Shown: positions 1-64,000 of the stretch, piece after piece
Position numbering within the stretch: position 1 is the stretch's first letter
How the letters are laid out: every line of letters starts with the position of its first letter
Assembly (NCBI GenBank): GCA_945860375.1
Contig: CAMAQR010000008.1
Location: forward strand, 43,424 to 107,423
From: Pseudorhodobacter antarcticus
GTDB taxonomy: Bacteria; Pseudomonadota; Alphaproteobacteria; Rhodobacterales; Rhodobacteraceae
Direction of reading: 5' to 3'
Length of the DNA: 64,000 bases
Notes under the pieces: generated by a model
The model's input: the letters and a program-made list of their open reading frames with translations, nothing else
Database searches by the model: none
Told to the model about the DNA's origin: nothing
Translations under genes and position numbers: made by a program

Positions 1-354
1 GGTGTTCCAGTAAAGCCTTAGCCAACCCTTTGATTTTGCAAGCACCTTCAGATCCTCGATCAGCGCCCGACCCACCCCCAGCCCGCGCGCGTCGGGGCTG
101 ACGAACAGGTCTTCCAGATAGCAATCATCCCCCATCACCCAAGTGGACGGGTGGTGCTGATGGATCGCAAAGCCCACCACCTTGCCATCAACCTCGGCCA
201 GCCGCGCCTTTAGCGGGCTGGCCGGGTTCAGCAACCGCGCCCAAGTGAAGGCGGTGACCTCTTCAGGCAGATTGACATCATAATAGGCAAGAAACCCTTG
301 CCAAAGCCCACGCCAAGCCGCCTCGTCGGGCGCCAAACCATCGCGGATGATCAT
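1..354 (-). CDS. GNAT-family N-acetyltransferase, C-terminus cut by window edge
   Basis: The reading frame opens at an ATG (354-352) and runs off the left edge, giving the first 118 residues. It has the GNAT fold order: an N-terminal helix, a strand around residues 57-65, and the acetyl-CoA motif A near residues 80-100, with R-G-L-G-V-G at 90-95 preceded by L-E-D-L-F-V. Family members acetylate small amines or protein amino groups; the substrate cannot be told from the sequence. The start overlaps the stop of the upstream M20 peptidase gene in an ATGA junction, so the two are probably cotranscribed and translationally coupled. The family call is safe and the function is open. Confidence 0.85.
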   Translation of the reverse strand, partial: MIIRDGLAPDEAAWRGLWQGFLAYYDVNLPEEVTAFTWARLLNPASPLKARLAEVDGKVVGFAIHQHHPSTWVMGDDCYLEDLFVSPDARGLGVGRALIEDLKVLAKSKGWLRLYWNT

Positions 355-1721
355 ATCAGCCGCGCCAAAATCCGCGCCCAGGATCGGATGCCTTTGTGAA
401 AGCTGGCCAGATCGTATTTCTCATTCGGGGAATGGATCTGGTCGTCGTCACAGCCAAACCCCACAAGCATCGCATCCATGCCGAGATAGGTCTTGAAATA
501 GCCCGCAATCGGGATCGACCCGCCGCAGCCAACATAGGCGGCGGGGATGCCCCATTCATCGGTCAGCGCCGCGCGTGCGGCCTCGAACGCCTTGTTTTCA
601 ATGGACATCACACCAGCGGGTGAGTTGCCGTGGCCGTGAAACTCCACCGTGCAATCGGCGGGCAACTGCGCCTGAACCCAAGCGCGGAAATGGCCGCGCA
701 ACGCGTCGGGGTTTTGATCTCCGACCAGCCGGAACGACACTTTGGCATGGGCTTCGGCGGGCAGAACGGTCTTGAAACCTTCCCCCGTATAGCCGCCCCA
801 GATGCCGTTGATTTCCGCTGTCGGGCGCGACCAGATCATCTCCAAAGGCGTGCGATCAGTCTCACCCGCTGGCACCGACAGGCCGACGTCGCCCAGAAAC
901 CGCGCGTGATCGAAGGCCAGTGATTGCCATTGGGCGCGGATGGCGTCGGGCAGTTCGGTCACGCCATCGTAGAAATGTGGGACGGCGACGCGGCCCTGAT
1001 CGTCGTGCAAATTGGCCAGAATATGCGACAAAACCCGGATCGGATTGGCCGCAAGCCCGCCGTACATGCCCGAATGCAGGTCCTTGGAGGCGGCCTTGAT
1101 GGTGATCTCTTCACCCAGCAAACCCCGCAGCATGGTCACAATGGCCGGGGTTTTGGACTCGAACAACCCGGTGTCGCAGATCAGAGCCACATCGGCGCTG
1201 AGCTCGGCAGCGTTTTCCTGCATGAAGGGGATCAGCGACGGCGAGCCGGATTCCTCTTCGCCCTCAAAGAAGATGGTCAGACGGCCGGGCAGGGTGCCAT
1301 GCACGGCTTTCCAGGCGCGGCACGCCTCAAGGAACGTCATCAACTGGCCCTTGTCATCGGATGATCCACGCGCCCGGATCACTTGGCCGGTGGGGGTGTC
1401 CTGCAATTCGGGGTCAAAAGGATCGCGGTCCCAAAGGGAAAGCGGATCAACGGGTTGCACGTCGTAGTGGCCGTAAAACAGCAGGTGTTTGTCGCCCGAA
1501 CCGCCATGGCCCACCACCATCGGATGGCCCGGGGTCGGACGGCTTGACGCGTCAAACCCCAGCGATTGGAGGTCGGCCACCAGCCAGTCGGCGGCGGCGG
1601 CGCAGTCGGGTTTGTATGCCGGATCGGTGGAGATCGACCGGATGCGCAGCAGGTCCATCAGCCGGTCCAGCGCCTGCGGCAGATCGGCGTCTATGCGGTT
1701 CAATACGGCGTCGAGGGTCAT
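351..1721 (-). CDS. M20-family dipeptidase/metallopeptidase
   Basis: A zinc-dependent M20 peptidase of about 456 residues, probably cytoplasmic, of the carnosinase/CNDP-like dipeptidase group. Metal-ligand motifs follow in order: H-Y-D-V-Q-P, S-D-D-K-G-Q, the catalytic G-E-E-E-S-G-S, C-D-T-G, and a C-terminal Q-I-H-S-P-N-E. A dimerisation domain lies between about residues 200 and 350. I chose the second Met (1721) because GGAGA sits about 7 nt before it; the upstream ATG at 1733 lacks a good ribosome site and would add four residues. The stop overlaps the start of the GNAT gene. Exact peptide substrate unknown. Confidence 0.92.
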   Translation of the reverse strand: MTLDAVLNRIDADLPQALDRLMDLLRIRSISTDPAYKPDCAAAADWLVADLQSLGFDASSRPTPGHPMVVGHGGSGDKHLLFYGHYDVQPVDPLSLWDRDPFDPELQDTPTGQVIRARGSSDDKGQLMTFLEACRAWKAVHGTLPGRLTIFFEGEEESGSPSLIPFMQENAAELSADVALICDTGLFESKTPAIVTMLRGLLGEEITIKAASKDLHSGMYGGLAANPIRVLSHILANLHDDQGRVAVPHFYDGVTELPDAIRAQWQSLAFDHARFLGDVGLSVPAGETDRTPLEMIWSRPTAEINGIWGGYTGEGFKTVLPAEAHAKVSFRLVGDQNPDALRGHFRAWVQAQLPADCTVEFHGHGNSPAGVMSIENKAFEAARAALTDEWGIPAAYVGCGGSIPIAGYFKTYLGMDAMLVGFGCDDDQIHSPNEKYDLASFHKGIRSWARILARLI

Positions 1722-1832
1722 CACAGTCTCCATTTCGTGATCGGCAAGGCCAAGCCTAACAGGCGGGCGGGGACTGTCCAGAGCCGCCGCGCTGCGCTAT
1801 AGCCGGGAAAATTGCGACCCGGAGGGTTTGAG

Positions 1833-2387
1833 ATGCGGAAACTTGCCTTTATTGTTGCCATGGCCATGGCCATGGCGGGTGTGGCGGCGGCAGAGCCGAT
1901 TGACAGCAAGACCGCCAAGAAGGCGCTGTTTGCCCCGATCAAGGCCGAGGTAGAGGTTCTGGCATCGGCGGGTCTGCCGAAAGATCAGGCGGCGGCGCTG
2001 GAAATCGTTGGCGGGCAACAGCTTTATTATGGCGCTATTGCGATTTCTCCCGATGAGGGCCTGATGTCGGCGGCGACGGTGGCCGCGGCGAATTACCATG
2101 ACACCGATGCGGCCTCCGCTGTGGCCTTGGCCGAATGCAATGCCAAGAAGACCGCCCAGATGGATTGTGTGGTGGTGGCGTTGATCCGGCCCAAGGGCTG
2201 GAAAGAAAAGGGTTTTCAGCTGTCATCAGATGCGACGGCTGGGTTCGAAGACGACGCCACGGGCGCGCTTGCGGTGTCGCCCGATACCGGAGCCTGGGGC
2301 GTTGGTGCGGACGGCGATGCTGCGATCAAGGCCTGCGCGGCCCTCACTGGTCAGGCCACGGATTGCAGCGTGGTCATCGCCAACTGA
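1833..2387 (+). CDS. secreted hypothetical protein, DUF4189-like
   Basis: A 184-residue protein with a clear Sec signal peptide: M-R-K, a hydrophobic run containing the repeat A-M-A-M-A-M encoded by tandem ATGGCC units (about 1860-1877), and an A-A-A cleavage site. The mature part is alanine-rich with four cysteines in two C-x(10-12)-C pairs, and two regions of the type 'A...C......C.VV' that recall DUF4189 proteins. GGAGGG at 1821-1826 is 6 nt before the ATG and decides the start. It precedes hemA but is separated from it by a terminator, so it is its own unit. No function can be assigned. Confidence 0.8.
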   Translation: MRKLAFIVAMAMAMAGVAAAEPIDSKTAKKALFAPIKAEVEVLASAGLPKDQAAALEIVGGQQLYYGAIAISPDEGLMSAATVAAANYHDTDAASAVALAECNAKKTAQMDCVVVALIRPKGWKEKGFQLSSDATAGFEDDATGALAVSPDTGAWGVGADGDAAIKACAALTGQATDCSVVIAN

Positions 2388-2400
2388 TCAAAGACCGGGG

Positions 2401-2430
2401 CGGGGCGTCAAAATGCCCCGTTTCGTTTTG
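2401..2430 (+). terminator. Rho-independent terminator after the secreted protein gene
   Basis: The stem CGGGGC / GCCCCG (2401-2406 and 2415-2420) encloses an 8-nt A-rich loop and is followed by TTTCGTTTT. It lies 14 nt after the upstream stop codon and separates that gene from the hemA promoter. Confidence 0.8.
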
Positions 2431-2437
2431 GCTCGGA

Positions 2438-2451
2438 TTGACCCAAGTCAA
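2438..2451 (+). promoter_or_regulatory. FNR-type (FnrL) box upstream of hemA
   Basis: TTGACCCAAGTCAA is a perfect palindrome matching the FNR consensus TTGAY-N4-RTCAA. It is 51 bp upstream of the hemA start codon. In Rhodobacter sphaeroides, FnrL raises hemA expression when oxygen falls, so the site is expected here; that it is active in this organism is inference. Confidence 0.82.
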
Positions 2452-2502
2452 GGTATCTTGCGGGCATATCTTTGAGACAAGCGCAAGGATCAGGAGCCGA
2501 TA

Positions 2503-3726
2503 ATGACCTACGACAAAGCGCTGGACGATGCGATTGGCCGTTTGCACGACGAGGGCCGCTATCGCACGTTTATTGATATCGAACGTCGCAAGGGACATTA
2601 CCCGCAGGCGATCTGGCGCAGACCGGATGGGTCCGAGGCCGATATCACGGTCTGGTGCGGCAATGATTATCTTGGCATGGGGCAGCACCCCGACGTTCTG
2701 GCCGCGATGCACGAGGCTTTGGACGCGACCGGGGCAGGGTCGGGCGGCACCCGCAACATCTCGGGCACCACGGTTTACCACAAGCGGCTTGAGGCGGAAC
2801 TGGCTGACCTGCATCACAAAGAGGCGGCCTTGGTGTTCACCTCGGCCTATATCGCCAATGACGCAACACTTTCGACGCTGCCGAAGCTGTTCCCCGGCCT
2901 GATCATCTATTCCGATGCGTTGAACCACGCCTCGATGATCGAAGGCATCCGCCGCAACGGTGGCGCGCGCCGGATTTTCCGGCACAATGACGTGGCCCAT
3001 CTGCGCGAATTGCTGGCGGCGGATGATCCGGCCGCCCCCAAATTGATCGCGTTCGAGTCGATTTATTCGATGGATGGCGATTTCGGCCCGATCAAGGCCA
3101 TTTGCGATGCGGCGGAGGAGTTCAACGCCCTGACCTATATCGACGAAGTGCATGCGGTGGGCATGTATGGCCCGCGCGGTGCAGGGGTGGCAGAGCGTGA
3201 CGGCTTGATGCACCGGATCGACATTATCAACGGCACTTTGGCCAAGGCTTACGGTGTCTTTGGAGGCTATATTGCTGCAAGTGCGAAGATGGTCGATGCA
3301 GTGCGTTCCTATGCGCCGGGCTTCATTTTCACCACCTCTTTGCCCCCTGCGATTGCGGCTGGAGCGGCGGCCTCGGTGCGGGTGCTGAAGACCGCGCAAC
3401 ACCTGCGGGACGCGCAGCAGACCAACGCCCGTATCCTGAAGCTGCGGCTGCGCGCGATGGGCCTGCCGATCATCGACTACGGGTCGCATATTGTGCCTGT
3501 TCATGTCGGCGACCCCATCCATTGCAAGATGCTGTCGGATATGTTGCTGGAACAGCACGGCATTTATGTGCAGCCAATCAACTATCCCACGGTGCCACGC
3601 GGCACGGAACGGCTGCGGTTTACGCCCTCACCGGGGCACGATTCCGGCCAAATTGACCGGCTTGTCAAGGCGATGGACGGGCTGTGGCAACATTGTGCGC
3701 TAAATCGCGCCGAGGTCTGTGCTTAG
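2503..3726 (+). CDS. hemA: 5-aminolevulinate synthase
   Basis: Condenses glycine and succinyl-CoA to 5-aminolevulinate, the first step of tetrapyrrole (haem, bacteriochlorophyll, B12) synthesis by the C4 route used by alphaproteobacteria. The 407-residue length is standard. Visible motifs: a glycine-rich [10 protein letters not shown] substrate/PLP region near residue 80, the D-E-V-H-A-V-G PLP aspartate, and the Schiff-base lysine in T-L-A-K-A-Y-G at residue 248, the same position as in Rhodobacter capsulatus ALAS. AGGAG at 2492-2496 precedes the ATG by 6 nt. An FNR-type box upstream suggests oxygen control. It is monocistronic by its surroundings. Confidence 0.98.
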
Positions 3727-3777
3727 GGTCTTTCTGCGCATGCAGAATCGCTTGCCCTGTGCTACTCAGTCCGCAAT

Positions 3778-5049
3778 ATGAAAAACATGAGTCGACGGTG
3801 GTGCGGCTCGGGGCAACGGGACAGCGATGGGGCGGATGGCATGATCGGGCGGAGGTTTAGAACTCCGGCGCCAGTCGAAGACAAACCCAAAGGGTTTGAC
3901 GACTTCGATCTGCGTCTTGGCGATCTGATGCGTGGCGAACGTGCCACTTTGGGTAAATCCCTTCTGGATATTCAGCGGGAGTTGAAGATCAAGGCAACCT
4001 ATATCGCTGCCATTGAAAACGCTGACGTTTCTGCCTTTGAAACCCCTGGATTCATCGCGGGCAATGTTCGGTCTTACGCCCGATATCTTGGGATGGACCC
4101 GGATTGGGCCTTTGCAAAGTTTTGCCGCGAAGCGAATTTCGAGGTCGCGCATGGCATGTCTGCGGCGGCGTCTTCTGCTTCAATGACCGCTCTGCGCGCT
4201 CGCCAAAGTGCTGCTGAGGGTCGTGACGGGCTTTCCGATCTGAACCCGTCTTTCATTCCGCGCGCAGAAAGCGTGTTTGCCCGCGTTGAACCCGGCGCAG
4301 TCGGGTCGTTGGCGGTGCTGATCGCGTTGATTGGCGCTTTGGGGTATGGCGGTTGGTCTGTGTTGCAAGAAGTGCAACGTGTGCAATTGTCTCCGGTGGA
4401 TCAGGCACCCTTGGTGGTGGCCGAGTTGGACCCTCTGGCGGATGTGCAGGGCACAGCGCCGCTGACCCGCGCGCCTGTCGCCAATGATGTGGCGGCGGCT
4501 GAACTGCTGGCGGCCAATGGCGGTACGGCGGATCCGCTTGATCGCTTGTATCAACCACAGGCGCTGGATGTGCCAGTGCTGACCGCCCGTGATGGGCCGA
4601 TTGCCGCGATAAACCCGCGCAATGCAGACGTCTTGCCTGCCGCTGTCGCGCAGGCTGAGGGTATTGCTGCCGCAGATGACGCTGTGCAAGTCGTGGCCGA
4701 TGCCAAGCCAGGCGTCGAAGTGCTGGCCGTGCGTCCGTCATGGGTGCGGGTGTCGGCCGCTGATGGCACCGTGCTGTTTGAGAAGATCCTGAATGCCGGC
4801 GAACGCTACGCAGTGCCGCCGCTGCAACAGGCGGCTGAATTGCGGTCGGGCAACTCGGGCTCAATCTACTTTGTGGTGAATGGCCAGACCTTTGGCCCCG
4901 CAGCCCCCGGCGCGCAGGTGATCAAGAATGTCGCCCTGTCGCCCGAGGCCTTGACCGCCGCCTACGCTGTTGCCGATCTGTCCGGTGATGCCGCTCTGGC
5001 ACAGTATGTGTCGGTTGTGGCGGATGCCGGCTCGGCTCCTGCCGAATAA
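3778..5049 (+). CDS. RodZ-like helix-turn-helix membrane protein with DUF4115 domain
   Basis: Architecture is that of RodZ: an N-terminal cytoplasmic helix-turn-helix (about residues 35-110, including L-G-K-S-L-L-D-I and Y-I-A-A-I-E-N), a single membrane segment near residues 175-195, an Ala/Pro/Val-rich linker, and a C-terminal DUF4115 domain containing W-V-R-V-S-A-A-D-G. RodZ links MreB to the elongation machinery, so a role in cell shape is likely. No Shine-Dalgarno precedes 3778; an in-frame ATG at 3841 (protein beginning M-I-G-R-R-F) has GGGGCGG before it and may be the true start. A terminator follows. ispG lies downstream, as it does for rodZ in many Gram-negatives. Confidence 0.85.
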   Translation: MKNMSRRWCGSGQRDSDGADGMIGRRFRTPAPVEDKPKGFDDFDLRLGDLMRGERATLGKSLLDIQRELKIKATYIAAIENADVSAFETPGFIAGNVRSYARYLGMDPDWAFAKFCREANFEVAHGMSAAASSASMTALRARQSAAEGRDGLSDLNPSFIPRAESVFARVEPGAVGSLAVLIALIGALGYGGWSVLQEVQRVQLSPVDQAPLVVAELDPLADVQGTAPLTRAPVANDVAAAELLAANGGTADPLDRLYQPQALDVPVLTARDGPIAAINPRNADVLPAAVAQAEGIAAADDAVQVVADAKPGVEVLAVRPSWVRVSAADGTVLFEKILNAGERYAVPPLQQAAELRSGNSGSIYFVVNGQTFGPAAPGAQVIKNVALSPEALTAAYAVADLSGDAALAQYVSVVADAGSAPAE

Positions 5050-5071
5050 AGTTCCGTTGAAATGACGCTGG

Positions 5072-5103
5072 AAAAGCCCCGCGGCGGTTGCTCCGGGGCT
5101 TTG
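5072..5103 (+). terminator. Rho-independent terminator between the rodZ-like gene and ispG
   Basis: AAAGCCCCG (5073-5081) pairs with CGGGGCTTT (5094-5102) around a 12-nt loop, followed by a T-containing tail. It lies 22 nt after the rodZ-like stop codon. Confidence 0.75.
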
Positions 5104-5143
5104 GTCTGTTTATCTGTCGGACAACCCCGCGAAAGGCCGCATA

Positions 5144-6265
5144 ATGACCCACAATCCGATCCGCCCTTGGCGCAACATATCGCGCCGTGTGTCGCGCCAG
5201 ATCCGCGTTGGCAAGGTTCTGGTCGGTGGCGATGCGCCGATTTCGGTGCAGACCATGACCAACACCCTGACCACCGATATCGCAGCCACGATTGAACAAA
5301 TCCAACGCTGCGCGGTGGCGGGGGCGGACATTGTGCGGGTGTCCACGCCGGACCGCGAAAGCACCTTTGCGCTGCGGGAAATCGTGCGCGAAAGCCCGGT
5401 GCCGATCGTGGCGGACATCCATTTCCACTACAAACGCGCGATCGAGGCTGCCGAGGCGGGCGCTGCCTGCCTGCGCATCAACCCCGGCAACATCGGTGAT
5501 GCCAAACGCGTGGCCGAAGTGGTGCGCGCTGCCAAGGATCACGGCTGCTCGATCCGCATCGGCGTCAACGCCGGGTCGCTGGAAAAACACCTGCTCGACA
5601 AATACGGCGAGCCTTGCCCCGATGCGATGGTCGAATCCGGGCTGGACCATATCAAACTGTTGCAGGACAACGATTTTCACGAATACAAGATCAGCGTCAA
5701 AGCCTCTGATGTGTTCATGGCCGCTGCGGCGTACCAACAACTGGCCGACGCGACAGATGCGCCCATCCATCTGGGCATCACCGAGGCCGGGGGGCTGGTG
5801 TCTGGCACGGTGAAATCGGCCATTGGCTTGGGCAATCTGCTGTGGTCAGGCATTGGCGATACCATTCGGGTGTCGCTGTCGGCCGATCCGGTGGAAGAGG
5901 TGAAGGTCGGCTTTGAAATCCTGAAAAGTCTTGGCTTGCGCCATCGCGGCGTCACCATCATCTCGTGCCCGTCTTGCGCAAGGCAGGGGTTTGACGTGAT
6001 CAAGACCGTAACGGCGCTGGAAGACCGGCTGGCCCATATCACCACCAGCCTGAGCCTGTCGATCATCGGCTGTGTGGTGAATGGCCCGGGTGAGGCGCTG
6101 ATGACCGATATCGGCTTCACCGGTGGCGGTGCCGGGTCCGGGATGGTCTATCTGGCCGGCAAGCAAAGCCACAAGCTGGGCAATGACGCGATGGTCGATC
6201 ACATCGTCGCACTGGTGGAAAAGAAAGCGGCAGAGATTGAGGCGGCGGCGCTTGTTGAAGGCTGA
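5144..6265 (+). CDS. ispG: 4-hydroxy-3-methylbut-2-enyl diphosphate synthase
   Basis: Catalyses the penultimate step of the MEP isoprenoid pathway, turning ME-cPP into HMBPP with a [4Fe-4S] cluster. The 373-residue length fits the two-domain bacterial form. An N-terminal TIM barrel ([14 protein letters not shown]) is followed by the Fe-S domain with C-P-S-C-A-R near residue 270 and G-C-V-V-N-G-P-G-E near 307, which supply the three cluster cysteines and the conserved glutamate. GAAAGG precedes the ATG. It ends 30 bp before a large palindrome that separates it from the convergent dsbA-like gene. Confidence 0.97.
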
Positions 6266-6295
6266 GACCGCGCAAACGTGACGGATGCCTGCGCA

Positions 6296-6377
6296 TTCAT
6301 CTTGGTCTAAATATCCCCGCCGGAGGCTCTTGTGGTTGGCCCAGAGCCTCCGGCGGGGATATTTAGACCAAGATGAA
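6296..6377. repeat. Perfect 35-bp inverted repeat, family element A
   Basis: The arms 6296-6330 and 6343-6377 are exact reverse complements over 35 bp, around a 12-nt loop. Each arm contains the core GGGATATTT-N4-CAAGATGAA and the inner GC-rich GCCTCCGGCGGGG. It lies between convergent ispG and the dsbA-like gene, so either transcript would fold into a very strong hairpin. The same sequence recurs elsewhere in this window. A role as a bidirectional terminator is inferred. Confidence 0.93.
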
Positions 6378-6399
6378 ACCGCCGCACGATCCCGTGGGT

Positions 6400-7146
6400 T
6401 CAGCCGCGCTCGCCCGCCACGATCTGCCGCAGGCCGTCCAAGGGCACATAACCGCGCAGCAAGGTGCTATCGATCACGAAGGTGGGGGTGCCGGAAATCT
6501 GCATGGTTTCGGCCAGCGCGTGGTTGGTGGCGATGACTTGTGTCACCTCATCGCTGGCCATTTTGATGATGATGGCGTCGGCGTCCAGACCCATGTCCGT
6601 GGCCAGCCGCCCCAGATTCTCGGCGTCGGGAGCGCCGCGCAGACCGATCAGGCCGTCATGCGCCTTCTTATAGGCATCCGGTCCATGCAGTTGCAAAACC
6701 GCAATGGCAAAACGTGATGCCGTTACAGATTCCTCGCCAAGGATCGGAAATTCCTTCAGCACAAAGCGGATGTTGCCGTCCGACTTCACCAGTTCTTCAA
6801 CCTCGGCAAAGGCTTTGCGGCAATAGCTGCAGCGGTAGTCCATGAATTCGACCACCGTCACGTCGCCATCAAGATTGCCACCCACCCAGCTGATGCCATC
6901 ATTGAAAATAAGGTCCTTGTTGTCGGCCAGAACCTGTTGGTCGCGGTTTGCCGCCGCTTCCTCTTCGCGCCCTTGCAGAACGTTCATTGCCTCGACGATG
7001 ACGTCCGGGTTTGCCAGCAGATAGGCCTTCACTTCGGCCTGAAACGCCGTGCGTTCGGCATCGGTCATATCGGCCAGACCTTCGGCCAAGGTGGGGGTGG
7101 CCAACAGGGTGGCGGTCGCCAGCAGGGCGGCAAGCAAGGAACGCAT
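6400..7146 (-). CDS. DsbA-family periplasmic thiol:disulfide oxidoreductase
   Basis: A 248-residue exported thioredoxin-fold protein. The signal peptide covers about residues 1-21, ending in T-L-A. A charged helical segment (about 25-75) precedes the fold, as in Com1/ScsC-type DsbA proteins. The redox motif is C106-S-Y-C109, preceded by V-E-F-M-D-Y, and the cis-proline loop is G-T-P-T-F near residue 225. It should oxidise, isomerise or reduce disulfides in periplasmic proteins; C-S-Y-C differs from the C-P-H-C of classical DsbA. It is transcribed away from the class I aminotransferase gene across a short interval holding a palindrome. Confidence 0.93.
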   Translation of the reverse strand: MRSLLAALLATATLLATPTLAEGLADMTDAERTAFQAEVKAYLLANPDVIVEAMNVLQGREEEAAANRDQQVLADNKDLIFNDGISWVGGNLDGDVTVVEFMDYRCSYCRKAFAEVEELVKSDGNIRFVLKEFPILGEESVTASRFAIAVLQLHGPDAYKKAHDGLIGLRGAPDAENLGRLATDMGLDADAIIIKMASDEVTQVIATNHALAETMQISGTPTFVIDSTLLRGYVPLDGLRQIVAGERG

Positions 7147-7204
7147 GAATAACCTCGGGTGGGGCGCGGGCTTGACGCGGGCGGCGCGCGGTGGACTATG
7201 ACGC

Positions 7205-7220
7205 CCAAAGCGCGCTTTGG
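7205..7220. promoter_or_regulatory. Perfect 16-bp palindrome in a divergent promoter interval
   Basis: CCAAAGCGCGCTTTGG reads the same on both strands. It lies between the divergent dsbA-like and aminotransferase genes, 30 bp before the chosen aminotransferase start. It could be an operator for either gene. If translation began at an in-frame GTG at 7191 it would be coding, so the call is tentative. Confidence 0.4.
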
Positions 7221-7250
7221 ACGATGACGCGCGACAATAGGGGCAGGGCT

Positions 7251-8405
7251 ATGGATAGATCAAGCAGGGGTCAGGTTGATCCCTTCATTGTGATGGATGT
7301 GATGGCAGAGGCCCGCGCATTGGAAGCGCAGGGGCGGCGGATCATCCATATGGAGATCGGCCAACCCGCCACGCCGGCCCCTGCTGGTGCCCGCAAGGCC
7401 TTGGCGCAGGCGTTGGACCATGACGCTTTGGGCTATACCGTGGCGCTGGGTTTGCCGCAGTTGCGTGCGGGCATCGCGGCGCTGTACCGCCGCTGGTATG
7501 GCGTCGATCTGAACCCTGACAGGGTGATTGTGACCGCGGGGTCATCGGGGGCGTTTCTGTTGGCCTTTACCGCGCTTTTCGATGCGGGCGACCGGGTGGG
7601 GATGGGCGAGCCGGGCTATCCGTCTTATCGCCAGATTCTGAAGGCGCTTTCCTTGGTGCCGGTGGGCATCCCTACGGCGTCGGAAAATCGGCTGCAGCCG
7701 GTGCCGTCTGATCTGCAAGGCATTGATCTGAAAGGGTTGATTGTCGCATCCCCCGGTAATCCTTCTGGCACTATGCTGTCGCGTGCGGCCTTGGCGGACC
7801 TGATCGCGCATGCGGATCAGCGCGGCATCAGCTTTGTATCGGACGAGATTTACCACGGGTTGCACCACGCAGACCGTGCGGTGTCGGCGCTGGAAATCAC
7901 CGATCAGGCCTATGTGATCAATTCTTTCTCCAAGTATTTCAGCATGACAGGCTGGCGCGTTGGCTGGATGGTGGTGCCGGAAGACCACATTCGCACGGTC
8001 GAACGACTGGCGCAGAACATGTTCATCTGCCCGCCCCATGCCAGCCAGATTGCGGCATTGGCGGCGCTCGATTGTATCGAAGAACTGGAGGCAAACCGCG
8101 CCACTTACGCCGCCAACCGGGCGCTGTTGCTGGCGGATTTGCCCGGTGCAGGGTTTGCCAAGATTGCGCCGCCGGACGGTGCCTTTTACATCTATGCCGA
8201 TGTGGCGGACCTGACCAACGACAGTCTGTCCTTTGCCCGCGAGTTGCTGCACGGTGCGGGTGTGGCCGTCACACCGGGCCTCGATTTCGACCCCAAACGC
8301 GGCCATCAGACCTTGCGGTTTTCCTATGCGGGGGCCACGGCGGATTTGATCGAGGGCTTGGCGCGGCTGACCGATTACATGAAAAATCGCCCCACGCAGG
8401 GGTGA
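7251..8405 (+). CDS. pyridoxal phosphate-dependent class I aminotransferase
   Basis: A 384-residue fold-type I, subgroup I aminotransferase (aspartate/aromatic/alanine transaminase-like). Motifs: the PLP loop A-G-S-S-G-A-F, S-P-G-N-P-S-G (Asn binding the cofactor), D-E-I-Y-H-G, and the Schiff-base lysine in S-F-S-K-Y-F-S-M-T-G-W-R (K228), with the substrate-carboxylate arginine near the C-terminus (L-R-F-S-Y). The ATG at 7251 was chosen because AGGGG lies 7 nt upstream and homologues begin near M-D-R-S-S. The amino-acid substrate cannot be told. An amidase gene follows after 38 bp and may be cotranscribed. Confidence 0.93.
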   Translation: MDRSSRGQVDPFIVMDVMAEARALEAQGRRIIHMEIGQPATPAPAGARKALAQALDHDALGYTVALGLPQLRAGIAALYRRWYGVDLNPDRVIVTAGSSGAFLLAFTALFDAGDRVGMGEPGYPSYRQILKALSLVPVGIPTASENRLQPVPSDLQGIDLKGLIVASPGNPSGTMLSRAALADLIAHADQRGISFVSDEIYHGLHHADRAVSALEITDQAYVINSFSKYFSMTGWRVGWMVVPEDHIRTVERLAQNMFICPPHASQIAALAALDCIEELEANRATYAANRALLLADLPGAGFAKIAPPDGAFYIYADVADLTNDSLSFARELLHGAGVAVTPGLDFDPKRGHQTLRFSYAGATADLIEGLARLTDYMKNRPTQG

Positions 8406-8443
8406 GTTTACATTGCCGTGGCTTTGAGGATAATCGCCGCAAC

Positions 8444-9655
8444 ATGAGCATATTACACCAAGTTTTGGCGACAATCGCGGCGATGACCCTGCTGGCTTTG
8501 CCCATGGGCGCGCAGGACCTGTCGGCACTGGCGCGGTTGAATCCGACGCAATCGCAGATCACGGATGCAGGGCAGAGCCTGTCAGTGACGCTGGCGCTGT
8601 CGCAGCCGGTGCCGTGGCGGGTGCGGCTGTTGGATGGCCCGCCGCGTCTGGTGCTGGACTTCCGTGAGGTGGACTGGACAGGCCTTGCCGAAATGCCGGT
8701 GGACAGCGAGGCGCTGCTGGGTCTGCGCGCGGGCGTGTTTCGGCCCGGTTGGTCGCGGCTGGTGATGGAACTGGCCGGGCCCATGCGGGTGGTGTCGGCC
8801 GAAATGGCGACCGATGCCGGTGCCACTGTCACTGTGCAGCTTGACCCTGCTTTGCAAGTCGACTTCGCAGCGCAGGCGGCGCTGCCCGAGCCCGCTGCTT
8901 GGGCGCTGCCGAAAGCCGTGGACCTGCCTGCGCCTGCGGCCAAAGGGGTGGGACCGCTGATTGTGGTGCTGGACCCGGGCCATGGCGGCATTGATCCGGG
9001 CGCCGAACGTGGCGGCCAAACCGAGGCCAACCTGATGCTGACCTTCGCGCGCGAGTTGAAAGAGACCTTGCTGCGCGATGGTGATTTCGCAGTGGTCATG
9101 ACGCGGGAAAGCGATGTTTTTGTGCCGCTGGAGGAACGAATCTCTATCGCCCGCGCGGCGGGCGCGCATCTGTTCTTGTCACTGCACGCCGACGCCTTGG
9201 CCGAAGGGGAGGCGTCAGGGGCCACGCTTTACACCCTGTCCGATGACGCCAGTGACGAGGCCGCCGCCACCTTGGCTGAACGCCATGACCGCGATGATCT
9301 GCTGGCCGGCGTCGATCTGACCGAGGCCGATGATCTGGTGGCCGCCGTTTTGATGGACATGGCCCGCACCGAAACCACGCCGCGCATTGACCGGCTGGCA
9401 GCGGCATTGGAAACGGCGATAAAGGCTGCCGGGCTGAAAATGCACCGCCACGCGCGCCAGAACGCAAGCTTTTCGGTGCTGAAATCGCCCGATATCCCGT
9501 CGGTGCTGGTGGAATTGGGGTTTTTGTCATCCGAACGCGATCTGGCGCGGTTGCGGGATGCGGACTGGCGGGCCCGGATGACGGCGGCTTTGCGGGACGG
9601 GATAAAGGCCTGGGCGGCAGAGGATGCAGCGTTGCAGGCTTTGCCCTTGAAATGA
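8444..9655 (+). CDS. N-acetylmuramoyl-L-alanine amidase (AmiC/AmiA type)
   Basis: A cell-wall hydrolase that cuts the bond between MurNAc and the stem peptide, usually for daughter-cell separation. The 403-residue protein has an N-terminal signal sequence (cleavage near G-A-Q), an AMIN peptidoglycan-targeting domain (about 25-130) and a C-terminal Amidase_3 domain from about 175. Zinc and catalytic residues are visible in D-P-G-H-G-G, the glutamate of G-Q-T-E-A-N, S-L-H-A-D-A, and V-E-L-G-F-L-S near the end. The frame continues upstream into the aminotransferase gene, but the signal peptide fixes the start at 8444. The PBP1A gene mrcA follows. Confidence 0.94.
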   Translation: MSILHQVLATIAAMTLLALPMGAQDLSALARLNPTQSQITDAGQSLSVTLALSQPVPWRVRLLDGPPRLVLDFREVDWTGLAEMPVDSEALLGLRAGVFRPGWSRLVMELAGPMRVVSAEMATDAGATVTVQLDPALQVDFAAQAALPEPAAWALPKAVDLPAPAAKGVGPLIVVLDPGHGGIDPGAERGGQTEANLMLTFARELKETLLRDGDFAVVMTRESDVFVPLEERISIARAAGAHLFLSLHADALAEGEASGATLYTLSDDASDEAAATLAERHDRDDLLAGVDLTEADDLVAAVLMDMARTETTPRIDRLAAALETAIKAAGLKMHRHARQNASFSVLKSPDIPSVLVELGFLSSERDLARLRDADWRARMTAALRDGIKAWAAEDAALQALPLK

Positions 9656-9767
9656 TGCGCGGGGCTCCGCCACTGGTCACGAGATTGCGCTTCTGTGTTT
9701 TGACCTTTCTGCGCGCAGCCGTGTATAAGGCCGCGTGCGCGCAGTGCGTGCGATTAGGGGTAGCGGC

Positions 9768-12323
9768 GTGGTCAGGTTTATCGGGTCTTTCTTTGGGGCC
9801 ATTTTCACGACAATCACCTTGGGCCTTTTGTTCGGGGCGTTGACCATTGGCGGCATTTTCTGGATGTACTCCGAAGGCCTGCCCAGCCACGAAAGCCTTG
9901 CGCAATACACCCCCCCGACCATCAGCCGGATTTATTCCGGAGAGGGGCGCATCATCGATGAATTCGCGCAGGAACGCCGCCTGTTCGTGCCGGTCGAGGA
10001 TATTCCAGATCTGGTGCAGCAGGCTTTTGTCTCCGCCGAAGACAAGCATTTCTACAGTCACAAGGGCTATGACGTCACCAGCATGTTGGCGGCATTCCGC
10101 GATGCGATTGTGTCGCGCGGGTCGAACGTGCGGGGTGCGTCCACCATCACCCAACAGGTGATGAAAAACTTCCTGCTGGACGGATCGCGCAACGTTGAAC
10201 GCAAGGTCAAGGAAATCATCCTGGCCTCGCGGTTGGAAGAAACCTTGTCGAAGGACAAGATCCTTGAGCTATACCTGAACGAAATTTTCCTCGGCCAGAA
10301 CTCGTATGGCGTTGCCGCTGCCGCCCAGACCTATTTCAACAAATCGCTGGAAGATCTGGCCCCGCATGAGGCCGCGATGCTGGCGGCGATGCCGCAAGCG
10401 CCCGGCAAATACAACCCGGTGACTGCGAAGGAACGGGTCACGGAACGGCGCAACTATGTGCTGCGTGAGATGTGGCAGAACGGCTATATCGAAGAGGCGA
10501 CCTATCTTTCGGAAAAGGAACTGCCGCTGGCTTCGGTGCAGAACGGCGACTATGTGCCGTACCGCGAAAGCCTGCCGCCGCGCGATTACTTCACCGATGA
10601 AATCCGCCGTCAGCTTTCTGGCACCTTTGGTGAGGAAGAATTCTTCGGCGGTGGTCTGACCATCCGCGCCACCGCCGACCCCGAAATGCAGGCGATTGCG
10701 GCCCGCGCCTTGCGCCGAGGGCTTGAGAAATATGACCGCGGTCAAGGCGTTTGGCGCGGCACTGGCAAGGCCGTTGCGGCGGACCAGCTGGGGGCCGAAG
10801 CGGATTGGCGCGCGGCATTGGCCGCTGTCACAGACCTGCCGCGCGACGTTGAGGGCTGGAGGGCCGCCGTCGTGCTGGAACTGGGCGAAGACACGGCACG
10901 GCTCGGGATTGAGGGCCCGGTTGAACAAGACCCGATCCTCCCGGCCGAGGATGTGACCTGGGCCCGCAAGCGGCTGGCGGATGGCAAGCTGTCCAAGAAG
11001 GCCCGCGTGCCGTCTGACCTGTTGTCGGTCGGTGATGTCGTGATGGTGCGCGCCCTGGTCAATGACGACGACGACAGCTTTGTCCGCTGGACCTTGCGGC
11101 AGGTGCCAGAGGTGCAGGGCGGCTTCATGGCGATGGACGTCAACACCGGCCGCGTGATCGCGATGCAGGGCGGTTTCAGCTATATGGCCTCGGTGTTCAA
11201 CCGCGCGACGCAAGCAACGCGCCAACCGGGGTCGTCGTTCAAGCCCTTCGTCTATGCGGCGGCATTGGACAGCGGTTTCACCCCGGCCACGATCGTGGTC
11301 GACGCTCCGATTGAGATCGAGACGCCGCAGGGCCTTTGGACGCCCAAGAATGCGACCAATAAATTCTATGGACCAACGCCTTTGCGCACCGGGATCGAAC
11401 AGTCGCGCAACCTGATGACCATCCGCATCGCGCAGGAAATTGGCATGGAAACCGTGGCGGGTTATGCGGAAAAGTTTGGCGTCTACAAGCCGATGAATCC
11501 GTTTCTGGCCAACGCCTTGGGTGCACAGGAGACAACGCTTTTCAAGATGGTTGCCGCCTATGCCATGTTCGCCAATGGCGGCGAGCGGGTTGAACCCACG
11601 CTGGTGGACCGTGTGCAGGACCGCTTTGGTGCGACCATCTACCGCCATGACCAGCGCAAATGCGAGGACTGCAATTCACCGCGTCTGGACAAGGGCGCGG
11701 GCGTCAGGATCACCTCGAACCGCGAAAGGGTGATGGACGCCATCACCGCCTATCAGCTGACCTCGATGATGGAGGGGGCCATTCAGCGGGGCTCGGGATC
11801 GGGTGTCAAGCTGCCGGTTCCGGTGGCGGGCAAAACCGGCACCACCAATGACGCCAAGGACGTGTGGTTCATTGGCTATACATCCACCATTGTGGCCGGT
11901 TGCTACATGGGCTTTGACCAACCCCGCAGCTTGGGCGAAGGCGCTTATGGCGGCACCCTTTGCGTGCCGATCTTCCAAGAGTTCATGAAAGAGGCCGTGA
12001 AGAAGTTCGGCGGCACCAAGTTCAGTGTTCCGCCGGGCGGCTATTTCCAGAAGATCGACCGCTTTAGCGGCGCGAAATTGCCCGACAGCGCCGCTGGCGA
12101 CAACGTGATCTCGGAATATTTCCGCGAGGGTGAAGAGGTGCTGTTCGGTCTGGACGCGCTGGTGGATGGCGGCTTTACCATGGGGTCGAACCTGCCGCTG
12201 TTTGCCTATGGCGAAAGCGATGGGGGGGAACAGGTCGACACTGTGACCACTTCGGATGGTCAGACCAAATCGGTGCCAAAGAAGGCTGATTACGGCACGC
12301 TGTCTTCGGGTGGCCTTTACTAG
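9768..12323 (+). CDS. mrcA: penicillin-binding protein 1A (bifunctional transglycosylase/transpeptidase)
   Basis: Polymerises glycan strands and cross-links peptides at the inner membrane. About 851 residues: an N-terminal membrane anchor (about 5-30), a GT51 transglycosylase domain with the catalytic E-D-K-H-F-Y near residue 90 and R-G-A-S-T-I-T-Q-Q, an OB-like insertion, then the transpeptidase with S-S-F-K (catalytic Ser near 487), S-R-N and K-T-G-T near 690. The GTG at 9768 has AGGGG about 8 nt upstream; alternative GTGs at 9735 and 9744 would add 8-11 residues. It lies directly after the amidase gene, making a cell-wall pair. Confidence 0.96.
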   Translation: MVRFIGSFFGAIFTTITLGLLFGALTIGGIFWMYSEGLPSHESLAQYTPPTISRIYSGEGRIIDEFAQERRLFVPVEDIPDLVQQAFVSAEDKHFYSHKGYDVTSMLAAFRDAIVSRGSNVRGASTITQQVMKNFLLDGSRNVERKVKEIILASRLEETLSKDKILELYLNEIFLGQNSYGVAAAAQTYFNKSLEDLAPHEAAMLAAMPQAPGKYNPVTAKERVTERRNYVLREMWQNGYIEEATYLSEKELPLASVQNGDYVPYRESLPPRDYFTDEIRRQLSGTFGEEEFFGGGLTIRATADPEMQAIAARALRRGLEKYDRGQGVWRGTGKAVAADQLGAEADWRAALAAVTDLPRDVEGWRAAVVLELGEDTARLGIEGPVEQDPILPAEDVTWARKRLADGKLSKKARVPSDLLSVGDVVMVRALVNDDDDSFVRWTLRQVPEVQGGFMAMDVNTGRVIAMQGGFSYMASVFNRATQATRQPGSSFKPFVYAAALDSGFTPATIVVDAPIEIETPQGLWTPKNATNKFYGPTPLRTGIEQSRNLMTIRIAQEIGMETVAGYAEKFGVYKPMNPFLANALGAQETTLFKMVAAYAMFANGGERVEPTLVDRVQDRFGATIYRHDQRKCEDCNSPRLDKGAGVRITSNRERVMDAITAYQLTSMMEGAIQRGSGSGVKLPVPVAGKTGTTNDAKDVWFIGYTSTIVAGCYMGFDQPRSLGEGAYGGTLCVPIFQEFMKEAVKKFGGTKFSVPPGGYFQKIDRFSGAKLPDSAAGDNVISEYFREGEEVLFGLDALVDGGFTMGSNLPLFAYGESDGGEQVDTVTTSDGQTKSVPKKADYGTLSSGGLY

Positions 12324-12333
12324 AGCGGGTTTT

Positions 12334-12354
12334 TTCACTCTGAATCAGATTGAA
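12334..12354. repeat. 21-bp near-palindrome after mrcA
   Basis: The sequence beginning TTCACTCTGA and ending TCAGATTGAA is self-complementary apart from one pair and the central base, and follows a run of six T. A 7-bp stem, GCTGGTG / CACCAGC (12375-12395), lies just downstream. Similar palindromes are common in alphaproteobacterial intergenic DNA as I recall, but no second copy was seen in this window. Confidence 0.4.
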
Positions 12355-12458
12355 GGAAATCCGAGACAAGTAGAGCTGGTGACTGTTGCACCAGCCACCC
12401 GCTTGCCGACCGCCGTCCCCCACGATATGACCCCGCCTAAGCCGTTGAAGGAACCATC

Positions 12459-13586
12459 ATGCGCACCGAAACCCAGTACAACGTGGACGCCATCGCCAAA
12501 TCGCTCAAGCTGGTTGGTCAGCGCATGGATTGGGACACGGCGGCGCATCGATTGGAAGAGTTCAACGCGATGATCGAGGCCCCAGACTTGTGGAACGACC
12601 CCGCCCGCGCGCAAAAGTTGATGCGGGCGCGGCAGGGGGTGCTGGACCAGATTTCCACCTACCGGCTGATCGAGTCCGGTCTGAACGACAATGTCGAACT
12701 GATCGAACTGGGCGAAGCCGAGGGCGATGAGGAAATCATCACCGAAGCCGAAGCCGCGCTGAAGTCCTTGGTCGAACTGGCGGCGGGCAAAGAGTTGGAA
12801 GCTTTGCTGAACGGCGAGGCCGATGCCAACGACACGTTCCTTGAAATCAACGCGGGCGCGGGCGGGACGGAAAGCTGTGACTGGGCGTCGATGCTGGCGC
12901 GGATGTATGTGCGTTGGGCCGAGAAGAAAGGCTACAAAGTGGAATTGCAGTCCGAAAGTGCCGGTGATGAAACCGGCATCAAATCGGCGTCCTACAAGAT
13001 TTCGGGCCTGAACGCCTACGGCTGGCTGAAGTCCGAATCCGGTGTGCATCGCCTTGTGCGGATCAGCCCCTATGGGTCGGCCGACAAACGCCAGACCTCT
13101 TTCGCATCGGTCTGGGTTTATCCGGTGGTCGATGACAATATCGAGATCGACATTCCAGACCGCGACATCCGCATCGACACCTACCGATCGTCCGGGGCGG
13201 GGGGCCAGCACGTCAACACCACCGACTCGGCGGTGCGGATCACCCATTTGCCGACGAATATCGTGGTGACGTCGTCGATGAAATCGCAGCACCAGAACCG
13301 CGACGCCTGTATGATCGCCCTGAAGGCGCGTTTGTATCAGGTCGAACTTGATCGGCGCAATGCTGCCGTCAACGCCCAGCACGATGCCAAGGGCGATGCG
13401 GGCTGGGGCAACCAGATCCGGTCCTATGTGTTGCAGCCGTATCAGATGGTCAAAGACCTGCGCACCGGGCATGAAACCAGCGACACGGGTGGCGTGCTGG
13501 ACGGCGATCTGGACAAGTTCATGGCGGCGACGTTGGCGATGGACGTGGCCGGCAAGTCGCGCGCCGAGGCGAACGCTGAAAGCTGA
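12459..13586 (+). CDS. prfB: peptide chain release factor 2
   Basis: Recognises UGA and UAA stop codons and triggers peptidyl-tRNA hydrolysis. The 375-residue protein has the N-terminal helical PCRF domain, the domain 2 'anticodon' loop reading S-P-Y (I-S-P-Y-G-S) where enterobacterial RF2 has S-P-F, and the G-G-Q motif at residues 248-250. AAGGAA precedes the ATG. The frame is continuous from the start: there is no in-frame UGA after about 25 codons, so the autoregulatory +1 frameshift known from Escherichia coli prfB is absent. Confidence 0.97.
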   Translation: MRTETQYNVDAIAKSLKLVGQRMDWDTAAHRLEEFNAMIEAPDLWNDPARAQKLMRARQGVLDQISTYRLIESGLNDNVELIELGEAEGDEEIITEAEAALKSLVELAAGKELEALLNGEADANDTFLEINAGAGGTESCDWASMLARMYVRWAEKKGYKVELQSESAGDETGIKSASYKISGLNAYGWLKSESGVHRLVRISPYGSADKRQTSFASVWVYPVVDDNIEIDIPDRDIRIDTYRSSGAGGQHVNTTDSAVRITHLPTNIVVTSSMKSQHQNRDACMIALKARLYQVELDRRNAAVNAQHDAKGDAGWGNQIRSYVLQPYQMVKDLRTGHETSDTGGVLDGDLDKFMAATLAMDVAGKSRAEANAES

Positions 13587-13765
13587 GGGCGGCCGGAGTT
13601 TTCTTGGCAGCAAGGACATCGGAAAACGCGTTCCTGTGAAGCGGGCAACAACGGGCTTTGCGCCCGAGCCTGAACCTACTTGACGCCATCAACAAAGCAG
13701 CCGCAAAAATACATCTTTCTCTAACCCCGAGCTGCCGCATAGGTTGGGCCAAAGTGGGGGGATCT

Positions 13766-14545
13766 ATGAAAATGAAACAGGCCGACAAGCCCGAAGTGCT
13801 GCATGTCGAGTTTTCAGATATCCGGGCGGCGTTGATCGCAGGATGGCGTGATTTTGCAACCGCTCCCCGATATGGATGGTTTTTTGCCGGCATTTATGTG
13901 CTGGGTGGCTGGGCGATCTATCTGGCGGTGACGGTGAAGGGGCAAATCTGGTGGACCCTTCCCGCCAGCGCTGGGTTTCCGATTCTCGGACCTTTCATCG
14001 CCTGCGGGCTGTACGAGGTGTCCCGGCGGCTGGAGCAAGGCATCCCCTTGAAATTCTCAGAGGTTTTTGCGGTGATCCTGCGGCAGAAGGATCGTCAGAT
14101 TCCGTCGATTGCGGCGATCATCGTGGTGTTTTTCCTGTTCTGGAACTTCCTTGCCCATATGATTTTTGCGCTGTTTCTGGGCAACGCCACCATGACCAAT
14201 GTGTCTTCGTCACTGGCGGTTTTTGTCACCGTTGAAGGGCTGACGATGCTGGCCGTGGGCACCGCAGTGGGGGCTGTGTTTGCGCTGCTGCTGTTTGCCA
14301 TCACGGTGGTCAGCTTGCCGATGTTGCTGGACCGCGAGGTGGATTTTGTGACCGCGATGATCACGTCTTTTCAGGTCGTTTCCGAAAGTCCGCTGGTGAT
14401 GCTAAGCTGGGGCACACTGATCGCGGGCTTGCTGTTTATCGGCATGTTGCCCGGTTTCTTCGGGCTATTCATCGTGCTGCCACTGCTGGGCCATGCCACT
14501 TGGCATCTGTACAGGCGTGCGATTGTCTGGAACCGTGAGGCATAA
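13766..14545 (+). CDS. DUF2189 integral membrane protein
   Basis: A 259-residue protein with about six hydrophobic segments, for example around residues 40-55, 65-85, 115-140, 150-185 and 215-245. The N-terminus is short and cytoplasmic and contains I-R-A-A-L-I-A-G-W-R-D-F, typical of the DUF2189 family, whose function is unknown. GGGGGGAT about 6 nt upstream sets the ATG at 13766. The stop codon merges into a terminator. The 180-bp interval after prfB suggests its own promoter, though none was recognised. Confidence 0.85.
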   Translation: MKMKQADKPEVLHVEFSDIRAALIAGWRDFATAPRYGWFFAGIYVLGGWAIYLAVTVKGQIWWTLPASAGFPILGPFIACGLYEVSRRLEQGIPLKFSEVFAVILRQKDRQIPSIAAIIVVFFLFWNFLAHMIFALFLGNATMTNVSSSLAVFVTVEGLTMLAVGTAVGAVFALLLFAITVVSLPMLLDREVDFVTAMITSFQVVSESPLVMLSWGTLIAGLLFIGMLPGFFGLFIVLPLLGHATWHLYRRAIVWNREA

Positions 14546-14576
14546 AAAAAGCACCCGGTTGCGCGGGTGCTTTTTT
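14544..14576. terminator. Bidirectional Rho-independent terminator
   Basis: GCACCCG (14551-14557) and CGGGTGC (14564-14570) form the stem, flanked by A7 on the left and T6 on the right. It therefore works on both strands and serves the convergent DUF2189 and bactofilin genes. Confidence 0.9.
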
Positions 14577-14593
14577 CAAGGAGGTGACGGATC

Positions 14594-15103
14594 TTACGAT
14601 TCTTCGCTGGACGCCGGTGGCATCATCACGCGCGATTGCGGCACTGGGCTGCGGCCTGTGGACAGCGGATCATCCTGACGCTGCACCGAGCCTTCGAAAT
14701 GCGCGCCAGACTCGATGGCGATGGTCTTGTGAATGATGTCACCCTCCACCTTGGCGGTCGAGGTCAGGCGGACCTTAAGACCGCGCACACGGCCAATGAC
14801 GCGGCCATTGACCACGATATCGTCGGCCACGATTTCACCTCGGATGGTGGCGGTTTCGCCAACCGTCAGCAAATGGGCGCGAATATCGCCTTCAACCGTA
14901 CCTTCGACCTGAATATCGCCGGTGGTGCGCAGATTGCCCACCACGGTCAGATCGGCGGACAGGATGGATGCGGCAACTTTGCCCTTGGGTGCGGACGGGG
15001 TGAAGTCCATCGACGGCTTCGACACGGGGGCCTCCGGGGCTTTGGGTTTATCGGATTCGCCGGCCTTGGGGCCGGGTTCGTTTATGCGGCTTTTAGAAAA
15101 CAT
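14594..15103 (-). CDS. bactofilin
   Basis: A 169-residue bactofilin (DUF583), a nucleotide-independent cytoskeletal filament protein that can scaffold cell-wall enzymes. A Pro/Lys-rich tail (1-40) precedes the beta-helix core (about 42-145), with the typical repeats D-L-T-V-V-G-N-L, G-D-I-Q-V-E-G-T-V-E-G-D-I and A-K-V-E-G-D-I-I; a flexible tail follows. The gene overlaps the upstream M23 peptidase gene by 11 bp. This peptidase-bactofilin pairing is widespread and implies the filament localises the peptidase. Confidence 0.94.
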   Translation of the reverse strand: MFSKSRINEPGPKAGESDKPKAPEAPVSKPSMDFTPSAPKGKVAASILSADLTVVGNLRTTGDIQVEGTVEGDIRAHLLTVGETATIRGEIVADDIVVNGRVIGRVRGLKVRLTSTAKVEGDIIHKTIAIESGAHFEGSVQRQDDPLSTGRSPVPQSRVMMPPASSEES

Positions 15104-16418
15104 TGTTCGCTGCCTTTATGAAGGTCATCGGATTTACAGCAGACCCGCCGATGCGGATCTCATAGTGAAGATGTGTCCCGGTCGAGCGGCCAGAACTGCC
15201 CATATCACCGATCCGGTCGCCGCGCGATACCTTTTGACCGACTTCAACGCGGATTTGAGACAGATGCGCATAGCGGGTTTCGATGCCAAAGGCATGCTGG
15301 ATCTTGACCAGACGGCCATAGCCATCGCCCCAACCGGCATGCACCACGGTGCCATCGGCGGTCGCGAAAATCGCCATCCCATAGGCGCCGGCGAAATCTT
15401 GCCCGTCATGTTGACGATAGCCGCGTCCCATCGGATCGTTGCGCCCGCCATAGCCAGACGTGTAGCGTACGGCATCGCGCACCGGCATCGAGAACGGCGA
15501 TTTGAACGCTGCAATGCGGTAAAGGTTCATCGTGTCCAGCCCCTTGAGGATGGCATTGGCGCGCAATTCCTCGGATGACGGGCTTTGCCCCGATGTGGAC
15601 AGCGACAACGGCGTCAGCGGCCCGCCTTGGCCGCTGTATCCCTTGCGCACTGAATTCAACAGATCATCGGGGGACATGCCCGCAGCCTTGAACATCTTTT
15701 CCAGCGGCTCCACCGACACGGTCAAAGCCTGTTCCAGCTGGCTGAAAATCTGTTCGTTGCGCAGCTCAAGCGCTTGTTTTTCCTGGGCGATCAGGGTGGT
15801 GCGCTCGTCAGCTTTCTGAACTGCACCCTCCATGGCATCGCGTTCCTGCGCGGTGGTGCCCAAAGCGCCGGTCAGATAGTCCAGCGTCGCCTCGGTGTCA
15901 CGCATCTGGCTTTGGTCGCTGCGCCCGGTGCCCGGGTCCACCGCAGCCAGCATTTCGCCGCGCGCGGTGTCGCGTTCCTTGATGGTGCGGCGCAGGGTGT
16001 TCTGAATGACGTCAATGCCGGTTTCCAACTCCCGCCGCCGGTCTTCGGAGGCCAGCAACCGCGCCTGCATGGTGGACACCTGCGTCAACGCAAGGTTAAA
16101 GCGTTCCTGCGCCCGCGCCGCCTCATCTGCACGGATGTCGCGGTCGGCGGATAGGGCGTTCAGACGTTCTTCGTAAAGGGCCTGCTGGCGCAAAACCTGT
16201 TCGCGCGACGTGCCTGCCGAAATCGAATCCATCAACAAAATCGCGGTGGCAAGGATGGTCCAAGCCAAGGCAACACCGCCCACTGTCACCGCCACTGCTT
16301 GGGTCAATGGCCGCAGCCGGATAAACCGGGTTTCGGTTTCCGATTTCAAGAACAGCCGCTGCTCCGGAAAATACCGCTCTAATGTGGTATGGATCCGATA
16401 AACAAAGCGCGTCAACAC
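15093..16418 (-). CDS. M23-family (LytM) peptidoglycan endopeptidase, membrane-anchored
   Basis: A 441-residue zinc metallopeptidase. The short cytoplasmic start is followed by one membrane segment (about 37-65), a long coiled coil (about 70-215, rich in Glu/Arg/Gln), then a LytM domain in the last 120 residues. Metal ligands are H337 and D341 in H-D-G-Q-D and H416/H418 in H-L-H-Y-E; all are intact, so it should be catalytically active rather than a regulator. It ends inside the bactofilin gene, indicating cotranscription. It probably acts in the periplasm on peptide cross-links. The 161-bp upstream gap holds a small CAGGGA-TCG-TCCCTG palindrome (16468-16482). Confidence 0.94.
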   Translation of the reverse strand: MLTRFVYRIHTTLERYFPEQRLFLKSETETRFIRLRPLTQAVAVTVGGVALAWTILATAILLMDSISAGTSREQVLRQQALYEERLNALSADRDIRADEAARAQERFNLALTQVSTMQARLLASEDRRRELETGIDVIQNTLRRTIKERDTARGEMLAAVDPGTGRSDQSQMRDTEATLDYLTGALGTTAQERDAMEGAVQKADERTTLIAQEKQALELRNEQIFSQLEQALTVSVEPLEKMFKAAGMSPDDLLNSVRKGYSGQGGPLTPLSLSTSGQSPSSEELRANAILKGLDTMNLYRIAAFKSPFSMPVRDAVRYTSGYGGRNDPMGRGYRQHDGQDFAGAYGMAIFATADGTVVHAGWGDGYGRLVKIQHAFGIETRYAHLSQIRVEVGQKVSRGDRIGDMGSSGRSTGTHLHYEIRIGGSAVNPMTFIKAANNVF

Positions 16419-16579
16419 GTGGGGCTGTTCCGGTTCTGGGCTACAGGGTTGGATTGCTGATCCCAGACAGGGATCGTCCCTGATTAGCCATCGGTCGTCC
16501 CGGTCGCAACAAATTTGACCGCAGGCTTCACAGTCAGGGGCGGATTACCGCCAGCATCGGCGAGAACCCGCCGATGCCA

Positions 16580-17407
16580 TCAGCGCTGATCGGTTGCGGC
16601 GTCGCGACTGTCCACCAGTGGCCAGTAGAAATCGGGCGGAATTCCGGCCTCGGCCCGCTTTTCCTCGTTGAACGGTGGCTTCAGATTGCCATGGAAGTAG
16701 CGCCGGACAAGGTGGTGAAAGACCTCTTTGGGATCATCGCCCGCGCGCCCGCAGAGCCAGTTGAACCATTTGGAGCCATAGGCAACATGGCCCACCTCTT
16801 CGGCGTAAATGGTCTGCAGCGCGGCCAGCGGTCCGGTGTCGCCTGCCTTGGTGAACAGATCAATCATGCCCGGCGTCACATCCAGCCCCCGCGCCTCCAG
16901 CACCATGGGCACCACGGCAAGACGGCCCAGCAGGTCATCCGCGGTGTCTTCGGCGGCTTGCCACATGAAGGCATGGGCAGGCATCGCACCGTAATGGCTG
17001 CCTGCCGCCTCCAGACAATCGCACAGCAGATTGAAATGCTTGGATTCTTCATCAGCGGCCTTGACCCAATCGTCATAGAACCCCAAGGGCATCGGCATAT
17101 CCGTAAAGCGTGCGATGATGTCCCAGTGCAGGTCGATTGCGTTCAATTCGATATGGGCCACGGCATGCAGCAAGGCGATGCGGCCCGTGGTCGATCCGGT
17201 CCGGCGGCGGGGTACATCGCGCGGGTCCAGCAAGTCGGGCTTGAGGGGCCGCGCCGGGCGCAAGGGCGGCGTGGCCTGACCAATGGCCAAAGGCGCACCC
17301 GCCGCGCGTGACGCCCGCCACGCCGCCGCATGTTGGTGCGACAGCGCGGCCTTGGCGCGGCCGTCGGCGCAGGTCAGCACTGCAACCGCCATTTCGGCCA
17401 GCGTCAC
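16580..17407 (-). CDS. DUF455 ferritin-like domain protein
   Basis: A 275-residue protein of the DUF455 family with a ferritin-like four-helix bundle. Probable metal-binding motifs are E-L-N-A-I-D-L-H-W-D (about residue 88), E-E-S-K-H-F near 120 and E-E-V-G-H-V near 208, arranged as in di-iron ferritin-like proteins. No specific reaction is known for the family. Its ATG overlaps the stop of the peroxiredoxin gene (ATGA), so the two are translationally coupled, hinting at a link with peroxide or iron handling. Confidence 0.9.
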   Translation of the reverse strand: MTLAEMAVAVLTCADGRAKAALSHQHAAAWRASRAAGAPLAIGQATPPLRPARPLKPDLLDPRDVPRRRTGSTTGRIALLHAVAHIELNAIDLHWDIIARFTDMPMPLGFYDDWVKAADEESKHFNLLCDCLEAAGSHYGAMPAHAFMWQAAEDTADDLLGRLAVVPMVLEARGLDVTPGMIDLFTKAGDTGPLAALQTIYAEEVGHVAYGSKWFNWLCGRAGDDPKEVFHHLVRRYFHGNLKPPFNEEKRAEAGIPPDFYWPLVDSRDAATDQR

Positions 17408-17865
17408 AGCGCCTGCACCGCCGCCAGCACGGCATCGGCATGGCCTTTGACGGAAACCTTGTTCCAGACCTGCGCCACCACGCCCGCGCCGTCGATCAGG
17501 ACAGTGGTGCGTTCAATCCCCATGTAGGTTTTGCCGTACATGCTTTTCTCCAGCCACACGCCGTAATCTTCGCAGGTCTGCCCGGCCTCATCCGAGGCCA
17601 GTACAATCCCCAACCCGTGCTTTTTGCAAAACTTGTCATGGGCTTTGACACTGTCCTTGGAAATTCCGATCACGGTGCAATTTGCAGCGGTGAAATCCGC
17701 CAGCCGCGCGGTGAAATCCTGCGCCTCAATCGTGCAGCCCGGAGTGTCGTCTTTGGGGTAGAAATACAGCACCACCTTGCCGGGGCGCAGGTCGGACAGC
17801 GTGACCGTGCCACCACCATCGCGGGGCAATGTGAAATCGGGGGCAGTCTGTGCGGCGGTGATCAT
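17404..17865 (-). CDS. bcp: peroxiredoxin, BCP/PrxQ type
   Basis: A thiol peroxidase that reduces H2O2 and organic hydroperoxides in the cytoplasm. It has 153 residues. The peroxidatic cysteine is C44 in D-T-P-G-C-T-I-E. The resolving cysteine usually five residues later is absent (Q49), so resolution must use another cysteine (in K-F-C-K-K or Q-T-C-E-D) or an outside thiol. AAGGAG about 7 nt upstream fixes the start at 17865; the frame is open further upstream without a ribosome site. It is the first gene of an operon with the DUF455 gene and divergent from the AsmA-like gene. Confidence 0.93.
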   Translation of the reverse strand: MITAAQTAPDFTLPRDGGGTVTLSDLRPGKVVLYFYPKDDTPGCTIEAQDFTARLADFTAANCTVIGISKDSVKAHDKFCKKHGLGIVLASDEAGQTCEDYGVWLEKSMYGKTYMGIERTTVLIDGAGVVAQVWNKVSVKGHADAVLAAVQAL

Positions 17866-17982
17866 GGGCGGCTCCTTGCTTTTGAGTAGATCAACCCTTT
17901 GCGATCTAGTTGCCTTCGGTCCAAGATAAAGGCAAGCCCGCAAAGTCGGGTCAATTCAGGCAAATTGGGGAAGCAGACGGCG

Positions 17983-20900
17983 ATGACAGCGGGGGCGCAG
18001 ATCACAGACAGCGCAGACGCAACCCCCGTTGCTCCCCCTGCGCCTAAGCCCAAACCAAAGCGCCATCGCACGGGTCTTGGCGCGCGGCTGTTTTTGCTGT
18101 TGCTGGCGATGGGGCTGGCTTTTGCGGCCCTTGGGCTTTCGGGCAAACCGATTGGCCTGCCGCTTTGGGCTGTGGTGGAAATCGAGGAACGTCTGAACCG
18201 CAATTTGGGCCGCGCTTTGCCCGAAGGCGCACTGGCCATCGGCGCGATGGAGATCACGGTTGACAGCGATTGGGTGCCGCGCCTGCGCCTGCAGGACATT
18301 CGCTTGCTGAAACAGGGCGGACAGGCCTTGGTGACGCTGCCTGATCTGAGGCTGTCGCTGGACCCACAGGCGTTGCTGCGGGGGCAGGTGCGGGCGCGCA
18401 GTCTGCGGCTGATCGGTGCCAAGCTGACCATCTTGCGCGATCGTGAGGGGCGGTTTGATCTGTCTCTGGGAGCGGGGCGGTTGCAGCCGCCGATCACCAG
18501 CTTTGCGCAGCTTTTTGATGCGGCGGATGCGTTTTTCGCCAGCCCCATCGCCGCCAGCCTGCAAACCGTTGAAGCTGAGGCGCTGTCGATCACGCTGAAC
18601 GACCAACGTGCGGGGCGGGTTTGGGAGGTGGGTGATGGCCGTTTGACCTTGGAAAACCGTCCGACGGAACTTGCGGCCGAGTTGGGACTGTCGTTGGTTG
18701 GGGGGGGTGCTGCTCCTGCGCGGGCGGTGTTCAGCATCGTCTCGGAAAAAGGGGCAAAGGCCGCGCGGGTGACGGCGCAGGTGGTGGGTGTGGCGGCACA
18801 GGACATTGCGTCGCAAGCGGCCCCGCTGGCCTTTGCCGGGATCGTCACCGCACCAATCTCGGGCCGCATTGCCTCTACGCTGGACGAGAATGGCATCGCG
18901 GCGATGGAGGCGCAGCTGGAGTTTGGTGCAGGCGCGCTGCAGCCGCTGCCAGAGGCGCAGCCCATCGCCTTTGACCGCGCCACATTGTCGCTGCGCTATG
19001 ATCCCACTGAAGGCCGCATCAACCTGACCGCGCTGTCAGTCGAAAGCCCATCGCTGCGGGTGAAGGCCACTGGCCATTCCTATCTGACCCGCGCCGATGG
19101 GTCGGCCATTCTGGGTGGGCTGGCCACCGAACTGCCCGCAGCCTTCCTGACCCAGTTGCAGTTCAGTCAGGTGATGGTGGACCCTGAAGGATTGTTTCAG
19201 GAACCTGTCACCTTTTCGTCCGGTGCTCTTGATCTGCGCCTGAGGCTGGAGCCATTCTCGATTGAGGTCGGGCAGTTGGCCTTGGCCGAAGACAAGCGCC
19301 GCTTGACCGCGCGCGGCACCATCAGCGCCGATGCGCGGGGCTGGAAGGCCGCAGTTGATCTGGGCTTGAACGAGATTGCGCATGACCGGTTGCTGGCGCT
19401 GTGGCCGGTGACATTGCTGCCCAACACCCGCGGCTGGGTGGGGCGCAACGTGTTGAAAGGCGCGATGTTCGATGTGCAGGCCGCGCTGCGGATTGAACCC
19501 GGAGCCGAGCCGCGCCTGCATCTGGGCTATAGCTTTGCGGATGCCGATGTGCGGTTTTTGACCACCTTGCCGCCAATCAACGCCGCCTTCGGTTATGCCA
19601 CCGTAGACGGGCAGGCCTATACGATGGTGATGTCGCGCGGCACTGTGAGCGCTCCGCAGGGCGGTCAGGTTGACGTCGCAGGATCGGTGTTCAAAGTGCC
19701 CGACGTCAGCGCCAAGCCTGCGATGGCCGAGATCACCCTTTCCACCAACAGCAGCCTGACTGCGGCTTTGTCATTGCTTGATCTGCCGCCGTTCAACTTC
19801 ATGACCAAGGCAGAACGGCCGGTGGCTTTGGGCGAGGGCACCGCACGGATCATGACGACGCTGCGCATGCCGCTGCAAAAGAAGATTGCGTTGAAGGATG
19901 TGCATTATGATGTGACGGGTACGGTTGCCAATTTCCGCTCTGATCTGTTGGTGCCGGGCCGACTGATCGCCGCCGAAGCGCTGCGCGTGGCCGCCACGCC
20001 CGACGGGTTGACCATCGCCGGGCCGGGCCAGATTGGCGCGGTGCCGTTTGATGTGACCTATGCCCAAAGCTTTCATCCCGACAAACGCGGGCAGGCACGG
20101 ATCGAAGGCTCTGTGACCCTCAGCCAAGCCATTGCCGAGGAATTCGGGCTGGGCCTGCCTGCAGGCATGGTCAGCGGGCAGGGGCAGGGCGAGGTTGAGA
20201 TTGACCTGATCAAGGGCAGTCCGGGACGGCTGCGGCTGGTGTCCGATCTGAACCAGATCGGGCTGACCATCCCCGAGCTTGGCTGGAGCAAACCTGCTGC
20301 CAGCCGGGGGCGGCTGGAGGCCGTTGTGCAACTGGGCCAACCGCCGCGCGTGGAAAGTCTGACGTTGAGTGCAAACGGGCTCAAGGCCAGCGGGTCTGTG
20401 ACGCTGCGCAAGGGCGGGGGTCTGGACGTGGCACGGTTTGACAGGGTGGAGTTGGGCGACTGGCTGAACGCACCCGTTGAATTGCGCGGACGGGGCGCTG
20501 GCACGCCGGTGGGTCTGGCGCTGCTGGGCGGTTTTGTCGATTTGCGCCGGATGCCGCAGGCCTCGGACCGCAAATCCACGGGCAGCGGTGGCGGTCCGCT
20601 GGAACTTCGGCTGGACCGGCTGCAGGTGTCGCAAAGCATCAGTTTCACCAATTTTCGCGGCGATTTTACCTCGGCGGGCGGGCTGAGTGGCAGCTTCACA
20701 TCCGCCATCAATGGCATCGGCGCGGTGAAAGGCACCGTGGTGCCTGCGCGGTATGGCAGCGCGATCCGGTTGCAAAGCAATGACGCGGGGCAGACGCTGA
20801 CGGCGGCGAAAATCTTTGCCTCGGCCCGGGGTGGGTCGCTGGATATGCAACTGACCCCGGGCGCGACGCCCGGTCACTACGATGGCTCAGCCCGTATCCG

Positions 20901-21339
20901 CAACGTGCGGGTGCGCAACGCGTCGGTGCTGACCGAACTGCTGAATGCGATTTCGGTGGTGGGTCTGCTGGAGCAGATGATGGATCAGGGGCTGGTGTTT
21001 AATGAAGCGGATGGCGAGTTTCTGCTGACCCCTGACGCGGTCGAAGTGCGGCGTGGATCGGCGATTGGCGCGTCCTTGGGGGTTTCCATGGCCGGAGTTT
21101 ATCAAAGCGGGTCGGGGCGGTTGGCGATGCAAGGCGTGGTGTCGCCGATCTATTTGCTGAACGGCATCGGCGCGATGTTCACGCGGCGCGGCGAGGGTGT
21201 ATTCGGCTTCAACTACTCGCTGCGTGGGACAGCTGATGACCCCAAGATCGACGTCAACCCGTTGTCGATCCTGACCCCCGGCATGTTCCGCGAGATTTTC
21301 CGGGCCGCGCCCCCGATATTGCAAGGAAACGGTGGATGA
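17983..21339 (+). CDS. large AsmA/YhdP-like envelope protein
   Basis: A 1118-residue protein with a Pro/Lys-rich N-terminus, one membrane anchor (about 28-50) and a very long periplasmic body, matching the YhdP/TamB/AsmA class of bridge-like proteins thought to move phospholipids between the membranes. Strand-rich repeats dominate; the last 250 residues resemble the AsmA_2 C-terminal domain ([14 protein letters not shown] near the end). The ATG at 17983 opens a protein starting M-T-A-G-A-Q; its ribosome site is weak. It overlaps queA by 4 bp. Envelope transport is inferred from the family. Confidence 0.85.
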
Positions 21340-22370
21340 AGCTTTCGGATTTCGATTTTGACTTGCCCGAGGCTTTGATTGCCACGCGCCCCGCCAAGCC
21401 CCGGTCCTCGGCACGGTTGCTGCTGGCCGAAGGGGGGGGCATCCGTGACCGGCATGTGTCTGATCTGGTGGAGATATTCCGCCCCGGAGATCGGCTGGTC
21501 CTGAACAACACCCGCGTCATTCCCGCGCGTCTGTTCGGGACGCGGGCGCGGTTGGACGCAGTGGCCAAGGTGGAAATCACTTTGCTGGAGCCGCAGGCGG
21601 CAGGCTGGCGCGCACTGGCGAAACCCCTGCGCAAGGTGCGGGTGGGCGAGGTGATCCGCTTTTCCGATCAGCTTTCGGCAACGGTCGCGGCCAAGACGGA
21701 AACCGACCTGACGCTGACCTTCAATCTGACCGGCGATGATTTTGACGCCGCCCTGACCGCCGCCGGGGCGATGCCCTTGCCGCCCTATATCGCCGCGCTG
21801 CGCCCGGCGGATGAACAGGACAAGGCCGATTATCAGACCGTCTTTGCCCGTCATGCCGGAGCCGTTGCCGCCCCCACCGCCAGCCTGCATTTTGACACGG
21901 ACCTGCTGGCCGCGCTGGCCGCCAAGGGCGTAGAGTTCACCGAAGTCACCTTGCATGTCGGCGCGGGCACCTTCCTGCCGGTCAAGGTGGAAGATGTGAC
22001 CACTCACAAGATGCACGCCGAATGGGGTCGGGTGACGGCGCAGGCGGCTGCCGAGATCAACGCCACAAGGGCGGCAGGCGGACGGGTGATCCCTGTCGGT
22101 ACGACGGCATTGCGGTTGATCGAGTCGGCTGCCGCGTCGGGGCGGGTGCAGGAATGGACAGGCACCACCGACATCTTCATCTATCCCGGCTACAAATTCC
22201 GCATCACCGATGCCTTGATGACCAACTTCCACCTGCCGAAATCCACCCTGCTGATGTTGGTCGCGGCCCTGATGGGCAAAGAGCGGATGGATGCAGTTTA
22301 CGCCCATGCCATCGCGCAGGGGTATCGGTTCTTTTCTTATGGTGATGCGTCTTTGCTGATCCCCGACTGA
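21336..22370 (+). CDS. queA: S-adenosylmethionine:tRNA ribosyltransferase-isomerase
   Basis: Transfers the ribosyl part of SAM to 7-aminomethyl-7-deazaguanine in tRNA to make epoxyqueuosine. The 344-residue length is normal. Recognisable blocks are the N-terminal [27 protein letters not shown], the H-V-G-A-G-T-F block and N-F-H-L-P-K-S-T-L near the end. The ATG overlaps the TGA of the AsmA-like gene (ATGA), implying coupled translation. There is no functional link between those two beyond the operon. Confidence 0.97.
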
Positions 22371-22442
22371 CGCCAAACGTCGCAAATATGATCCGCGCGG
22401 ATCGCCCATCATGCTACCCCATCCCAAACCGGAGCTGTCGTC

Positions 22443-23669
22443 ATGATCAAAGTTCTCGCCCAATCCTGGCCCCTGCTGCTTGGCGTCATGCTGCTGATGG
22501 TGGGCAATGGGGTGCAGGGGTCACTTCTGGGCATTCGCGGCGCTTATGAACAATTCAGCACTTTCGAGCTTTCGATCGTGATGTCGGCCTATTTTCTGGG
22601 TTTTCTGGGCGGGTCGCGGATGGCGCCCGAGATGATCCGCCGCGTCGGTCATGTCCGCGTGTTTTCGGCACTCGGGTCGATGATTTCGGCGGTGCTGATC
22701 CTATATCCTTTGCTTTTGGATTGGCAGGCTTGGGCTTTGATGCGGGTGCTGATCGGGTTTTGTTTTTCGGGCGTCTATGTCACTGCGGAAAGCTGGCTGA
22801 ACAACACCGCCACCAATGAAACACGCGGTCAGGCGCTGTCGGCCTATATGATCGTGCAGATGTTGGGGATCATCGCCAGCCAAGGCTTGCTGTCTTTGGG
22901 CGACCCCTACGGCTATGAATTGTTCATCATTCCGTCGGTGCTGGTGTCGCTGGCCTTCATGCCGATCCTTCTGGCCGCCACGCCCGCGCCCACGTTTGAC
23001 AGCATCAAGGCCATGAGCTTTCGCCAACTGTTCCGCATTTCGCCACTGGGTTGCGCGGGGATGCTGCTGACCGGGGGTGCGTTTTCGGCGATGTTCGGGA
23101 TGGCCTCGGTGTACGGTGCGATGAGTGCGATGACCATCGGGCAGATCGCGGCCTTTGTGGCGGCGATGTATGTGGGCGGTTTGCTGCTGCAGTACCCGAT
23201 CGGCTGGGTGTCGGACCGCATCGACCGCCGCGTGTTGATCCTGTGGATGTCTGCGGCAGGGGCTTTGGTGATGGCGGTGGCGGCGGTGCTGCCGCTGCCG
23301 TTCTATTTTGAACTGCTGGTGGCTGCGTTGCTGGGTGGCATCATCAACCCGTTGTATTCGCTGCTGATTGCCCACACCAACGACTATCTGAGCAAAGAGG
23401 AAATGCCCGCAGCCTCGGCCGGGTTGATTTTTCTGAACGGATTTGGCGCGATCTTTGGTCCTTTGGTGGCGGGTTGGTTGATGCAGCAGATGGGGGCGAA
23501 GGGCTACTTCGTGATCATCGGGCTGTTTTTTGCGGGCCTTGCTGCATATGCCGCTTACCGCATGACCCGCCGCGCCGCACCTGCAATGACCGGAACCTAT
23601 GCGGGCCTGACGCCGACAGCCTCGTCCTTGGCAGTGGGTGCCGTGCTGGAAGGCGAGTCGCGCCGCTGA
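22443..23669 (+). CDS. MFS transporter (YcaD/CynX-like)
   Basis: A 408-residue carrier with 12 predicted membrane helices. The loop after helix 2 is short (G-S-R-M-A-P-E-M-I-R-R-V-G-H), and the mid-protein W-V-S-D-R-I-D-R-R matches the major-facilitator loop motif. The sequence from the start (L-L-M-V-G-N-G-V-Q-G-S-L-L-G-I-R-G) resembles the YcaD-type uncharacterised subfamily. GGAG lies about 9 nt before the ATG. The substrate is unknown. It follows queA by 72 bp and precedes the DUF924 gene by 51 bp on the same strand. Confidence 0.9.
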   Translation: MIKVLAQSWPLLLGVMLLMVGNGVQGSLLGIRGAYEQFSTFELSIVMSAYFLGFLGGSRMAPEMIRRVGHVRVFSALGSMISAVLILYPLLLDWQAWALMRVLIGFCFSGVYVTAESWLNNTATNETRGQALSAYMIVQMLGIIASQGLLSLGDPYGYELFIIPSVLVSLAFMPILLAATPAPTFDSIKAMSFRQLFRISPLGCAGMLLTGGAFSAMFGMASVYGAMSAMTIGQIAAFVAAMYVGGLLLQYPIGWVSDRIDRRVLILWMSAAGALVMAVAAVLPLPFYFELLVAALLGGIINPLYSLLIAHTNDYLSKEEMPAASAGLIFLNGFGAIFGPLVAGWLMQQMGAKGYFVIIGLFFAGLAAYAAYRMTRRAAPAMTGTYAGLTPTASSLAVGAVLEGESRR

Positions 23670-23720
23670 CTTGCGACGGGGGGCTGAACCTGTCAGCTTG
23701 GCGCAAAGCGAGGTGTTCTC

Positions 23721-24308
23721 ATGGCTGATCCGATTGAAGTGCTGGATTTCTGGCTGGGCGAAGTAGGTCTCGAAGGTTGGTATGCGGGCGACCCGGCTTT
23801 GGACGCTGTTTGCGCCGATCGTTTTGGGGACGTGTGGGTGGCGGCCTCCGAGGGCGGGTTGGAGCATTGGGTCGAGGGCACCGTCGGCACTTTGGCTTAT
23901 CTGATCATCTGCGATCAGTTGGCGCGCAACATTCATCGCGGTTCTGCGCTCGCCTTTGCCACCGATGCGCGGGCGCGAGAAGCGGCGAAACTGGCAGTCG
24001 CGCAAGGCTGGGACATGAACGCCCCCGAACCGGAACGTCAGTTTTTCTACATGCCGTTCGAGCATTCCGAAGCCTTGGAAGATCAGGACCGTGCCGTGGC
24101 TTTGTTGACAGAGCGGTTGTCCTCTGATCCCGAGATGGCCCTGCACGCCCGCGCCCACCGCGAAATCATCAGCCGTTTTGGCCGTTTTCCATTTCGCAAT
24201 CCGGCCTTGGGGCGGGAAAGCACTCCAGAAGAGGCCGCATTCATGGCCGACGGCGGTTATGGCGCCATCGTCACTGCGCTGAAGTCCAGCCATGCGCCCA
24301 CTGCATAG
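23721..24308 (+). CDS. DUF924 family protein
   Basis: A 195-residue soluble, largely helical protein. It has the DUF924 hallmarks: an N-terminal V-L-D-F-W-L-G, L-I-I-C-D-Q-L-A-R-N-I-H-R-G near residue 60, F-Y-M-P-F-E-H-S-E near 108, and the C-terminal I-S-R-F-G-R-F-P-F-R-N. The family has a TPR-like helical fold and no established role. GCGAGGTG precedes the ATG. Cotranscription with the upstream MFS gene is possible. Confidence 0.9.
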   Translation: MADPIEVLDFWLGEVGLEGWYAGDPALDAVCADRFGDVWVAASEGGLEHWVEGTVGTLAYLIICDQLARNIHRGSALAFATDARAREAAKLAVAQGWDMNAPEPERQFFYMPFEHSEALEDQDRAVALLTERLSSDPEMALHARAHREIISRFGRFPFRNPALGRESTPEEAAFMADGGYGAIVTALKSSHAPTA

Positions 24309-24383
24309 GCCTGCGGCATTGCCAATGTTGCTTGGATTTTGAAAATAGTTTAATGGCAAACTACTTTTTCTGAGGAGGGAAAG

Positions 24384-25778
24384 ATGGCTGTCCAAACATT
24401 TGACGTGATCGTGATCGGGGCGGGTCCTGGGGGCTATGTGGCGGCCATTCGGGCCAGCCAGTTGGGCCAGAAGGTCGCGATCATTGAACGCGAAAATCTG
24501 GGCGGTATCTGCCTGAACTGGGGCTGCATTCCGACAAAGGCGCTGCTGCGCAGTGCCGAAGTTTTCCACCTGATGCACCGCGCCAAGGAATTTGGCCTGT
24601 CAGTGACGGGCGCTGCCTTTGATCTCGACGCGGTCGTGGCGCGGTCGCGCGGGGTGGCCAAGCAGTTGTCGGGCGGCATTGGTCACCTGATGAAAAAGCA
24701 CAAAGTGACCGTGTTCATGGGTGCGGCCACGCTGCCCGCCAAGGGCAAAGTGACGGTGAAAACTGATAAAGGTGTTGAAGAATTGACCGCCAAGTCGATC
24801 ATTCTGGCGACCGGAGCGCGGGCACGCGAGTTGCCGGGGCTGGAAGCAGATGGCGATCGGGTCTGGACCTACCGCCACGCCTTGCAGCCCAAACGGATGC
24901 CGAAAAAGCTGCTGGTCATAGGCTCGGGTGCCATCGGCATCGAGTTTGCCAGCTTCTTCAACACTTTGGGTGCAGATACCACGGTGGTTGAGGTGATGGA
25001 CCGCGTGCTTCCGGTCGAGGACGCCGAAGTGTCGGCCTTTGCCAAGAAAGCCTTCGTCAAGCAGGGCATGAAGATCCTTGAGAAGACCACGGTCAAGAAA
25101 CTCGACCGTTCCGCGGCCAAGGTTGTGGCGCATCTGGAGGATGCCAAAGGCACCACCACGATGGAGTTTGACACCGTGATTTCCGCCGTTGGTATCGTTG
25201 GCAACATCGAGGATCTGGGGCTGGAAGCTTTGGGCGTGAAGATCGACCGCACCCATGTGGTGACGGATGAATTCTGTCGCACCGGGGTTGAGGGGCTGTA
25301 TGCCATTGGCGACATCGCGGGCGCACCGTGGTTGGCGCATAAGGCCAGCCATGAGGGCGTGATGGTGGCCGAACTGATCGCGGGCGGGCACCCGCATCCG
25401 ATCAAGCCCGGCTCGATTGCTGGCTGCACCTATTGCCACCCGCAAGTGGCGTCGGTGGGCATGACCGAGGCCAAGGCGAAAGAGGCCGGGTTTGACGTGA
25501 AAGTCGGGCGTTTCCCTTTCATCGGCAACGGCAAGGCAATTGCGCTGGGTGAGGCCGAGGGTTTCATCAAGACCATCTTCGACGCCAAAACCGGCGAGTT
25601 GCTGGGCGCGCATATGATCGGGGCGGAAGTCACCGAGCTGATCCAAGGCTATGTGATCGGTCGCGCGTTGGAAACCACCGAGGAAGACCTGATCAACACC
25701 GTCTTCCCGCATCCGACCCTGTCCGAGATGATGCACGAGTCGGTGCTGGATGCCTACGGTCGCGCGCTGCACATCTGA
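24384..25778 (+). CDS. lpdA: dihydrolipoyl dehydrogenase
   Basis: The FAD flavoprotein (E3) that reoxidises dihydrolipoamide in 2-oxoacid dehydrogenase complexes or the glycine cleavage system. The 464-residue protein has the FAD-binding G-A-G-P-G-G-Y, the redox-active disulfide G-G-I-C-L-N-W-G-C, an NAD-binding G-S-G-A-I-G-I-E, and the C-terminal active-site F-P-H-P-T-L-S-E. AGGAGGGA gives a strong ribosome site. No E1 or E2 genes are adjacent, so the complex it serves cannot be told from this context. A small hairpin follows. Confidence 0.97.
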   Translation: MAVQTFDVIVIGAGPGGYVAAIRASQLGQKVAIIERENLGGICLNWGCIPTKALLRSAEVFHLMHRAKEFGLSVTGAAFDLDAVVARSRGVAKQLSGGIGHLMKKHKVTVFMGAATLPAKGKVTVKTDKGVEELTAKSIILATGARARELPGLEADGDRVWTYRHALQPKRMPKKLLVIGSGAIGIEFASFFNTLGADTTVVEVMDRVLPVEDAEVSAFAKKAFVKQGMKILEKTTVKKLDRSAAKVVAHLEDAKGTTTMEFDTVISAVGIVGNIEDLGLEALGVKIDRTHVVTDEFCRTGVEGLYAIGDIAGAPWLAHKASHEGVMVAELIAGGHPHPIKPGSIAGCTYCHPQVASVGMTEAKAKEAGFDVKVGRFPFIGNGKAIALGEAEGFIKTIFDAKTGELLGAHMIGAEVTELIQGYVIGRALETTEEDLINTVFPHPTLSEMMHESVLDAYGRALHI

Positions 25779-25786
25779 TAAGCGCC

Positions 25787-25807
25787 GCCTTGCGACACAA
25801 GGCTTTG
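25787..25807 (+). terminator. Weak terminator-like hairpin after lpdA
   Basis: GCCTTG (25787-25792) and CAAGGC (25798-25803) form a 6-bp stem with loop CGACA, followed by TTTGT. It starts 9 nt after the lpdA stop. The remaining 200 bp before the next gene show no other convincing signal. Confidence 0.45.
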
Positions 25808-26015
25808 TCGGGCTGCCACACCAAGATTGTACGAAAGGGCGACGGCGCAGGCTGTCGTCCTGCACCTTCTTTGCCCATAAACGACGATCTCACTGCCTTG
25901 ATGGAGGCCGCAACCCGATGGTTACAGTTTCAAAAGCTGGACCATCTTGAGAAAGCCTGCCAGATCGTGGTGATGGTTCTGGCGGGGCTTCCGTCCAATG
26001 CCGAAAGGACGACCG

Positions 26016-27176
26016 ATGCGGGCCGCTTTGACAGTTCTGGCGTTATGGGCGGCGGGCCTTGGGGCTGCGGCGCAGTTTGGCAAAATTTCCGTTCTCTATC
26101 AAACGCTTCAAACCACTTACGCCGACCATGCAGGTGTCGGCATCGGGTTGATGGTGTCGATTGTCGGCATGGTGGGGCTGGTGTTTGGCACCACCGCAGG
26201 GCTGTTGGTGGCCCGGATCGGGCCGCGTCGCTCGATCCTTGTGGCGCTGGCCTTGGGAGCCGCCGTCAGTGTGGTGCAGTCTGTTTTCCCAAGCTATCCG
26301 GTGATGATGCTGACCCGGGTGTTGGAGGGCGCGTCGCATCTGGCGATTGTGGTGGTGGGGCCAACGGCGATTGCCGGGGTGACGCCTGCGCGGCATCAGG
26401 GTTTGGCGATGACCTTGTGGTCGTCGTTCTTTGGCGTGACTTATGCGGCGCTTGCGTGGTTTGCGCCGGGGTTGATGGCAGATCATGGGCCGGGGGCGTT
26501 GTTCTGGGGCCACGCTGGGTGGATGCTGGCCTGTTTTGCCGTGCTTTGGGTGTTGATGCCGCGTGATCCTGTGCATCGCCTTGTTGGGGTGCAGAGCGGT
26601 CTTTTGGCGCAGCATTGGGCGATCTACGCCTCGCCCTTCCTTGCGGCTCCGGCGATGGGGTTTGTTTGTTATACGATGACTTACGTCGCGATCTTGACCC
26701 TGTTGCCGGGCATGGTGACGCCCGGATGGGGGCATTTCATTGGCATCGCCATGCCTTTGACGTCAATCATGGTGTCTTTGACCTTGGGCGTCTGGCTGTT
26801 GTCGCGCCTGCCTGCGTTCCGCTTGGTGCAGGCGGGATTTGGCGTGGCCTGTCTGGCGGCGATGGGCCTGTGGGCCGTCTGGGGGCAGGGCGCGGTTGAG
26901 GCGGCGTTCGCCCTGATGCTGGCGGGCGCTTTGGGCATCGTGCAGGGGGCGAGTTTCGCGGCCTTGGCGCAGATCAATCCTTTGGCCGAAGACCGCGCCC
27001 GCGCCGCCGGGGCGATTGCGCAATTGGGCAATCTGGGCACCACCAGCGGCACGCCGATGCTGGCGCTGATCTTGGCGCAGGCCGGGGTGGGCGGCCTGAC
27101 GCTGTTTCTGATCGGATTTTCTGCGCTTGGAATTGCGATCCATGCGCTGCAAGCGCGCCGTCGCCTTAACGGCTGA
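26016..27176 (+). CDS. MFS transporter
   Basis: A 386-residue carrier with 12 hydrophobic segments. The helix 2-3 loop reads A-R-I-G-P-R-R-S, a normal MFS motif, and S-F-A-A-L-A-Q-I-N-P lies in the second half. It resembles the CynX/NIMT cyanate/nitroimidazole branch, but the substrate is not deducible. AAAGGAC at 6 nt before the ATG at 26016 decides the start over an ATG 18 nt upstream that lacks a ribosome site. Its 3' end overlaps the convergent rhodanese gene by 11 bp. Confidence 0.88.
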   Translation: MRAALTVLALWAAGLGAAAQFGKISVLYQTLQTTYADHAGVGIGLMVSIVGMVGLVFGTTAGLLVARIGPRRSILVALALGAAVSVVQSVFPSYPVMMLTRVLEGASHLAIVVVGPTAIAGVTPARHQGLAMTLWSSFFGVTYAALAWFAPGLMADHGPGALFWGHAGWMLACFAVLWVLMPRDPVHRLVGVQSGLLAQHWAIYASPFLAAPAMGFVCYTMTYVAILTLLPGMVTPGWGHFIGIAMPLTSIMVSLTLGVWLLSRLPAFRLVQAGFGVACLAAMGLWAVWGQGAVEAAFALMLAGALGIVQGASFAALAQINPLAEDRARAAGAIAQLGNLGTTSGTPMLALILAQAGVGGLTLFLIGFSALGIAIHALQARRRLNG

Positions 27177-27474
27177 CAGGACCGCCTGCTGCGGCCCAAT
27201 CGCCAAAGCCGCCGATGTTGTGCGCGTCATACCCCAGTCTGACCAAGGCTTGGGTCGCCATTCCCGCGCGGCCGCCAACAGCGCAATAGACGGCGACAGG
27301 CTTGCCCTTGGCAATTTTCGCCTCGGCTTGCAGCGGCACCATCGACAACGGGATATGCAGCGCGCCTTTGGCTTTGCCAGAGGCGGCGATTTCAGCGGCT
27401 TCGCGCACGTCGATGACGATGATGTCACCCGCTGCGGCTTTTGCGATGGCGTCTTTGACGGTAAGTTTGGACAT
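27166..27474 (-). CDS. rhodanese-like domain protein
   Basis: A 102-residue single-domain rhodanese, cytoplasmic, which may carry persulfide sulfur. The catalytic cysteine is in Y-C-A-V-G-G-R-A-G; other family signs are I-V-I-D-V-R-E near residue 20 and the N-I-G-G-F-G-D-W-A-A-A-G-G-P ending. AAAGG precedes the ATG at 27474; earlier in-frame codons lack a ribosome site. Its start faces uvrA across a 170-bp divergent promoter region that holds a LexA box. The 3' ends overlap the MFS gene. Confidence 0.93.
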   Translation of the reverse strand: MSKLTVKDAIAKAAAGDIIVIDVREAAEIAASGKAKGALHIPLSMVPLQAEAKIAKGKPVAVYCAVGGRAGMATQALVRLGYDAHNIGGFGDWAAAGGPVSR

Positions 27475-27568
27475 TTTAGGGCCTTTCCTGATCGGGTTGA
27501 TGCCAATATATGCCAACTATGGAATATGTAAAGACCTTCATCACGATTTGATTTTCACAATGTGCAGC

Positions 27569-27583
27569 GTTCATCCTTCGTTC
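27569..27583. promoter_or_regulatory. LexA (SOS) box upstream of uvrA
   Basis: GTTC-ATCCTTC-GTTC matches the GTTC-N7-GTTC direct repeat bound by LexA in Rhodobacter and other alphaproteobacteria. It lies 64 bp before the uvrA start, within the promoter region shared with the rhodanese gene. Confidence 0.82.
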
Positions 27584-27647
27584 ACATTTTAGGGTTGGAG
27601 ACTCGATCAATCCGCCCTATCTATCCGAGTGTCGAGTGGGGTGAGTC

Positions 27648-30506
27648 ATGGCTGAACAGAAGTTCATAGAGGTGCGCGGTGCGCGCGAACACAACCTGAA
27701 ATCGGTAGATGTGGACATTCCGCGCGATCAGCTGGTGGTGATCACCGGGTTGTCAGGATCTGGCAAATCATCCTTGGCCTTTGATACGATTTATGCCGAG
27801 GGTCAGCGGCGCTATGTCGAAAGCCTGTCGGCCTATGCAAGGCAATTCCTTGATATGATGGGCAAACCGGATGTGGACCACATCTCTGGCCTGTCACCGG
27901 CGATTTCAATTGAACAAAAGACCACGTCGAAAAATCCGCGTTCAACCGTCGGAACCGTGACCGAGATTTACGACTATATGCGTTTGCTTTATGCGCGTGT
28001 TGGCACCCCGTTCAGCCCCACGACAGGCCTGCCGATCACCGCGATGCAGGTGCAGGATATGGTCGATGCGGTGATGGCGATGCCCGACGGCAGCCGCGCC
28101 TATCTGTTGGCGCCAATCATCCGTGACCGCAAAGGCGAGTACAAAAAGGAATTTCTCGACCTGCGCAAGCAAGGGTTTCAACGCGTCAAGGTGAACGGCG
28201 AGTTCTTCGAACTGGAGGAACCGCCGACGCTGGACAAGAAATTCCGCCATAATATTGATGTGGTGGTGGACCGGATCGTGGTGCGTGAAGGCTTGGAAAC
28301 CCGGTTGGCAGACAGCTTTCGCACCGCTTTGAACCTTGCCGACGGCATCGCGGTGATTGAAACCGCACCGACCGAGGGCGAGGCGCAGCGCATCACCTAT
28401 TCCGAGAAATTCGCCTGCCCAGTGTCGGGTTTCACCATCGCCGAAATCGAACCACGCCTGTTTTCCTTCAACGCGCCGTTCGGGGCTTGCCCGGTGTGCG
28501 ACGGCTTGGGGATGGAGTTGTTTTTCGATGACCGTCTTGTGGTGCCGGACCAATCTTTAACCCTGATGGGCGGGGCGATTGCGCCTTGGGCCAAATCGAA
28601 AAGCCCCTATTTCACCCAGACCATCGATGCGTTGGCAAAGCATTATGCCTTTGATAAAAAGGCAAAATGGAAGGACTTGCCCGAGGCCGTCAAAGAGGTT
28701 TTCCTGCGTGGGTCGGGCGAAGAGGAAATCTCCTTCCGCTATGATGAAGGTGGCCGCATCTATCAGGTCAGCCGCGTTTTCGAAGGCGTGGTGCCGAATA
28801 TGGAGCGGCGCTATCGCGAAACAGATTCCAGTTGGTCGCGCGAAGAGATGGAGCGGTTTCAGAACAATCGTCCCTGTGGTGCCTGCTCCGGGTTTCGGCT
28901 GAGACCCGAGGCTCTGGCTGTGAAAATTGCCGGCCTGCATGTGGGCCATGTGGTCAAAATGTCGATTGCCGAGGCGTTTGACTGGATCGGTCAGGTGCCG
29001 GACAGTTTGGGCACGCAAAAGAATGAGATCGCGCGCGCCATCCTGAAGGAAATCCGCGAACGCCTTGGGTTTTTGGTCAATGTGGGCCTGAACTATCTGA
29101 CGCTGTCGCGCAACGCGGGCACGCTTTCGGGCGGCGAGTCGCAACGCATTCGACTGGCCAGCCAGATCGGCTCGGGGTTGACGGGGGTGCTTTATGTCCT
29201 GGATGAGCCGTCCATCGGCCTACATCAGCGCGACAATGACCGTTTGCTGACCACGTTGAAAAACCTGCGCGACGCAGGCAACACGGTTCTGGTGGTCGAA
29301 CATGACGAGGATGCGATCCGCGAGGCGGACTATGTTTTTGACATGGGTCCGGGGGCGGGGGTGCATGGCGGCAGGGTGGTTTCGCATGGAACTCCGGCGC
29401 AGGTGGCCGCCGATCCGGCCAGCCTGACCGGGCAGTATCTGTCGGGGATGCGCGAGATTGCGGTGCCGAAAGTACGGCGCCGCGGCAATGGCAAAAAACT
29501 GGTGGTGGTTGGCGCGACGGGTAACAACCTGAAAAACGTCACCGCCGAGTTCCCCTTGGGCAAATTTGTCTGCGTCACCGGCGTGTCGGGGGGCGGCAAA
29601 TCAACGCTGACGATTGAGACGCTGTTCAAAACGGCGGCCAGTCGCTTGAACGGCGCGCACGAGACGCCTTCCCCCTGTGAGACGATCAAGGGGTTCGAAC
29701 ATCTGGACAAGGTCATCGACATTGACCAGCGCGCCATCGGCCGCACGCCGCGGTCTAACCCCGCGACCTATACCGGGGCCTTTACGCCGATCCGTGACTG
29801 GTTTGCCGGGCTGCCCGAATCCAAGGCGCGGGGGTATTTGCCGGGACGGTTCAGCTTCAACGTCAAAGGCGGGCGCTGCGAGGCGTGCCAAGGTGATGGC
29901 GTCATCAAGATCGAGATGCACTTCTTGCCCGATGTTTATGTGACTTGTGAGACCTGCAAGGGGCAACGCTATAACCGTGAGACTTTGGAAGTTAAGTTCA
30001 AAAACAAGAGCATAGCCGACGTTCTTGATATGACCTGTGAAGATGCGCAAGGCTTCTTCCAAGCCGTGCCCGGCATCCGCGAAAAGATGGATGCGCTGTG
30101 TCAGGTGGGGCTTGGCTACATCAAGGTGGGTCAGCAGGCGACAACGCTTTCGGGCGGTGAGGCGCAGCGGGTGAAGCTGTCAAAGGAACTGTCGCGCCGC
30201 GCCACCGGGCGCACGCTGTATATTCTGGACGAGCCCACCACGGGCCTGCATTTTGAAGACGTGCGCAAGCTGTTAGAAGTGCTGCATGAGTTGGTCGATC
30301 AGGGCAACACCGTGGTGGTGATTGAGCACAATCTGGATGTGGTCAAAACCGCCGACTGGGTGATTGATATTGGGCCTGAAGGCGGCGATGGCGGTGGCGA
30401 GATTGTGGCCGTGGGCACGCCGGAAGAAATTGCAGCGGCGGTGCACAGCCACACCGGACGTTATTTGGGTCATCTTCTGAAACCACGTCGGGCGGCTGCG
30501 GAATAG
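27648..30506 (+). CDS. uvrA: excinuclease ABC subunit A
   Basis: The damage-recognition ATPase of nucleotide excision repair, acting with UvrB and UvrC on bulky lesions. The 952-residue protein has two ABC modules: Walker A G-L-S-G-S-G-K-S and G-V-S-G-G-G-K-S, and signatures L-S-G-G-E-S-Q-R and L-S-G-G-E-A-Q-R. Zinc fingers are seen in C-P-V-C-D-G-L-G with C-G-A-C-S-G-F and in C-E-A-C-Q-G-D-G with C-E-T-C-K-G. A GTTC-N7-GTTC LexA box upstream predicts SOS induction. It ends at a strong hairpin facing a convergent gene. Confidence 0.98.
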
Positions 30507-30511
30507 CCAAA

Positions 30512-30546
30512 CCGATTGCAGAGGGCATCGAACCCTCTGCAATCGG
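30512..30546. terminator. Perfect 14-bp stem-loop after uvrA
   Basis: CCGATTGCAGAGGG (30512-30525) and its exact complement (30533-30546) enclose the loop CATCGAA. It starts 6 nt after the uvrA stop codon. There is no T run, so termination would be of the structure-only kind or the hairpin may protect the mRNA end. Confidence 0.65.
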
Positions 30547-30591
30547 CTGCCGCGGATGCATCCCGAGGCAATTTCGCGGGGGGATGAATGC

Positions 30592-30623
30592 GCCTCCGGC
30601 GGGGATATTTGAGCCAATGTGAA
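30592..30623. repeat. Single half-site of the dispersed palindrome family (element C)
   Basis: GCCTCCGGCGGGGATATTT followed by GAGCCAATGTGAA matches one arm of the 6296-6377 element, with the last part changed from AAGATGAA to AATGTGAA. No matching second arm is present. It lies between uvrA and the convergent DUF2892 gene, next to the uvrA hairpin. Confidence 0.75.
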
Positions 30624-30626
30624 AGG

Positions 30627-30833
30627 TTAGCGCTTCACCGGACAGGTGGACATGCCGAAGATCGAATAGAGCGGGCAAGAGCCTATTGCGGCGGTCAGCA
30701 GTGGTATGATGCCGACCAGTTTGGCGTAATGCCAAAATCCGGTGCCTTGATCGAGGAAGAACCAGACCAGCAAAGCGACACCGAGGATGATGCGGGCGAT
30801 GCGGTCGATGGAGCCGACATTGGTTGCGAACAT
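30627..30833 (-). CDS. DUF2892 (YgaP-type) membrane protein
   Basis: A 68-residue membrane protein with two hydrophobic segments (about 17-33 and 40-58). The start M-F-A-T-N-V-G-S-I-D-R-I-A-R and the ending C-P-L-Y-S-I-F-G-M-S-T-C are characteristic of the DUF2892 family, known as the membrane part of YgaP-like rhodaneses. AAGGAAACC precedes the ATG at 30833; the frame is open further upstream without a start signal. It lies downstream of a Crp/Fnr-type regulator gene on the same strand, an association often seen for this family. Confidence 0.88.
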   Translation of the reverse strand: MFATNVGSIDRIARIILGVALLVWFFLDQGTGFWHYAKLVGIIPLLTAAIGSCPLYSIFGMSTCPVKR

Positions 30834-30915
30834 GTTGGTTTCCTTCGGTTTGTGTTTAGAGGTTCTGGACCTGAGCACATCTTAACGCCGTGGCATTGGA
30901 TTGTCTGTGATCTGG

Positions 30916-31491
30916 TCACGGGATTTGCAAAGAAATCTGCCGCAGGGCCGTTGTGTCATGGGTGATCACCTGACCATGGGCGTTTTCGGTCAGACCGGCT
31001 GTGGCAAAGCTGTGCAATTGCCGCGTTACTACCTCGCGTGCGGTGCCGATGCGGGCGGCCAGATCGGCTTGGGTTGCGGTGACACGATTGCCCAGAGCGA
31101 GGTCCAGCAGCAGGGTCGCCAAGCGCATCTTTATCCAACCCAAGGCCACCTGCTCCAACATCCGGGCCAGATCAGCCATTCTTGCCCCAAAAGCGCGCAG
31201 CACGAAATTGCGAAAGCCGGCATCGCTGTCCATCAAGCGCAGAAACAGCGGCTTGGGGATCAGCACCACCTCGGCCTCTGTCATCTTCATGGCCGCGCCT
31301 GTGTCAGCTTGATCCCCCGGCAGGCCCAATGTGGACTGGATGCAGGACTGGCCCGGCTGAACCGCATAAAGCAGAATCTCGCGCCCCGAAGCGGCCGTCA
31401 GGCGAACCTCGGTGCGTCCAGACAGCGCGGTGACAACGGCTTGTGCGGCTCTGCGGCTTGAAAGAGCGGAGTACGGGCCGCCAATTTGCAT
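30916..31491 (-). pseudogene. Crp/Fnr-family regulator with disrupted N-terminus
   Basis: The continuous part (191 residues from the first ATG) has the end of a cNMP-binding barrel (L-S-G-R-T-E-V-R-L onward), the dimer helix and a C-terminal HTH (T-Q-A-D-L-A-A-R-I-G-T-A-R-E-V-V-T-R), so it is a Crp/Fnr protein lacking its first third. The missing third seems to exist in another frame: around 31443-31527 the frame reads A-A-A-V-V-A-P-L-P-K and then L-F-Q-A-A-E-P-H-K-P-L-S, which aligns with family N-termini if one base is lost near 31428-31440 and another shift sits at the CGCCGCCGC run near 31511-31522. No good start codon is seen upstream. The first 30 residues after the ATG are not family-like. 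It may be dead or a truncated DNA-binding protein. Confidence 0.6.
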
Positions 31492-31587
31492 TTGGGCAGC
31501 GGTGCCACTACGGCGGCGGCGATCCGGGCCCAGAGTGGCGGTCCAGGCCGTGCGGCGTTCCTTTGGCTTCGGCCGGGTCAGTCCGGC

Positions 31588-32007
31588 CTAATCGACCGCC
31601 GACAGCAATTCGGACAGGCTGCGTTCGCGTAGACCGAGCAGGGCCAGCGCCTCGGCCTCATCCGCATGGATCAGCACCACCAAGGCGTGCAGACCGTCCC
31701 ATGACTTGCGTGCCATCTGCGCCAATTCCTGCCCGGCGCGGGTTGGGGCGTAAAAAGCCACCAGCAGGTCGCGTCCGGCAGGCAGCAAGGTTTCGACAAA
31801 CTGCGCTTGCATTTTCAACAGTTCAGGGAAATTTCGTTCCACCCCGGTCACGAGGGACAGATCACACAATTGGCGCATCCAAGGTTGGTAATCCGGGTGG
31901 CGACCGCAGTCAGAGACTACGGCCAAAGACTCCGCCAAGGTCACAAAGCCGGAGTATGTGAACAGCACAAGGTTGCGCTGCGGCAGGATCTGAAAGCTTG
32001 CGGGCAT
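31588..32007 (-). CDS. SpoIIAA/STAS-like hypothetical protein
   Basis: A 139-residue soluble protein. It alternates strands and helices in a pattern seen in SpoIIAA-like proteins: L-V-L-F-T-Y-S-G-F-V-T-L-A-E near the start, then W-M-R-Q-L-C-D-L-S-L-V-T-G, and a C-terminal A-L-L-G-L. The similarity is judged by eye and weak. I prefer the Met at 32007 (M-P-A-S-F-Q) because the earlier ATG at 32031 lies inside a 13-bp hairpin. It sits just upstream of the broken Crp/Fnr regulator on the same strand, which it may once have been coupled to. Confidence 0.65.
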   Translation of the reverse strand: MPASFQILPQRNLVLFTYSGFVTLAESLAVVSDCGRHPDYQPWMRQLCDLSLVTGVERNFPELLKMQAQFVETLLPAGRDLLVAFYAPTRAGQELAQMARKSWDGLHALVVLIHADEAEALALLGLRERSLSELLSAVD

Positions 32008-32023
32008 GGACAACCAAAGCAAG

Positions 32024-32053
32024 GGGTGCATCTGTCGTCTGACAGATGCACCC
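32024..32053. terminator. Perfect 13-bp stem-loop after mmsA
   Basis: GGGTGCATCTGTC (32024-32036) and GACAGATGCACCC (32041-32053) pair fully around GTCT. It begins 7 nt after the mmsA stop on the minus strand. The T-rich tail (GTTTTGT) is on the plus-strand side, so on the minus strand it would end transcription by structure only. Confidence 0.65.
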
Positions 32054-32059
32054 GTTTTG

Positions 32060-33559
32060 TCAATCCATTGGCTTGAAGTTGAGGCTTGCGCCCTCTTTCA
32101 TGCCCGTGGGCCAGCGCGAGGTGATGGTCTTGGTGCGGGTGTAAAAGCGGAACGCGTCCGGCCCGTGCTGGTTGAGATCGCCAAAGGAGGATTTCTTCCA
32201 GCCGCCGAAGGTGTGGTAAGCCAAGGGCACCGGGATCGGCACGTTGATGCCGATCATGCCGACGTTGATGCGGTTGGCAAAGTCACGTGCGGTGTCGCCG
32301 TCGCGGGTGTAGATCGCGGTGCCATTGCCGTATTCATGGTCCATCGCCATTTTCAGCGCATCTTCATAGGTTTGCGCCCGCACCACCGACAGCACAGGTC
32401 CGAAGATTTCCTTGGTATAGATGTCCATATCGGTGGTCACACGGTCAAACAGATGCGGGCCGACGTAAAAGCCATCCTCATAGCCTTGCAGGTTGAAGCC
32501 ACGGCCATCGACGACCAGTTCCGCACCCTGCGCCACGCCGGATTCGATCAGCTTCAGGATGTTCGCCTTGGCAGCAGCGGTCACAACCGGGCCGTAGTCG
32601 ATGTCATTGCCACCGGTATAGGGGCCGACCTTCAGCTTTTCGATGCGCGGAATGAGACGTTCGATCAAGACGTTGGCGGTTTCTTCACCGACCGGAACCG
32701 CGACTGAAATCGCCATGCAACGCTCGCCTGCCGCGCCGTAACCGGCACCGACCAAAGCATCCGCCGCCTGATCCAGATCGGCGTCGGGCATGATGATCAT
32801 GTGGTTCTTGGCACCACCAAAGCACTGCACGCGTTTGCCGTTTGCAGTGCCACGGGCGTATATGTATTGCGCGATGGGGGTCGATCCGACAAAGCCGATG
32901 CCGGAAATCGTCGTGTTGTCAAGAATCGCATCGACCGATTCCTTGTCGCCGTTGATCACCTGCAAAACGCCATCGGGCAAGCCCGCTTCTGTCATCAATT
33001 CGGCCAGCATCAAGGGCACCGTCGGCGCGCGTTCAGACGGCTTCAGGATGAAAGCGTTGCCGCAGGCCAAGGCCGGGCCCATTTTCCACATCGGGATCAT
33101 GGCCGGAAAGTTGAATGGGGTGATGCCGGCAGCCACACCAATCGGTTGGCGCATTGAATACATGTCGATGCCGGGGCCGGCAGAATCGGTGAATTCGCCC
33201 TTCAGCAGATGCGGTGCGCCGATGCAAAACTCGATCACCTCCAGCCCGCGCTGAATATCGCCCTTGGCGTCGGGAATGGTCTTGCCATGTTCGCGCGACA
33301 GCGCTTCGGCCAGCTTGTCCATATCGCGGTTCAAAAGGCCGACCATGGCCATCATCACACGCGCTCGGCGCTGCGGGTTGGTGGCGCCCCATTTGACCTG
33401 CGCCAAAGCGGCGTCGGCGGTGGCTGCGTCAAGTTCTGCCTTCGAGGCCAAGGCGACGCGGGCCTGCACTTCGCCAGTGGCCGGGTTGAACACATCAGCA
33501 GTGCGCCCCGAGGTGCCTGCAACGTGGCGACCGTTGATCCAGTGACCGATCTCTTTCAT
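32060..33559 (-). CDS. mmsA: CoA-acylating methylmalonate-semialdehyde dehydrogenase
   Basis: Converts malonate or methylmalonate semialdehyde, CoA and NAD+ to acetyl-CoA or propionyl-CoA, in valine/thymine degradation and as the last step of myo-inositol catabolism (IolA). The 499-residue protein has N-F-P-A-M-I-P-M-W near residue 155, F-V-G-S-T-P-I near 230, and the catalytic cysteine in G-E-R-C-M-A-I near 285, the family form. AGGGAGAG precedes the ATG; the frame is open upstream but not coding-like. It is divergent from a LysR-type gene. The iol genes lie about 4 kb away and lack their own iolA, so this enzyme could serve them. Confidence 0.95.
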   Translation of the reverse strand: MKEIGHWINGRHVAGTSGRTADVFNPATGEVQARVALASKAELDAATADAALAQVKWGATNPQRRARVMMAMVGLLNRDMDKLAEALSREHGKTIPDAKGDIQRGLEVIEFCIGAPHLLKGEFTDSAGPGIDMYSMRQPIGVAAGITPFNFPAMIPMWKMGPALACGNAFILKPSERAPTVPLMLAELMTEAGLPDGVLQVINGDKESVDAILDNTTISGIGFVGSTPIAQYIYARGTANGKRVQCFGGAKNHMIIMPDADLDQAADALVGAGYGAAGERCMAISVAVPVGEETANVLIERLIPRIEKLKVGPYTGGNDIDYGPVVTAAAKANILKLIESGVAQGAELVVDGRGFNLQGYEDGFYVGPHLFDRVTTDMDIYTKEIFGPVLSVVRAQTYEDALKMAMDHEYGNGTAIYTRDGDTARDFANRINVGMIGINVPIPVPLAYHTFGGWKKSSFGDLNQHGPDAFRFYTRTKTITSRWPTGMKEGASLNFKPMD

Positions 33560-33590
33560 GGTATCTCTCCCTTTTCGGGGCATGATAGCC

Positions 33591-33644
33591 TTGCGAAATT
33601 GCGGATGGTATAGGTAATATTTCAAATGGATTTTGCGATTTTGC
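33591..33644. promoter_or_regulatory. Repeated TTGCGAWWTTGC motif in the mmsA/LysR divergent promoter
   Basis: TTGCGAAATTGC (33591-33602) and TTGCGATTTTGC (33633-33644) are the same 12-mer with two central changes, starting 42 bp apart, which is four helical turns. The second copy is followed by AAAGG, the presumed ribosome site of the LysR gene. The spacing fits a LysR-type regulator bound as two dimers. This is inference from pattern alone. Confidence 0.45.
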
Positions 33645-33656
33645 AAAGGTGCGGTG

Positions 33657-34571
33657 ATGGCCAACGAAACGATGGATTGGGACGACCTGCGGGTGTTTCT
33701 GGCGGTGGCGCGCAATGAAAGCCTGTCGGGTGCGGGGCGTGGCTTGCGGATTGATCCGGCCACGGTGGGGCGACGCGTGGCCCGGCTGGAGCAGGCCGTC
33801 GGGGCGCGGCTTTTCACCAAAACCCCGCAGGGCTATGCGCTGACCGAGAGCGGCACGCGGCTGCTGACCCACGCCTTGCGCGCGGAAACCGCGATGGAGG
33901 GGGCGACCGAGGCGCTCAAAGGTCCAGAAGGATTGACTGGGCAAATTCGCATCGGCGCGCCGGATGGTTGTGCAAACTACCTGTTGCCGCAGGTTCTGGC
34001 CCGCATCTGTGACGCGAATCCGGGGCTGGAGGTGCAGATCGTGGCCCTGCCGCGCGTGTTCAACCTGTCCAAGCGTGAGGCCGATATGGCCATCGCGGTA
34101 TCGCGCCCCGAGGCCGGGCGGCTGACCGTGCAAAAGCTGACCGACTACCAGCTGCATCTGGCCGCCAGCCGCGACTACATCGCCAGCCATGACCCGATCC
34201 TGACCGCCAATGATCTGAAATCACATCGCTTTGTCGGCTATATCCCGGACATGATCTTTGACAAGGAACTGGACTATCTGACTGAAATCGGTGCCAGCCC
34301 GCCGCCTTTGGCGTCGAATTCCGTCTCGGTGCAACTGAACTTTCTGCGCCATGGGGCGGGGGTTGGTGTTGTGCATGATTTCGCTTTGCCAAGCGCCCCT
34401 GAACTGCGCCGCATCTTGCCTGACCAGATCCATCTGACCCGCGCGTTCTGGCTGATCCGCCATGCGGATGATGGCAGGGTGGAACGGCTGAACCGGTTTG
34501 CTACGCAACTGGTGGCCGGGGCGCGCGCCGAAATGGCGCGGCTGGAAGATCAATCGGTGCAGCTCGGGTAA
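33657..34571 (+). CDS. LysR-family transcriptional regulator
   Basis: A 304-residue regulator. The N-terminal winged HTH has W-D-D-L-R-V-F-L-A-V-A-R-N-E-S-L-S-G-A and V-G-R-R-V-A-R-L-E; the effector domain begins near residue 95 with G-Q-I-R-I-G-A-P-D. The ATG at 33657 follows AAAGGTGCGG. It is transcribed away from mmsA, the typical layout for a LysR activator of its neighbour, so control of mmsA by a pathway intermediate is likely. Its 3' end overlaps a convergent hypothetical gene by 22 bp. Confidence 0.93.
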   Translation: MANETMDWDDLRVFLAVARNESLSGAGRGLRIDPATVGRRVARLEQAVGARLFTKTPQGYALTESGTRLLTHALRAETAMEGATEALKGPEGLTGQIRIGAPDGCANYLLPQVLARICDANPGLEVQIVALPRVFNLSKREADMAIAVSRPEAGRLTVQKLTDYQLHLAASRDYIASHDPILTANDLKSHRFVGYIPDMIFDKELDYLTEIGASPPPLASNSVSVQLNFLRHGAGVGVVHDFALPSAPELRRILPDQIHLTRAFWLIRHADDGRVERLNRFATQLVAGARAEMARLEDQSVQLG

Positions 34572-35164
34572 GGTGGTTGCTCGCCTGGAATGATGTCGCA
34601 AACCTTGGCGCGGGCGTGCAAAAGGGCCAGCCGATCCTGCCAGACGCCACCGGGAAAGCCGATGGGCGCAGCACTGGCCGGGCCATGTTCGGCCCATTGC
34701 AAGGAGTAGATGTCTTCTGCGCCCACCAGCACCAGAAACACCATTGATTCTGACATTGGCCCACCGTTCAAGCTGCCACAGCTGAGGTATCCCGCAAAGA
34801 AATCCTGCACACCCGGCACCGCATCGACATCCAAAGCGGTGGCACTAAAGCTGTCCGGGCAGGCCTGATGGTAACTCTCCGCCAGAAATTCGGCAAAACC
34901 GTCGGCATCCACCGCTTCAGCCCCCAAGGCCAGCCCCTTGGCCCCGGTCAGCGTGACCATCTGCGACCAGTCTTCGACGCTTTCGCCCTCTGGCACCGCC
35001 TCATTGATATAGCCGGTTTCATTGGCGTTTTCATAAGCAGGGGCAAAACCGTCGGGCAGGGGGGCCGTCACCAGTTGCGCAAACACGGGTGCGATGATGG
35101 TGGCCGTCTCGGCTTGTGCCGCATTGGTGATAAGGAAAGCCGCCAGAATGGGAAGAACGCGCAT
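34550..35164 (-). CDS. secreted hypothetical protein
   Basis: A 204-residue protein with a Sec signal peptide (M-R-V-L-P-I-L-A-A-F-L, cleavage near A-Q-A-E). The mature part has cysteines in A-C-P-D, S-C-G-S, V-C-D-I and S-C-T-D that could form two disulfides. GAGGTTTTCC upstream of the ATG is a usable ribosome site. No known domain was recognised. It overlaps the end of the convergent LysR gene and is divergent from the CBS-domain gene. Confidence 0.75.
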   Translation of the reverse strand: MRVLPILAAFLITNAAQAETATIIAPVFAQLVTAPLPDGFAPAYENANETGYINEAVPEGESVEDWSQMVTLTGAKGLALGAEAVDADGFAEFLAESYHQACPDSFSATALDVDAVPGVQDFFAGYLSCGSLNGGPMSESMVFLVLVGAEDIYSLQWAEHGPASAAPIGFPGGVWQDRLALLHARAKVCDIIPGEQPPYPSCTD

Positions 35165-35291
35165 GGAAAACCTCTTTCAATGCGCCAGCCTAACCCCAAC
35201 GGCCACCGTGAAACAATACAAAGGACGCAGGCGGCGCTTGACAGAATCTTGCGCAGGTCTGACGCTGGGTCTGACAGAGAAGGAGAATTCC

Positions 35292-35726
35292 ATGCTCGTC
35301 AGCCAAATCCTGAAGTCGAAATCTGATGGCGGAGTTGTCACCGTCGCCCCCGGCACCACTGTGTCGCAGGTGGCCGAAGTGCTGTCGTCGCGTCGCATTG
35401 GCGCTGTGGTGGTGTCTGTGGACGGCAAACACCTGACCGGTATCGTGTCCGAGCGTGACGTGGTGCGTGAGTTGGGGCGGCGCGGCCCGTCTTGCCTGAC
35501 AGATTCGGTGGACAGCGTCATGACCGCGCGCGTTGTCACCTGCACCCCTGCCGACAGCGCCGATGACGTTTTACAGAAAATGACCGACGGGCGCTTTCGC
35601 CACCTTCCGGTGATGCGGGGCGACGAAATGGTGGGCCTGATTTCCATCGGTGACGTCGTCAAAGCGCGGCTGGCCGAGTTGTCGATGGAGAAAGACGCGT
35701 TGGAAGGCATGATCAAAGGCTTCTAA
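35292..35726 (+). CDS. tandem CBS-domain protein
   Basis: A 144-residue protein made of two CBS domains (about 5-65 and 75-135), each with the pattern strand-helix-strand-strand-helix and the signatures G-I-V-S-E-R-D-V-V-R and L-I-S-I-G-D-V-V-K. Such proteins bind adenosine nucleotides and act as energy or redox sensors, sometimes binding partners such as thioredoxin. AGGAG is 7 nt before the ATG, which decides the start within a longer open frame. A hairpin follows before coaD. The partner is unknown. Confidence 0.93.
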   Translation: MLVSQILKSKSDGGVVTVAPGTTVSQVAEVLSSRRIGAVVVSVDGKHLTGIVSERDVVRELGRRGPSCLTDSVDSVMTARVVTCTPADSADDVLQKMTDGRFRHLPVMRGDEMVGLISIGDVVKARLAELSMEKDALEGMIKGF

Positions 35727-35761
35727 CCCTTTGGACGTCGCCGCATTTTCGCGCTTGCATC

Positions 35762-35788
35762 ACGACACGCAATATTGTTGCGTGTCGT
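35762..35788. terminator. Perfect 11-bp stem-loop between the CBS gene and coaD
   Basis: ACGACACGCAA (35762-35772) and TTGCGTGTCGT (35778-35788) pair fully around TATTG. The hairpin ends 11 nt before the coaD ribosome site. It may terminate the CBS-gene transcript, or act as an operator or leader structure for coaD; there is no clean T run. Confidence 0.5.
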
Positions 35789-35809
35789 TGGTTTCTGCAG
35801 GAGTTGCCC

Positions 35810-36307
35810 ATGCGCATCGGTCTTTATCCCGGCACCTTTGACCCCATCACTTTGGGTCACATCGACATCATCCAACGGGCAATGGCTCTGGTGGACCGTT
35901 TGGTGATTGGCGTTGCCATCAACCGTGACAAAGGCCCGGCGTTCTCGCTGGAGGAACGCGTGGCCATGGTCGAGGCGGAATGTGCCGCCATTATTGCCAA
36001 AACGGGTGGCGAAATTGTCGTTCATCCGTTTGAAAACCTGTTGATTGATTGTGCCCGCGATGTCGGCGCATCCGTGATCGTGCGCGGCTTGCGGGCCGTT
36101 GCGGATTTTGAGTATGAGTTTCAGATGGTTGGCATGAATCGCGCGCTTGATGCGTCGATTGAGACGGTGTTCATGATGGCCGATGCACGGCGTCAGGCGA
36201 TTGCTTCAAAACTGGTGAAGGAAATCGCGCGGCTGGGGGGCGATGTGTCAAAATTCGTAACCCCGCCAGTGAAGGCGGCGCTGCACCGGCGGTACCCGCG
36301 TGGATAG
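35810..36307 (+). CDS. coaD: pantetheine-phosphate adenylyltransferase
   Basis: Transfers AMP from ATP to 4'-phosphopantetheine, the fourth step of coenzyme A synthesis. The 165-residue length is normal. The nucleotidyltransferase motif is G-T-F-D-P-I-T-L-G-H near the start, followed by the R-G-L-R substrate arginines at about residue 88 and the C-terminal S-S/ISRY-like region replaced by I-A-S-K-L-V-K-E. AGGAG at 35799-35803 sits 6 nt before the ATG. The next gene is the RpiR regulator after a 69-bp gap with an operator, so coaD is probably separate. Confidence 0.97.
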   Translation: MRIGLYPGTFDPITLGHIDIIQRAMALVDRLVIGVAINRDKGPAFSLEERVAMVEAECAAIIAKTGGEIVVHPFENLLIDCARDVGASVIVRGLRAVADFEYEFQMVGMNRALDASIETVFMMADARRQAIASKLVKEIARLGGDVSKFVTPPVKAALHRRYPRG

Positions 36308-36317
36308 GCTTTGCTTT

Positions 36318-36333
36318 TGGAATATTTGTTCCA
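36318..36333. promoter_or_regulatory. Operator-like palindrome upstream of the RpiR regulator gene
   Basis: TGGAATATTTGTTCCA contains GGAA-N6-TTCC, the form reported for the inositol regulator IolR of Sinorhizobium. It lies 44 bp before the RpiR-gene start and has a close copy in front of iolC, so it probably mediates autoregulation. Confidence 0.7.
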
Positions 36334-36376
36334 TACTTTTCGCCTGCATGGCAACATCAGGTGAAAAGTGAAGCGC

Positions 36377-37201
36377 ATGGACGATCTGAGCCGCGTTGGG
36401 ACGGCACCCGCCTCGGTGGAAGCGTTTCGGGACCGTCTGGCGCAGATTGCCGATGGTCTGCCCCGACGCTTGCGACAATGCGCCGAATTCATTGTCGCCA
36501 ACACTGACAGGATTGCGGTTTCAACCGTGGCCGAACTTGCGGCGGGCGCCGATGTGCCGCCCTCTGCCCTGATGCGGTTTTGTCAGATTTTGGGGTTTTC
36601 CGGCTTTTCGGACATGCAAAAGCTGTTCCGCGACGCCTATGCGCCCGGCTGGCCGGACTATGCGACACGGTTGAAAAACCTGAAAGAGCGCGGCGCTGGC
36701 AGCCCTTCTGCCTTGTTGGGCGAGCTCATCGAAGCGGGTCGGTTGTCGTTGGAGGCTTTGGCAAAATCGACGGATGAGGCGGCCTTGGCGCAGGCGGTTG
36801 CAGTGCTGGCCCGCGCTGACACTGTGCATCTTGTGGGTTTGCGGCGCGCTTTTCCGGTGGCCACATACCTCGCCTATGTCTTTGAAAAAATGGCTGTCCC
36901 GGCAATGTTGCATGATGGTGTTGGTAAGTTGGATCACCGCTTTGCCCTGCGCGCCAATGATGCCGTGCTGGCCATCACCTTCGCACCCTATTCGGAAGAA
37001 ACCATCGCGCTGGCGCAGGATGCCCGCGACCGAGGCCTGCCGGTGGTGGCCTTGACCGATCGTCTGACCAGCCCATTGGCCCGCGTGGCCGATGCCGTGC
37101 TGACGGTGCCAGAGGTGGATTTCGGCGCGTTCCGTTCGCTTTCCGCCACCATTGCGATGGCGATCACTCTGGCGGTCGCGGTCGGGTCTGCGCGCGGCTG
37201 A
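36377..37201 (+). CDS. MurR/RpiR-family regulator, probable IolR
   Basis: A 274-residue regulator with an N-terminal HTH_6 domain (about 20-90, including A-D-V-P-P-S-A-L-M-R-F-C) and a C-terminal SIS sugar-phosphate-binding domain (about 120-255). RpiR proteins commonly repress sugar catabolic operons and respond to phosphorylated intermediates. It is followed directly by iolC-D-E-B on the same strand, and a shared palindrome lies upstream of both this gene and iolC, so it is very likely the inositol repressor. The start is at 36377; a GTG nine bases earlier is possible. Confidence 0.88.
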   Translation: MDDLSRVGTAPASVEAFRDRLAQIADGLPRRLRQCAEFIVANTDRIAVSTVAELAAGADVPPSALMRFCQILGFSGFSDMQKLFRDAYAPGWPDYATRLKNLKERGAGSPSALLGELIEAGRLSLEALAKSTDEAALAQAVAVLARADTVHLVGLRRAFPVATYLAYVFEKMAVPAMLHDGVGKLDHRFALRANDAVLAITFAPYSEETIALAQDARDRGLPVVALTDRLTSPLARVADAVLTVPEVDFGAFRSLSATIAMAITLAVAVGSARG

Positions 37202-37238
37202 CGCAGGTCACTGAAAGAGCTTTTGTCGGCGAGTAAAA

Positions 37239-37254
37239 TAGAATAAATATTCCA
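37239..37254. promoter_or_regulatory. Operator-like palindrome upstream of iolC
   Basis: TAGAATAAATATTCCA differs at two positions from the reverse complement of the palindrome at 36318-36333 (TGGAACAAATATTCCA). It lies 52 bp before the iolC start and is the expected binding site of the adjacent RpiR regulator. Confidence 0.7.
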
Positions 37255-37305
37255 CAACGGGCAGGCTGAGTCTCGATCTTGGATTGGGGCGGTTGGGGAG
37301 TGGTC

Positions 37306-39207
37306 ATGAAAACGCTGGATGTCATCACGATCGGGCGGTCGTCGGTCGATCTCTACGGCGCGCAAGTGGGCGGGCGGCTGGAGGATATGGGGTCGTTTCA
37401 GAAATACATCGGCGGCTCACCCACCAACATCGCCGCCGGCACCGCGCGTCTGGGTCTGAAATCGGCGTTGATCACGCGGGTTGGCAACGAGCACATGGGC
37501 CGTTTCATTCGCGAAGAACTGGTGCGCGAAGGGGTTGATGTGCGCGGGGTTGTGACCGACCCCGAACGGCTGACAGCTCTAGTGATCCTTGGCATTCGCG
37601 ATGAGACGCAATTCCCGCTGATTTTCTACCGCGAAAACTGCGCCGATATGGCGCTGTGTGAAGACGACATTGATCCTGATTTCATCGCCTCTGCCCGCGC
37701 CGTGATCGCCACCGGCACGCATTTGTCGCACAAAAATACCGAGGCAGCCGTGCTAAAAGCGCTGAAACTGGCCCGCGCGCACGGCACCCAGACCGCGCTG
37801 GACATCGACTATCGCCCAAACCTGTGGGGGCTGGCGGGGCATGGTGATGGCGAGTCCCGCTTCATCGAATCTGCCGCAGTCACCGCCAAGTTGCAGGCCA
37901 GTCTGCACTATTTCGATCTGATTGTTGGCACCGAGGAAGAGTTCCACATCGCAGGCGGCACCACCGATACGATCGCCGCGCTGCGGGCGGTGCGGGCGGT
38001 GTCAAAGGCCACGCTGGTTTGCAAGCGGGGTGCTGCGGGTGCTGCGGCCTTTGAAGGCGCTATTCCGGATTCATTGGACGAAGGCCAGACCGGCCCCGGT
38101 TTCCCGATCGAGGTCTTCAATGTGCTGGGCGCGGGCGATGGCTTTATGTCCGGGTTGACCAAGGGCTGGCTGGATGGAGAAAACTGGCCCATCGCGCTGA
38201 AATACGCCAATGCTTGCGGGGCCTTCGCGGTTTCGCGCCACGGCTGCACGCCCGCCTATCCCAGCCTCGAAGAGCTGAACTTCTTCCTGGAACGCGGCGT
38301 GAAGACCCCGGCCCTGCGCAAGGATGCGGAACTGGAGCAGATTCACTGGTCCACCAACCGCCGCAAGCAATGGTCCGAAGTGCGCGCCTTTGCCTATGAC
38401 CACCGTTCGCAAATGGAGGAAATGCCAGGGGCAACGCGGGAAAATATCGGACGTTTCAAAGAGTTGTGTCTTGAGGCGACTTTGGCCGTGGCGCAGGGCC
38501 GTGATGGTTATGGGCTGCTTTGCGACAACCGTCTGGGCAAGGCCGCGCTGCACAAGGCTTCAGGGCAGGGGCTGTGGATCGGGCGTCCGGTGGAATGGCC
38601 CGGCTCGCGGCCCTTGACGCTGGAACCCGAGATTGGCCCGGATTTTGGCGGCCTGTCGGAATGGGCGCTGGAAAATGTGGTCAAGGTTCTGTGCTTTTGC
38701 CATCCCGATGACAGCGCCGAAATGCAAGCTGCGCAAGAGGCCACCGTCACCCGGCTGTTCCACGCTTGCCGCCGCAACCGATTGGAAATGCTGCTGGAAA
38801 TCATCCCGTCCAAGGTTGGCCCGGTGGATGATCACACCAATGCCAAGCTGATCAGCCGCTTTTACGACATCGGCATTTACCCTGATTGGTGGAAGCTGGA
38901 GCCGATGCAGACCAGCACCGCTTGGGCCGCCACCTGTGATGCCATCACCTCGCGCGACGCCCACACTCAGGGCATCGTCATTCTGGGGCTGGGGCAAACC
39001 GAGGCGGAACTTGCGTCCTCGTTCCGTCTGGCTGCCGATTTTCCGTTGGTGAAGGGCTTCGCCGTCGGGCGCACCATTCACGCCGAAGTGGGGCGCGACT
39101 GGATCGCAGGCCGGATTGACGACGCCACCGCCGTCGCCACAATGGCCGAGAATTACCGCCGCCTGTGCGGCATCTGGGATACCGCCCGCCAAGGAGCAAA
39201 ACCATGA
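37306..39207 (+). CDS. iolC: 5-dehydro-2-deoxygluconokinase fused to a DUF2090 aldolase-like domain
   Basis: A 633-residue fusion. The first 320 residues are a PfkB/ribokinase-type kinase (G-G-S-P-T-N-I-A-A-G near residue 38; G-A-G-D-G-F-M-S-G near 275 with the catalytic Asp) that phosphorylates 2-deoxy-5-keto-gluconate. The remaining 310 residues are DUF2090, a TIM-barrel domain related to class I aldolases, which may carry out the IolJ cleavage to dihydroxyacetone phosphate and malonate semialdehyde. GGGGAG precedes the ATG at 37306. The stop overlaps the iolD start by 4 bp. It is the first structural gene of the operon behind the palindromic operator. Confidence 0.95.
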   Translation: MKTLDVITIGRSSVDLYGAQVGGRLEDMGSFQKYIGGSPTNIAAGTARLGLKSALITRVGNEHMGRFIREELVREGVDVRGVVTDPERLTALVILGIRDETQFPLIFYRENCADMALCEDDIDPDFIASARAVIATGTHLSHKNTEAAVLKALKLARAHGTQTALDIDYRPNLWGLAGHGDGESRFIESAAVTAKLQASLHYFDLIVGTEEEFHIAGGTTDTIAALRAVRAVSKATLVCKRGAAGAAAFEGAIPDSLDEGQTGPGFPIEVFNVLGAGDGFMSGLTKGWLDGENWPIALKYANACGAFAVSRHGCTPAYPSLEELNFFLERGVKTPALRKDAELEQIHWSTNRRKQWSEVRAFAYDHRSQMEEMPGATRENIGRFKELCLEATLAVAQGRDGYGLLCDNRLGKAALHKASGQGLWIGRPVEWPGSRPLTLEPEIGPDFGGLSEWALENVVKVLCFCHPDDSAEMQAAQEATVTRLFHACRRNRLEMLLEIIPSKVGPVDDHTNAKLISRFYDIGIYPDWWKLEPMQTSTAWAATCDAITSRDAHTQGIVILGLGQTEAELASSFRLAADFPLVKGFAVGRTIHAEVGRDWIAGRIDDATAVATMAENYRRLCGIWDTARQGAKP

Positions 39208-41030
39208 CCACGATCCGCCTGACCGCCGCCCAAGCCATGGTGCGTTGGCTTTCCGTGCAGATGACCGAAGACGGTGAGCGCTTCATCGAAGGCATATGGG
39301 CGATTTTCGGCCATGGCAACGTGGCGGGCATCGGTGAGGCGCTGCATGCGCATCGCGATGTGTTCCCGACATGGCGGGGCCACAATGAGCAGACCATGGC
39401 GCATACTGCGATTGCTTATGCCAAGGCGATGAAGCGGCGCCGCGCGATGGCAGTGACAACCTCGATCGGGCCGGGGGCTTTGAATGTGGTGACGGCGGCG
39501 GGCGTGGCTTTTGCCAACCGCCTGCCGCTGCTGATCATTCCGGGCGATGTCTTTGCCAACCGCGCGCCCGATCCGGTGTTGCAGCAATTGGAGGATTTCA
39601 ACGACGGCACCGTCACTGCCAACGATTGCTTCCGCCCGGTGACCCGCTATTTCGACCGCATCATGCGGCCAGAACAGATCATGACGGCCCTGCCACGCGC
39701 AATGCGGGTGATGACCGATCCCGCCGATTGCGGCCCGGTGTGTTTGGCGTTCTGTCAGGATGTGCAAGCCGAGGCTTATGAGTTTCCGGCGGCGTTCTTT
39801 GCGGCCAAGGTCTGGAAAATCCGTCGCCCGCAGGCCGATGCCGAGGAAATAGCGGTAGCGATTGAAGCGATAAAGGCGGCGAAAGCCCCGGTGATCGTGG
39901 CTGGGGGTGGGGTGATTTACTCTGGTGCCGAGGCCGAACTTGCGGGCTTTGCCCGCGCCCACAACATCCCGGTGGTGGAAACGCAGGCTGGCAAATCCTG
40001 CCTCGATTTCGACCATCCGCTGAACTTTGGCCCCGTTGGCGTGACCGGGGCGACAAGCGCCAATAGCGTTTGCGAAAATGCTGATCTGGTGATTGGTGTC
40101 GGCACGCGGTTTCAGGATTTCACCACAGGCTCATGGTCGCTGTTCAAGAACCCGGAGCGGCGGGTGATGTCGATCAATGTGGCGGCCTATGATTCCTATA
40201 AGCATGGCGCGATTAACCTAACGTCAGATGCGAAGATCGCCTTGCAAGTTATTGGTATTGCGTTGAAAGATCAGAAATGGCCCGGCATTTCGGCTTTGCA
40301 GGCCGATTGGGCCGCCACCACCGCCGCGGTCAAAGCCAAACCCGCACATGACAACGCTTTGCCAACCGATATGCAGGTGATCGGGGCGGTGCAGCGTACG
40401 GCTTTGAAATCAACCGTCGTGATGTCAGCCGCGGGCACCATGCCGGGCGAGTTGCACAAAATATGGGATGCACCGGTGGGGGGCTATCATATGGAATACG
40501 GCTTTTCTTGCATGGGCTATGAAATAGCCGGGGCCTTGGGCCTCAAGATGGCGCGGCCAGAGGCAGATGTTGTGTGCATGCTGGGCGATGGCAGCTATAT
40601 GATGGCAAACTCGGAACTGGCGACCGCCGTGATGATGGGGGTGCCGTTTACGGTGGTGATCACCGATAACCGGGGTTTTGGCTGTATCAACCGGCTGCAA
40701 AAGGGCACCGGCGGGGCGGGCTTCAACAATCTTCTGGATGAAAGCTATCACGTCAACCCGAGCCACATCGACTTTGCCGCCCATGCAGGCGCGATGGGCG
40801 CGCAAGCGGTGAAGGTGTCGAATATCGCGGAACTGGAGGCTGCAATCACGGCTGCGAAAGGGGCAAAAATCCCGCATGTGGTGGTGATTGACACCGATCC
40901 ATGGCCCGGCACCGAAAGCGGGGGCACCTGGTGGGAAGTGGGCGTGCCAGAAGTGTCCATGCGTCCGCAAGTGAATGCAGCCCGCGCGAGTTACGAGAAA
41001 AACCAGAAATACCAGCGGCTTGCCGACTGA
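39204..41030 (+). CDS. iolD: 3D-(3,5/4)-trihydroxycyclohexane-1,2-dione hydrolase
   Basis: A thiamine-diphosphate enzyme that opens the ring of the diketo-inositol to 5-deoxyglucuronate. The 608-residue protein has the three-domain layout of the acetolactate synthase family: N-terminal Pyr domain (G-H-G-N-V-A-G-I-G-E near residue 36), central Rossmann-like domain, and C-terminal PP domain with the ThDP motif G-D-G-S-Y-M-M-A-N near residue 460. AAGGAG precedes the ATG, which overlaps the iolC stop (ATGA). An earlier in-frame ATG lies within iolC and lacks a ribosome site. Confidence 0.96.
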   Translation: MTTIRLTAAQAMVRWLSVQMTEDGERFIEGIWAIFGHGNVAGIGEALHAHRDVFPTWRGHNEQTMAHTAIAYAKAMKRRRAMAVTTSIGPGALNVVTAAGVAFANRLPLLIIPGDVFANRAPDPVLQQLEDFNDGTVTANDCFRPVTRYFDRIMRPEQIMTALPRAMRVMTDPADCGPVCLAFCQDVQAEAYEFPAAFFAAKVWKIRRPQADAEEIAVAIEAIKAAKAPVIVAGGGVIYSGAEAELAGFARAHNIPVVETQAGKSCLDFDHPLNFGPVGVTGATSANSVCENADLVIGVGTRFQDFTTGSWSLFKNPERRVMSINVAAYDSYKHGAINLTSDAKIALQVIGIALKDQKWPGISALQADWAATTAAVKAKPAHDNALPTDMQVIGAVQRTALKSTVVMSAAGTMPGELHKIWDAPVGGYHMEYGFSCMGYEIAGALGLKMARPEADVVCMLGDGSYMMANSELATAVMMGVPFTVVITDNRGFGCINRLQKGTGGAGFNNLLDESYHVNPSHIDFAAHAGAMGAQAVKVSNIAELEAAITAAKGAKIPHVVVIDTDPWPGTESGGTWWEVGVPEVSMRPQVNAARASYEKNQKYQRLAD

Positions 41031-41048
41031 AGCTGACCAGAGGTAACA

Positions 41049-41945
41049 ATGATTTATTACGGCACCAACCCGATTGCCTGGACCAATGACGACGACCGCA
41101 GTTTGGGCGCGCACATCAGTCTGGAGCAATGCCTGAACGAGGCCGCAGCGATCGGTTTTGACGGCATTGAAAAGGGCCACAAGATGCCCCTGACCGTGGA
41201 CGGGCTGAACGCCCTGTTCGACCCGCGCGGTCTGCACTATATCTCCGGCTGGCATTCGACCAATCTTCTGGTGAATTCGGTTGAAACCGAGAAGGCCGCG
41301 ATGCAGCCTTATCTGGACCTGCTGAAAGGCATGGGATGCAGCGTTATCATCGTGTGTGAGACGTCAAACGCCATCCACGGTGCAGATGACAAGGCGGTGA
41401 ACGACCGCCCGCATTTGCCAGATTGTGAATGGGCAAAGTTCGGGCAAGGCATTGAGGCGCTTGCGGAATTTTCGGCATCTCAGGGCGTGAAGCTGGTTTA
41501 TCACCACCACATGGGCACGATTGTCGAGGCCGAATGGGAGATTGACCGTTTGATGCATGAAACCGGCCCGCACACACATTTGCTGCTGGACACCGGGCAT
41601 TGCTATTACGGCGGCGGCGACCCGGCGCGGGTGGCGAAAAAGCATATGGCGCGGGTGGGCCACATCCACGCCAAAAACGTCCGCCCCGACATCATGCAGC
41701 AGGTGCGCGAACAGGGGTTGTCGTTTCTGGAAGGCGTGCGGCGCGGGTCCTTTACGGTGCCCGGCGATGCCGAGGGGGCAGTGGATTTCCACGGCGTGCT
41801 GGAGGTGGCCGCCGCGCATGGCTATCAAGGCTGGCTGGTGATTGAGGCCGAGCAAGACCCATCAGTGCGAATTCCGTATGAGTATCAGAGTCTTGGGTTG
41901 CGCAGTCTGAAAGCCTTTGCGAAGCGGGCGGGCTTGGACAAGTGA
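41049..41945 (+). CDS. iolE: inosose dehydratase (2-keto-myo-inositol dehydratase)
   Basis: Dehydrates 2-keto-myo-inositol to the trihydroxycyclohexanedione used by IolD. The 298-residue protein is an AP-endonuclease-2/xylose isomerase-like TIM barrel with metal-binding motifs such as G-F-D-G-I-E-K-G-H (about 38), Y-H-H-H-M-G-T (about 155), [10 protein letters not shown] (about 180), G-H-I-H-A-K (about 205) and V-I-E-A-E-Q-D-P near the end. AGAGGTAACA precedes the ATG. It follows iolD by 18 bp. The reading order C-D-E-B fits one polycistronic mRNA. Confidence 0.96.
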
Positions 41946-41951
41946 CAAAGG

Positions 41952-42000
41952 CCGGGGGGCCGACCCCCCGGACCCCCCGGGATATTTTCACCAAGATGAA
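41952..42000. repeat. GC-rich hairpin joined to a palindrome-family half-site (element D)
   Basis: CCGGGGGG (41952-41959) and CCCCCCGG (41964-41971) form an 8-bp stem, followed at once by CCCCCCGGGATATTTTCACC and then AAGATGAA, the same core as element A. It occupies the gap between iolE and iolB, inside an operon rather than at its end, so it may modulate downstream expression. Confidence 0.8.
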
Positions 42001-42010
42001 CGAGGCAAAG

Positions 42011-42826
42011 ATGGCCGACCTTTTGCGCAAACCGACCGGCACCACGGGCAAGGTGCATGACATCACCCCCGAAAGCGCAGGGTGGGGCTATGTTGGCTTT
42101 GGCCTGTATCGGCTGGAGGCGGGGCAGTCGGTGGCCGAGGCAACGGGGGACCGCGAGGTTATTCTGGTGCTGGTCGAGGGCAAAGCGCAGATCACCGCCT
42201 CTGGGCAGGATTGGGGCATCCTTGGCGACCGCATGGATGTGTTTGAAAAAACCCCGCCGCATTGCCTTTATGTGCCCAATGCCAGCGCCTGGGCGGCCAG
42301 GGCCACCACGGATTGCACCTTGGCAGTGTGTTCTGCTCCGGGACGATCGGGGCATCTGGCGACGCGTCTGGGGCCGGATGGCATCACCTTGACCCAGCGC
42401 GGAACTGGCGCAAACACGCGCTTTATCAATAACATCGCCATGGAAGGGCTGGATGTGGCCGACAGTTTGTTGGTGACGGAAGTCTTCACGCCGCAGGGCA
42501 ACTGGTCGTCCTATCCAAGCCACCGCCACGACGAGGATGATTTCCCCCGTATGACCTATCTGGAGGAAACCTATTACATGCGGCTGAACCCTCCGCAGGG
42601 CTATGGCATTCAACGGGTTTACACCGAGGATGGGTCCTTGGATGAAACCATGGCGGTGAAAAATCACGATGTGACGCTGGTCCCAAAGGGGCATCATCCC
42701 TGTGGGGTGCCGTATGGCTATGAGATGTATTACCTGAACGTCATGGCCGGACCACGTCGCAACTGGCGCTTTCAGAACGATCCTGATCACGACTGGATTT
42801 ACCAGCGCGACAATCCTGCGGTGTGA
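42011..42826 (+). CDS. iolB: 5-deoxy-glucuronate isomerase
   Basis: Isomerises 5-deoxy-glucuronate to 2-deoxy-5-keto-gluconate, the substrate of IolC. The 271-residue protein has the two-cupin form of the IolB family, with H-R-H-D-E-D-D-F-P-R near residue 172, E-E-T-Y-Y-M-R-L-N-P after it, and P-K-G-H-H-P-C near 225. GAGG 5 nt before the ATG at 42011 sets the start; two ATGs upstream, one created by the repeat sequence AAGATGAA, are in frame but lack a ribosome site. It is the last gene of the iol cluster; no iolG or iolA follows. Confidence 0.95.
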   Translation: MADLLRKPTGTTGKVHDITPESAGWGYVGFGLYRLEAGQSVAEATGDREVILVLVEGKAQITASGQDWGILGDRMDVFEKTPPHCLYVPNASAWAARATTDCTLAVCSAPGRSGHLATRLGPDGITLTQRGTGANTRFINNIAMEGLDVADSLLVTEVFTPQGNWSSYPSHRHDEDDFPRMTYLEETYYMRLNPPQGYGIQRVYTEDGSLDETMAVKNHDVTLVPKGHHPCGVPYGYEMYYLNVMAGPRRNWRFQNDPDHDWIYQRDNPAV

Positions 42827-42848
42827 CTTCGCTTGCGGCTATATCGCG

Positions 42849-43193
42849 CTAGATCAGTGTCAGCAGCGACCCCGGCCCCAAGGCCTGCAACTCGGCCTCG
42901 ATCAGGTCGGGACGCGGCACGCCTTGGCACAACACCAGAATGCGGCCCCGGTAATGCAGGCTTTCCAGCCGTTCAACCAAGGCGAAAGCATCGCCTGCGG
43001 CCAGATCGCTGCCAAACAGCGCACAGAGAATCAAATCCGGTGCGAGGCGGCGCAGTGTGACGGCGTCTAGGGCCGAAAGGGCAACGTAGGGCACCCTTTG
43101 CTCACCACCAGCCACGCAGCCTGTGCCAAGGCCAACCACCAAAAGACCTTCGGTTTTTGGCAGCACGGGGGATTGAACGGCACCCATTGCCAT
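42849..43193 (-). CDS. hypothetical protein, receiver-like
   Basis: A 114-residue cytoplasmic protein with alternating strands and helices (G-L-L-V-V-G-L-G; D-L-I-L-C-A-L-F-G-S-D; R-I-L-V-L-C-Q-G), a pattern reminiscent of a degenerate response-regulator receiver, without the acidic pocket and phospho-Asp in clear form. The Met at 43193 was chosen; the frame extends to a TTG at 43247. It lies between iolB and the divergent phoR gene. No function can be given. Confidence 0.6.
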   Translation of the reverse strand: MAMGAVQSPVLPKTEGLLVVGLGTGCVAGGEQRVPYVALSALDAVTLRRLAPDLILCALFGSDLAAGDAFALVERLESLHYRGRILVLCQGVPRPDLIEAELQALGPGSLLTLI

Positions 43194-43382
43194 GAGGTAC
43201 TCACTCCGTTCCAAGGTGGCATCTGATGTGTGGCTTTGGATGCGCAACCAAGGGCGGAAATAAAATTTGGCGCGTATCTTGATGGTTACATTGCTGTGTC
43301 ACAAGCTTCAAGCCAGAACTGGCATGATCGCCGCGTGATGGTTAACGTGGCAAGCAGCCGCTTAAAAAAAGGGTCCTGTCCT

Positions 43383-44402
43383 ATGCCACAAATCAGCGCC
43401 GTTCTGGCGGGTATCCCGATGCCTGCACTGATGATTGACCGCGACGCGCGCATCATCGCTGCCAACCTCGGGGCTTTGGACCTGCTTGGAGAGGCGGCTT
43501 TGGGGCGGCATCACGGCTTGACGCTGCGCCAACCCGAGCTGCTGGCGGCCATTGCAACTGCGCTGGAAGGCCGGGCCGGTCGGGTGCGCCAAGTGCGTCC
43601 CGGTCCCGCGCATGACCAGATCCATGAAGTCATTGTGACACCTTTGCCAGAGGGCGTGCTTTGCGCGTTTCAGGATCTGTCAGCGTTGGAGCAGATGGAT
43701 CTGATGCGCCGCGATTTTGTCGCCAATGTCAGCCATGAATTGCGCACACCGCTGACGGCGCTGTTGGGGTTTATTGAGACATTGCAAGGCGCGGCGCGCA
43801 ATGACCCGGTGGCAAGGGATCGATTTTTGACCATCATGGCCGCCGAAGCCGGGCGGATGAACCGGTTGGTGGCGGATTTGCTGCATTTGAGCCGGGTCGA
43901 GTCCGAAGAACGCATTCGCCCGCAGGACAGCACCGATATTGCCGGGCTGATCCGTTCGGTTGCCGCCACCTTGAAGCCGATGGCCGAAGCCGGGCGGGTC
44001 ACGATCCGGCTTGTGGGGGCGCAATCGGAACAGATGTTGCGGGCTGACCGCGATCAGATGACGCAAGTCTTGACCAACCTGATTGAAAACGCAGTGAAAT
44101 ATGGCAGCCCTCCGGGGGCCGAGGTTTTGGTGGAACTGCGTTCCGAAATGGGCCCGCGCGGGCCGCAGTTGCGTCTGACGGTGCAGGATCAGGGTGAGGG
44201 CATTGACGAGATACACTTGCCGCGTCTGACAGAACGTTTCTACCGGGTTGATGGCCACCGATCGCGTGAAAAAGGGGGCACGGGTCTTGGTCTTGCCATC
44301 GTCAAGCACATTGTCAACCGTCATCGCGGGCGCTTGGTCATCGCGAGTGGAAAGGGCAAGGGCAGCCGATTCGAAGTGGTTCTTCCGCTGGACCGGGTTT
44401 AG
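43383..44402 (+). CDS. phoR: phosphate regulon sensor histidine kinase
   Basis: A 339-residue kinase with a PAS domain (about 8-90), the HisKA H-box F-V-A-N-V-S-H-E-L-R-T-P (phospho-acceptor His near 118) and a HATPase domain (N-box L-I-E-N-A-V-K-Y; G-box G-G-T-G-L-G-L-A-I-V). It lacks the N-terminal membrane segments of enterobacterial PhoR and may be soluble. Its partner phoB lies downstream, separated by a damaged pst segment, pstB and phoU. AAGGG lies about 11 nt before the chosen ATG; an ATG at 43338 is an alternative. Confidence 0.9.
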   Translation: MPQISAVLAGIPMPALMIDRDARIIAANLGALDLLGEAALGRHHGLTLRQPELLAAIATALEGRAGRVRQVRPGPAHDQIHEVIVTPLPEGVLCAFQDLSALEQMDLMRRDFVANVSHELRTPLTALLGFIETLQGAARNDPVARDRFLTIMAAEAGRMNRLVADLLHLSRVESEERIRPQDSTDIAGLIRSVAATLKPMAEAGRVTIRLVGAQSEQMLRADRDQMTQVLTNLIENAVKYGSPPGAEVLVELRSEMGPRGPQLRLTVQDQGEGIDEIHLPRLTERFYRVDGHRSREKGGTGLGLAIVKHIVNRHRGRLVIASGKGKGSRFEVVLPLDRV

Positions 44403-44520
44403 ATTGCTGGCTCTGTGTCCGGTGTCTGTCCAGCACATCTTGGTGCAGATTTGCGCGTTGCGGCAGGCACCGCCTTGGATCAGATCGCGACACTCATGTG
44501 CCAAAGGGTAAGCCCGGCCC

Positions 44521-44560
44521 ATGTCATAAATCTGTTATGAAACTGTCGTAAAACTGCAGG
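44521..44560 (+). promoter_or_regulatory. Tandem Pho boxes
   Basis: ATGTCAT, CTGTTAT and CTGTCGT followed by CTGCAGG lie with their CTG triplets 11 bp apart (44532, 44543, 44554), each separated by an A-rich tetramer. This is the direct-repeat pattern of PhoB-binding sites. They sit about 75 bp before a start-like leader at 44634, exactly where the promoter of pstS would be. Confidence 0.85.
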
Positions 44561-44633
44561 CAAGCGGTCGTAGACGGAAGCTGCGAAGGGTTGGTCGACC
44601 GGTCTGCTCTCACAAGATTGACAGGAGAGACGG

Positions 44634-44937
44634 ATGTCTCTGATGAAACGGCCCGGATCAACAATCGATATTCTTGCTGCAAGCCGCTTTTGTGCTTTGG
44701 CGACCTTCCTTTTGCCAAACTGTTGCTGTTCCACTGGGCCACATTACGCCGCGATCGTTTCACAGGCTTAACGTGGTGCCGCTGTCGATCCCCAATGCAG
44801 CCCTTGGCTTTTTGCAGATTCATGACTGGACCCGGCCCAACAATCCGGGTTTGGGTGACTGGCATCGGGGGCGATCTGCGAATGTGACAAGTGCCGCGGC
44901 AATGCGGCTGAGCCGAATCATTGAACGCCGTTGGTAA
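44634..44937 (+). pseudogene. Remnant of the pstS-pstC-pstA segment
   Basis: AGGAG at 44623-44627 precedes the ATG at 44634, which opens a 45-codon frame (M-S-L-M-K-R-P) ending at TAA 44769-44771, a plausible pstS start that loses meaning after a few residues. At the other end, the frame closing at 44937 reads S-A-A-A-M-R-L-S-R-I-I-E-R-R-W, which resembles PstA C-termini (typically ending F-E-R-R-W). Nothing like PstC or the rest of PstS/PstA is present in the 300 bp between. The order Pho box, pstS start, pstA end, pstB is best explained by a large internal deletion with later drift. Confidence 0.6.
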
Positions 44938-44946
44938 GAGGGTGAC

Positions 44947-45747
44947 ATGATGAAAGACCTGAATACGATGGAGCGCTTGGTGAACACCAACACGAACAAG
45001 ATCGAGGCCCGCAAGATACAGGTGTATTACGGCACCAACCATGCGCTGAAGGATGTCGATGTCGATATTCTGGACAAGACCGTGACGGCCTTTATCGGCC
45101 CCTCGGGTTGTGGCAAGTCGACCTTCTTGCGCTGTTTGAACCGGATGAACGACACCATCGCTGGCTGCCGTATTGAGGGCAAGATCACCTTGGAAGGCAA
45201 AGATATCTACGACGCCCGCGTCGATCCGGTGCAACTGCGCGCCCGCATCGGCATGGTGTTCCAAAAACCAAACCCGTTTCCGAAGTCGATCTATGACAAC
45301 GTGGCTTATGGCCCGAAAATCCATGGTCTTGCCAGTAACAAGGCGGAAATGGATGAAATCGTCGAGAAATCCCTGCGCAAAGCGGCGTTGTGGAACGAAG
45401 TCAAAGACCGGCTGCTGTCGCCTGGCACCGGACTTTCGGGCGGCCAACAGCAACGCCTGTGCATTGCCCGCGCCATCGCCACCGGCCCCGAAGTCTTGCT
45501 GATGGACGAACCTTGTTCGGCCCTTGACCCGATTGCGACGGCGCAGATCGAGGAGTTGATCGACGAACTGCGCCACCAGTTTTCGGTGGTCATCGTGACC
45601 CATTCGATGCAGCAAGCCGCCCGCGTGTCGCAGCGCACCGCGTTTTTCCACTTGGGCAATCTGGTGGAATACGGGGAAACCACGACCATCTTCACCAACC
45701 CGAGCGACCCGCGCACGGAATCCTATATCACTGGCCGGATCGGCTAA
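44947..45747 (+). CDS. pstB: phosphate ABC transporter ATP-binding protein
   Basis: The ATPase of the high-affinity phosphate transporter PstSCAB, also needed for phosphate signalling to PhoR through PhoU. The 266-residue protein is intact: Walker [11 protein letters not shown]-loop [12 protein letters not shown], signature L-S-G-G-Q-Q-Q-R, Walker B V-L-L-M-D-E-P. GAGGGTGAC precedes the ATG; a second ATG three bases on is equivalent. Its membrane partners PstC and PstA are not encoded upstream as usual, so it must use products of another locus or be idle. Confidence 0.96.
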
Positions 45748-45758
45748 CGGAGGCTGTC

Positions 45759-46466
45759 ATGCTGAATGATCCCCATATCGCCCGCGTTTTTGACCGCGAT
45801 CTTGAATCGGTGCAAGCCATGATCATGCGGATGGGCGGGCTTGTTGAAGCCGCTTTGTCTGATGCGGCCAAGGCGTTGGAAACGCAGGACGAAACGCTGG
45901 CCGAAAAGGTGCGGCGCGGCGATCAGGCGATTGACGAGCTGGAAAGCGCCGTCAACGCCGAATGCGCCCGCCTGATCGCGCTGCGCGCGCCCATTGCTTC
46001 TGACTTGCGCACGGTGCTGACGGTGATGAAGATCGCCTCCAGCCTCGAACGCTGTGGCGATTATGCCAAGAACCTGTCCAAACGCGCAGTGGTGCTGGGC
46101 ACCATGACAGCGATCCCCGGTGCTGCTGGGTCCATCCGCCGGATGTCACGCCAAGTGAGTTTGCTGCTGAAAGACGCGCTCGATGCCTTTGTGGCGCGCG
46201 ATGCCGGTCTGGCAGCCGAAGTGCGCCTGCGCGACCACGAGGTCGATCAGATGTACAACGCCCTTTTCCGCGAATTCCTGACCTTCATGATGGAAGATGC
46301 GCGCAACATTTCGGCTTGCATGCATCTGCAATTCATCGCCAAGAACATCGAACGGGTGGGTGATCATGCCACCAGCATCGCTGAACAAGTGATCTATCTG
46401 ACCACGGGTTCGATGCCCGGAGACGCGCGGCCCAAGGCCGACGCCGTGACAGGCGGGCAAGACTGA
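45759..46466 (+). CDS. phoU: phosphate signalling complex protein PhoU
   Basis: A 235-residue all-helical protein of two three-helix bundles. Each carries the PhoU motif: E-R-C-G-D-Y-A-K-N in the first and E-R-V-G-D-H-A-T-S in the second, which bind metals or metal clusters at the membrane. PhoU restrains PhoR under phosphate-rich conditions. It starts 11 bp after pstB and its stop overlaps the phoB start by one base (TGATG), so pstB-phoU-phoB are one transcript. Confidence 0.96.
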   Translation: MLNDPHIARVFDRDLESVQAMIMRMGGLVEAALSDAAKALETQDETLAEKVRRGDQAIDELESAVNAECARLIALRAPIASDLRTVLTVMKIASSLERCGDYAKNLSKRAVVLGTMTAIPGAAGSIRRMSRQVSLLLKDALDAFVARDAGLAAEVRLRDHEVDQMYNALFREFLTFMMEDARNISACMHLQFIAKNIERVGDHATSIAEQVIYLTTGSMPGDARPKADAVTGGQD

Positions 46467-47155
46467 TGGCCATGCCTCGCCCCACCGTCCTGCTTGTTGA
46501 AGATGAACCAGCGCAGCGCGAAGTGTTGTCTTACAACCTTGAGGCTGAAGGTTTTGACGTGCAAAGCGCTGACAATGGCGAAGATGCACTGCTGCTGATC
46601 GAAGAGTCACCGCCCGATCTGATCCTGCTCGACTGGATGATGCCGCATGTGTCGGGGATTGAGGTTTGCCGTCGCCTGAAGCTGCGGCCCGAAACCCGTG
46701 GCATTCCGATCATCATGCTGTCGGCGCGGTCCGAAGAGGTGGACAAGGTGCGTGGCCTTGAAACCGGGGCGGATGACTATGTGATCAAGCCCTATTCCGT
46801 CGTGGAACTGATGGCCCGCCTGCGTGCGCAACTGCGCCGGGTGCGTCCCGCGTCGGCGGGTCTGGTGCTGCAGTGGGGCGACATCCGTCTCGACAGCGAA
46901 ACCCACCGCGTCTATCGCAGCGACAAGGTGCTGAAACTGGGCCCAACCGAGTTTCGTCTGCTGTCCACGTTTCTGGAAAAACCGGGACGGGTGTTCTCAC
47001 GTGAAACCTTGCTGGACCGGGTTTGGGGCCGCGACATCTATGTCGACACCCGCACTGTGGACGTCCACATCGGCCGCTTGCGCAAAGCGCTGACGCAGTT
47101 CGGCGGCGACGATCCTTTGCGCACCGTGCGCGGCGCCGGATATGCGCTGGGTTGA
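46466..47155 (+). CDS. phoB: phosphate regulon response regulator PhoB
   Basis: A 229-residue OmpR/PhoB-type regulator. The receiver domain has the acidic E-D pair at residues 12-13, the phospho-acceptor D56 in L-L-D-W-M-M-P and the conserved lysine in V-I-K-P-Y. The C-terminal winged helix includes L-G-P-T-E-F-R-L-L and D-V-H-I-G-R-L-R-K-A-L. It should bind the Pho boxes at 44521-44560 when phosphorylated by PhoR. It ends 5 bp before a large palindrome that separates it from the convergent nucleoside hydrolase gene. Confidence 0.97.
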   Translation: MAMPRPTVLLVEDEPAQREVLSYNLEAEGFDVQSADNGEDALLLIEESPPDLILLDWMMPHVSGIEVCRRLKLRPETRGIPIIMLSARSEEVDKVRGLETGADDYVIKPYSVVELMARLRAQLRRVRPASAGLVLQWGDIRLDSETHRVYRSDKVLKLGPTEFRLLSTFLEKPGRVFSRETLLDRVWGRDIYVDTRTVDVHIGRLRKALTQFGGDDPLRTVRGAGYALG

Positions 47156-47159
47156 TGGT

Positions 47160-47241
47160 TTCATCTTGGTCTAAATATCCCCGCCGGAGGCCCTTTTGAT
47201 GGGCAAGGAGCCTCCGGCGGGGATATTTTCATCAAGATGAA
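47160..47241. repeat. Long inverted repeat, family element B
   Basis: The arms 47160-47191 and 47210-47241 pair over 32 bp with three mismatches, all in the variable 5 bp between ATATTT and CAAGATGAA. The loop contains a further CCTT/AAGG pairing. The left arm is identical to the left arm of element A up to the inner GGAGGC. It lies between convergent phoB and the nucleoside hydrolase gene. Confidence 0.92.
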
Positions 47242-47249
47242 GGCAAGAC

Positions 47250-48197
47250 CTAAAGCCGCCCCAGCCGTTCGGTCAGCAAAGCAAAGAACCCATCTGCGTC
47301 GATGGACCCCATGAACAGCGCATTGGCCGGGCGCTTGGTCACCCCCCACCAATCGGCCACGGTCATGCCAAGGGTCAGTTCTGACTGCACCTCGATCTGC
47401 ACGTTGATGTGGCGGCCTTTGAACAGGCCCGGCTGGATCAGATAGGCGATCACGCATGGATCATGCAGCGGCGCGCCCTCAGACCCGTATTTCTCCATAT
47501 CGAAGCGCTCGAAGAAATCCGCCCATTCGGCGGCGACCCGGCCGACTTCGGTGCCCAAGCCTCGGAATGCCTCCACCCGCGCGCGCGTGGTCAGGGCTTT
47601 GTGGGTCACATCAAGAGGCATCACCACCAAAGGCACGCCCGCGCGAAACACGACATCGGCGGCCTCGGGATCAACGAAGATGTTGAATTCCGCGACCGGA
47701 GTGATGTTGCCGCCTTCAAAGCAACCGCCACCCATCAGCACGATCTGCTGCACGCGCGCCACGATGTCGGGGGCTTTGTGGAACGCCAGGGCGATGTTGG
47801 TCAACGGGCCAAGCGGGCAGAGGGTAACGGTATGGGCAGGCTCGTGGCGCAGGGTGTCGATGATGAAATCGACGCCGTGCTGCGCTTGCAAAGGCATCGT
47901 CGGTGTGGGCAGATCGGGACCATCGAGGCCGGTTTTGCCGTGGACATGCTCTGCTGTCACCAGTTTGCGCACCATGGGGCGGTCGGCCCCGGCAAAGACC
48001 TTGACCTTGGTTTTCCCCGCCAATTCGCAGATTTTGCGGGTGTTCACTTCGGTCAAGGGCAGCGGCACATTGCCTGCAACTGCGGTGATCCCCAGCACCT
48101 CGATCTCCTCGGGGCTGGCCAGCGCCAGCAGGATGGCAAAGGCGTCGTCCTGCCCGGGGTCGGTGTCGATGATGATCTTGCGCGGGGCATGGGTCAT
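47250..48197 (-). CDS. inosine-uridine preferring nucleoside hydrolase
   Basis: Cleaves the N-glycosidic bond of ribonucleosides to free base and ribose. The 315-residue protein starts with the calcium-binding signature I-I-I-D-T-D-P-G-Q-D-D-A; other conserved pieces are N-I-A-L-A near 130, M-G-G-G (about 150), E-F-N-I-F-V-D-P-E-A-A (about 168) and D-P-C-V-I-A-Y (about 245). AAGGAG precedes the ATG. It belongs to the RihA/IunH family; base preference is not clear. A 114-bp gap separates it from the upstream iron-binding protein gene. Confidence 0.94.
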   Translation of the reverse strand: MTHAPRKIIIDTDPGQDDAFAILLALASPEEIEVLGITAVAGNVPLPLTEVNTRKICELAGKTKVKVFAGADRPMVRKLVTAEHVHGKTGLDGPDLPTPTMPLQAQHGVDFIIDTLRHEPAHTVTLCPLGPLTNIALAFHKAPDIVARVQQIVLMGGGCFEGGNITPVAEFNIFVDPEAADVVFRAGVPLVVMPLDVTHKALTTRARVEAFRGLGTEVGRVAAEWADFFERFDMEKYGSEGAPLHDPCVIAYLIQPGLFKGRHINVQIEVQSELTLGMTVADWWGVTKRPANALFMGSIDADGFFALLTERLGRL

Positions 48198-48311
48198 GGG
48201 ATGGCTCCTTTGGCACCAGAAAACGCCATGGCGCGCGGTTTGTCCATCCGGTCAAACACGGTCTACCGAGAAAGCGGACGGACCCAAAAGCCCGCCCGCC
48301 GTCGTTTGGCC

Positions 48312-49313
48312 TTAGCCGTCGAAGTTGACCTCTTCGATCAGTTTCAGCGCCGCCGGGCGCAGTTTGGCCACATCGGCCAGACCCAGATTGTCCGAGGTGA
48401 AATCACCCCAGCCTTTGACAAGGTCTGATCGCGCCACGCCCGGATTGACCGGGAACTCGTGGTTGGTGCTGGCGTAGATCGCTTGGGCTGCGTCCGAAGA
48501 CAGCCATTCCATCAACTTCAACGCCGCGTCATGGTTCGGCGCGGCTTTGGTCATCGCCACGCCCGAGACGTTCAGATGTGTGCCGCCGCCTTCAAACACC
48601 GGGAAGGTGATGTTGACCGCATTGGCCCATTCGACCTGCTCGGGATCGGCCAGCATCTGCCCCATGTAATAGGTGTTGCCGATCGCGATGTCGCATTCCC
48701 CGGCCCAGATCGCCTTGACCTGATCGCGGTCGCCGCCATCGGGTTTGCGCGCCAGATTGGCTTTCACGCCCTCCAGCCATGCCTTGGTGTAGGCCTCGTC
48801 GTGGTGGGCCAGAACGGCGGCGGTCAGGGCGACATTGTAGTCGTTGGTGCCAGACCGGGTGCAGATGCGGCCCTTCCATTTCGGATTGGTCAGGTCTTCG
48901 TAAGTGGTGACTTCGCCCGCCGCCACGCGCTCTTTGCTGGCATAGATGATGCGGGCGCGGGTGGTCAGGCCGAACCACTGGTGGCCCGGATCGCGGAATT
49001 CGGCGGGGATATTGGCGGTCAGCACGTCTGAGTCCACCGCCTGTGTCACGCCTGCGTCCACAATCTGCATCAGACGCGCCACATCCACCGTCAGCACCAG
49101 ATCGGCGGGCGAACGATCCCCCTCGGCCACCAGACGTTCGGCCATGCCTTTGTCGACGAAGGCCACATTGACCGTGATGCCGGTTTCAGCCGTGAAGGCG
49201 TTCAACAGCGGTTGGACCAGTTCAGGCTGGCGGTGCGAATAGATGTTTACCTCGTCGGCGAGGGCGGGCAGGGCGGTAGAGCAAAGGGCAAGGGCAAAAA
49301 GGGGGAGGCGCAT
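48312..49313 (-). CDS. Fe(III) ABC transporter periplasmic binding protein (FbpA/FutA-like)
   Basis: A 333-residue exported solute-binding protein. The signal peptide covers about residues 1-19 (cleavage after A-L-A). The start of the mature protein, N-I-Y-S-H-R-Q, and the paired tyrosines in G-N-T-Y-Y-M-G-Q match the FbpA/FutA ferric-binding family, in which tyrosines coordinate iron. AAAGGAC precedes the ATG at 49313. No permease or ATPase genes are adjacent, so the transporter would be completed elsewhere. A perfect inverted repeat over the predicted -35 suggests iron-dependent repression. Confidence 0.92.
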   Translation of the reverse strand: MRLPLFALALCSTALPALADEVNIYSHRQPELVQPLLNAFTAETGITVNVAFVDKGMAERLVAEGDRSPADLVLTVDVARLMQIVDAGVTQAVDSDVLTANIPAEFRDPGHQWFGLTTRARIIYASKERVAAGEVTTYEDLTNPKWKGRICTRSGTNDYNVALTAAVLAHHDEAYTKAWLEGVKANLARKPDGGDRDQVKAIWAGECDIAIGNTYYMGQMLADPEQVEWANAVNITFPVFEGGGTHLNVSGVAMTKAAPNHDAALKLMEWLSSDAAQAIYASTNHEFPVNPGVARSDLVKGWGDFTSDNLGLADVAKLRPAALKLIEEVNFDG

Positions 49314-49356
49314 ATCTTTAGTCCTTTTGTCGGATATTCTGGCGCCCTTAAACATG

Positions 49357-49392
49357 AGTCTTTTAGTCAGGTCAATACCTGACTAAAAGACT
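49357..49392. promoter_or_regulatory. Perfect 16-bp inverted repeat over the iron-binding protein promoter
   Basis: AGTCTTTTAGTCAGGT (49357-49372) and its exact complement (49377-49392) are separated by 4 bp. On the minus strand the repeat contains TTGACC, followed after 17 bp by TTTAAG, a possible -35/-10 pair, 44-80 bp upstream of the start codon. Its overlap with the -35 fits a repressor site. The sequence is of the TGACTAAAA type; I associate this with iron-responsive control in Rhodobacterales but cannot confirm the regulator. It also lies just after mazG and could act as a terminator. Confidence 0.65.
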
Positions 49393-49403
49393 TTGTAATT
49401 TTG

Positions 49404-50240
49404 TCAGGCCTTTTCGGCCTTTTCCTCTGCCTTCGCGCGGTTCCACAGCGCGTCCATTTCGGCCAGATCGGACTGGTCGGGCAGCTTGCCCGCCTCGGCC
49501 AGCCAATCCTCTATCCGGCCAAAGCGGCGGCTGAATTTGGCATTGGCGGACCGCAGGGCGGCTTCGGGGTCGACGTCGAGATGCCGGGCCAGATTGGCCA
49601 TCACGAACAAAAGGTCGCCGAATTCTTCGGTCACTTCTGCCTGCGTCAACTGATCGCGCGCCTCCACCAGTTCGGCGGCCTCCTCCGTGATCTTGGCCAC
49701 CACTTCATCGGTGGAAGGCCAGTCAAACCCCACCCGCGCCGCACGTTTTTGCAGCTTCACAGCGCGGGTCAGGGCGGGAAGGCCCAAAGCGACGCCGTCC
49801 AACACCCTTGCGGGACCGCGCTCTGCCGCCTTGATCCGCTCCCAATCCATGGTTTGCTGTTCGGGGGATTTGTCGCGGGATTGGTCACCAAACACATGCG
49901 GGTGGCGGGCCAGCATCTTGTCGGAAATGGCGCGGACCACATCGTCAAAGCCGAAAAGCCCCGCATCCGCCGCAATTTGGGCATGGAACACCACCTGCAA
50001 CAGCAAGTCACCCAACTCGCCCGGCAACTCGCCCCAAGCGGCGCGTTCAATGGCGTCGGCCACCTCATGCGCCTCTTCGATCGTATAGGGCACGATGGTC
50101 GCGAAGGTCTGCACGATATCCCAAGGACAGCCCGAAACCGGGTCTCGCAGCCGCCGCATGATCTCTCGCAGCCGGGGCATGCCGCCGTTGGGGTCACGCA
50201 CAATTTGATCGGTGGCGTCGTCAGAATGGGGCAGGGGCAT
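49404..50240 (-). CDS. mazG: nucleoside triphosphate pyrophosphohydrolase
   Basis: A 278-residue all-helical house-cleaning enzyme that hydrolyses (d)NTPs, including damaged ones, to NMP and PPi. Both MazG domains are present: the first with C-P-W-D and E-E-A-H-E-V-A-D-A-I-E, the second with E-E-A-A-E-L-V-E-A-R near residue 185 and E-E-F-G-D-L-L-F-V-M after it. This is the full two-domain form. It is divergent from the M20 amidohydrolase gene across a 54-bp gap. Confidence 0.95.
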   Translation of the reverse strand: MPLPHSDDATDQIVRDPNGGMPRLREIMRRLRDPVSGCPWDIVQTFATIVPYTIEEAHEVADAIERAAWGELPGELGDLLLQVVFHAQIAADAGLFGFDDVVRAISDKMLARHPHVFGDQSRDKSPEQQTMDWERIKAAERGPARVLDGVALGLPALTRAVKLQKRAARVGFDWPSTDEVVAKITEEAAELVEARDQLTQAEVTEEFGDLLFVMANLARHLDVDPEAALRSANAKFSRRFGRIEDWLAEAGKLPDQSDLAEMDALWNRAKAEEKAEKA

Positions 50241-50294
50241 TGCCGATCCCTTCCAGATAAGATTTGATCAAAGGCCATCAGTCAGGAGACTTCC

Positions 50295-51458
50295 ATGCCC
50301 GTGCTCAACCGTATCGCCTCTTATGCCGAGGAAATGAAGGGCTGGCGGCGGCACCTGCACGCAAATCCCGAGCTGTCCTTTGAGTGCCACCACACCGCCG
50401 CCTACATCGTCGAGCGGCTGCGCGAGTTGGGTGTGGATGAAATTCACCCCGGCATCGCGAAAACCGGCATCGTTGCCATCATCAACGGGCAGGGGAATGG
50501 CCCGACCATTGGGCTGCGCGCCGACATGGACGCGCTGCCGATTGTCGAACTGACGGGGGCGGATTATGCCTCGACCATACCGGGCCGCATGCATGCCTGC
50601 GGACATGACGGCCATGTCACCATGCTGTTGGGGGCGGCAAAATACTTGGCCGAAACCCGGCGCTTTGTGGGTCGTGTGGCACTGTTGTTTCAGCCTGCGG
50701 AAGAAGACGGCGCGGGCGGCATGGTCATGGTGAATGAGGGCGTGATGGACCGCTTTGCCATCACCCAAGTTTACGGCATCCACAACGCGCCAAACATTCC
50801 CTTGGGCCATTTCCTGACCAATCCCGGCGCGCTGATGGCCAGCGTTGATACAGCCTTCGTTTACATCACTGGCAAGGGCGGCCACGGGGCCAATCCGCAT
50901 GAATGCATCGATCCGGTGGTGGCGGTGGTCGGCATGGTGGCAGCCGTGCAAACCATCATCCCGCGCAACATCTATGCGTTGGACGAGGCAGTGATTTCGG
51001 TAACCCAGATTCACACGGGCACCGCGTCCAACATCATCCCCGAAGAAGCGATGTTCTGCGCCACCATCCGCTGCTTCAAACCAGACGTGCGGGCGCTGCT
51101 GAAAAAGCGGTTCCACGAGATAGTCGAGGGCCACGCTTTGGCCTACGGCGTCAAGGCACGGGTGGACTATGACTGGGGCTATCCGGCCACGGTCAATCAT
51201 CCGGCAGAGGCCGGCTTTGCCACCGAAGTGGCCGCCGAAATCGTCGGGGCCGATGCGGTCGATGGCAACAGCAACCGCGAGATGGGGTCGGAAGACTTCT
51301 CTTACATGCTGGAGGCGCGACCCGGTGCCTATCTGTTCATGGGCATCGGGCCGGGTGCCGGTTTGCACCATGCCGCCTATGATTTCAACGACGAGGCGGC
51401 ACCCATCGGGGCGAGTTTCTTCGCCCGACTGGTGGAGCGCGCGCAGCCTTTGGCGTGA
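50295..51458 (+). CDS. M20D amidohydrolase (hippurate hydrolase-like)
   Basis: A 387-residue cytoplasmic metallo-amidohydrolase of the HipO/IAA-amino-acid hydrolase group. Metal ligands are in H-A-C-G-H-D-G-H (about residue 100), the E-E pair in Q-P-A-E-E-D-G-A-G, the His of I-H-N-A-P and the C-terminal H of L-H-H-A-A-Y-D-F. A-D-M-D-A-L-P near residue 79 is also typical. It removes an acyl group from an N-acylated amino acid; the substrate is unknown. CAGGAGACTTCC precedes the ATG. A secreted DUF6636 gene follows at 72 bp. Confidence 0.93.
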   Translation: MPVLNRIASYAEEMKGWRRHLHANPELSFECHHTAAYIVERLRELGVDEIHPGIAKTGIVAIINGQGNGPTIGLRADMDALPIVELTGADYASTIPGRMHACGHDGHVTMLLGAAKYLAETRRFVGRVALLFQPAEEDGAGGMVMVNEGVMDRFAITQVYGIHNAPNIPLGHFLTNPGALMASVDTAFVYITGKGGHGANPHECIDPVVAVVGMVAAVQTIIPRNIYALDEAVISVTQIHTGTASNIIPEEAMFCATIRCFKPDVRALLKKRFHEIVEGHALAYGVKARVDYDWGYPATVNHPAEAGFATEVAAEIVGADAVDGNSNREMGSEDFSYMLEARPGAYLFMGIGPGAGLHHAAYDFNDEAAPIGASFFARLVERAQPLA

Positions 51459-51530
51459 GCCAAATGTCAGGTAAAGAGATTTGAAGATGCGGTGGTGCTT
51501 GGGGTAGGGTGGGGCAAAGAGGAGACTCCC

Positions 51531-51935
51531 ATGCGCCACCTGCCCCTCGCCTTCGTCCTCTGCGCCAGCCCCGTTTGCGCGCAGGATGACATCGCGTTTC
51601 ACACCCCCTCGGGCAATATCCAATGCGCGATTTTCACCGGCGACCATGCCGGGGTGCGTTGCGACATGAGGGTCTTGACGCCCACCCACACCACCGCGCC
51701 ACCCGATTGCGAATTTGACTGGGGCAGCAGTTTTGCCGTCGACGCAGGGTCGCGCAAAGGGTATCTGGCCTGCGTCAGCGATGCCGTGGCGGACGACAGC
51801 GGCTTGGAGCTGGGCTATGGCGAGGTGCTGGACCTTGGCGGCATCGCGTGCAGGTCCGAGACATCGGGGTTGACCTGCACCAACCGGGCCGGGCACGGGT
51901 TTGCAATCGCCAAAGCCAGACAGGAATTGTTCTGA
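51531..51935 (+). CDS. secreted DUF6636 protein
   Basis: A 134-residue exported protein. A short signal peptide (M-R-H-L-P-L-A-F-V-L-C-A, cleavage after C-A-Q) is followed by F-H-T-P-S-G-N-I-Q-C, V-R-C-D, the P-P-D-C pair, Y-L-A-C-V-S-D and a closing G-L-T-C-T-N-R-A-G-H-G-F. The evenly spaced cysteines suggest three disulfides, as in the DUF6636 family, whose function is unknown. GAGGAGAC precedes the ATG at 51531. It may be cotranscribed with the amidohydrolase. Confidence 0.85.
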   Translation: MRHLPLAFVLCASPVCAQDDIAFHTPSGNIQCAIFTGDHAGVRCDMRVLTPTHTTAPPDCEFDWGSSFAVDAGSRKGYLACVSDAVADDSGLELGYGEVLDLGGIACRSETSGLTCTNRAGHGFAIAKARQELF

Positions 51936-51962
51936 GGCTGCAGTTTGGGCCTTGCGCTGGTC

Positions 51963-52028
51963 CGGGGGTTTCACACCCCCGCGCGGCAAAGGGCCGCTTC
52001 CCCCGTGGGATATTTTTAGACAGATGAA
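51963..52028. repeat. Double hairpin with palindrome-family half-site (element E)
   Basis: CGGGGG / CCCCCG (51963-51981) and GCGGC / GCCGC (51983-51997) are two small stems, followed by CCCCGTGGGATATTTTTAGA and CAGATGAA (52001-52028), a divergent version of the family core. It begins 28 bp after the DUF6636 stop and probably ends that transcript. The remaining 150 bp before the next start contain no other clear signal. Confidence 0.7.
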
Positions 52029-52179
52029 ACGCAAATTTTAGGCAAATTGTGAGGAAATCAGGGGTGTGCAGAACCGGGATTGGCTGCGAAACCGGACCTG
52101 AATGTTTTGATCAAAATATCTCTGGCGTCTGGGCCGCCAATTGGTAGTTTGGCTTTCAGCTTTTGACTGGAGTTTCAAG

Positions 52180-53574
52180 ATGACCGCCCCGACCTTGCCG
52201 AACGAAAACCTGTGGCAGATGGATCATGATCACGCCTTGCACCCGTGGACCAATTTTGGCCAGTTTGAGGACAAGGGCGCTTTGGTGATCACCCGCGGTT
52301 TGGGTTGCGATCTTTGGGACGATCAGGGGCGGCAGTATCTGGATGCGGTGGGGGGATTGTGGTGTACCAACATCGGCCTTGGGCGGCCCGAGATGGCGCA
52401 GGCGATTGCGGCTCAGGCGGAAACTTTGGCCTTTGCAAACTATTTCGTCGATATGACCAATGGCCCTGCGGCGCGGTTGGCGGCCAAGATTACGTCACTG
52501 GCCCCCGGCGATCTGAACCGGGTGCATTTCACCACCGGCGGTTCAACCGCGGTTGATACCGCCGTGCGGATGGTCAGCTATTACCATCACGCCCGCGGCA
52601 ACCCGGACAAGACCGACATCGTGGCACGGGAAAACTCGTACCATGGCTCGACCTACCTGTCACAATCGGTGGGCAAGCGTCACGGCGACCGGGTGGAAGA
52701 GTTCCGCTACAAGACCGAGGGCATTCACCACCTGTCTTGCCCCAACCCCTACCGCCGCCCCGACTGGCAGACCGAAGCACAATTCTGCGATGATCTGATC
52801 ACAGAGTTTGAGGCGCTGATCGCCCGCATCGGTGCGGATCGCATCGGCGGCTTTATTGCCGAACCCATTCAGGCCTCGGGTGGCATCATCATTCCGCCGG
52901 AGGGCTACCTTTTGCGGATGTGGCAGGTCTGTCAGCGCCACGATATCCTGTTCATCGCGGATGAGGTGGTGACGGCTTGGGGCCGCATCGGGCATTGGTT
53001 CGCCAGCCTGTCGGAATTCGGGGTGCAGCCCGATATGATCACCTCGGCCAAGGGGCTGACCTCGGGCTATCTGCCGTTGGGGGCGTTGATTTTTTCAGAT
53101 CGTATCTGGGAGGTGATGGCGCAGGGGGGGCAGCGCTGGTTCACCTCGGGGCTGACTTATTCCGGGCATCCGGTGTCCTGTGCGGCGGCGCTGAAGAACA
53201 TCGAGATCATGGAGAATGAGGGGCTTTTGGCGCATGCGTCGAAGGTTGGGCTGTACTTTGAAGAGCGGATGCAGGGGCTGGCCGATCTGCCCTTGGTGGG
53301 GGATGTGCGGGGACGCAAGTTGATGCTGTGCGTTGAGAATGTCGCCAACAAGGTCACCAAGGCGCTGCTGCCGGATGAGGCGAATGAAAGCAAGCGCATC
53401 TCGAACCTGTGCGAGGACATGGGGTTGATCGTGCGGCCCATCGGGCATCTGAACGTGATGTCGCCGCCTTTGGTGATCACGCAAGCGCAGATTGATTTCG
53501 TGGCCGAAACGCTGGAGGCGGCGATCCGGCAAGTGACAGATGATCTGGTGCGCGAGGGGTATCGGATTGGGTGA
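52180..53574 (+). CDS. class III (omega-type) aminotransferase
   Basis: A 464-residue PLP enzyme of the ornithine/beta-alanine:pyruvate transaminase class. Motifs: the PLP-phosphate region T-G-G-S-T-A-V-D-T-A near residue 120, S-Y-H-G-S-T-Y-L near 153, the aspartate in I-A-D-E-V-V-T-A-W-G, and the Schiff-base lysine in S-A-K-G-L-T-S-G-Y near residue 291. Amino donors could be beta-alanine, taurine, putrescine or similar amines. GGAG at 52169-52172 fixes the ATG at 52180; a GTG-initiated extension is unlikely. An IS remnant starts 30 bp after the stop. Confidence 0.93.
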   Translation: MTAPTLPNENLWQMDHDHALHPWTNFGQFEDKGALVITRGLGCDLWDDQGRQYLDAVGGLWCTNIGLGRPEMAQAIAAQAETLAFANYFVDMTNGPAARLAAKITSLAPGDLNRVHFTTGGSTAVDTAVRMVSYYHHARGNPDKTDIVARENSYHGSTYLSQSVGKRHGDRVEEFRYKTEGIHHLSCPNPYRRPDWQTEAQFCDDLITEFEALIARIGADRIGGFIAEPIQASGGIIIPPEGYLLRMWQVCQRHDILFIADEVVTAWGRIGHWFASLSEFGVQPDMITSAKGLTSGYLPLGALIFSDRIWEVMAQGGQRWFTSGLTYSGHPVSCAAALKNIEIMENEGLLAHASKVGLYFEERMQGLADLPLVGDVRGRKLMLCVENVANKVTKALLPDEANESKRISNLCEDMGLIVRPIGHLNVMSPPLVITQAQIDFVAETLEAAIRQVTDDLVREGYRIG

Positions 53575-53603
53575 TCCGCCCCCCCGCGTCTGCGCTTGGC
53601 GGT

Positions 53604-54193
53604 TCACACAGTTCTGAGCCTCCATCCGCGGGGCGCGGGATTTGAAGTATTGGAGGCCGTGGCAGAAGGTTATCGGGCTGAGGATCTGGAATATGGATAG
53701 CTGTCCCATCCGCCGAGCTTGGCGATGATCCACGCGGCAGAGGCAAGCGATTCCGGCGGATGCGGGTTCTTTTGGACCGCGGTCTTGCCTTCGGGTCCGG
53801 GCAGGAGTGCGTGGAGGGTTTCGATTTCGGGGGGCAAGAAGGGGATCCTGGCGTCCTGCCCGTACCTGCCATCGCGCGCTGGACGAGTTGCAGGGTGGTG
53901 CAAGCGGTACGGGCGGCAATCGCGGTCGACTCAAGCAACCGCCCGGCGGGTTCCGGCTGGCTGTCTTCCAGGTGCAGGCCCTGCTGTTTCAGGGTGCGTA
54001 AGAATTGCTCGATATGCCAGCGCTGCCGGTACCCGTTGCCTGGCAGGGCGTTAAAAATGCCCGAGAAGGGGCCAACCTCGCGCCAGGCCATCGCCGCAGC
54101 CTCGACACCATGGGTGGTCAGAAGCCGCCACAAGATGGGCGCGGCGCCCGGCGGCGCATCCACCGCGCAGGCCTCGACCGGGCTGACTTCCAT
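53604..54193 (-). pseudogene. IS4-family transposase remnant
   Basis: Transposase pieces are readable in successive frames on the minus strand. One frame (54193 to about 53880) has L-L-T-T-H and then Y-R-Q-R-W-H-I-E-Q-F-L-R-T-L-K-Q-Q-G-L-H-L-E-D-S-Q, the IS4 Y-R-E-K core. A second (about 53880-53690) has I-E-T-L-H-A-L-L-P-G and P-P-E-S-L-A-S-A-A-W-I-I-A-K-L-G-G-W. The last reads G-W-R-L-R-T-V and stops at 53604. The N-terminal half is missing and extra residues interrupt the sequence before the Y-R-Q-R-W block. It is a dead, deleted copy. Confidence 0.88.
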
Positions 54194-54345
54194 TCAAGGT
54201 GGAGCAACCGAATCATGCGACCCAACCCCCGTCAAGCGCACCGGGAAAACCAATCCTGACCATGTCTGCATCCACCAGCGTTAGAAATGGGGGGACGACC
54301 TTGGCACCTGCAAGCCGGGGCAGGAACGGCGGATTTCCGGCGCAA

Positions 54346-54359
54346 ATGTGTATCAGACA
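54346..54359. mobile_element. Possible terminal inverted repeat of the IS4 remnant
   Basis: Read on the minus strand this is TGTCTGATACACAT, which resembles the IS50-type ends of the IS4 family (TGTCTCTTATACACAT) with a 2-bp gap. It lies 150 bp outside the surviving transposase segment, on the side where its N-terminus should be. No matching left end was found. If real, the element was cut down to about 750 bp. Confidence 0.4.
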
Positions 54360-54370
54360 CGGTCCAGCCC

Positions 54371-54400
54371 TTGACCTTGGCGCGCGGCGCCCTCTTATTG
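54371..54400 (+). promoter_or_regulatory. Possible sodB promoter
   Basis: TTGACC (54371-54376) is followed after 18 bp by TTATTG (54395-54400), 37 bp before the sodB start codon. It lies directly beyond the putative IS end, so the insertion stopped short of, or replaced, upstream control DNA. Weak -10 match. Confidence 0.35.
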
Positions 54401-54436
54401 GGAAACAGCGCCCACCCGATTTCAGGAGAAAATCCA

Positions 54437-55036
54437 ATGGCTTTCACCCTTCCCGATCTGCCCTATGCCCATGACGCGCTGGCGTCGCATGGCATGTCGA
54501 AAGAGACGTTCGAATACCACCACGACATTCACCACAAGGCCTACGTCGACAACGGCAACAAGCTGATCGCTGGCACCGAATGGGAAACCAAATCGGTCGA
54601 AGAGATCGTCAAGGGCACCTACAACGCCACGGCAGTTGCACAGAATGGCATTTTCAACAACGCGTCCCAGCATTGGAATCATGCGCTGTTCTGGGAAGTG
54701 ATGGGCACTGCGGGCAAAGTAATGCCGTCCGAGCTGGAAAAAGCTTTGGTTGACGCCTTCGGGTCGGTTGCCAAGTTCAAAGAGGATTTCGCGGCGGCTG
54801 GTGCCGGTCAGTTTGGCTCGGGCTGGGCCTGGCTGGTGAAGGACGCCAGTGGGGCCTTGAAAGTCACCAAGACCGAAAATGGCGTCAACCCGCTGTGCTT
54901 TGGTCAGACCGCTTTGCTGGGCTGCGATGTGTGGGAACACTCTTACTACATCGATTTCCGCAACAAGCGTCCGGCCTATCTGACCAACTTCCTTGACAAA
55001 TTGGTCAATTGGGAAGCCGTCGCCGCCCGCATGTGA
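54437..55036 (+). CDS. sodB: superoxide dismutase [Fe]
   Basis: Converts superoxide to O2 and H2O2 in the cytoplasm. The 199-residue protein has the metal ligands in F-E-Y-H-H-D-I-H-H (H28), N-H-A-L-F-W-E (His in helix near 75), and D-V-W-E-H-S-Y-Y (Asp and His near 160). The residues around the active site favour the iron or cambialistic type. AGGAG is 8 nt before the ATG at 54437; the open frame upstream runs into the IS remnant and is not coding. The stop overlaps the next start (TGATG). Confidence 0.95.
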   Translation: MAFTLPDLPYAHDALASHGMSKETFEYHHDIHHKAYVDNGNKLIAGTEWETKSVEEIVKGTYNATAVAQNGIFNNASQHWNHALFWEVMGTAGKVMPSELEKALVDAFGSVAKFKEDFAAAGAGQFGSGWAWLVKDASGALKVTKTENGVNPLCFGQTALLGCDVWEHSYYIDFRNKRPAYLTNFLDKLVNWEAVAARM

Positions 55037-55926
55037 TGATCACACGGCGGACATTTCTAAAGGGCCTGCTGGGGGGAACCTTGGCAGGCTTTTTGACGGG
55101 CGGCTACGCTTTGGCAGAGGCGGGATTGCGGTTGCACGTGCAAACCCATGCGGTGCAACCGGTGGGGTGGCGGCGCGGTCAACGCTTGCGCATCGCGATG
55201 GTGGCGGACCTGCATGCCAGTGGGTTTGGCATGGCCGAGGACCGCATCGCGCGGATTGTCGAGCGGGTGAATGCCGAAACCCCCGACCTGATCGCGCTAT
55301 TGGGCGACTACCGTGCCACGCACCGCTTTCAAACCCGCCCCGTGTCGATTGAGGCGGTGGCCCCGATAATGGCGCGGTTGCGCGCACCTTTGGGTGTTTA
55401 CGCGGTGACGGGCAATCATGATTGGTGGGACGACCCAATCGCCTGGACGCGGCGCGCGGGGCCGACCCATGTGCAAACGGTGCTGGAGGGCGCGGGCATC
55501 CCGGTGCTGGCCAATCGCGCGGTGATGTTGGGGGCCGGGGACGCGGCCTTCTGGTTGGGCGGCGTCGAAAGTCAGTCGGCCTTTCAGCGCAGCAACGGCG
55601 ATGACATCATCGGCATGTCGGATGTGCCCGGAACCGTGGCACAGATGGTGGGCGACGCGCCTGCGATCCTGCTGGCGCATGAACCGGACCTCTTTGTCAC
55701 CGTGCCGGACCGGGTGGCGTTGACGCTGTCGGGGCACACGCACGGCGGCCAAATCCGGTTCGGGCCTTGGGCCCCGGTGGTGCCGTCGCGCTTTGGCCGC
55801 CGCTTTGTCTATGGGCATATCGTTGAGGGCAACCGCGATCTGGTGGTGTCGGGCGGCTTGGGTTGCTCTGGCCTGCCGATCCGGCTGAACCGCCCGCCCG
55901 AGATCACCATGGTTGACCTGTCGTGA
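55036..55926 (+). CDS. Tat-exported metallophosphoesterase (YaeI-like)
   Basis: A 296-residue calcineurin-type phosphoesterase. It starts with a twin-arginine signal, M-I-T-R-R-T-F-L-K, followed by a Gly/Ala/Leu hydrophobic stretch, so it should be exported folded, possibly staying membrane-attached. Metal motifs in order: V-A-D-L-H-A, L-L-G-D-Y, G-N-H-D-W-W, L-A-H-E-P-D, L-S-G-H-T-H-G-G. YaeI-type enzymes act on phosphodiesters and possibly lipid phosphates; the substrate here is unknown. Its start overlaps the sodB stop and its stop overlaps the rarD start. Confidence 0.92.
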   Translation: MITRRTFLKGLLGGTLAGFLTGGYALAEAGLRLHVQTHAVQPVGWRRGQRLRIAMVADLHASGFGMAEDRIARIVERVNAETPDLIALLGDYRATHRFQTRPVSIEAVAPIMARLRAPLGVYAVTGNHDWWDDPIAWTRRAGPTHVQTVLEGAGIPVLANRAVMLGAGDAAFWLGGVESQSAFQRSNGDDIIGMSDVPGTVAQMVGDAPAILLAHEPDLFVTVPDRVALTLSGHTHGGQIRFGPWAPVVPSRFGRRFVYGHIVEGNRDLVVSGGLGCSGLPIRLNRPPEITMVDLS

Positions 55927-56846
55927 CCCCAGCAAGCAAAGGTGTGCTGGCGGTGGTGTTGGCCTGCGTGATCTGGGGATTTGCCACGCTTTACTACAAG
56001 GCCATGGCGCAGGTGCCACCGTTGGAGGTTTTGGCACACCGCAGTCTGTGGACCCTGATACTGTTCGGAGCGATTCTGTGGGGGCAGGGGCGGCTGGCCG
56101 AGGTTTGGGCGCTGTTGCGCGGTCCGCAGGCGGGGCGGGTGGTTTTGGCCGGGGGCATCATTGCCTTGAACTGGGGCATTTTCATCTGGGCCATTCAGAC
56201 CGGCCATGCGGTGCAGTCCAGTCTGGGCTACTACATTCTGCCGCTGGTGTCTGTCGTCATGGGCGTGGTTATGCTGGGCGAACGGCTTGCACCCTTGCAG
56301 GGGGCGGCGGTGGCACTGGCGGCGGGTGCTGTCGGCGTGCTGACATGGGGTCTGGGTGTGGCTCCGTGGATCTCCTTGGCGCTGGCCTTCAGCTTTGCGC
56401 CCTATCTGCTGATCAAGAAAACCATGCGGACCAGTGCTTTGGTATCCGTCGCGGCCGAGGTTCTGGTGATCGCGCCCTTTGCACTGGCGCTGTTGGCGGC
56501 GGTGCATTTTGGCGGCTGGTCAGAGTTTGGCCGCCCCGGTGGTCTGTTTGGTCGCGACTTTTACAGCACGCTGATGCTGCCCATCACCGGAGTGATTTCC
56601 GGGGTGCCGTTGATGCTGTTTTCATGGGGCGCACAGCGGGTGCGGTTGTCGACATTGGGGCTGGTGCAGTACCTGAACCCCAGCTTGCAGGCGTTTTCGG
56701 CTGTGGTGATCATGGGCGAACCCTTCACCCGCTGGCACGCTGTGGCTTTTGCGATGATCTGGGCGGCTTTGGCGGTTTATAGCGCGGAAGGGCTGCGTCA
56801 GGACAGGGCGGCGCGCAGGGCCTCGGTCGCCTCTGGCACCGTTTGA
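55923..56846 (+). CDS. rarD: EamA-family transporter RarD
   Basis: A 307-residue drug/metabolite-superfamily membrane protein with about ten helices. It matches RarD in its start (V-L-A-C-V-I-W-G-F-A-T-L-Y-Y-K) and in blocks such as A-H-R-S-L-W-T near residue 40 and Q-Y-L-N-P-S-L-Q near 245. The original phenotype of rarD was chloramphenicol sensitivity; the physiological substrate is unknown. The GTG start at 55923 lies in the stop of the phosphoesterase gene (GTGA). The 3' end overlaps the convergent LOG gene by 49 bp. Confidence 0.9.
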   Translation: MTPASKGVLAVVLACVIWGFATLYYKAMAQVPPLEVLAHRSLWTLILFGAILWGQGRLAEVWALLRGPQAGRVVLAGGIIALNWGIFIWAIQTGHAVQSSLGYYILPLVSVVMGVVMLGERLAPLQGAAVALAAGAVGVLTWGLGVAPWISLALAFSFAPYLLIKKTMRTSALVSVAAEVLVIAPFALALLAAVHFGGWSEFGRPGGLFGRDFYSTLMLPITGVISGVPLMLFSWGAQRVRLSTLGLVQYLNPSLQAFSAVVIMGEPFTRWHAVAFAMIWAALAVYSAEGLRQDRAARRASVASGTV

Positions 56847-57355
56847 ACGACCGCAAAATGGTTGCGCACAGAGGTGTCGGCAAAGCCTTGCGCCACGATG
56901 TGATCAATCAGGTCGATCAGCGGTTGCCAGTACCCTTCGGCATTCAGCAGGTAAATCGGTTTGCGGTGCAGGCCGATCTGCGCCCAGGTCAGCACCTCGA
57001 AAAACTCATCCAATGAACCGGCACCGCCCGGCAGCACCACGATGGCGTCCGAGTTCATGAACATCACCTTTTTGCGTTCGTGCATGTTTTCGGTGATGAT
57101 GAACTGGGTCAAATCGCGTTTGCCGCGTTCAAGGGCCATAAGATGGGTCGGAATGACGCCAAGGGTGGCAGCCCCTGCGTCTTGCGCGCTGCGGGCGACT
57201 TCGCCCATCAACCCCACATCCCCCGCCCCATAGACCAGCCGCCAGCCGTTGGCAGCAATTGCCTGACCCATGGCGCGGGCGGTGTCGGTATGGGTGGGGT
57301 TGGTGCCCCCGCGCGCGCCGCAGAAGACACAGATAGAGCGTTGTGCGGCAAGCAT
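56798..57355 (-). CDS. LOG-family protein (TIGR00730 type)
   Basis: A 185-residue Rossmann-fold protein. The N-terminus I-C-V-F-C-G-A-R-G-G and the motif P-G-G-A-G-S-L-D-E-F-F-E near residue 107 identify the LOG ('lonely guy') family, whose members release cytokinin-type bases from nucleoside 5'-monophosphates or act as nucleotide phosphoribohydrolases. In bacteria the role is usually nucleotide turnover. The M-L-A-A-Q-R start at 57355 fits family length; the frame is open further upstream. It is convergent with rarD and divergent from the LysM gene. Confidence 0.92.
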   Translation of the reverse strand: MLAAQRSICVFCGARGGTNPTHTDTARAMGQAIAANGWRLVYGAGDVGLMGEVARSAQDAGAATLGVIPTHLMALERGKRDLTQFIITENMHERKKVMFMNSDAIVVLPGGAGSLDEFFEVLTWAQIGLHRKPIYLLNAEGYWQPLIDLIDHIVAQGFADTSVRNHFAVVQTVPEATEALRAALS

Positions 57356-57459
57356 CGCGGGGGCACCCTGAAAAACTGTTGCGTTGCGCGTTGATATAAG
57401 GGTTCCTAGCCGAAAGGAAAGCAGAGGCCGGGAACAGGCCTCGCGGTTCGGGGGAAGAA

Positions 57460-58953
57460 ATGTCGGTTTGGTCAGGTTTGGGTGTGAGTGCGCGGGCGGC
57501 GGCGCTTGCGGGTGGCGCGGCAGTTGTTGCGGTGGCGGGCTGGTTTGTTTGGCCGGGCGCAGCGCCTGCGCCCTTGGCTGTTGTGCCTGAGGTGCAGACG
57601 GCGGTTGAGCCGCAAACCGCTTTGGTGGAACCCGCCACCCCTGCGGCTTCCGCCCCCGAAGCCGTCGTGGCGGCAGCCCCGGAGGCACCGGCTCCAGTGC
57701 AAGCCTTGGCAGAGCCTGTCACAACAGCCGCTGATGCAGAGGTTCCGGCTGCCGCGTTGGCAGTCTTACCTCCAGTTATGCCGCTGTTTGATCTGGTGCG
57801 GGTCGAGCCTGATGGCTCTGCGACGGTCGCAGGCCGTGCGGCACCGGGGGCAGCGGTGTCTTTGCGGGTGGACGGGGTCGAAGTGGTGCAGGCGGTTGCG
57901 GATGCGCAAGGCAGTTTTGCGGCGTTGTTCACTTTGCCCGCAAGTGCTGCGCCGCGCCTGATGACTTTGGTCGCATTCGCCCCGGATGGGGCCGAACTGA
58001 TGGGGCCGGACACAGTTGCTGTGGCACCGACACAGCCTGCCCAAACGGCAGTTGTGGTCGTCGCCCCCGAACCCGTCCTTCCCGCCGTTGCTCCCGACAC
58101 CGTCCTGCCCGCCGTTGCTCCCGACACCGTCCTTCCCTCCGTTGCTCCCGACACCGTCCTGCCCGCCGTCGAACCTGCACCGGCTGCGGTCCCGGTGGCG
58201 GAACCGGCCCCTCCGGCTGCGTTGCTTGTGACCGAAGACGGCGTCAAGGTGTTGCAGCCGGGCGCAGAGGTGCCTGCGGAGATGGCCGCCAATGTCAGCA
58301 TCGACACGATCTCTTATGCCCCGGACGGCGCGGTGCAATTGGGCGGGCGCGCCACCGCGAAGGCGTTCGTGCGGCTGTATCTTGACGATGCCGAGCAGGC
58401 CACGGTGCTGGTTGCCGAGGGCGGGCAATGGGCGGCGGTGCTGGCCGATGTGGCGCCCGGCATTTACACCCTGCGCGCCGACCAGATCGGCGCGGAGGGC
58501 AAGGTGACGTCGCGCTTTGAAACCCCGTTCAAGCGCGAAACACTGGAGGCTTTGGCCGTCGTCGCGGCCCCTGAAGCGGCCCCGGTTGTGAACTCTGCGT
58601 CGGCGGTTGCACCTGTGGTGGAAACTGCACCCTTGGCAGAACCTGTTGCGCTGGCCGAAGTGGTTCCTGCGCCCGAAGCGATCGCAACCGAGGACATGGC
58701 ACCGGCTCTGCCCGAACCCGCGCCACTGCCAGCCGTCGAACCTGCCCCTGCGCCCGTGGTGCAGGCTGAACCCGCCAAACCCGCGCCGGTGTCTGTGACG
58801 GTGCAACCCGGCTTTACTTTGTGGGGCATTGCGCAAGAGCGGTTTGGTGACGGCGTGCTTTATGTGCAGGTGTTTGAGGCCAACAAAGACAAGATCCGGG
58901 ACCCCGACCTGATCTACCCTGGCCAGATTTTCACGATTCCAACGCCGCCTTGA
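57460..58953 (+). CDS. LysM-domain protein with N-terminal membrane anchor
   Basis: A 497-residue envelope protein. One membrane segment (about 10-30, G-G-A-A-V-V-A-V-A-G-W-F-V-W) is followed by an Ala/Pro/Val/Glu-rich region of about 400 residues with two short beta domains (about 105-185 and 270-345), then a C-terminal LysM (about 447-497) containing Q-P-G-F-T-L-W-G-I-A-Q-E-R-F-G-D and P-G-Q-I-F-T-I-P. LysM binds peptidoglycan. A 9-residue tandem repeat lies near residue 205-235. GGGGGAAGAA precedes the ATG. The 3' end overlaps the ArsR gene by 23 bp. Confidence 0.9.
   Translation: MSVWSGLGVSARAAALAGGAAVVAVAGWFVWPGAAPAPLAVVPEVQTAVEPQTALVEPATPAASAPEAVVAAAPEAPAPVQALAEPVTTAADAEVPAAALAVLPPVMPLFDLVRVEPDGSATVAGRAAPGAAVSLRVDGVEVVQAVADAQGSFAALFTLPASAAPRLMTLVAFAPDGAELMGPDTVAVAPTQPAQTAVVVVAPEPVLPAVAPDTVLPAVAPDTVLPSVAPDTVLPAVEPAPAAVPVAEPAPPAALLVTEDGVKVLQPGAEVPAEMAANVSIDTISYAPDGAVQLGGRATAKAFVRLYLDDAEQATVLVAEGGQWAAVLADVAPGIYTLRADQIGAEGKVTSRFETPFKRETLEALAVVAAPEAAPVVNSASAVAPVVETAPLAEPVALAEVVPAPEAIATEDMAPALPEPAPLPAVEPAPAPVVQAEPAKPAPVSVTVQPGFTLWGIAQERFGDGVLYVQVFEANKDKIRDPDLIYPGQIFTIPTPP
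58075..58170 (+). repeat. 27-bp tandem repeat within the LysM gene
   Basis: The unit encodes V-L-P-A-V-A-P-D-T and occurs three times in direct succession plus a partial fourth (V-L-P-A-V-E-P). The copies differ only at a few bases, chiefly CTT/CTG and one GCC/TCC change, which suggests recent slippage and possible length variation between strains. Confidence 0.9.
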
Positions 58954-59290
58954 TCACGGGCGCTGTGACTTCGTGGCCATGGCGGCAGCAGGCGACAACC
59001 TCGGGGTGGTCCATGCAGCAGTCGTTCAGAAGGTAGGCGATGGTGGTGCCCAACCCCCCCGGATCGACGGCGTAAAACACGTGTCGGGCCTGTTTGCGCG
59101 ACCGCAACAGGCCTGCCGCCTCCAGTGCCGCAAGGTGGAATGACAGGCGCGAGGCGGGCAAACCAAGGCTGCGGCCAATGTCGCCCGCCGTCATCCCGTC
59201 GGCGCCGCAAGGCATCAACAGACGCACAAGATCCAGCCTTGCATCATTGGCAAGGGCTTGCAGGGCGGTCAGGGCGTGGGCGCGGTCCAT
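58931..59290 (-). CDS. ArsR-family regulator
   Basis: A 119-residue winged-helix repressor. The HTH region reads M-T-A-G-D-I-G-R-S-L-G-L-P-A-S-R-L-S-F-H-L, then L-R-S-R-K-Q-A-R-H-V-F-Y for the wing. The C-terminus holds a cysteine/histidine cluster (C-C-M-D-H-P and A-C-C-R-H-G-H-E), a possible metal or thiol sensor. It is divergent from an Atm1-type exporter across 79 bp, the classic layout of a metal-responsive repressor and its target. Its inducer is unknown. Confidence 0.93.
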   Translation of the reverse strand: MDRAHALTALQALANDARLDLVRLLMPCGADGMTAGDIGRSLGLPASRLSFHLAALEAAGLLRSRKQARHVFYAVDPGGLGTTIAYLLNDCCMDHPEVVACCRHGHEVTAPVIKAALES

Positions 59291-59369
59291 ATTTCAACTT
59301 CCCTTGAACAATTCCGGTGTAGCGGCTATGTCGACTGCAATCAATCGGGTGTGAGCCAAAGGACGAAAG

Positions 59370-61202
59370 ATGCGCAGAACAACTGCAACCACGGCTGATG
59401 CCGCAAAGCCTGAGGGCAACGGCTGGCAGACCCTGAAACGGATGGGGCCGTATCTGTGGCCGAAGGGCGAGTTGTGGGTGAAACAGCGGGTCGTGGTCGC
59501 GTTGTTGCTTTTGCTTTGTGCCAAGATCGTGTCGATCACAACGCCCTATCTGTACAAGCTGGCTGTTGATGCCTTGGGCGGCAAGACCCCTGATGCGGCT
59601 TGGGCCTTGGCCTTGGGCGCGGTGGGATTGACGGTGGCCTACGGGCTCGCGCGCCTTGGATCGGTGGCCTTTGGCGAATTGCGCGACGCGGTGTTTGTGC
59701 GCGTGGGCCAGCGCGCGCTGCGCAAGCTGGCGCTGGAAACCTTCACCCATATTCACCGCCTGTCGATGCGGTATCACATCACCCGCAAGACTGGGGGCCT
59801 GTCACGCATCATCGAACGCGGGGTGAAGGGCGTCGATTTCCTGCTGCGCTTCATGCTGTTTTCCATCGGGCCATTGATCTTGGAACTGTCGATGGTGTCG
59901 ATCATCTTCGCGCTGTATTTCGGCTGGCAATACATGGTCGCCGTGGTGGTAACGATCACGCTCTATGTGGTCTTCACCTTTCGCGTCACCGAATGGCGGG
60001 TGCAGATCCGCCGCCAGATGAACGATCAAGACACCGATGCCAACCAAAAGGCGATCGATTCACTGCTGAACTTTGAAACCGTCAAGTATTTCAACGCCGA
60101 AGCGCGCGAAGCGGCGCGCTATGACCTTGCCATGGCGGCCTATGAGGGGTTGGCTGTGCGCACCGGACAGTCGCTTTCGTTCCTGAACGTGGGGCAAAGC
60201 TTCATCATCACCATCGGTTTGATTGTGGTGATGGTGATGTCGGCGATGGGGGTGCAGACGCAGGTCTTGACGGTGGGCGATTTCGTCATGGTCAACGCCT
60301 ATATGATCCAGATCACCATGCCTTTGGGCTTTCTTGGCACGGTTTACCGGGAAATCCGGCAGGCTTTGGTCGACATGGGCGAGATGTTTGGTCTGCTGGC
60401 ACAACCCTCCGAGGTCAACGACAAACCGGGCGCGCCCGATCTGCGGGTCACCGGCGGCGAGGTGGTGTTTGACAATGTGTCCTTCGCCTATGATCCGGCG
60501 CGGGCGATCCTGAAAGGGGTGTCTTTGCGGGTGGGTCCGGGGCAGCGCATTGCGTTGGTGGGTCCGTCGGGGTCGGGCAAATCGACCATCGGGCGGCTTT
60601 TGTTCCGGTTTTATGACGTCACCGGCGGGGCAATCCGCATTGACGGGCAAGACATCCGCGACGTGACGCAGACCAGTTTGCACCAGTTGATTGGTGTCGT
60701 GCCGCAAGACACGGTGCTGTTCAACGACACGGTGTATTACAACATCGCCTACGGTCGCCATGACGCCACGCGCGCCGAGGTCGAGGCTGCAGCGCGGGCG
60801 GCGAAGATCCACGATTTCATCATGTCCTTGCCTGACGGTTATGACACCACGGTGGGCGAACGCGGATTGAAGCTGTCGGGCGGCGAAAAGCAGCGGGTGG
60901 GCATTGCGCGCACGCTGTTGAAGAACCCCCCCATTCTGGTGCTGGATGAGGCGACAAGCGCGCTCGATACCCAGACCGAGCGCGCCATTCAGGACAGCTT
61001 GCTGGAGATGGGGCAGGGCCGGTCGGTGATCACGATCGCGCACCGGCTGTCCACCATCGCCGATGCGGACATCATTCTGGTGCTGGAAGAGGGCGTGGTG
61101 ACAGAGCGCGGCACGCATGAGGAATTGCTGGCGCTGGACGGGCGATATGGCGCGATGTGGGCACGGCAATCGGCGGAAGAGGAAGAGGTCAAGGCGGCTT
61201 GA
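59370..61202 (+). CDS. Atm1/HMT1-type ABC transporter, fused permease and ATPase
   Basis: A 610-residue half-transporter that works as a homodimer. The N-terminal membrane domain (about residues 45-345) has the Atm1 signature R-I-I-E-R-G-V-K-G near residue 150 and N-F-E-T-V-K-Y-F near 232, which lines the glutathione-binding pocket. The ATPase domain has G-P-S-G-S-G-K-S-T, L-S-G-G-E-K-Q-R and V-L-D-E-A-T-S. The family exports glutathione-bound or persulfide metal species for metal tolerance or Fe-S assembly. AAAGGACG precedes the ATG. Confidence 0.94.
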   Translation: MRRTTATTADAAKPEGNGWQTLKRMGPYLWPKGELWVKQRVVVALLLLLCAKIVSITTPYLYKLAVDALGGKTPDAAWALALGAVGLTVAYGLARLGSVAFGELRDAVFVRVGQRALRKLALETFTHIHRLSMRYHITRKTGGLSRIIERGVKGVDFLLRFMLFSIGPLILELSMVSIIFALYFGWQYMVAVVVTITLYVVFTFRVTEWRVQIRRQMNDQDTDANQKAIDSLLNFETVKYFNAEAREAARYDLAMAAYEGLAVRTGQSLSFLNVGQSFIITIGLIVVMVMSAMGVQTQVLTVGDFVMVNAYMIQITMPLGFLGTVYREIRQALVDMGEMFGLLAQPSEVNDKPGAPDLRVTGGEVVFDNVSFAYDPARAILKGVSLRVGPGQRIALVGPSGSGKSTIGRLLFRFYDVTGGAIRIDGQDIRDVTQTSLHQLIGVVPQDTVLFNDTVYYNIAYGRHDATRAEVEAAARAAKIHDFIMSLPDGYDTTVGERGLKLSGGEKQRVGIARTLLKNPPILVLDEATSALDTQTERAIQDSLLEMGQGRSVITIAHRLSTIADADIILVLEEGVVTERGTHEELLALDGRYGAMWARQSAEEEEVKAA

Positions 61203-61606
61203 ACCGTCACGGCGGCGCGGCCCGGTCCCCCCATTGAGGGGGGCCAGTGCCGCCTGCCGGCGCGTGGTTTCGACCCTGGGCTCTTGCACCGGGCCGCGTA
61301 CGCTCCGCGGGGGATATTTGAGCCAAGATGAAGCCCGCGAAGGTTTGCGGATTTCGCGCTCTGGCTGAGCCGATCCAAAGGTTGTGCTTGGGGCGAATCT
61401 TTTTGATCGACCAAGTCAGGACTTGTGCTGAACCAAACCCGCGCCTGACTCAGTGGTTTCATCTTGGTTCAAATATCCCCCGCGGAGCGTCCGCCCTGAG
61501 TCACGAACGCGCAAGTTGACACTCAAACCGCGACAGCGCGGCGCGGCCCCCCTTCGATGGGGGGGCTGGGCCGACCCGCTGGTCAGGTCAGGCTGGGATG
61601 AACACG
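61203..61606. repeat. 404-bp intergenic region with a split inverted repeat (elements F1/F2)
   Basis: No gene is seen here. F1 (61300-61332) and F2 (61458-61490) are inverted copies of a 33-bp sequence with one mismatch, containing the core GGGATATTTGAGCCAAGATG, separated by 125 bp. Outside them lie two similar GC-rich hairpins, CCCCCC/GGGGGG type, near 61226-61243 and 61547-61567, each preceded by GGCGCGGCCC. The region lies between the convergent ABC transporter and RTX-like genes. A long-range stem is possible; alternatively the two halves serve the two flanking genes. Confidence 0.85.
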
Positions 61607-63250
61607 TCAGGCGTCGCGCACCAGGATCACATCTGAAAGGTTCGGCGTCGTGCTGCCCATGATGTGGGCGACGGGTTCGCCGTTGATGCGCAGGATATGA
61701 TGGGCGTTGCCGGGGCCCGCGACGATGGTCAGCACGGGCGGCACTTCGACAGTGTCGCTGCCATAGACCGGGGTGTAGTGGATTTCAAGCTGATCCTCAC
61801 CCGTGACGTAATCATTGATCACGGCGATCTGGGTGCTTTCCAGCCAGCGGTTGTCAATCTCCAGCGTGTCGTTGCCACTGCCGCCAAGGGCTATGTCGCC
61901 GCGCCCGACGATCCCTGTGTCATTGCCCGCACCCGCCGACAGGGTGTCGATGCCGTCGATGGCGGTCAGGCTGTCATCCCCCGCGCCGCCCTCAACCGTG
62001 TCGGCATCCGCGCCGCCGGTCAGCACATCGGTTCCCTGCCCGCCGACGACACGGTCGTTCCCCGCGTCGCCCGTCAGGCTGTCGTCGCCAAAGCCACCCC
62101 AAAGCGTGTCATTGCCACCTCCGCCACCCACCGAATCGTTGCCTGCATCGGCTCGGACGGAGTCGTCGCCTTCGGGCAATCCGGCTTGGTCATTGCCGAT
62201 GCCCAAATTGGCATGGTCATCGCTGGTGGAACCCGTCAGCGTGTCGACTCTTGCACCGGTGAACCATTTGGTTGGATCCGTGCCACCACGGGCGGTGTCA
62301 TGGCCATCGACTTGCACCACTTCGCCAGCATGGTCGCCACGGGTATCGGCCGTGTCGGTGCTGGTGTCGGCCACCAGTTCAATGTCAGCCAGCGTCAGAT
62401 CGGTGACGCCGTCCATTTGCGCAATCACAAAGCCGTTCATGCGGATCAGGCTGCTTTCGCCATCGGGTGACAGTTCTATGCGCAGCTCGGGCGGCAGTTC
62501 CACGTTGGTGTCAGACGCTTGGCGCGGAATGTGGTGCAATTGCAACTGATCTTCGGCGCGGTTCAAATCGACGATGTGGAACTGGTCTGTGCTGTCGGTG
62601 AAACGGTGATCGAGATGGGAATTGTCATCGCTGGCCCCGCCCAAAGCGCCGCCGCCGGAGCCCATCAACAAGGTGTCGTTGCCGATTCCGCCGAGCATCT
62701 GGTCAATGCCTTCGGGCGCGGTCATGCCCGGTGACCCTGCGTCTGCACCGGTGGATTCGGACAGAAAGACATCCCCTGCGCCGCCCAAAAGCGCGTCGGC
62801 TCCAGTGCCGCCCGTCAGCCAGTCATCGCCGTCATCTGCGGCCAGACTGTCGTCGCCGGTGTTGCCCCACAAACTGTCATCAACCGCACCGCCCAACAGG
62901 CTGTCACCGCCGATGCCGCCCGCAAGGCTGTCATCCCCTGCGCCGCCCAAAGCGAGATCGCTGCCAGCGCTTGTTTCGGCTTTGTCATTGTCGGAACCTG
63001 CAGTGATATGGTCATGGCCTAAAGACCCGGCGAACCGGTCATCGCCCCCGGCCAGAAACCACGCCTCCGAGTCACCCGCCGTGGTGATGTCATCTTCGTC
63101 ACGGGTGCCGTCGCGGGCGTCAGTGTAATCTGCGGCATTATCAAGCGGGTCGTTGTCGGTCGTGCCCGAACCGCTGCTTGCGTCCAGCGCAAAGTTGACG
63201 CCAAGCGCACCCAGAAACAAAAACAGGTTGACGAGGATGCTGACGTCCAT
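61607..63250 (-). CDS. RTX-like calcium-binding repeat protein
   Basis: A 547-residue acidic protein. A hydrophobic N-terminal segment (about 3-22, V-S-I-L-V-N-L-F-L-F-L) may be an uncleaved anchor. Two blocks of nonapeptide repeats of the G-G-x-G-x-D-x-L type follow (about 65-200 and 335-455), many degenerate, for example G-N-T-G-D-D-S-L and G-G-A-G-D-D-S-L. Each is followed by a strand-rich domain with the motif F-H-I-V-D-L-N-R or I-A-V-I-N-D-Y, so the protein looks internally duplicated. Such repeats bind calcium in the exterior or periplasm. No secretion genes are nearby. The ATG at 63250 begins M-D-V-S-I. Confidence 0.85.
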   Translation of the reverse strand: MDVSILVNLFLFLGALGVNFALDASSGSGTTDNDPLDNAADYTDARDGTRDEDDITTAGDSEAWFLAGGDDRFAGSLGHDHITAGSDNDKAETSAGSDLALGGAGDDSLAGGIGGDSLLGGAVDDSLWGNTGDDSLAADDGDDWLTGGTGADALLGGAGDVFLSESTGADAGSPGMTAPEGIDQMLGGIGNDTLLMGSGGGALGGASDDNSHLDHRFTDSTDQFHIVDLNRAEDQLQLHHIPRQASDTNVELPPELRIELSPDGESSLIRMNGFVIAQMDGVTDLTLADIELVADTSTDTADTRGDHAGEVVQVDGHDTARGGTDPTKWFTGARVDTLTGSTSDDHANLGIGNDQAGLPEGDDSVRADAGNDSVGGGGGNDTLWGGFGDDSLTGDAGNDRVVGGQGTDVLTGGADADTVEGGAGDDSLTAIDGIDTLSAGAGNDTGIVGRGDIALGGSGNDTLEIDNRWLESTQIAVINDYVTGEDQLEIHYTPVYGSDTVEVPPVLTIVAGPGNAHHILRINGEPVAHIMGSTTPNLSDVILVRDA

Positions 63251-63946
63251 GAACACACACTTGGCTGATGCTGTCGGACTCAAAGCATTGCATCAAATTA
63301 TGGTCAAACTTCGGCTGTGCTATCAATCTCGGCAAAGAAGGTGTTCCACGCCATTGCCGTCAACCGCGCGGCACCGTCTTTCAGCAGGCAAAGTGCGCCC
63401 GGGATGGGTTACAGTCGGTCGGTGATGCAGCAGCCAAAGCGTTGGTTGGCGTGGAGGTCTGCCCTGGTGCGCAAAGTCTTGCCCGAAAGCTGATCCAGAT
63501 CGGACTTACGGGCAAATTGTCCCGGCTTGGTTTGTGAAGCCGCGCGTGATGTCTAGACAAGACCGGCTTTGTGGCCGCCGCCGCGATTGATGCCGCGGTT
63601 ATCAGGCCGACAATGCGCTTTTTCGAAACACGCACCCCGCAACAAATTGACCGCAGGCCCGGCACCGGGTCCGGGAGCGGTTTGAGGAACCAGAGGCGGG
63701 CGTTGCTGGCCATCCGGGCGCGCGGCGCCTCAGGTGTCACGGCAATGGTGCCGAGGGGTAGGCCTTACATTTCCGACAGCGTCCTTCAACGCCGCAGTGT
63801 CGGGCATCGTGTCAGCCGACAGTCGTTTCAGCCGCACCGCCCGTGTCGCTTGGACCGTGTATGGATGGCTCCTGCGTGGCAAGGGGGTTGTGGTTTTCAG
63901 GCGTCTGGTCGGTTGCGGCCATGTATTCGGTGTCTGAACTGCGGTT
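63251..63946. other. 696-bp region without a confident gene
   Basis: Several overlapping open frames exist on both strands, but none has a convincing ribosome site plus family motifs. One plus-strand frame ending at 63537 closes with a plausible coding-like tail (V-G-V-E-V-C-P-G-A-Q-S-L-A-R), and a minus-strand frame near 63620 begins like a signal peptide (S-K-K-R-I-V-G-L-I-T-A-A). They may be remnants of decayed genes. No repeat, tRNA or promoter was recognised. Confidence 0.5.
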
Positions 63947-64000
63947 TTACCCGCGCACCATGATGAATTCCGCGTGGATTTGGTCCCAATCAATGGCGCG
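63947..64000 (-). CDS. C-terminal end of an unknown gene cut by window edge
   Basis: The last 17 codons and TAA stop (63949-63947) of a gene entering from the right: R-A-I-D-W-D-Q-I-H-A-E-F-I-M-V-R-G. Codon use looks coding and the stop is clear, but the fragment is too short to identify. Confidence 0.4.
   Translation of the reverse strand, partial: RAIDWDQIHAEFIMVRG

Follow-up and report, generated by a model that had tools for sequence, protein, structure and literature searches.

Introduction

The closest described relatives of the element reported here are the REP, BIME and REPIN repeats, which are short, dispersed and lineage-specific, form hairpins between genes, sit at gene 3' ends, occur as paired units, carry a constant GTAG or CGTC at the foot of the hairpin and are associated with RAYT transposases. 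Palindromic elements of Rickettsia are inserted in frame within genes; intrinsic (Rho-independent) terminators place a GC hairpin and a T-containing tail at gene 3' ends; and DNA uptake sequences (DUS) stand at high density, within coding sequence too. The DUS of Neisseriaceae form species dialects that differ by single bases and occur as inverted pairs at terminators, according to the available portion of PMC3630211. Among REPs, the CGTC type has a terminal tag, a stem of 8-9 bp and a CCA-like tail (PMC3733652, section 6), and the accessible part of the same article places CGTC repeats in all alphaproteobacterial orders, with a structure other than that found here. Gene transfer agent genes are particularly well conserved in Rhodobacterales (PMC9836097, available text).

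The present element shares with REP, BIME and REPIN repeats all of the general traits listed above, but it has no constant GTAG or CGTC at the hairpin foot, its stems vary, the 20-22 bp downstream of the hairpin are conserved, its terminal "barcode" can shift in concert, and a RAYT went undetected in genomes with 42 and 46 copies. Like the Rickettsia elements it includes palindromic units in frame inside alphaproteobacterial genes, but its sequence is not known to be related to theirs, and it is mostly intergenic. It resembles DUS in its single-base species dialects and inverted pairs at terminators, but it is some ten-fold or more sparser, almost absent from coding sequence and coupled to a hairpin module. 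Its GC hairpin and T-containing tail at gene 3' ends recall intrinsic terminators, but the GGRTATTT box holds no U run, the barcode is conserved beyond the tail, strand preference is not significant and ordinary terminators are found alongside.

Results

Searching the window (the whole stretch of 64,000 nucleotides that was analysed) for GGGATATTT-N4-CAAGATGAA, hereafter the core, with up to 3 mismatches returned nine matches at six intergenic places, seven exact and two with two mismatches, where 100 shuffles of the window gave a mean of 0.02 and a maximum of 1. An earlier note on this DNA had named nine copies at these six places, and the excess over shuffles bears it out. Four places lie between convergent genes (6296-6377, 30592-30623, 47160-47241 and 61296-61494), as the note had counted and as predicted genes and one translation agree; the other two, 41972-42000 and 52001-52028, lie between codirectional genes. 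The last convergent place falls in a gap at 61.2-61.6 kb, and the second codirectional one in a gap at 51.9-52.2 kb. Within the window no tRNA was found, and Rfam gave 0 matches at gathering score.

The repeating unit is a non-coding stretch of about 50-75 bp, made of a GC-rich hairpin module, the box GGRTATTT, 3-4 free bases and a nonamer barcode that usually ends in GAA. Since the unit is hairpin module plus core, single-arm copies that had been taken for half-sites are each a whole unit. The palindromic double element at 6291..6382, between ispG (+) and a DsbA-like gene (-) (neighbours named by Pfam), consists of two units around one common A-type stem GCCTCCGGCG, with cores at 6296-6317 (-) and 6356-6377 (+). 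The stretch folds into a single long hairpin with arms of 40 nt (6291-6330 and 6343-6382) that show 95% complementarity, the inner 35 being perfect, as first described. A second palindromic double element (47157..47244; cores 47160-47181 on the minus and 47220-47241 on the plus strand) lies between a response-regulator gene (+) and a nucleoside hydrolase gene (-). Behind uvrA stands a single A-type unit on the plus strand (30592..30623), facing a small minus-strand gene and carrying the barcode variant CAATGTGAA; upstream of it, directly behind uvrA, a strong separate hairpin at 30512-30546 has a similar loop in the congeneric locus L161. The short gap between an iolE-like gene (AP_endonuc_2) and iolB (KduI/IolB) holds a single plus-strand unit with a GGGGGGCCGACCCCCC-type hairpin (41952..42000), and an ATG within it is a possible start of iolB. 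The plus-strand unit at 51962..52028 combines a B-type hairpin GGGGGTTTCACACCCCC with a second hairpin and a core with 2 mismatches; an AT-rich string of the kind AAATTTTAGATAAATTTTAG follows Cypionkella B-type copies here (52029-52060) and at loci L022 and L123; this tail looks conserved. Finally, two single F-type units (CGCTCCGCG) at 61296..61332 (+) and 61458..61494 (-) face each other at 160 bp from anchor to anchor. The two arms proposed at 61.3-61.5 kb are thus present, but unlike the other two double places they share no hairpin.

Beyond the window, a core scan with one genome per species gave at least 119 stretches with the core. The 80 that were listed are nearly all titled Rhodobacteraceae, Paracoccus, Roseovarius and kin, with a few named otherwise (candidate division KSB1, Sphingomonadales, 'Proteobacteria'). 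Across 132 exact copies, drawn from the 119 stretches and two further loci, the core is mostly preceded by a stereotyped GC module from a small set of interchangeable types common to several genera: A (GCCTCCGGCG), B (CCGGGGGTTTCACACCCCCGGACCCCCGT), C (GGGGGCGCTGCCCCC..CCCCC), D (GGGGGCCAGCCCCC..CCCCC), F (CGCTCCGCG) and further two-hairpin forms. The four free bases favour NNRS (139 exact copies). All 12 of 12 named genomes, picked because they contain the core, hold 38-131 copies each at up to 2 mismatches and none of the reversed pattern.

Genes flanking the copies were predicted with a gene finder that recovered annotated stops at 10/10 in one stretch, 27/27 uncut in a second and 7/9 in a third. 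For 137 cores selected for being exact (119 loci plus the window), 44 lay in convergent gaps, 40 in codirectional gaps in sense and 30 in antisense, and 4 in divergent gaps, with 6 inside predicted genes and 13 at locus edges; paired units supply one of each orientation, so these orientation counts depend in part on one another. Of all intergenic bases 25% lie in divergent gaps, and 4/118 is therefore a strong deficit (p 2e-10); convergent gaps are enriched (44/118, p 4e-10). The codirectional excess of 40 sense over 30 antisense is not significant (p 0.28), and units without a neighbour unit within 200 bp, counted with a slightly wider pattern, divide into 34 sense and 25 antisense. On the P. 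ferrooxidans chromid 97 units are spread over 1.46 Mb, about one every 15 kb, and 93/97 stand outside genes: 35 convergent, 33 sense, 24 antisense (p 0.29, not significant), 1 divergent (1/93) and 4 in genes. In P. pantotrophus, 66 of 70 units lie outside genes and 1/66 in a divergent gap. The S2 hairpin subfamily by itself looks sense-biased at 6 to 2, numbers too few to decide. A strand-specific RNA signal was rejected on these near-even orientation counts. RNase E sites, for which the available text of PMC6238624 gives a general AU preference, were set aside as well, that preference explaining no barcode.

Units that face each other favour certain spacings. Anchor distances of 45-46 and 55-57 bp account for 9/17 P. 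ferrooxidans pairs within 160 bp, and the GGGATATTT loci give 43, 45, 45, 45, 55 and 160 bp; P. pantotrophus pairs add little because they are largely the same places as those of P. ferrooxidans. Spacings one DNA turn apart would suit a protein on one face of the helix, but a hairpin-loop constraint would fit too.

As to structure, stems of at least 9 pairs occur in 8 of the 33 H-type units of P. ferrooxidans against 31/660 shuffles, and five of the 33 have a perfect 15-16 bp stem with a TCGA loop and a different sequence in each (0/660 shuffles); a stem of at least 6 is present in all 33 but also in 400/660 shuffles and so means little. The 45 nt upstream have a mean z of -2.9 for these 33 units and -0.7 for the other 64 (mononucleotide shuffles). 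Canonical terminators stand at 19/77 P. ferrooxidans gene ends with an element versus 61/454 without (p 0.015), and at 12/49 versus 71/485 in P. pantotrophus (p 0.09). Being at least as common beside elements, they are not replaced by them; behind rpsD, for instance, a hairpin with a T-rich tail is followed by the element. Given no significant strand preference and co-occurring canonical terminators, the units are not simply terminators, and the idea of a dedicated bidirectional 3'-end signal is not supported as it was put in the earlier note.

A looser pattern, GGNTATTT-N4-MAMNNNGAA, has at least 5 matches, both strands summed, in 20/81 Rhodobacterales genomes (G004 included; 7 of the 20 have merely 5-8), and its reversed control at most 2 across the 81. 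Match places were listed for 9 of the 20, and one or two right halves dominate in 8 of these 9. Genome G103 has CAAAGTGAA in 18 and CAAAGAGAA in 12 of 35 copies, and G255 has CAAAGTGAA in 9/13; AAAATGGAA makes up 8/10 copies in G257 and 5/8 in G091, and CAATTGGAA all 11/11 in G111; CACATGGAA accounts for 6/7 in G262 and for the 3 copies listed, of 48, in G092; and G004 has CAAGATGAA and CAATGTGAA. The pairs G257/G091, G262/G092 and G103/G255 thus have a barcode in common. Genome G106, with 7 places and 7 different right halves, none in common, has either no dominant barcode or chance or decayed copies. In the other 61/81 genomes of the order matches number 0-3, and barcodes there may be different or absent; of 115 genomes drawn from the class, G004 alone has 5 or more, the rest having 0-3, equal to the control.

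CAAGATGAA is the barcode of the window's relatives: described in the earlier note as a constant part, it holds in part of the order and not throughout. The chromids of P. denitrificans and P. versutus, searched to 3 mismatches, have no CAAGATGAA core within 2, and have 64-88 matches each to GGGTATTTGNRRAACGGAGAA (up to 3 mismatches; reversed control 0), with several barcodes held together (AACGAAGAA, AACGGAGAA, AACAGAGAA, AACGGTGAA and S2 forms). That the right half is a species barcode, with concerted change in place, is a larger finding than the repeat itself.

Change in place can be followed between close relatives in Paracoccus. A 20-kb stretch of P. versutus UW1, used as query, matches P. 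ferrooxidans pFER4 at 99.0% identity and P. pantotrophus pPAN3 at 93.6% across 57% of its length. Composite places number 77 in pFER4; for 71 of them pPAN3 has a syntenic counterpart, and 65 of those 71 hold an element. The six without one by pattern read as one degenerate copy, two places that are a duplication and three that align poorly, and the 71 yielded neither a clean empty site nor a target duplication. Single units are 93% identical in the box bin, 83% in the barcode bin and 80-88% in upstream bins; the bases directly behind the core, at 81-84%, are as variable as the barcode, and the outer flanks are 88-94% identical. After one place was dropped for its long segment, 89 units could be aligned, of which 35 have the same barcode class, 35 another and 19 are not typable. 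Ten of the 35 class differences are the one-base S2 difference described below. Whole barcodes have switched at 174384 and 183678 (S2 to S1) and, to AACGGTGAA, at 167435, 167613, 262296, 475743 and 1013463; hairpins have been exchanged at 222972, 535923 and 599973, and a loop at 174384.

The S2 subfamily, GGATATTTNNNCANGNAAGAA, shows the same base differing at many places. It reads CACG in 13/14 copies in each of P. versutus UW1, P. versutus DSM 17099 and P. ferrooxidans, and CAAG in 16/16 P. pantotrophus copies and the 1/1 P. denitrificans copy. CAAG is probably the ancestral state, because it is found in all copies of the latter two species and in one leftover copy, with the same core, in each replicon of the P. 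versutus group; in CP038202.1 the sole S2 copy to retain it, at 1353778-1353798, has an apparently intact hairpin. Nine of 15 P. ferrooxidans S2 units pair well by their flanks with a P. pantotrophus S2 unit; eight of these show the base difference and the ninth is the leftover CAAG copy. At 471784, 665615, 665656 and 1211517 the left 20 bases are 19-20/20 and the right 18-19/20 identical; the neighbours of the other four have altered too, the right side being 5-12/20 identical. On a rough calculation, the probability that eight units changed independently to one and the same base is near 1e-12 at 10% divergence. Reader-driven selection or very short conversion tracts may have caused the difference.

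Local rearrangement was also seen. In CP038202.1 the 3' regions of rpsD and acnA (540600-540800 and 541480-541680) contain a nearly identical hairpin-plus-element stretch, inverted, as if copied between neighbours, and at 680650-680850 one element, flanked alike both times, recurs after 174 bp, which looks like a tandem duplication and is not seen in P. pantotrophus. The gcvH-gcvP junction of a Phaeobacter inhibens plasmid differs by 12 bp in length between strains.

The nearest genome compared with the window itself is G004, Cypionkella psychrotolerans (locus L022), with ispG 95% identical and a syntenic contig. Where the window has an A palindrome at the ispG 3' end, G004 has a degenerate B form; at the nucleoside hydrolase junction the window's A palindrome stands against a form with GGAGTATTT and CAATGTGAA, which differs in module and barcode and lies upstream of where the hydrolase gene ends. 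The barcode variant of the uvrA unit in the window is thus found again in G004. The iolE-iolB junction of G004 keeps a similar hairpin with an unrecognisable core, the 52.0 kb window copy is not seen at the matching junction on G004 contig C91, and the copies near 11041, 48444 and 61861 of C91 are not seen in the window. The uvrA 3' region is very variable in the genus (13 loci, 12 readable), and a box-like string lies within 260 nt of ispG in 5/30 loci of the family. On these alignments, modules appear to change fast between congeners.

Some copies lie inside genes. One is in frame in a MOSC-domain gene of the P. versutus group, P. pantotrophus and P. denitrificans, where the insert is 24 residues (72 bp) of translated hairpin B plus core. 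In an alignment of 11 homologues, 8 have no insert, P0001 and P0003 have it and P0026 has a different one there. Among the best 120 homologues the loop is readable in 115 and 9 residues long in 88. Core-like Y[LF]..E occurs in 21 long loops, SHP (expected from hairpin B) in 16 loops, 15 of them long, and ALPP (expected from hairpin C) in 9, of which 6 are long and 3 have nine residues; in the last three it must be chance. Barcode translations differ. For homologues known as protein alone, the motifs suggest that the loops would likewise derive from the repeat. A second in-gene copy lies in a squalene/phytoene-synthase-like gene, for which 12 aligned Paracoccus homologues comprise 5 with a long insert, 6 without and 1 intermediate, and a third in the tail of a protein that we take to be DEAD-box-like.

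Kinship with REPs, as the earlier note had suspected, is supported by the dispersed, intergenic, 3'-end placement, the hairpin or palindrome and the paired units, with 38-131 copies in 12/12 genomes and 93/97 units outside genes. Membership of the RAYT-linked REPs fails on tag and transposase, and we regard the element as a variant of REP-like repeats. No GTAG or CGTC tag, 8-9 bp stem or CCA-like tail was recognised in 132 copies read by eye, and CGTC REPs, in the structure given in section 6 of PMC3733652, were rejected. The RAYT-like partner envisaged for the element is detected in three of six genomes: model NF047646 has one match each in G004, G007 and G012 and none in G001, G002 and G046 (a divergent Y1 protein is possible), of which G001 has 42 and G002 46 copies. 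No core at up to 4 mismatches lies in the 5.0-5.5 kb around the RAYT genes of G004, G007 and G012, and tblastn of two of these RAYTs against two Paracoccus chromids and the window gave a best E of 0.18. RAYT was on both counts rejected as the mover. Single RAYT genes of two genera, at L158 2457-2963 and L159 2013-2651, each lie near a small gene that presumably resembles a cold-shock protein. The earlier note knew of no named family, and none emerged from Rfam at gathering score or from the literature searched, in which subscription journals are thinly covered, so that an older description may exist; the available portions of PMC2817692, PMC2267715 and PMC3733652 do not contain the words Rhodobact-, Roseo- or Paracoccus.

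Discussion

We favour, at a probability of roughly 0.55, a REP-like repeat that was mobile at first and whose barcode a putative trans-acting factor reads. Unit copies would have been inserted whole at some time, with insertions tolerated mainly directly behind genes; a sequence-specific factor, putatively recognising box and barcode on double-stranded (or locally single-stranded) DNA, would keep the copies alike, and after a shift in its specificity the barcodes would follow at many loci, in place. We infer that the factor exists, that it is a protein (an endonuclease, recombinase or DNA-binding protein) and that insertion is its work. Speaking for this explanation are the species barcodes, the coordinated one-base difference, in-place switching, the MOSC insertion, avoidance of divergent gaps and the pair spacings. 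Against it stand the failure to find a transposase or other partner (RAYT in 3/6 genomes), movement not seen at short range (65/71 syntenic places keep the element at about 93% identity), barcodes that are not uniform everywhere (Paracoccus chromids, G106), the want of a clean empty site, and bases directly behind the core that differ as much as the barcode; gene conversion of very short tract could mimic factor tracking.

A rival reading is a functional double-stranded DNA site that was never mobile, such as an insulator, a site for a topological or nucleoid protein or a roadblock at gene ends, with copies arising by mutation and selection and tracking their protein's DNA-binding domain. Placement at the ends of genes, orientation that is near even, avoidance of divergent promoters, preferred spacings about one helical turn apart, places conserved for 65/71 and the one-base change of barcode between unaltered neighbours at four loci all suit such a site, but the 72 bp of hairpin and core inserted in frame in a gene, interchangeable stereotyped modules common to several genera and the apparently fast change of modules between congeners do not, and we consider it unlikely. 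Lower still we place a lineage-specific intrinsic terminator, often bidirectional, in which the hairpin is followed by the U-containing box: the perfect 15-16 bp stems of differing sequence in 5/33 H-type units (0/660 shuffles), the mean z of -2.9 upstream and the enriched convergent gaps point that way, but strand preference is not significant (40:30, 33:24), the hairpin of the H types is followed by no U run, the 64 non-H units are weakly structured upstream (mean z -0.7), canonical terminators co-occur (19/77 with, 61/454 without) and the barcode beyond the tail would have no role, which makes the proposal improbable.

We know of no DNA uptake specificity in Rhodobacterales, and this weighs against a DNA transfer tag with species dialects, resembling the DUS of Neisseria or the USS of Pasteurellaceae and spreading because DNA that bears it is preferentially taken up in natural transformation or packaged by gene transfer agents. 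In its favour, allelic replacement would alter a barcode and leave its local neighbours, and the one-base dialects and inverted pairs at terminators resemble DUS as set out in the available portion of PMC3630211; but units number only about 1 per 15 kb (97 in 1.46 Mb), 4/97 lie inside genes and a hairpin module moves along with the tag, and we hold this to be the most improbable of the readings. Under the favoured explanation, that of a REP-like repeat with a trans-acting reader, kept positions together with the same base differing at many places indicate such a reader. It is possible, though we would bet against it at present, that many Rhodobacterales species have their own genome-wide nonamer tag with a fast-evolving trans-acting reader, a change of which rewrites the tag in place with loci kept. 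If true, bacteria would here possess a system for self-tagging or homing that evolves in concert in a drive-like manner and differs from both classical REP-RAYT and uptake sequences; the barcode could serve as a probe for finding the reader, and a reader that proved to be a nuclease, recombinase, packaging or uptake protein would bear on DNA movement within Rhodobacterales.

A practical warning follows for annotation, in that some insertions in Rhodobacterales proteins are translated repeats and not protein features. The window also contains repeats of other kinds, namely 27-bp tandem coding repeats at 58059-58193 and a repeat-rich minus-strand gene at 61918-62948.
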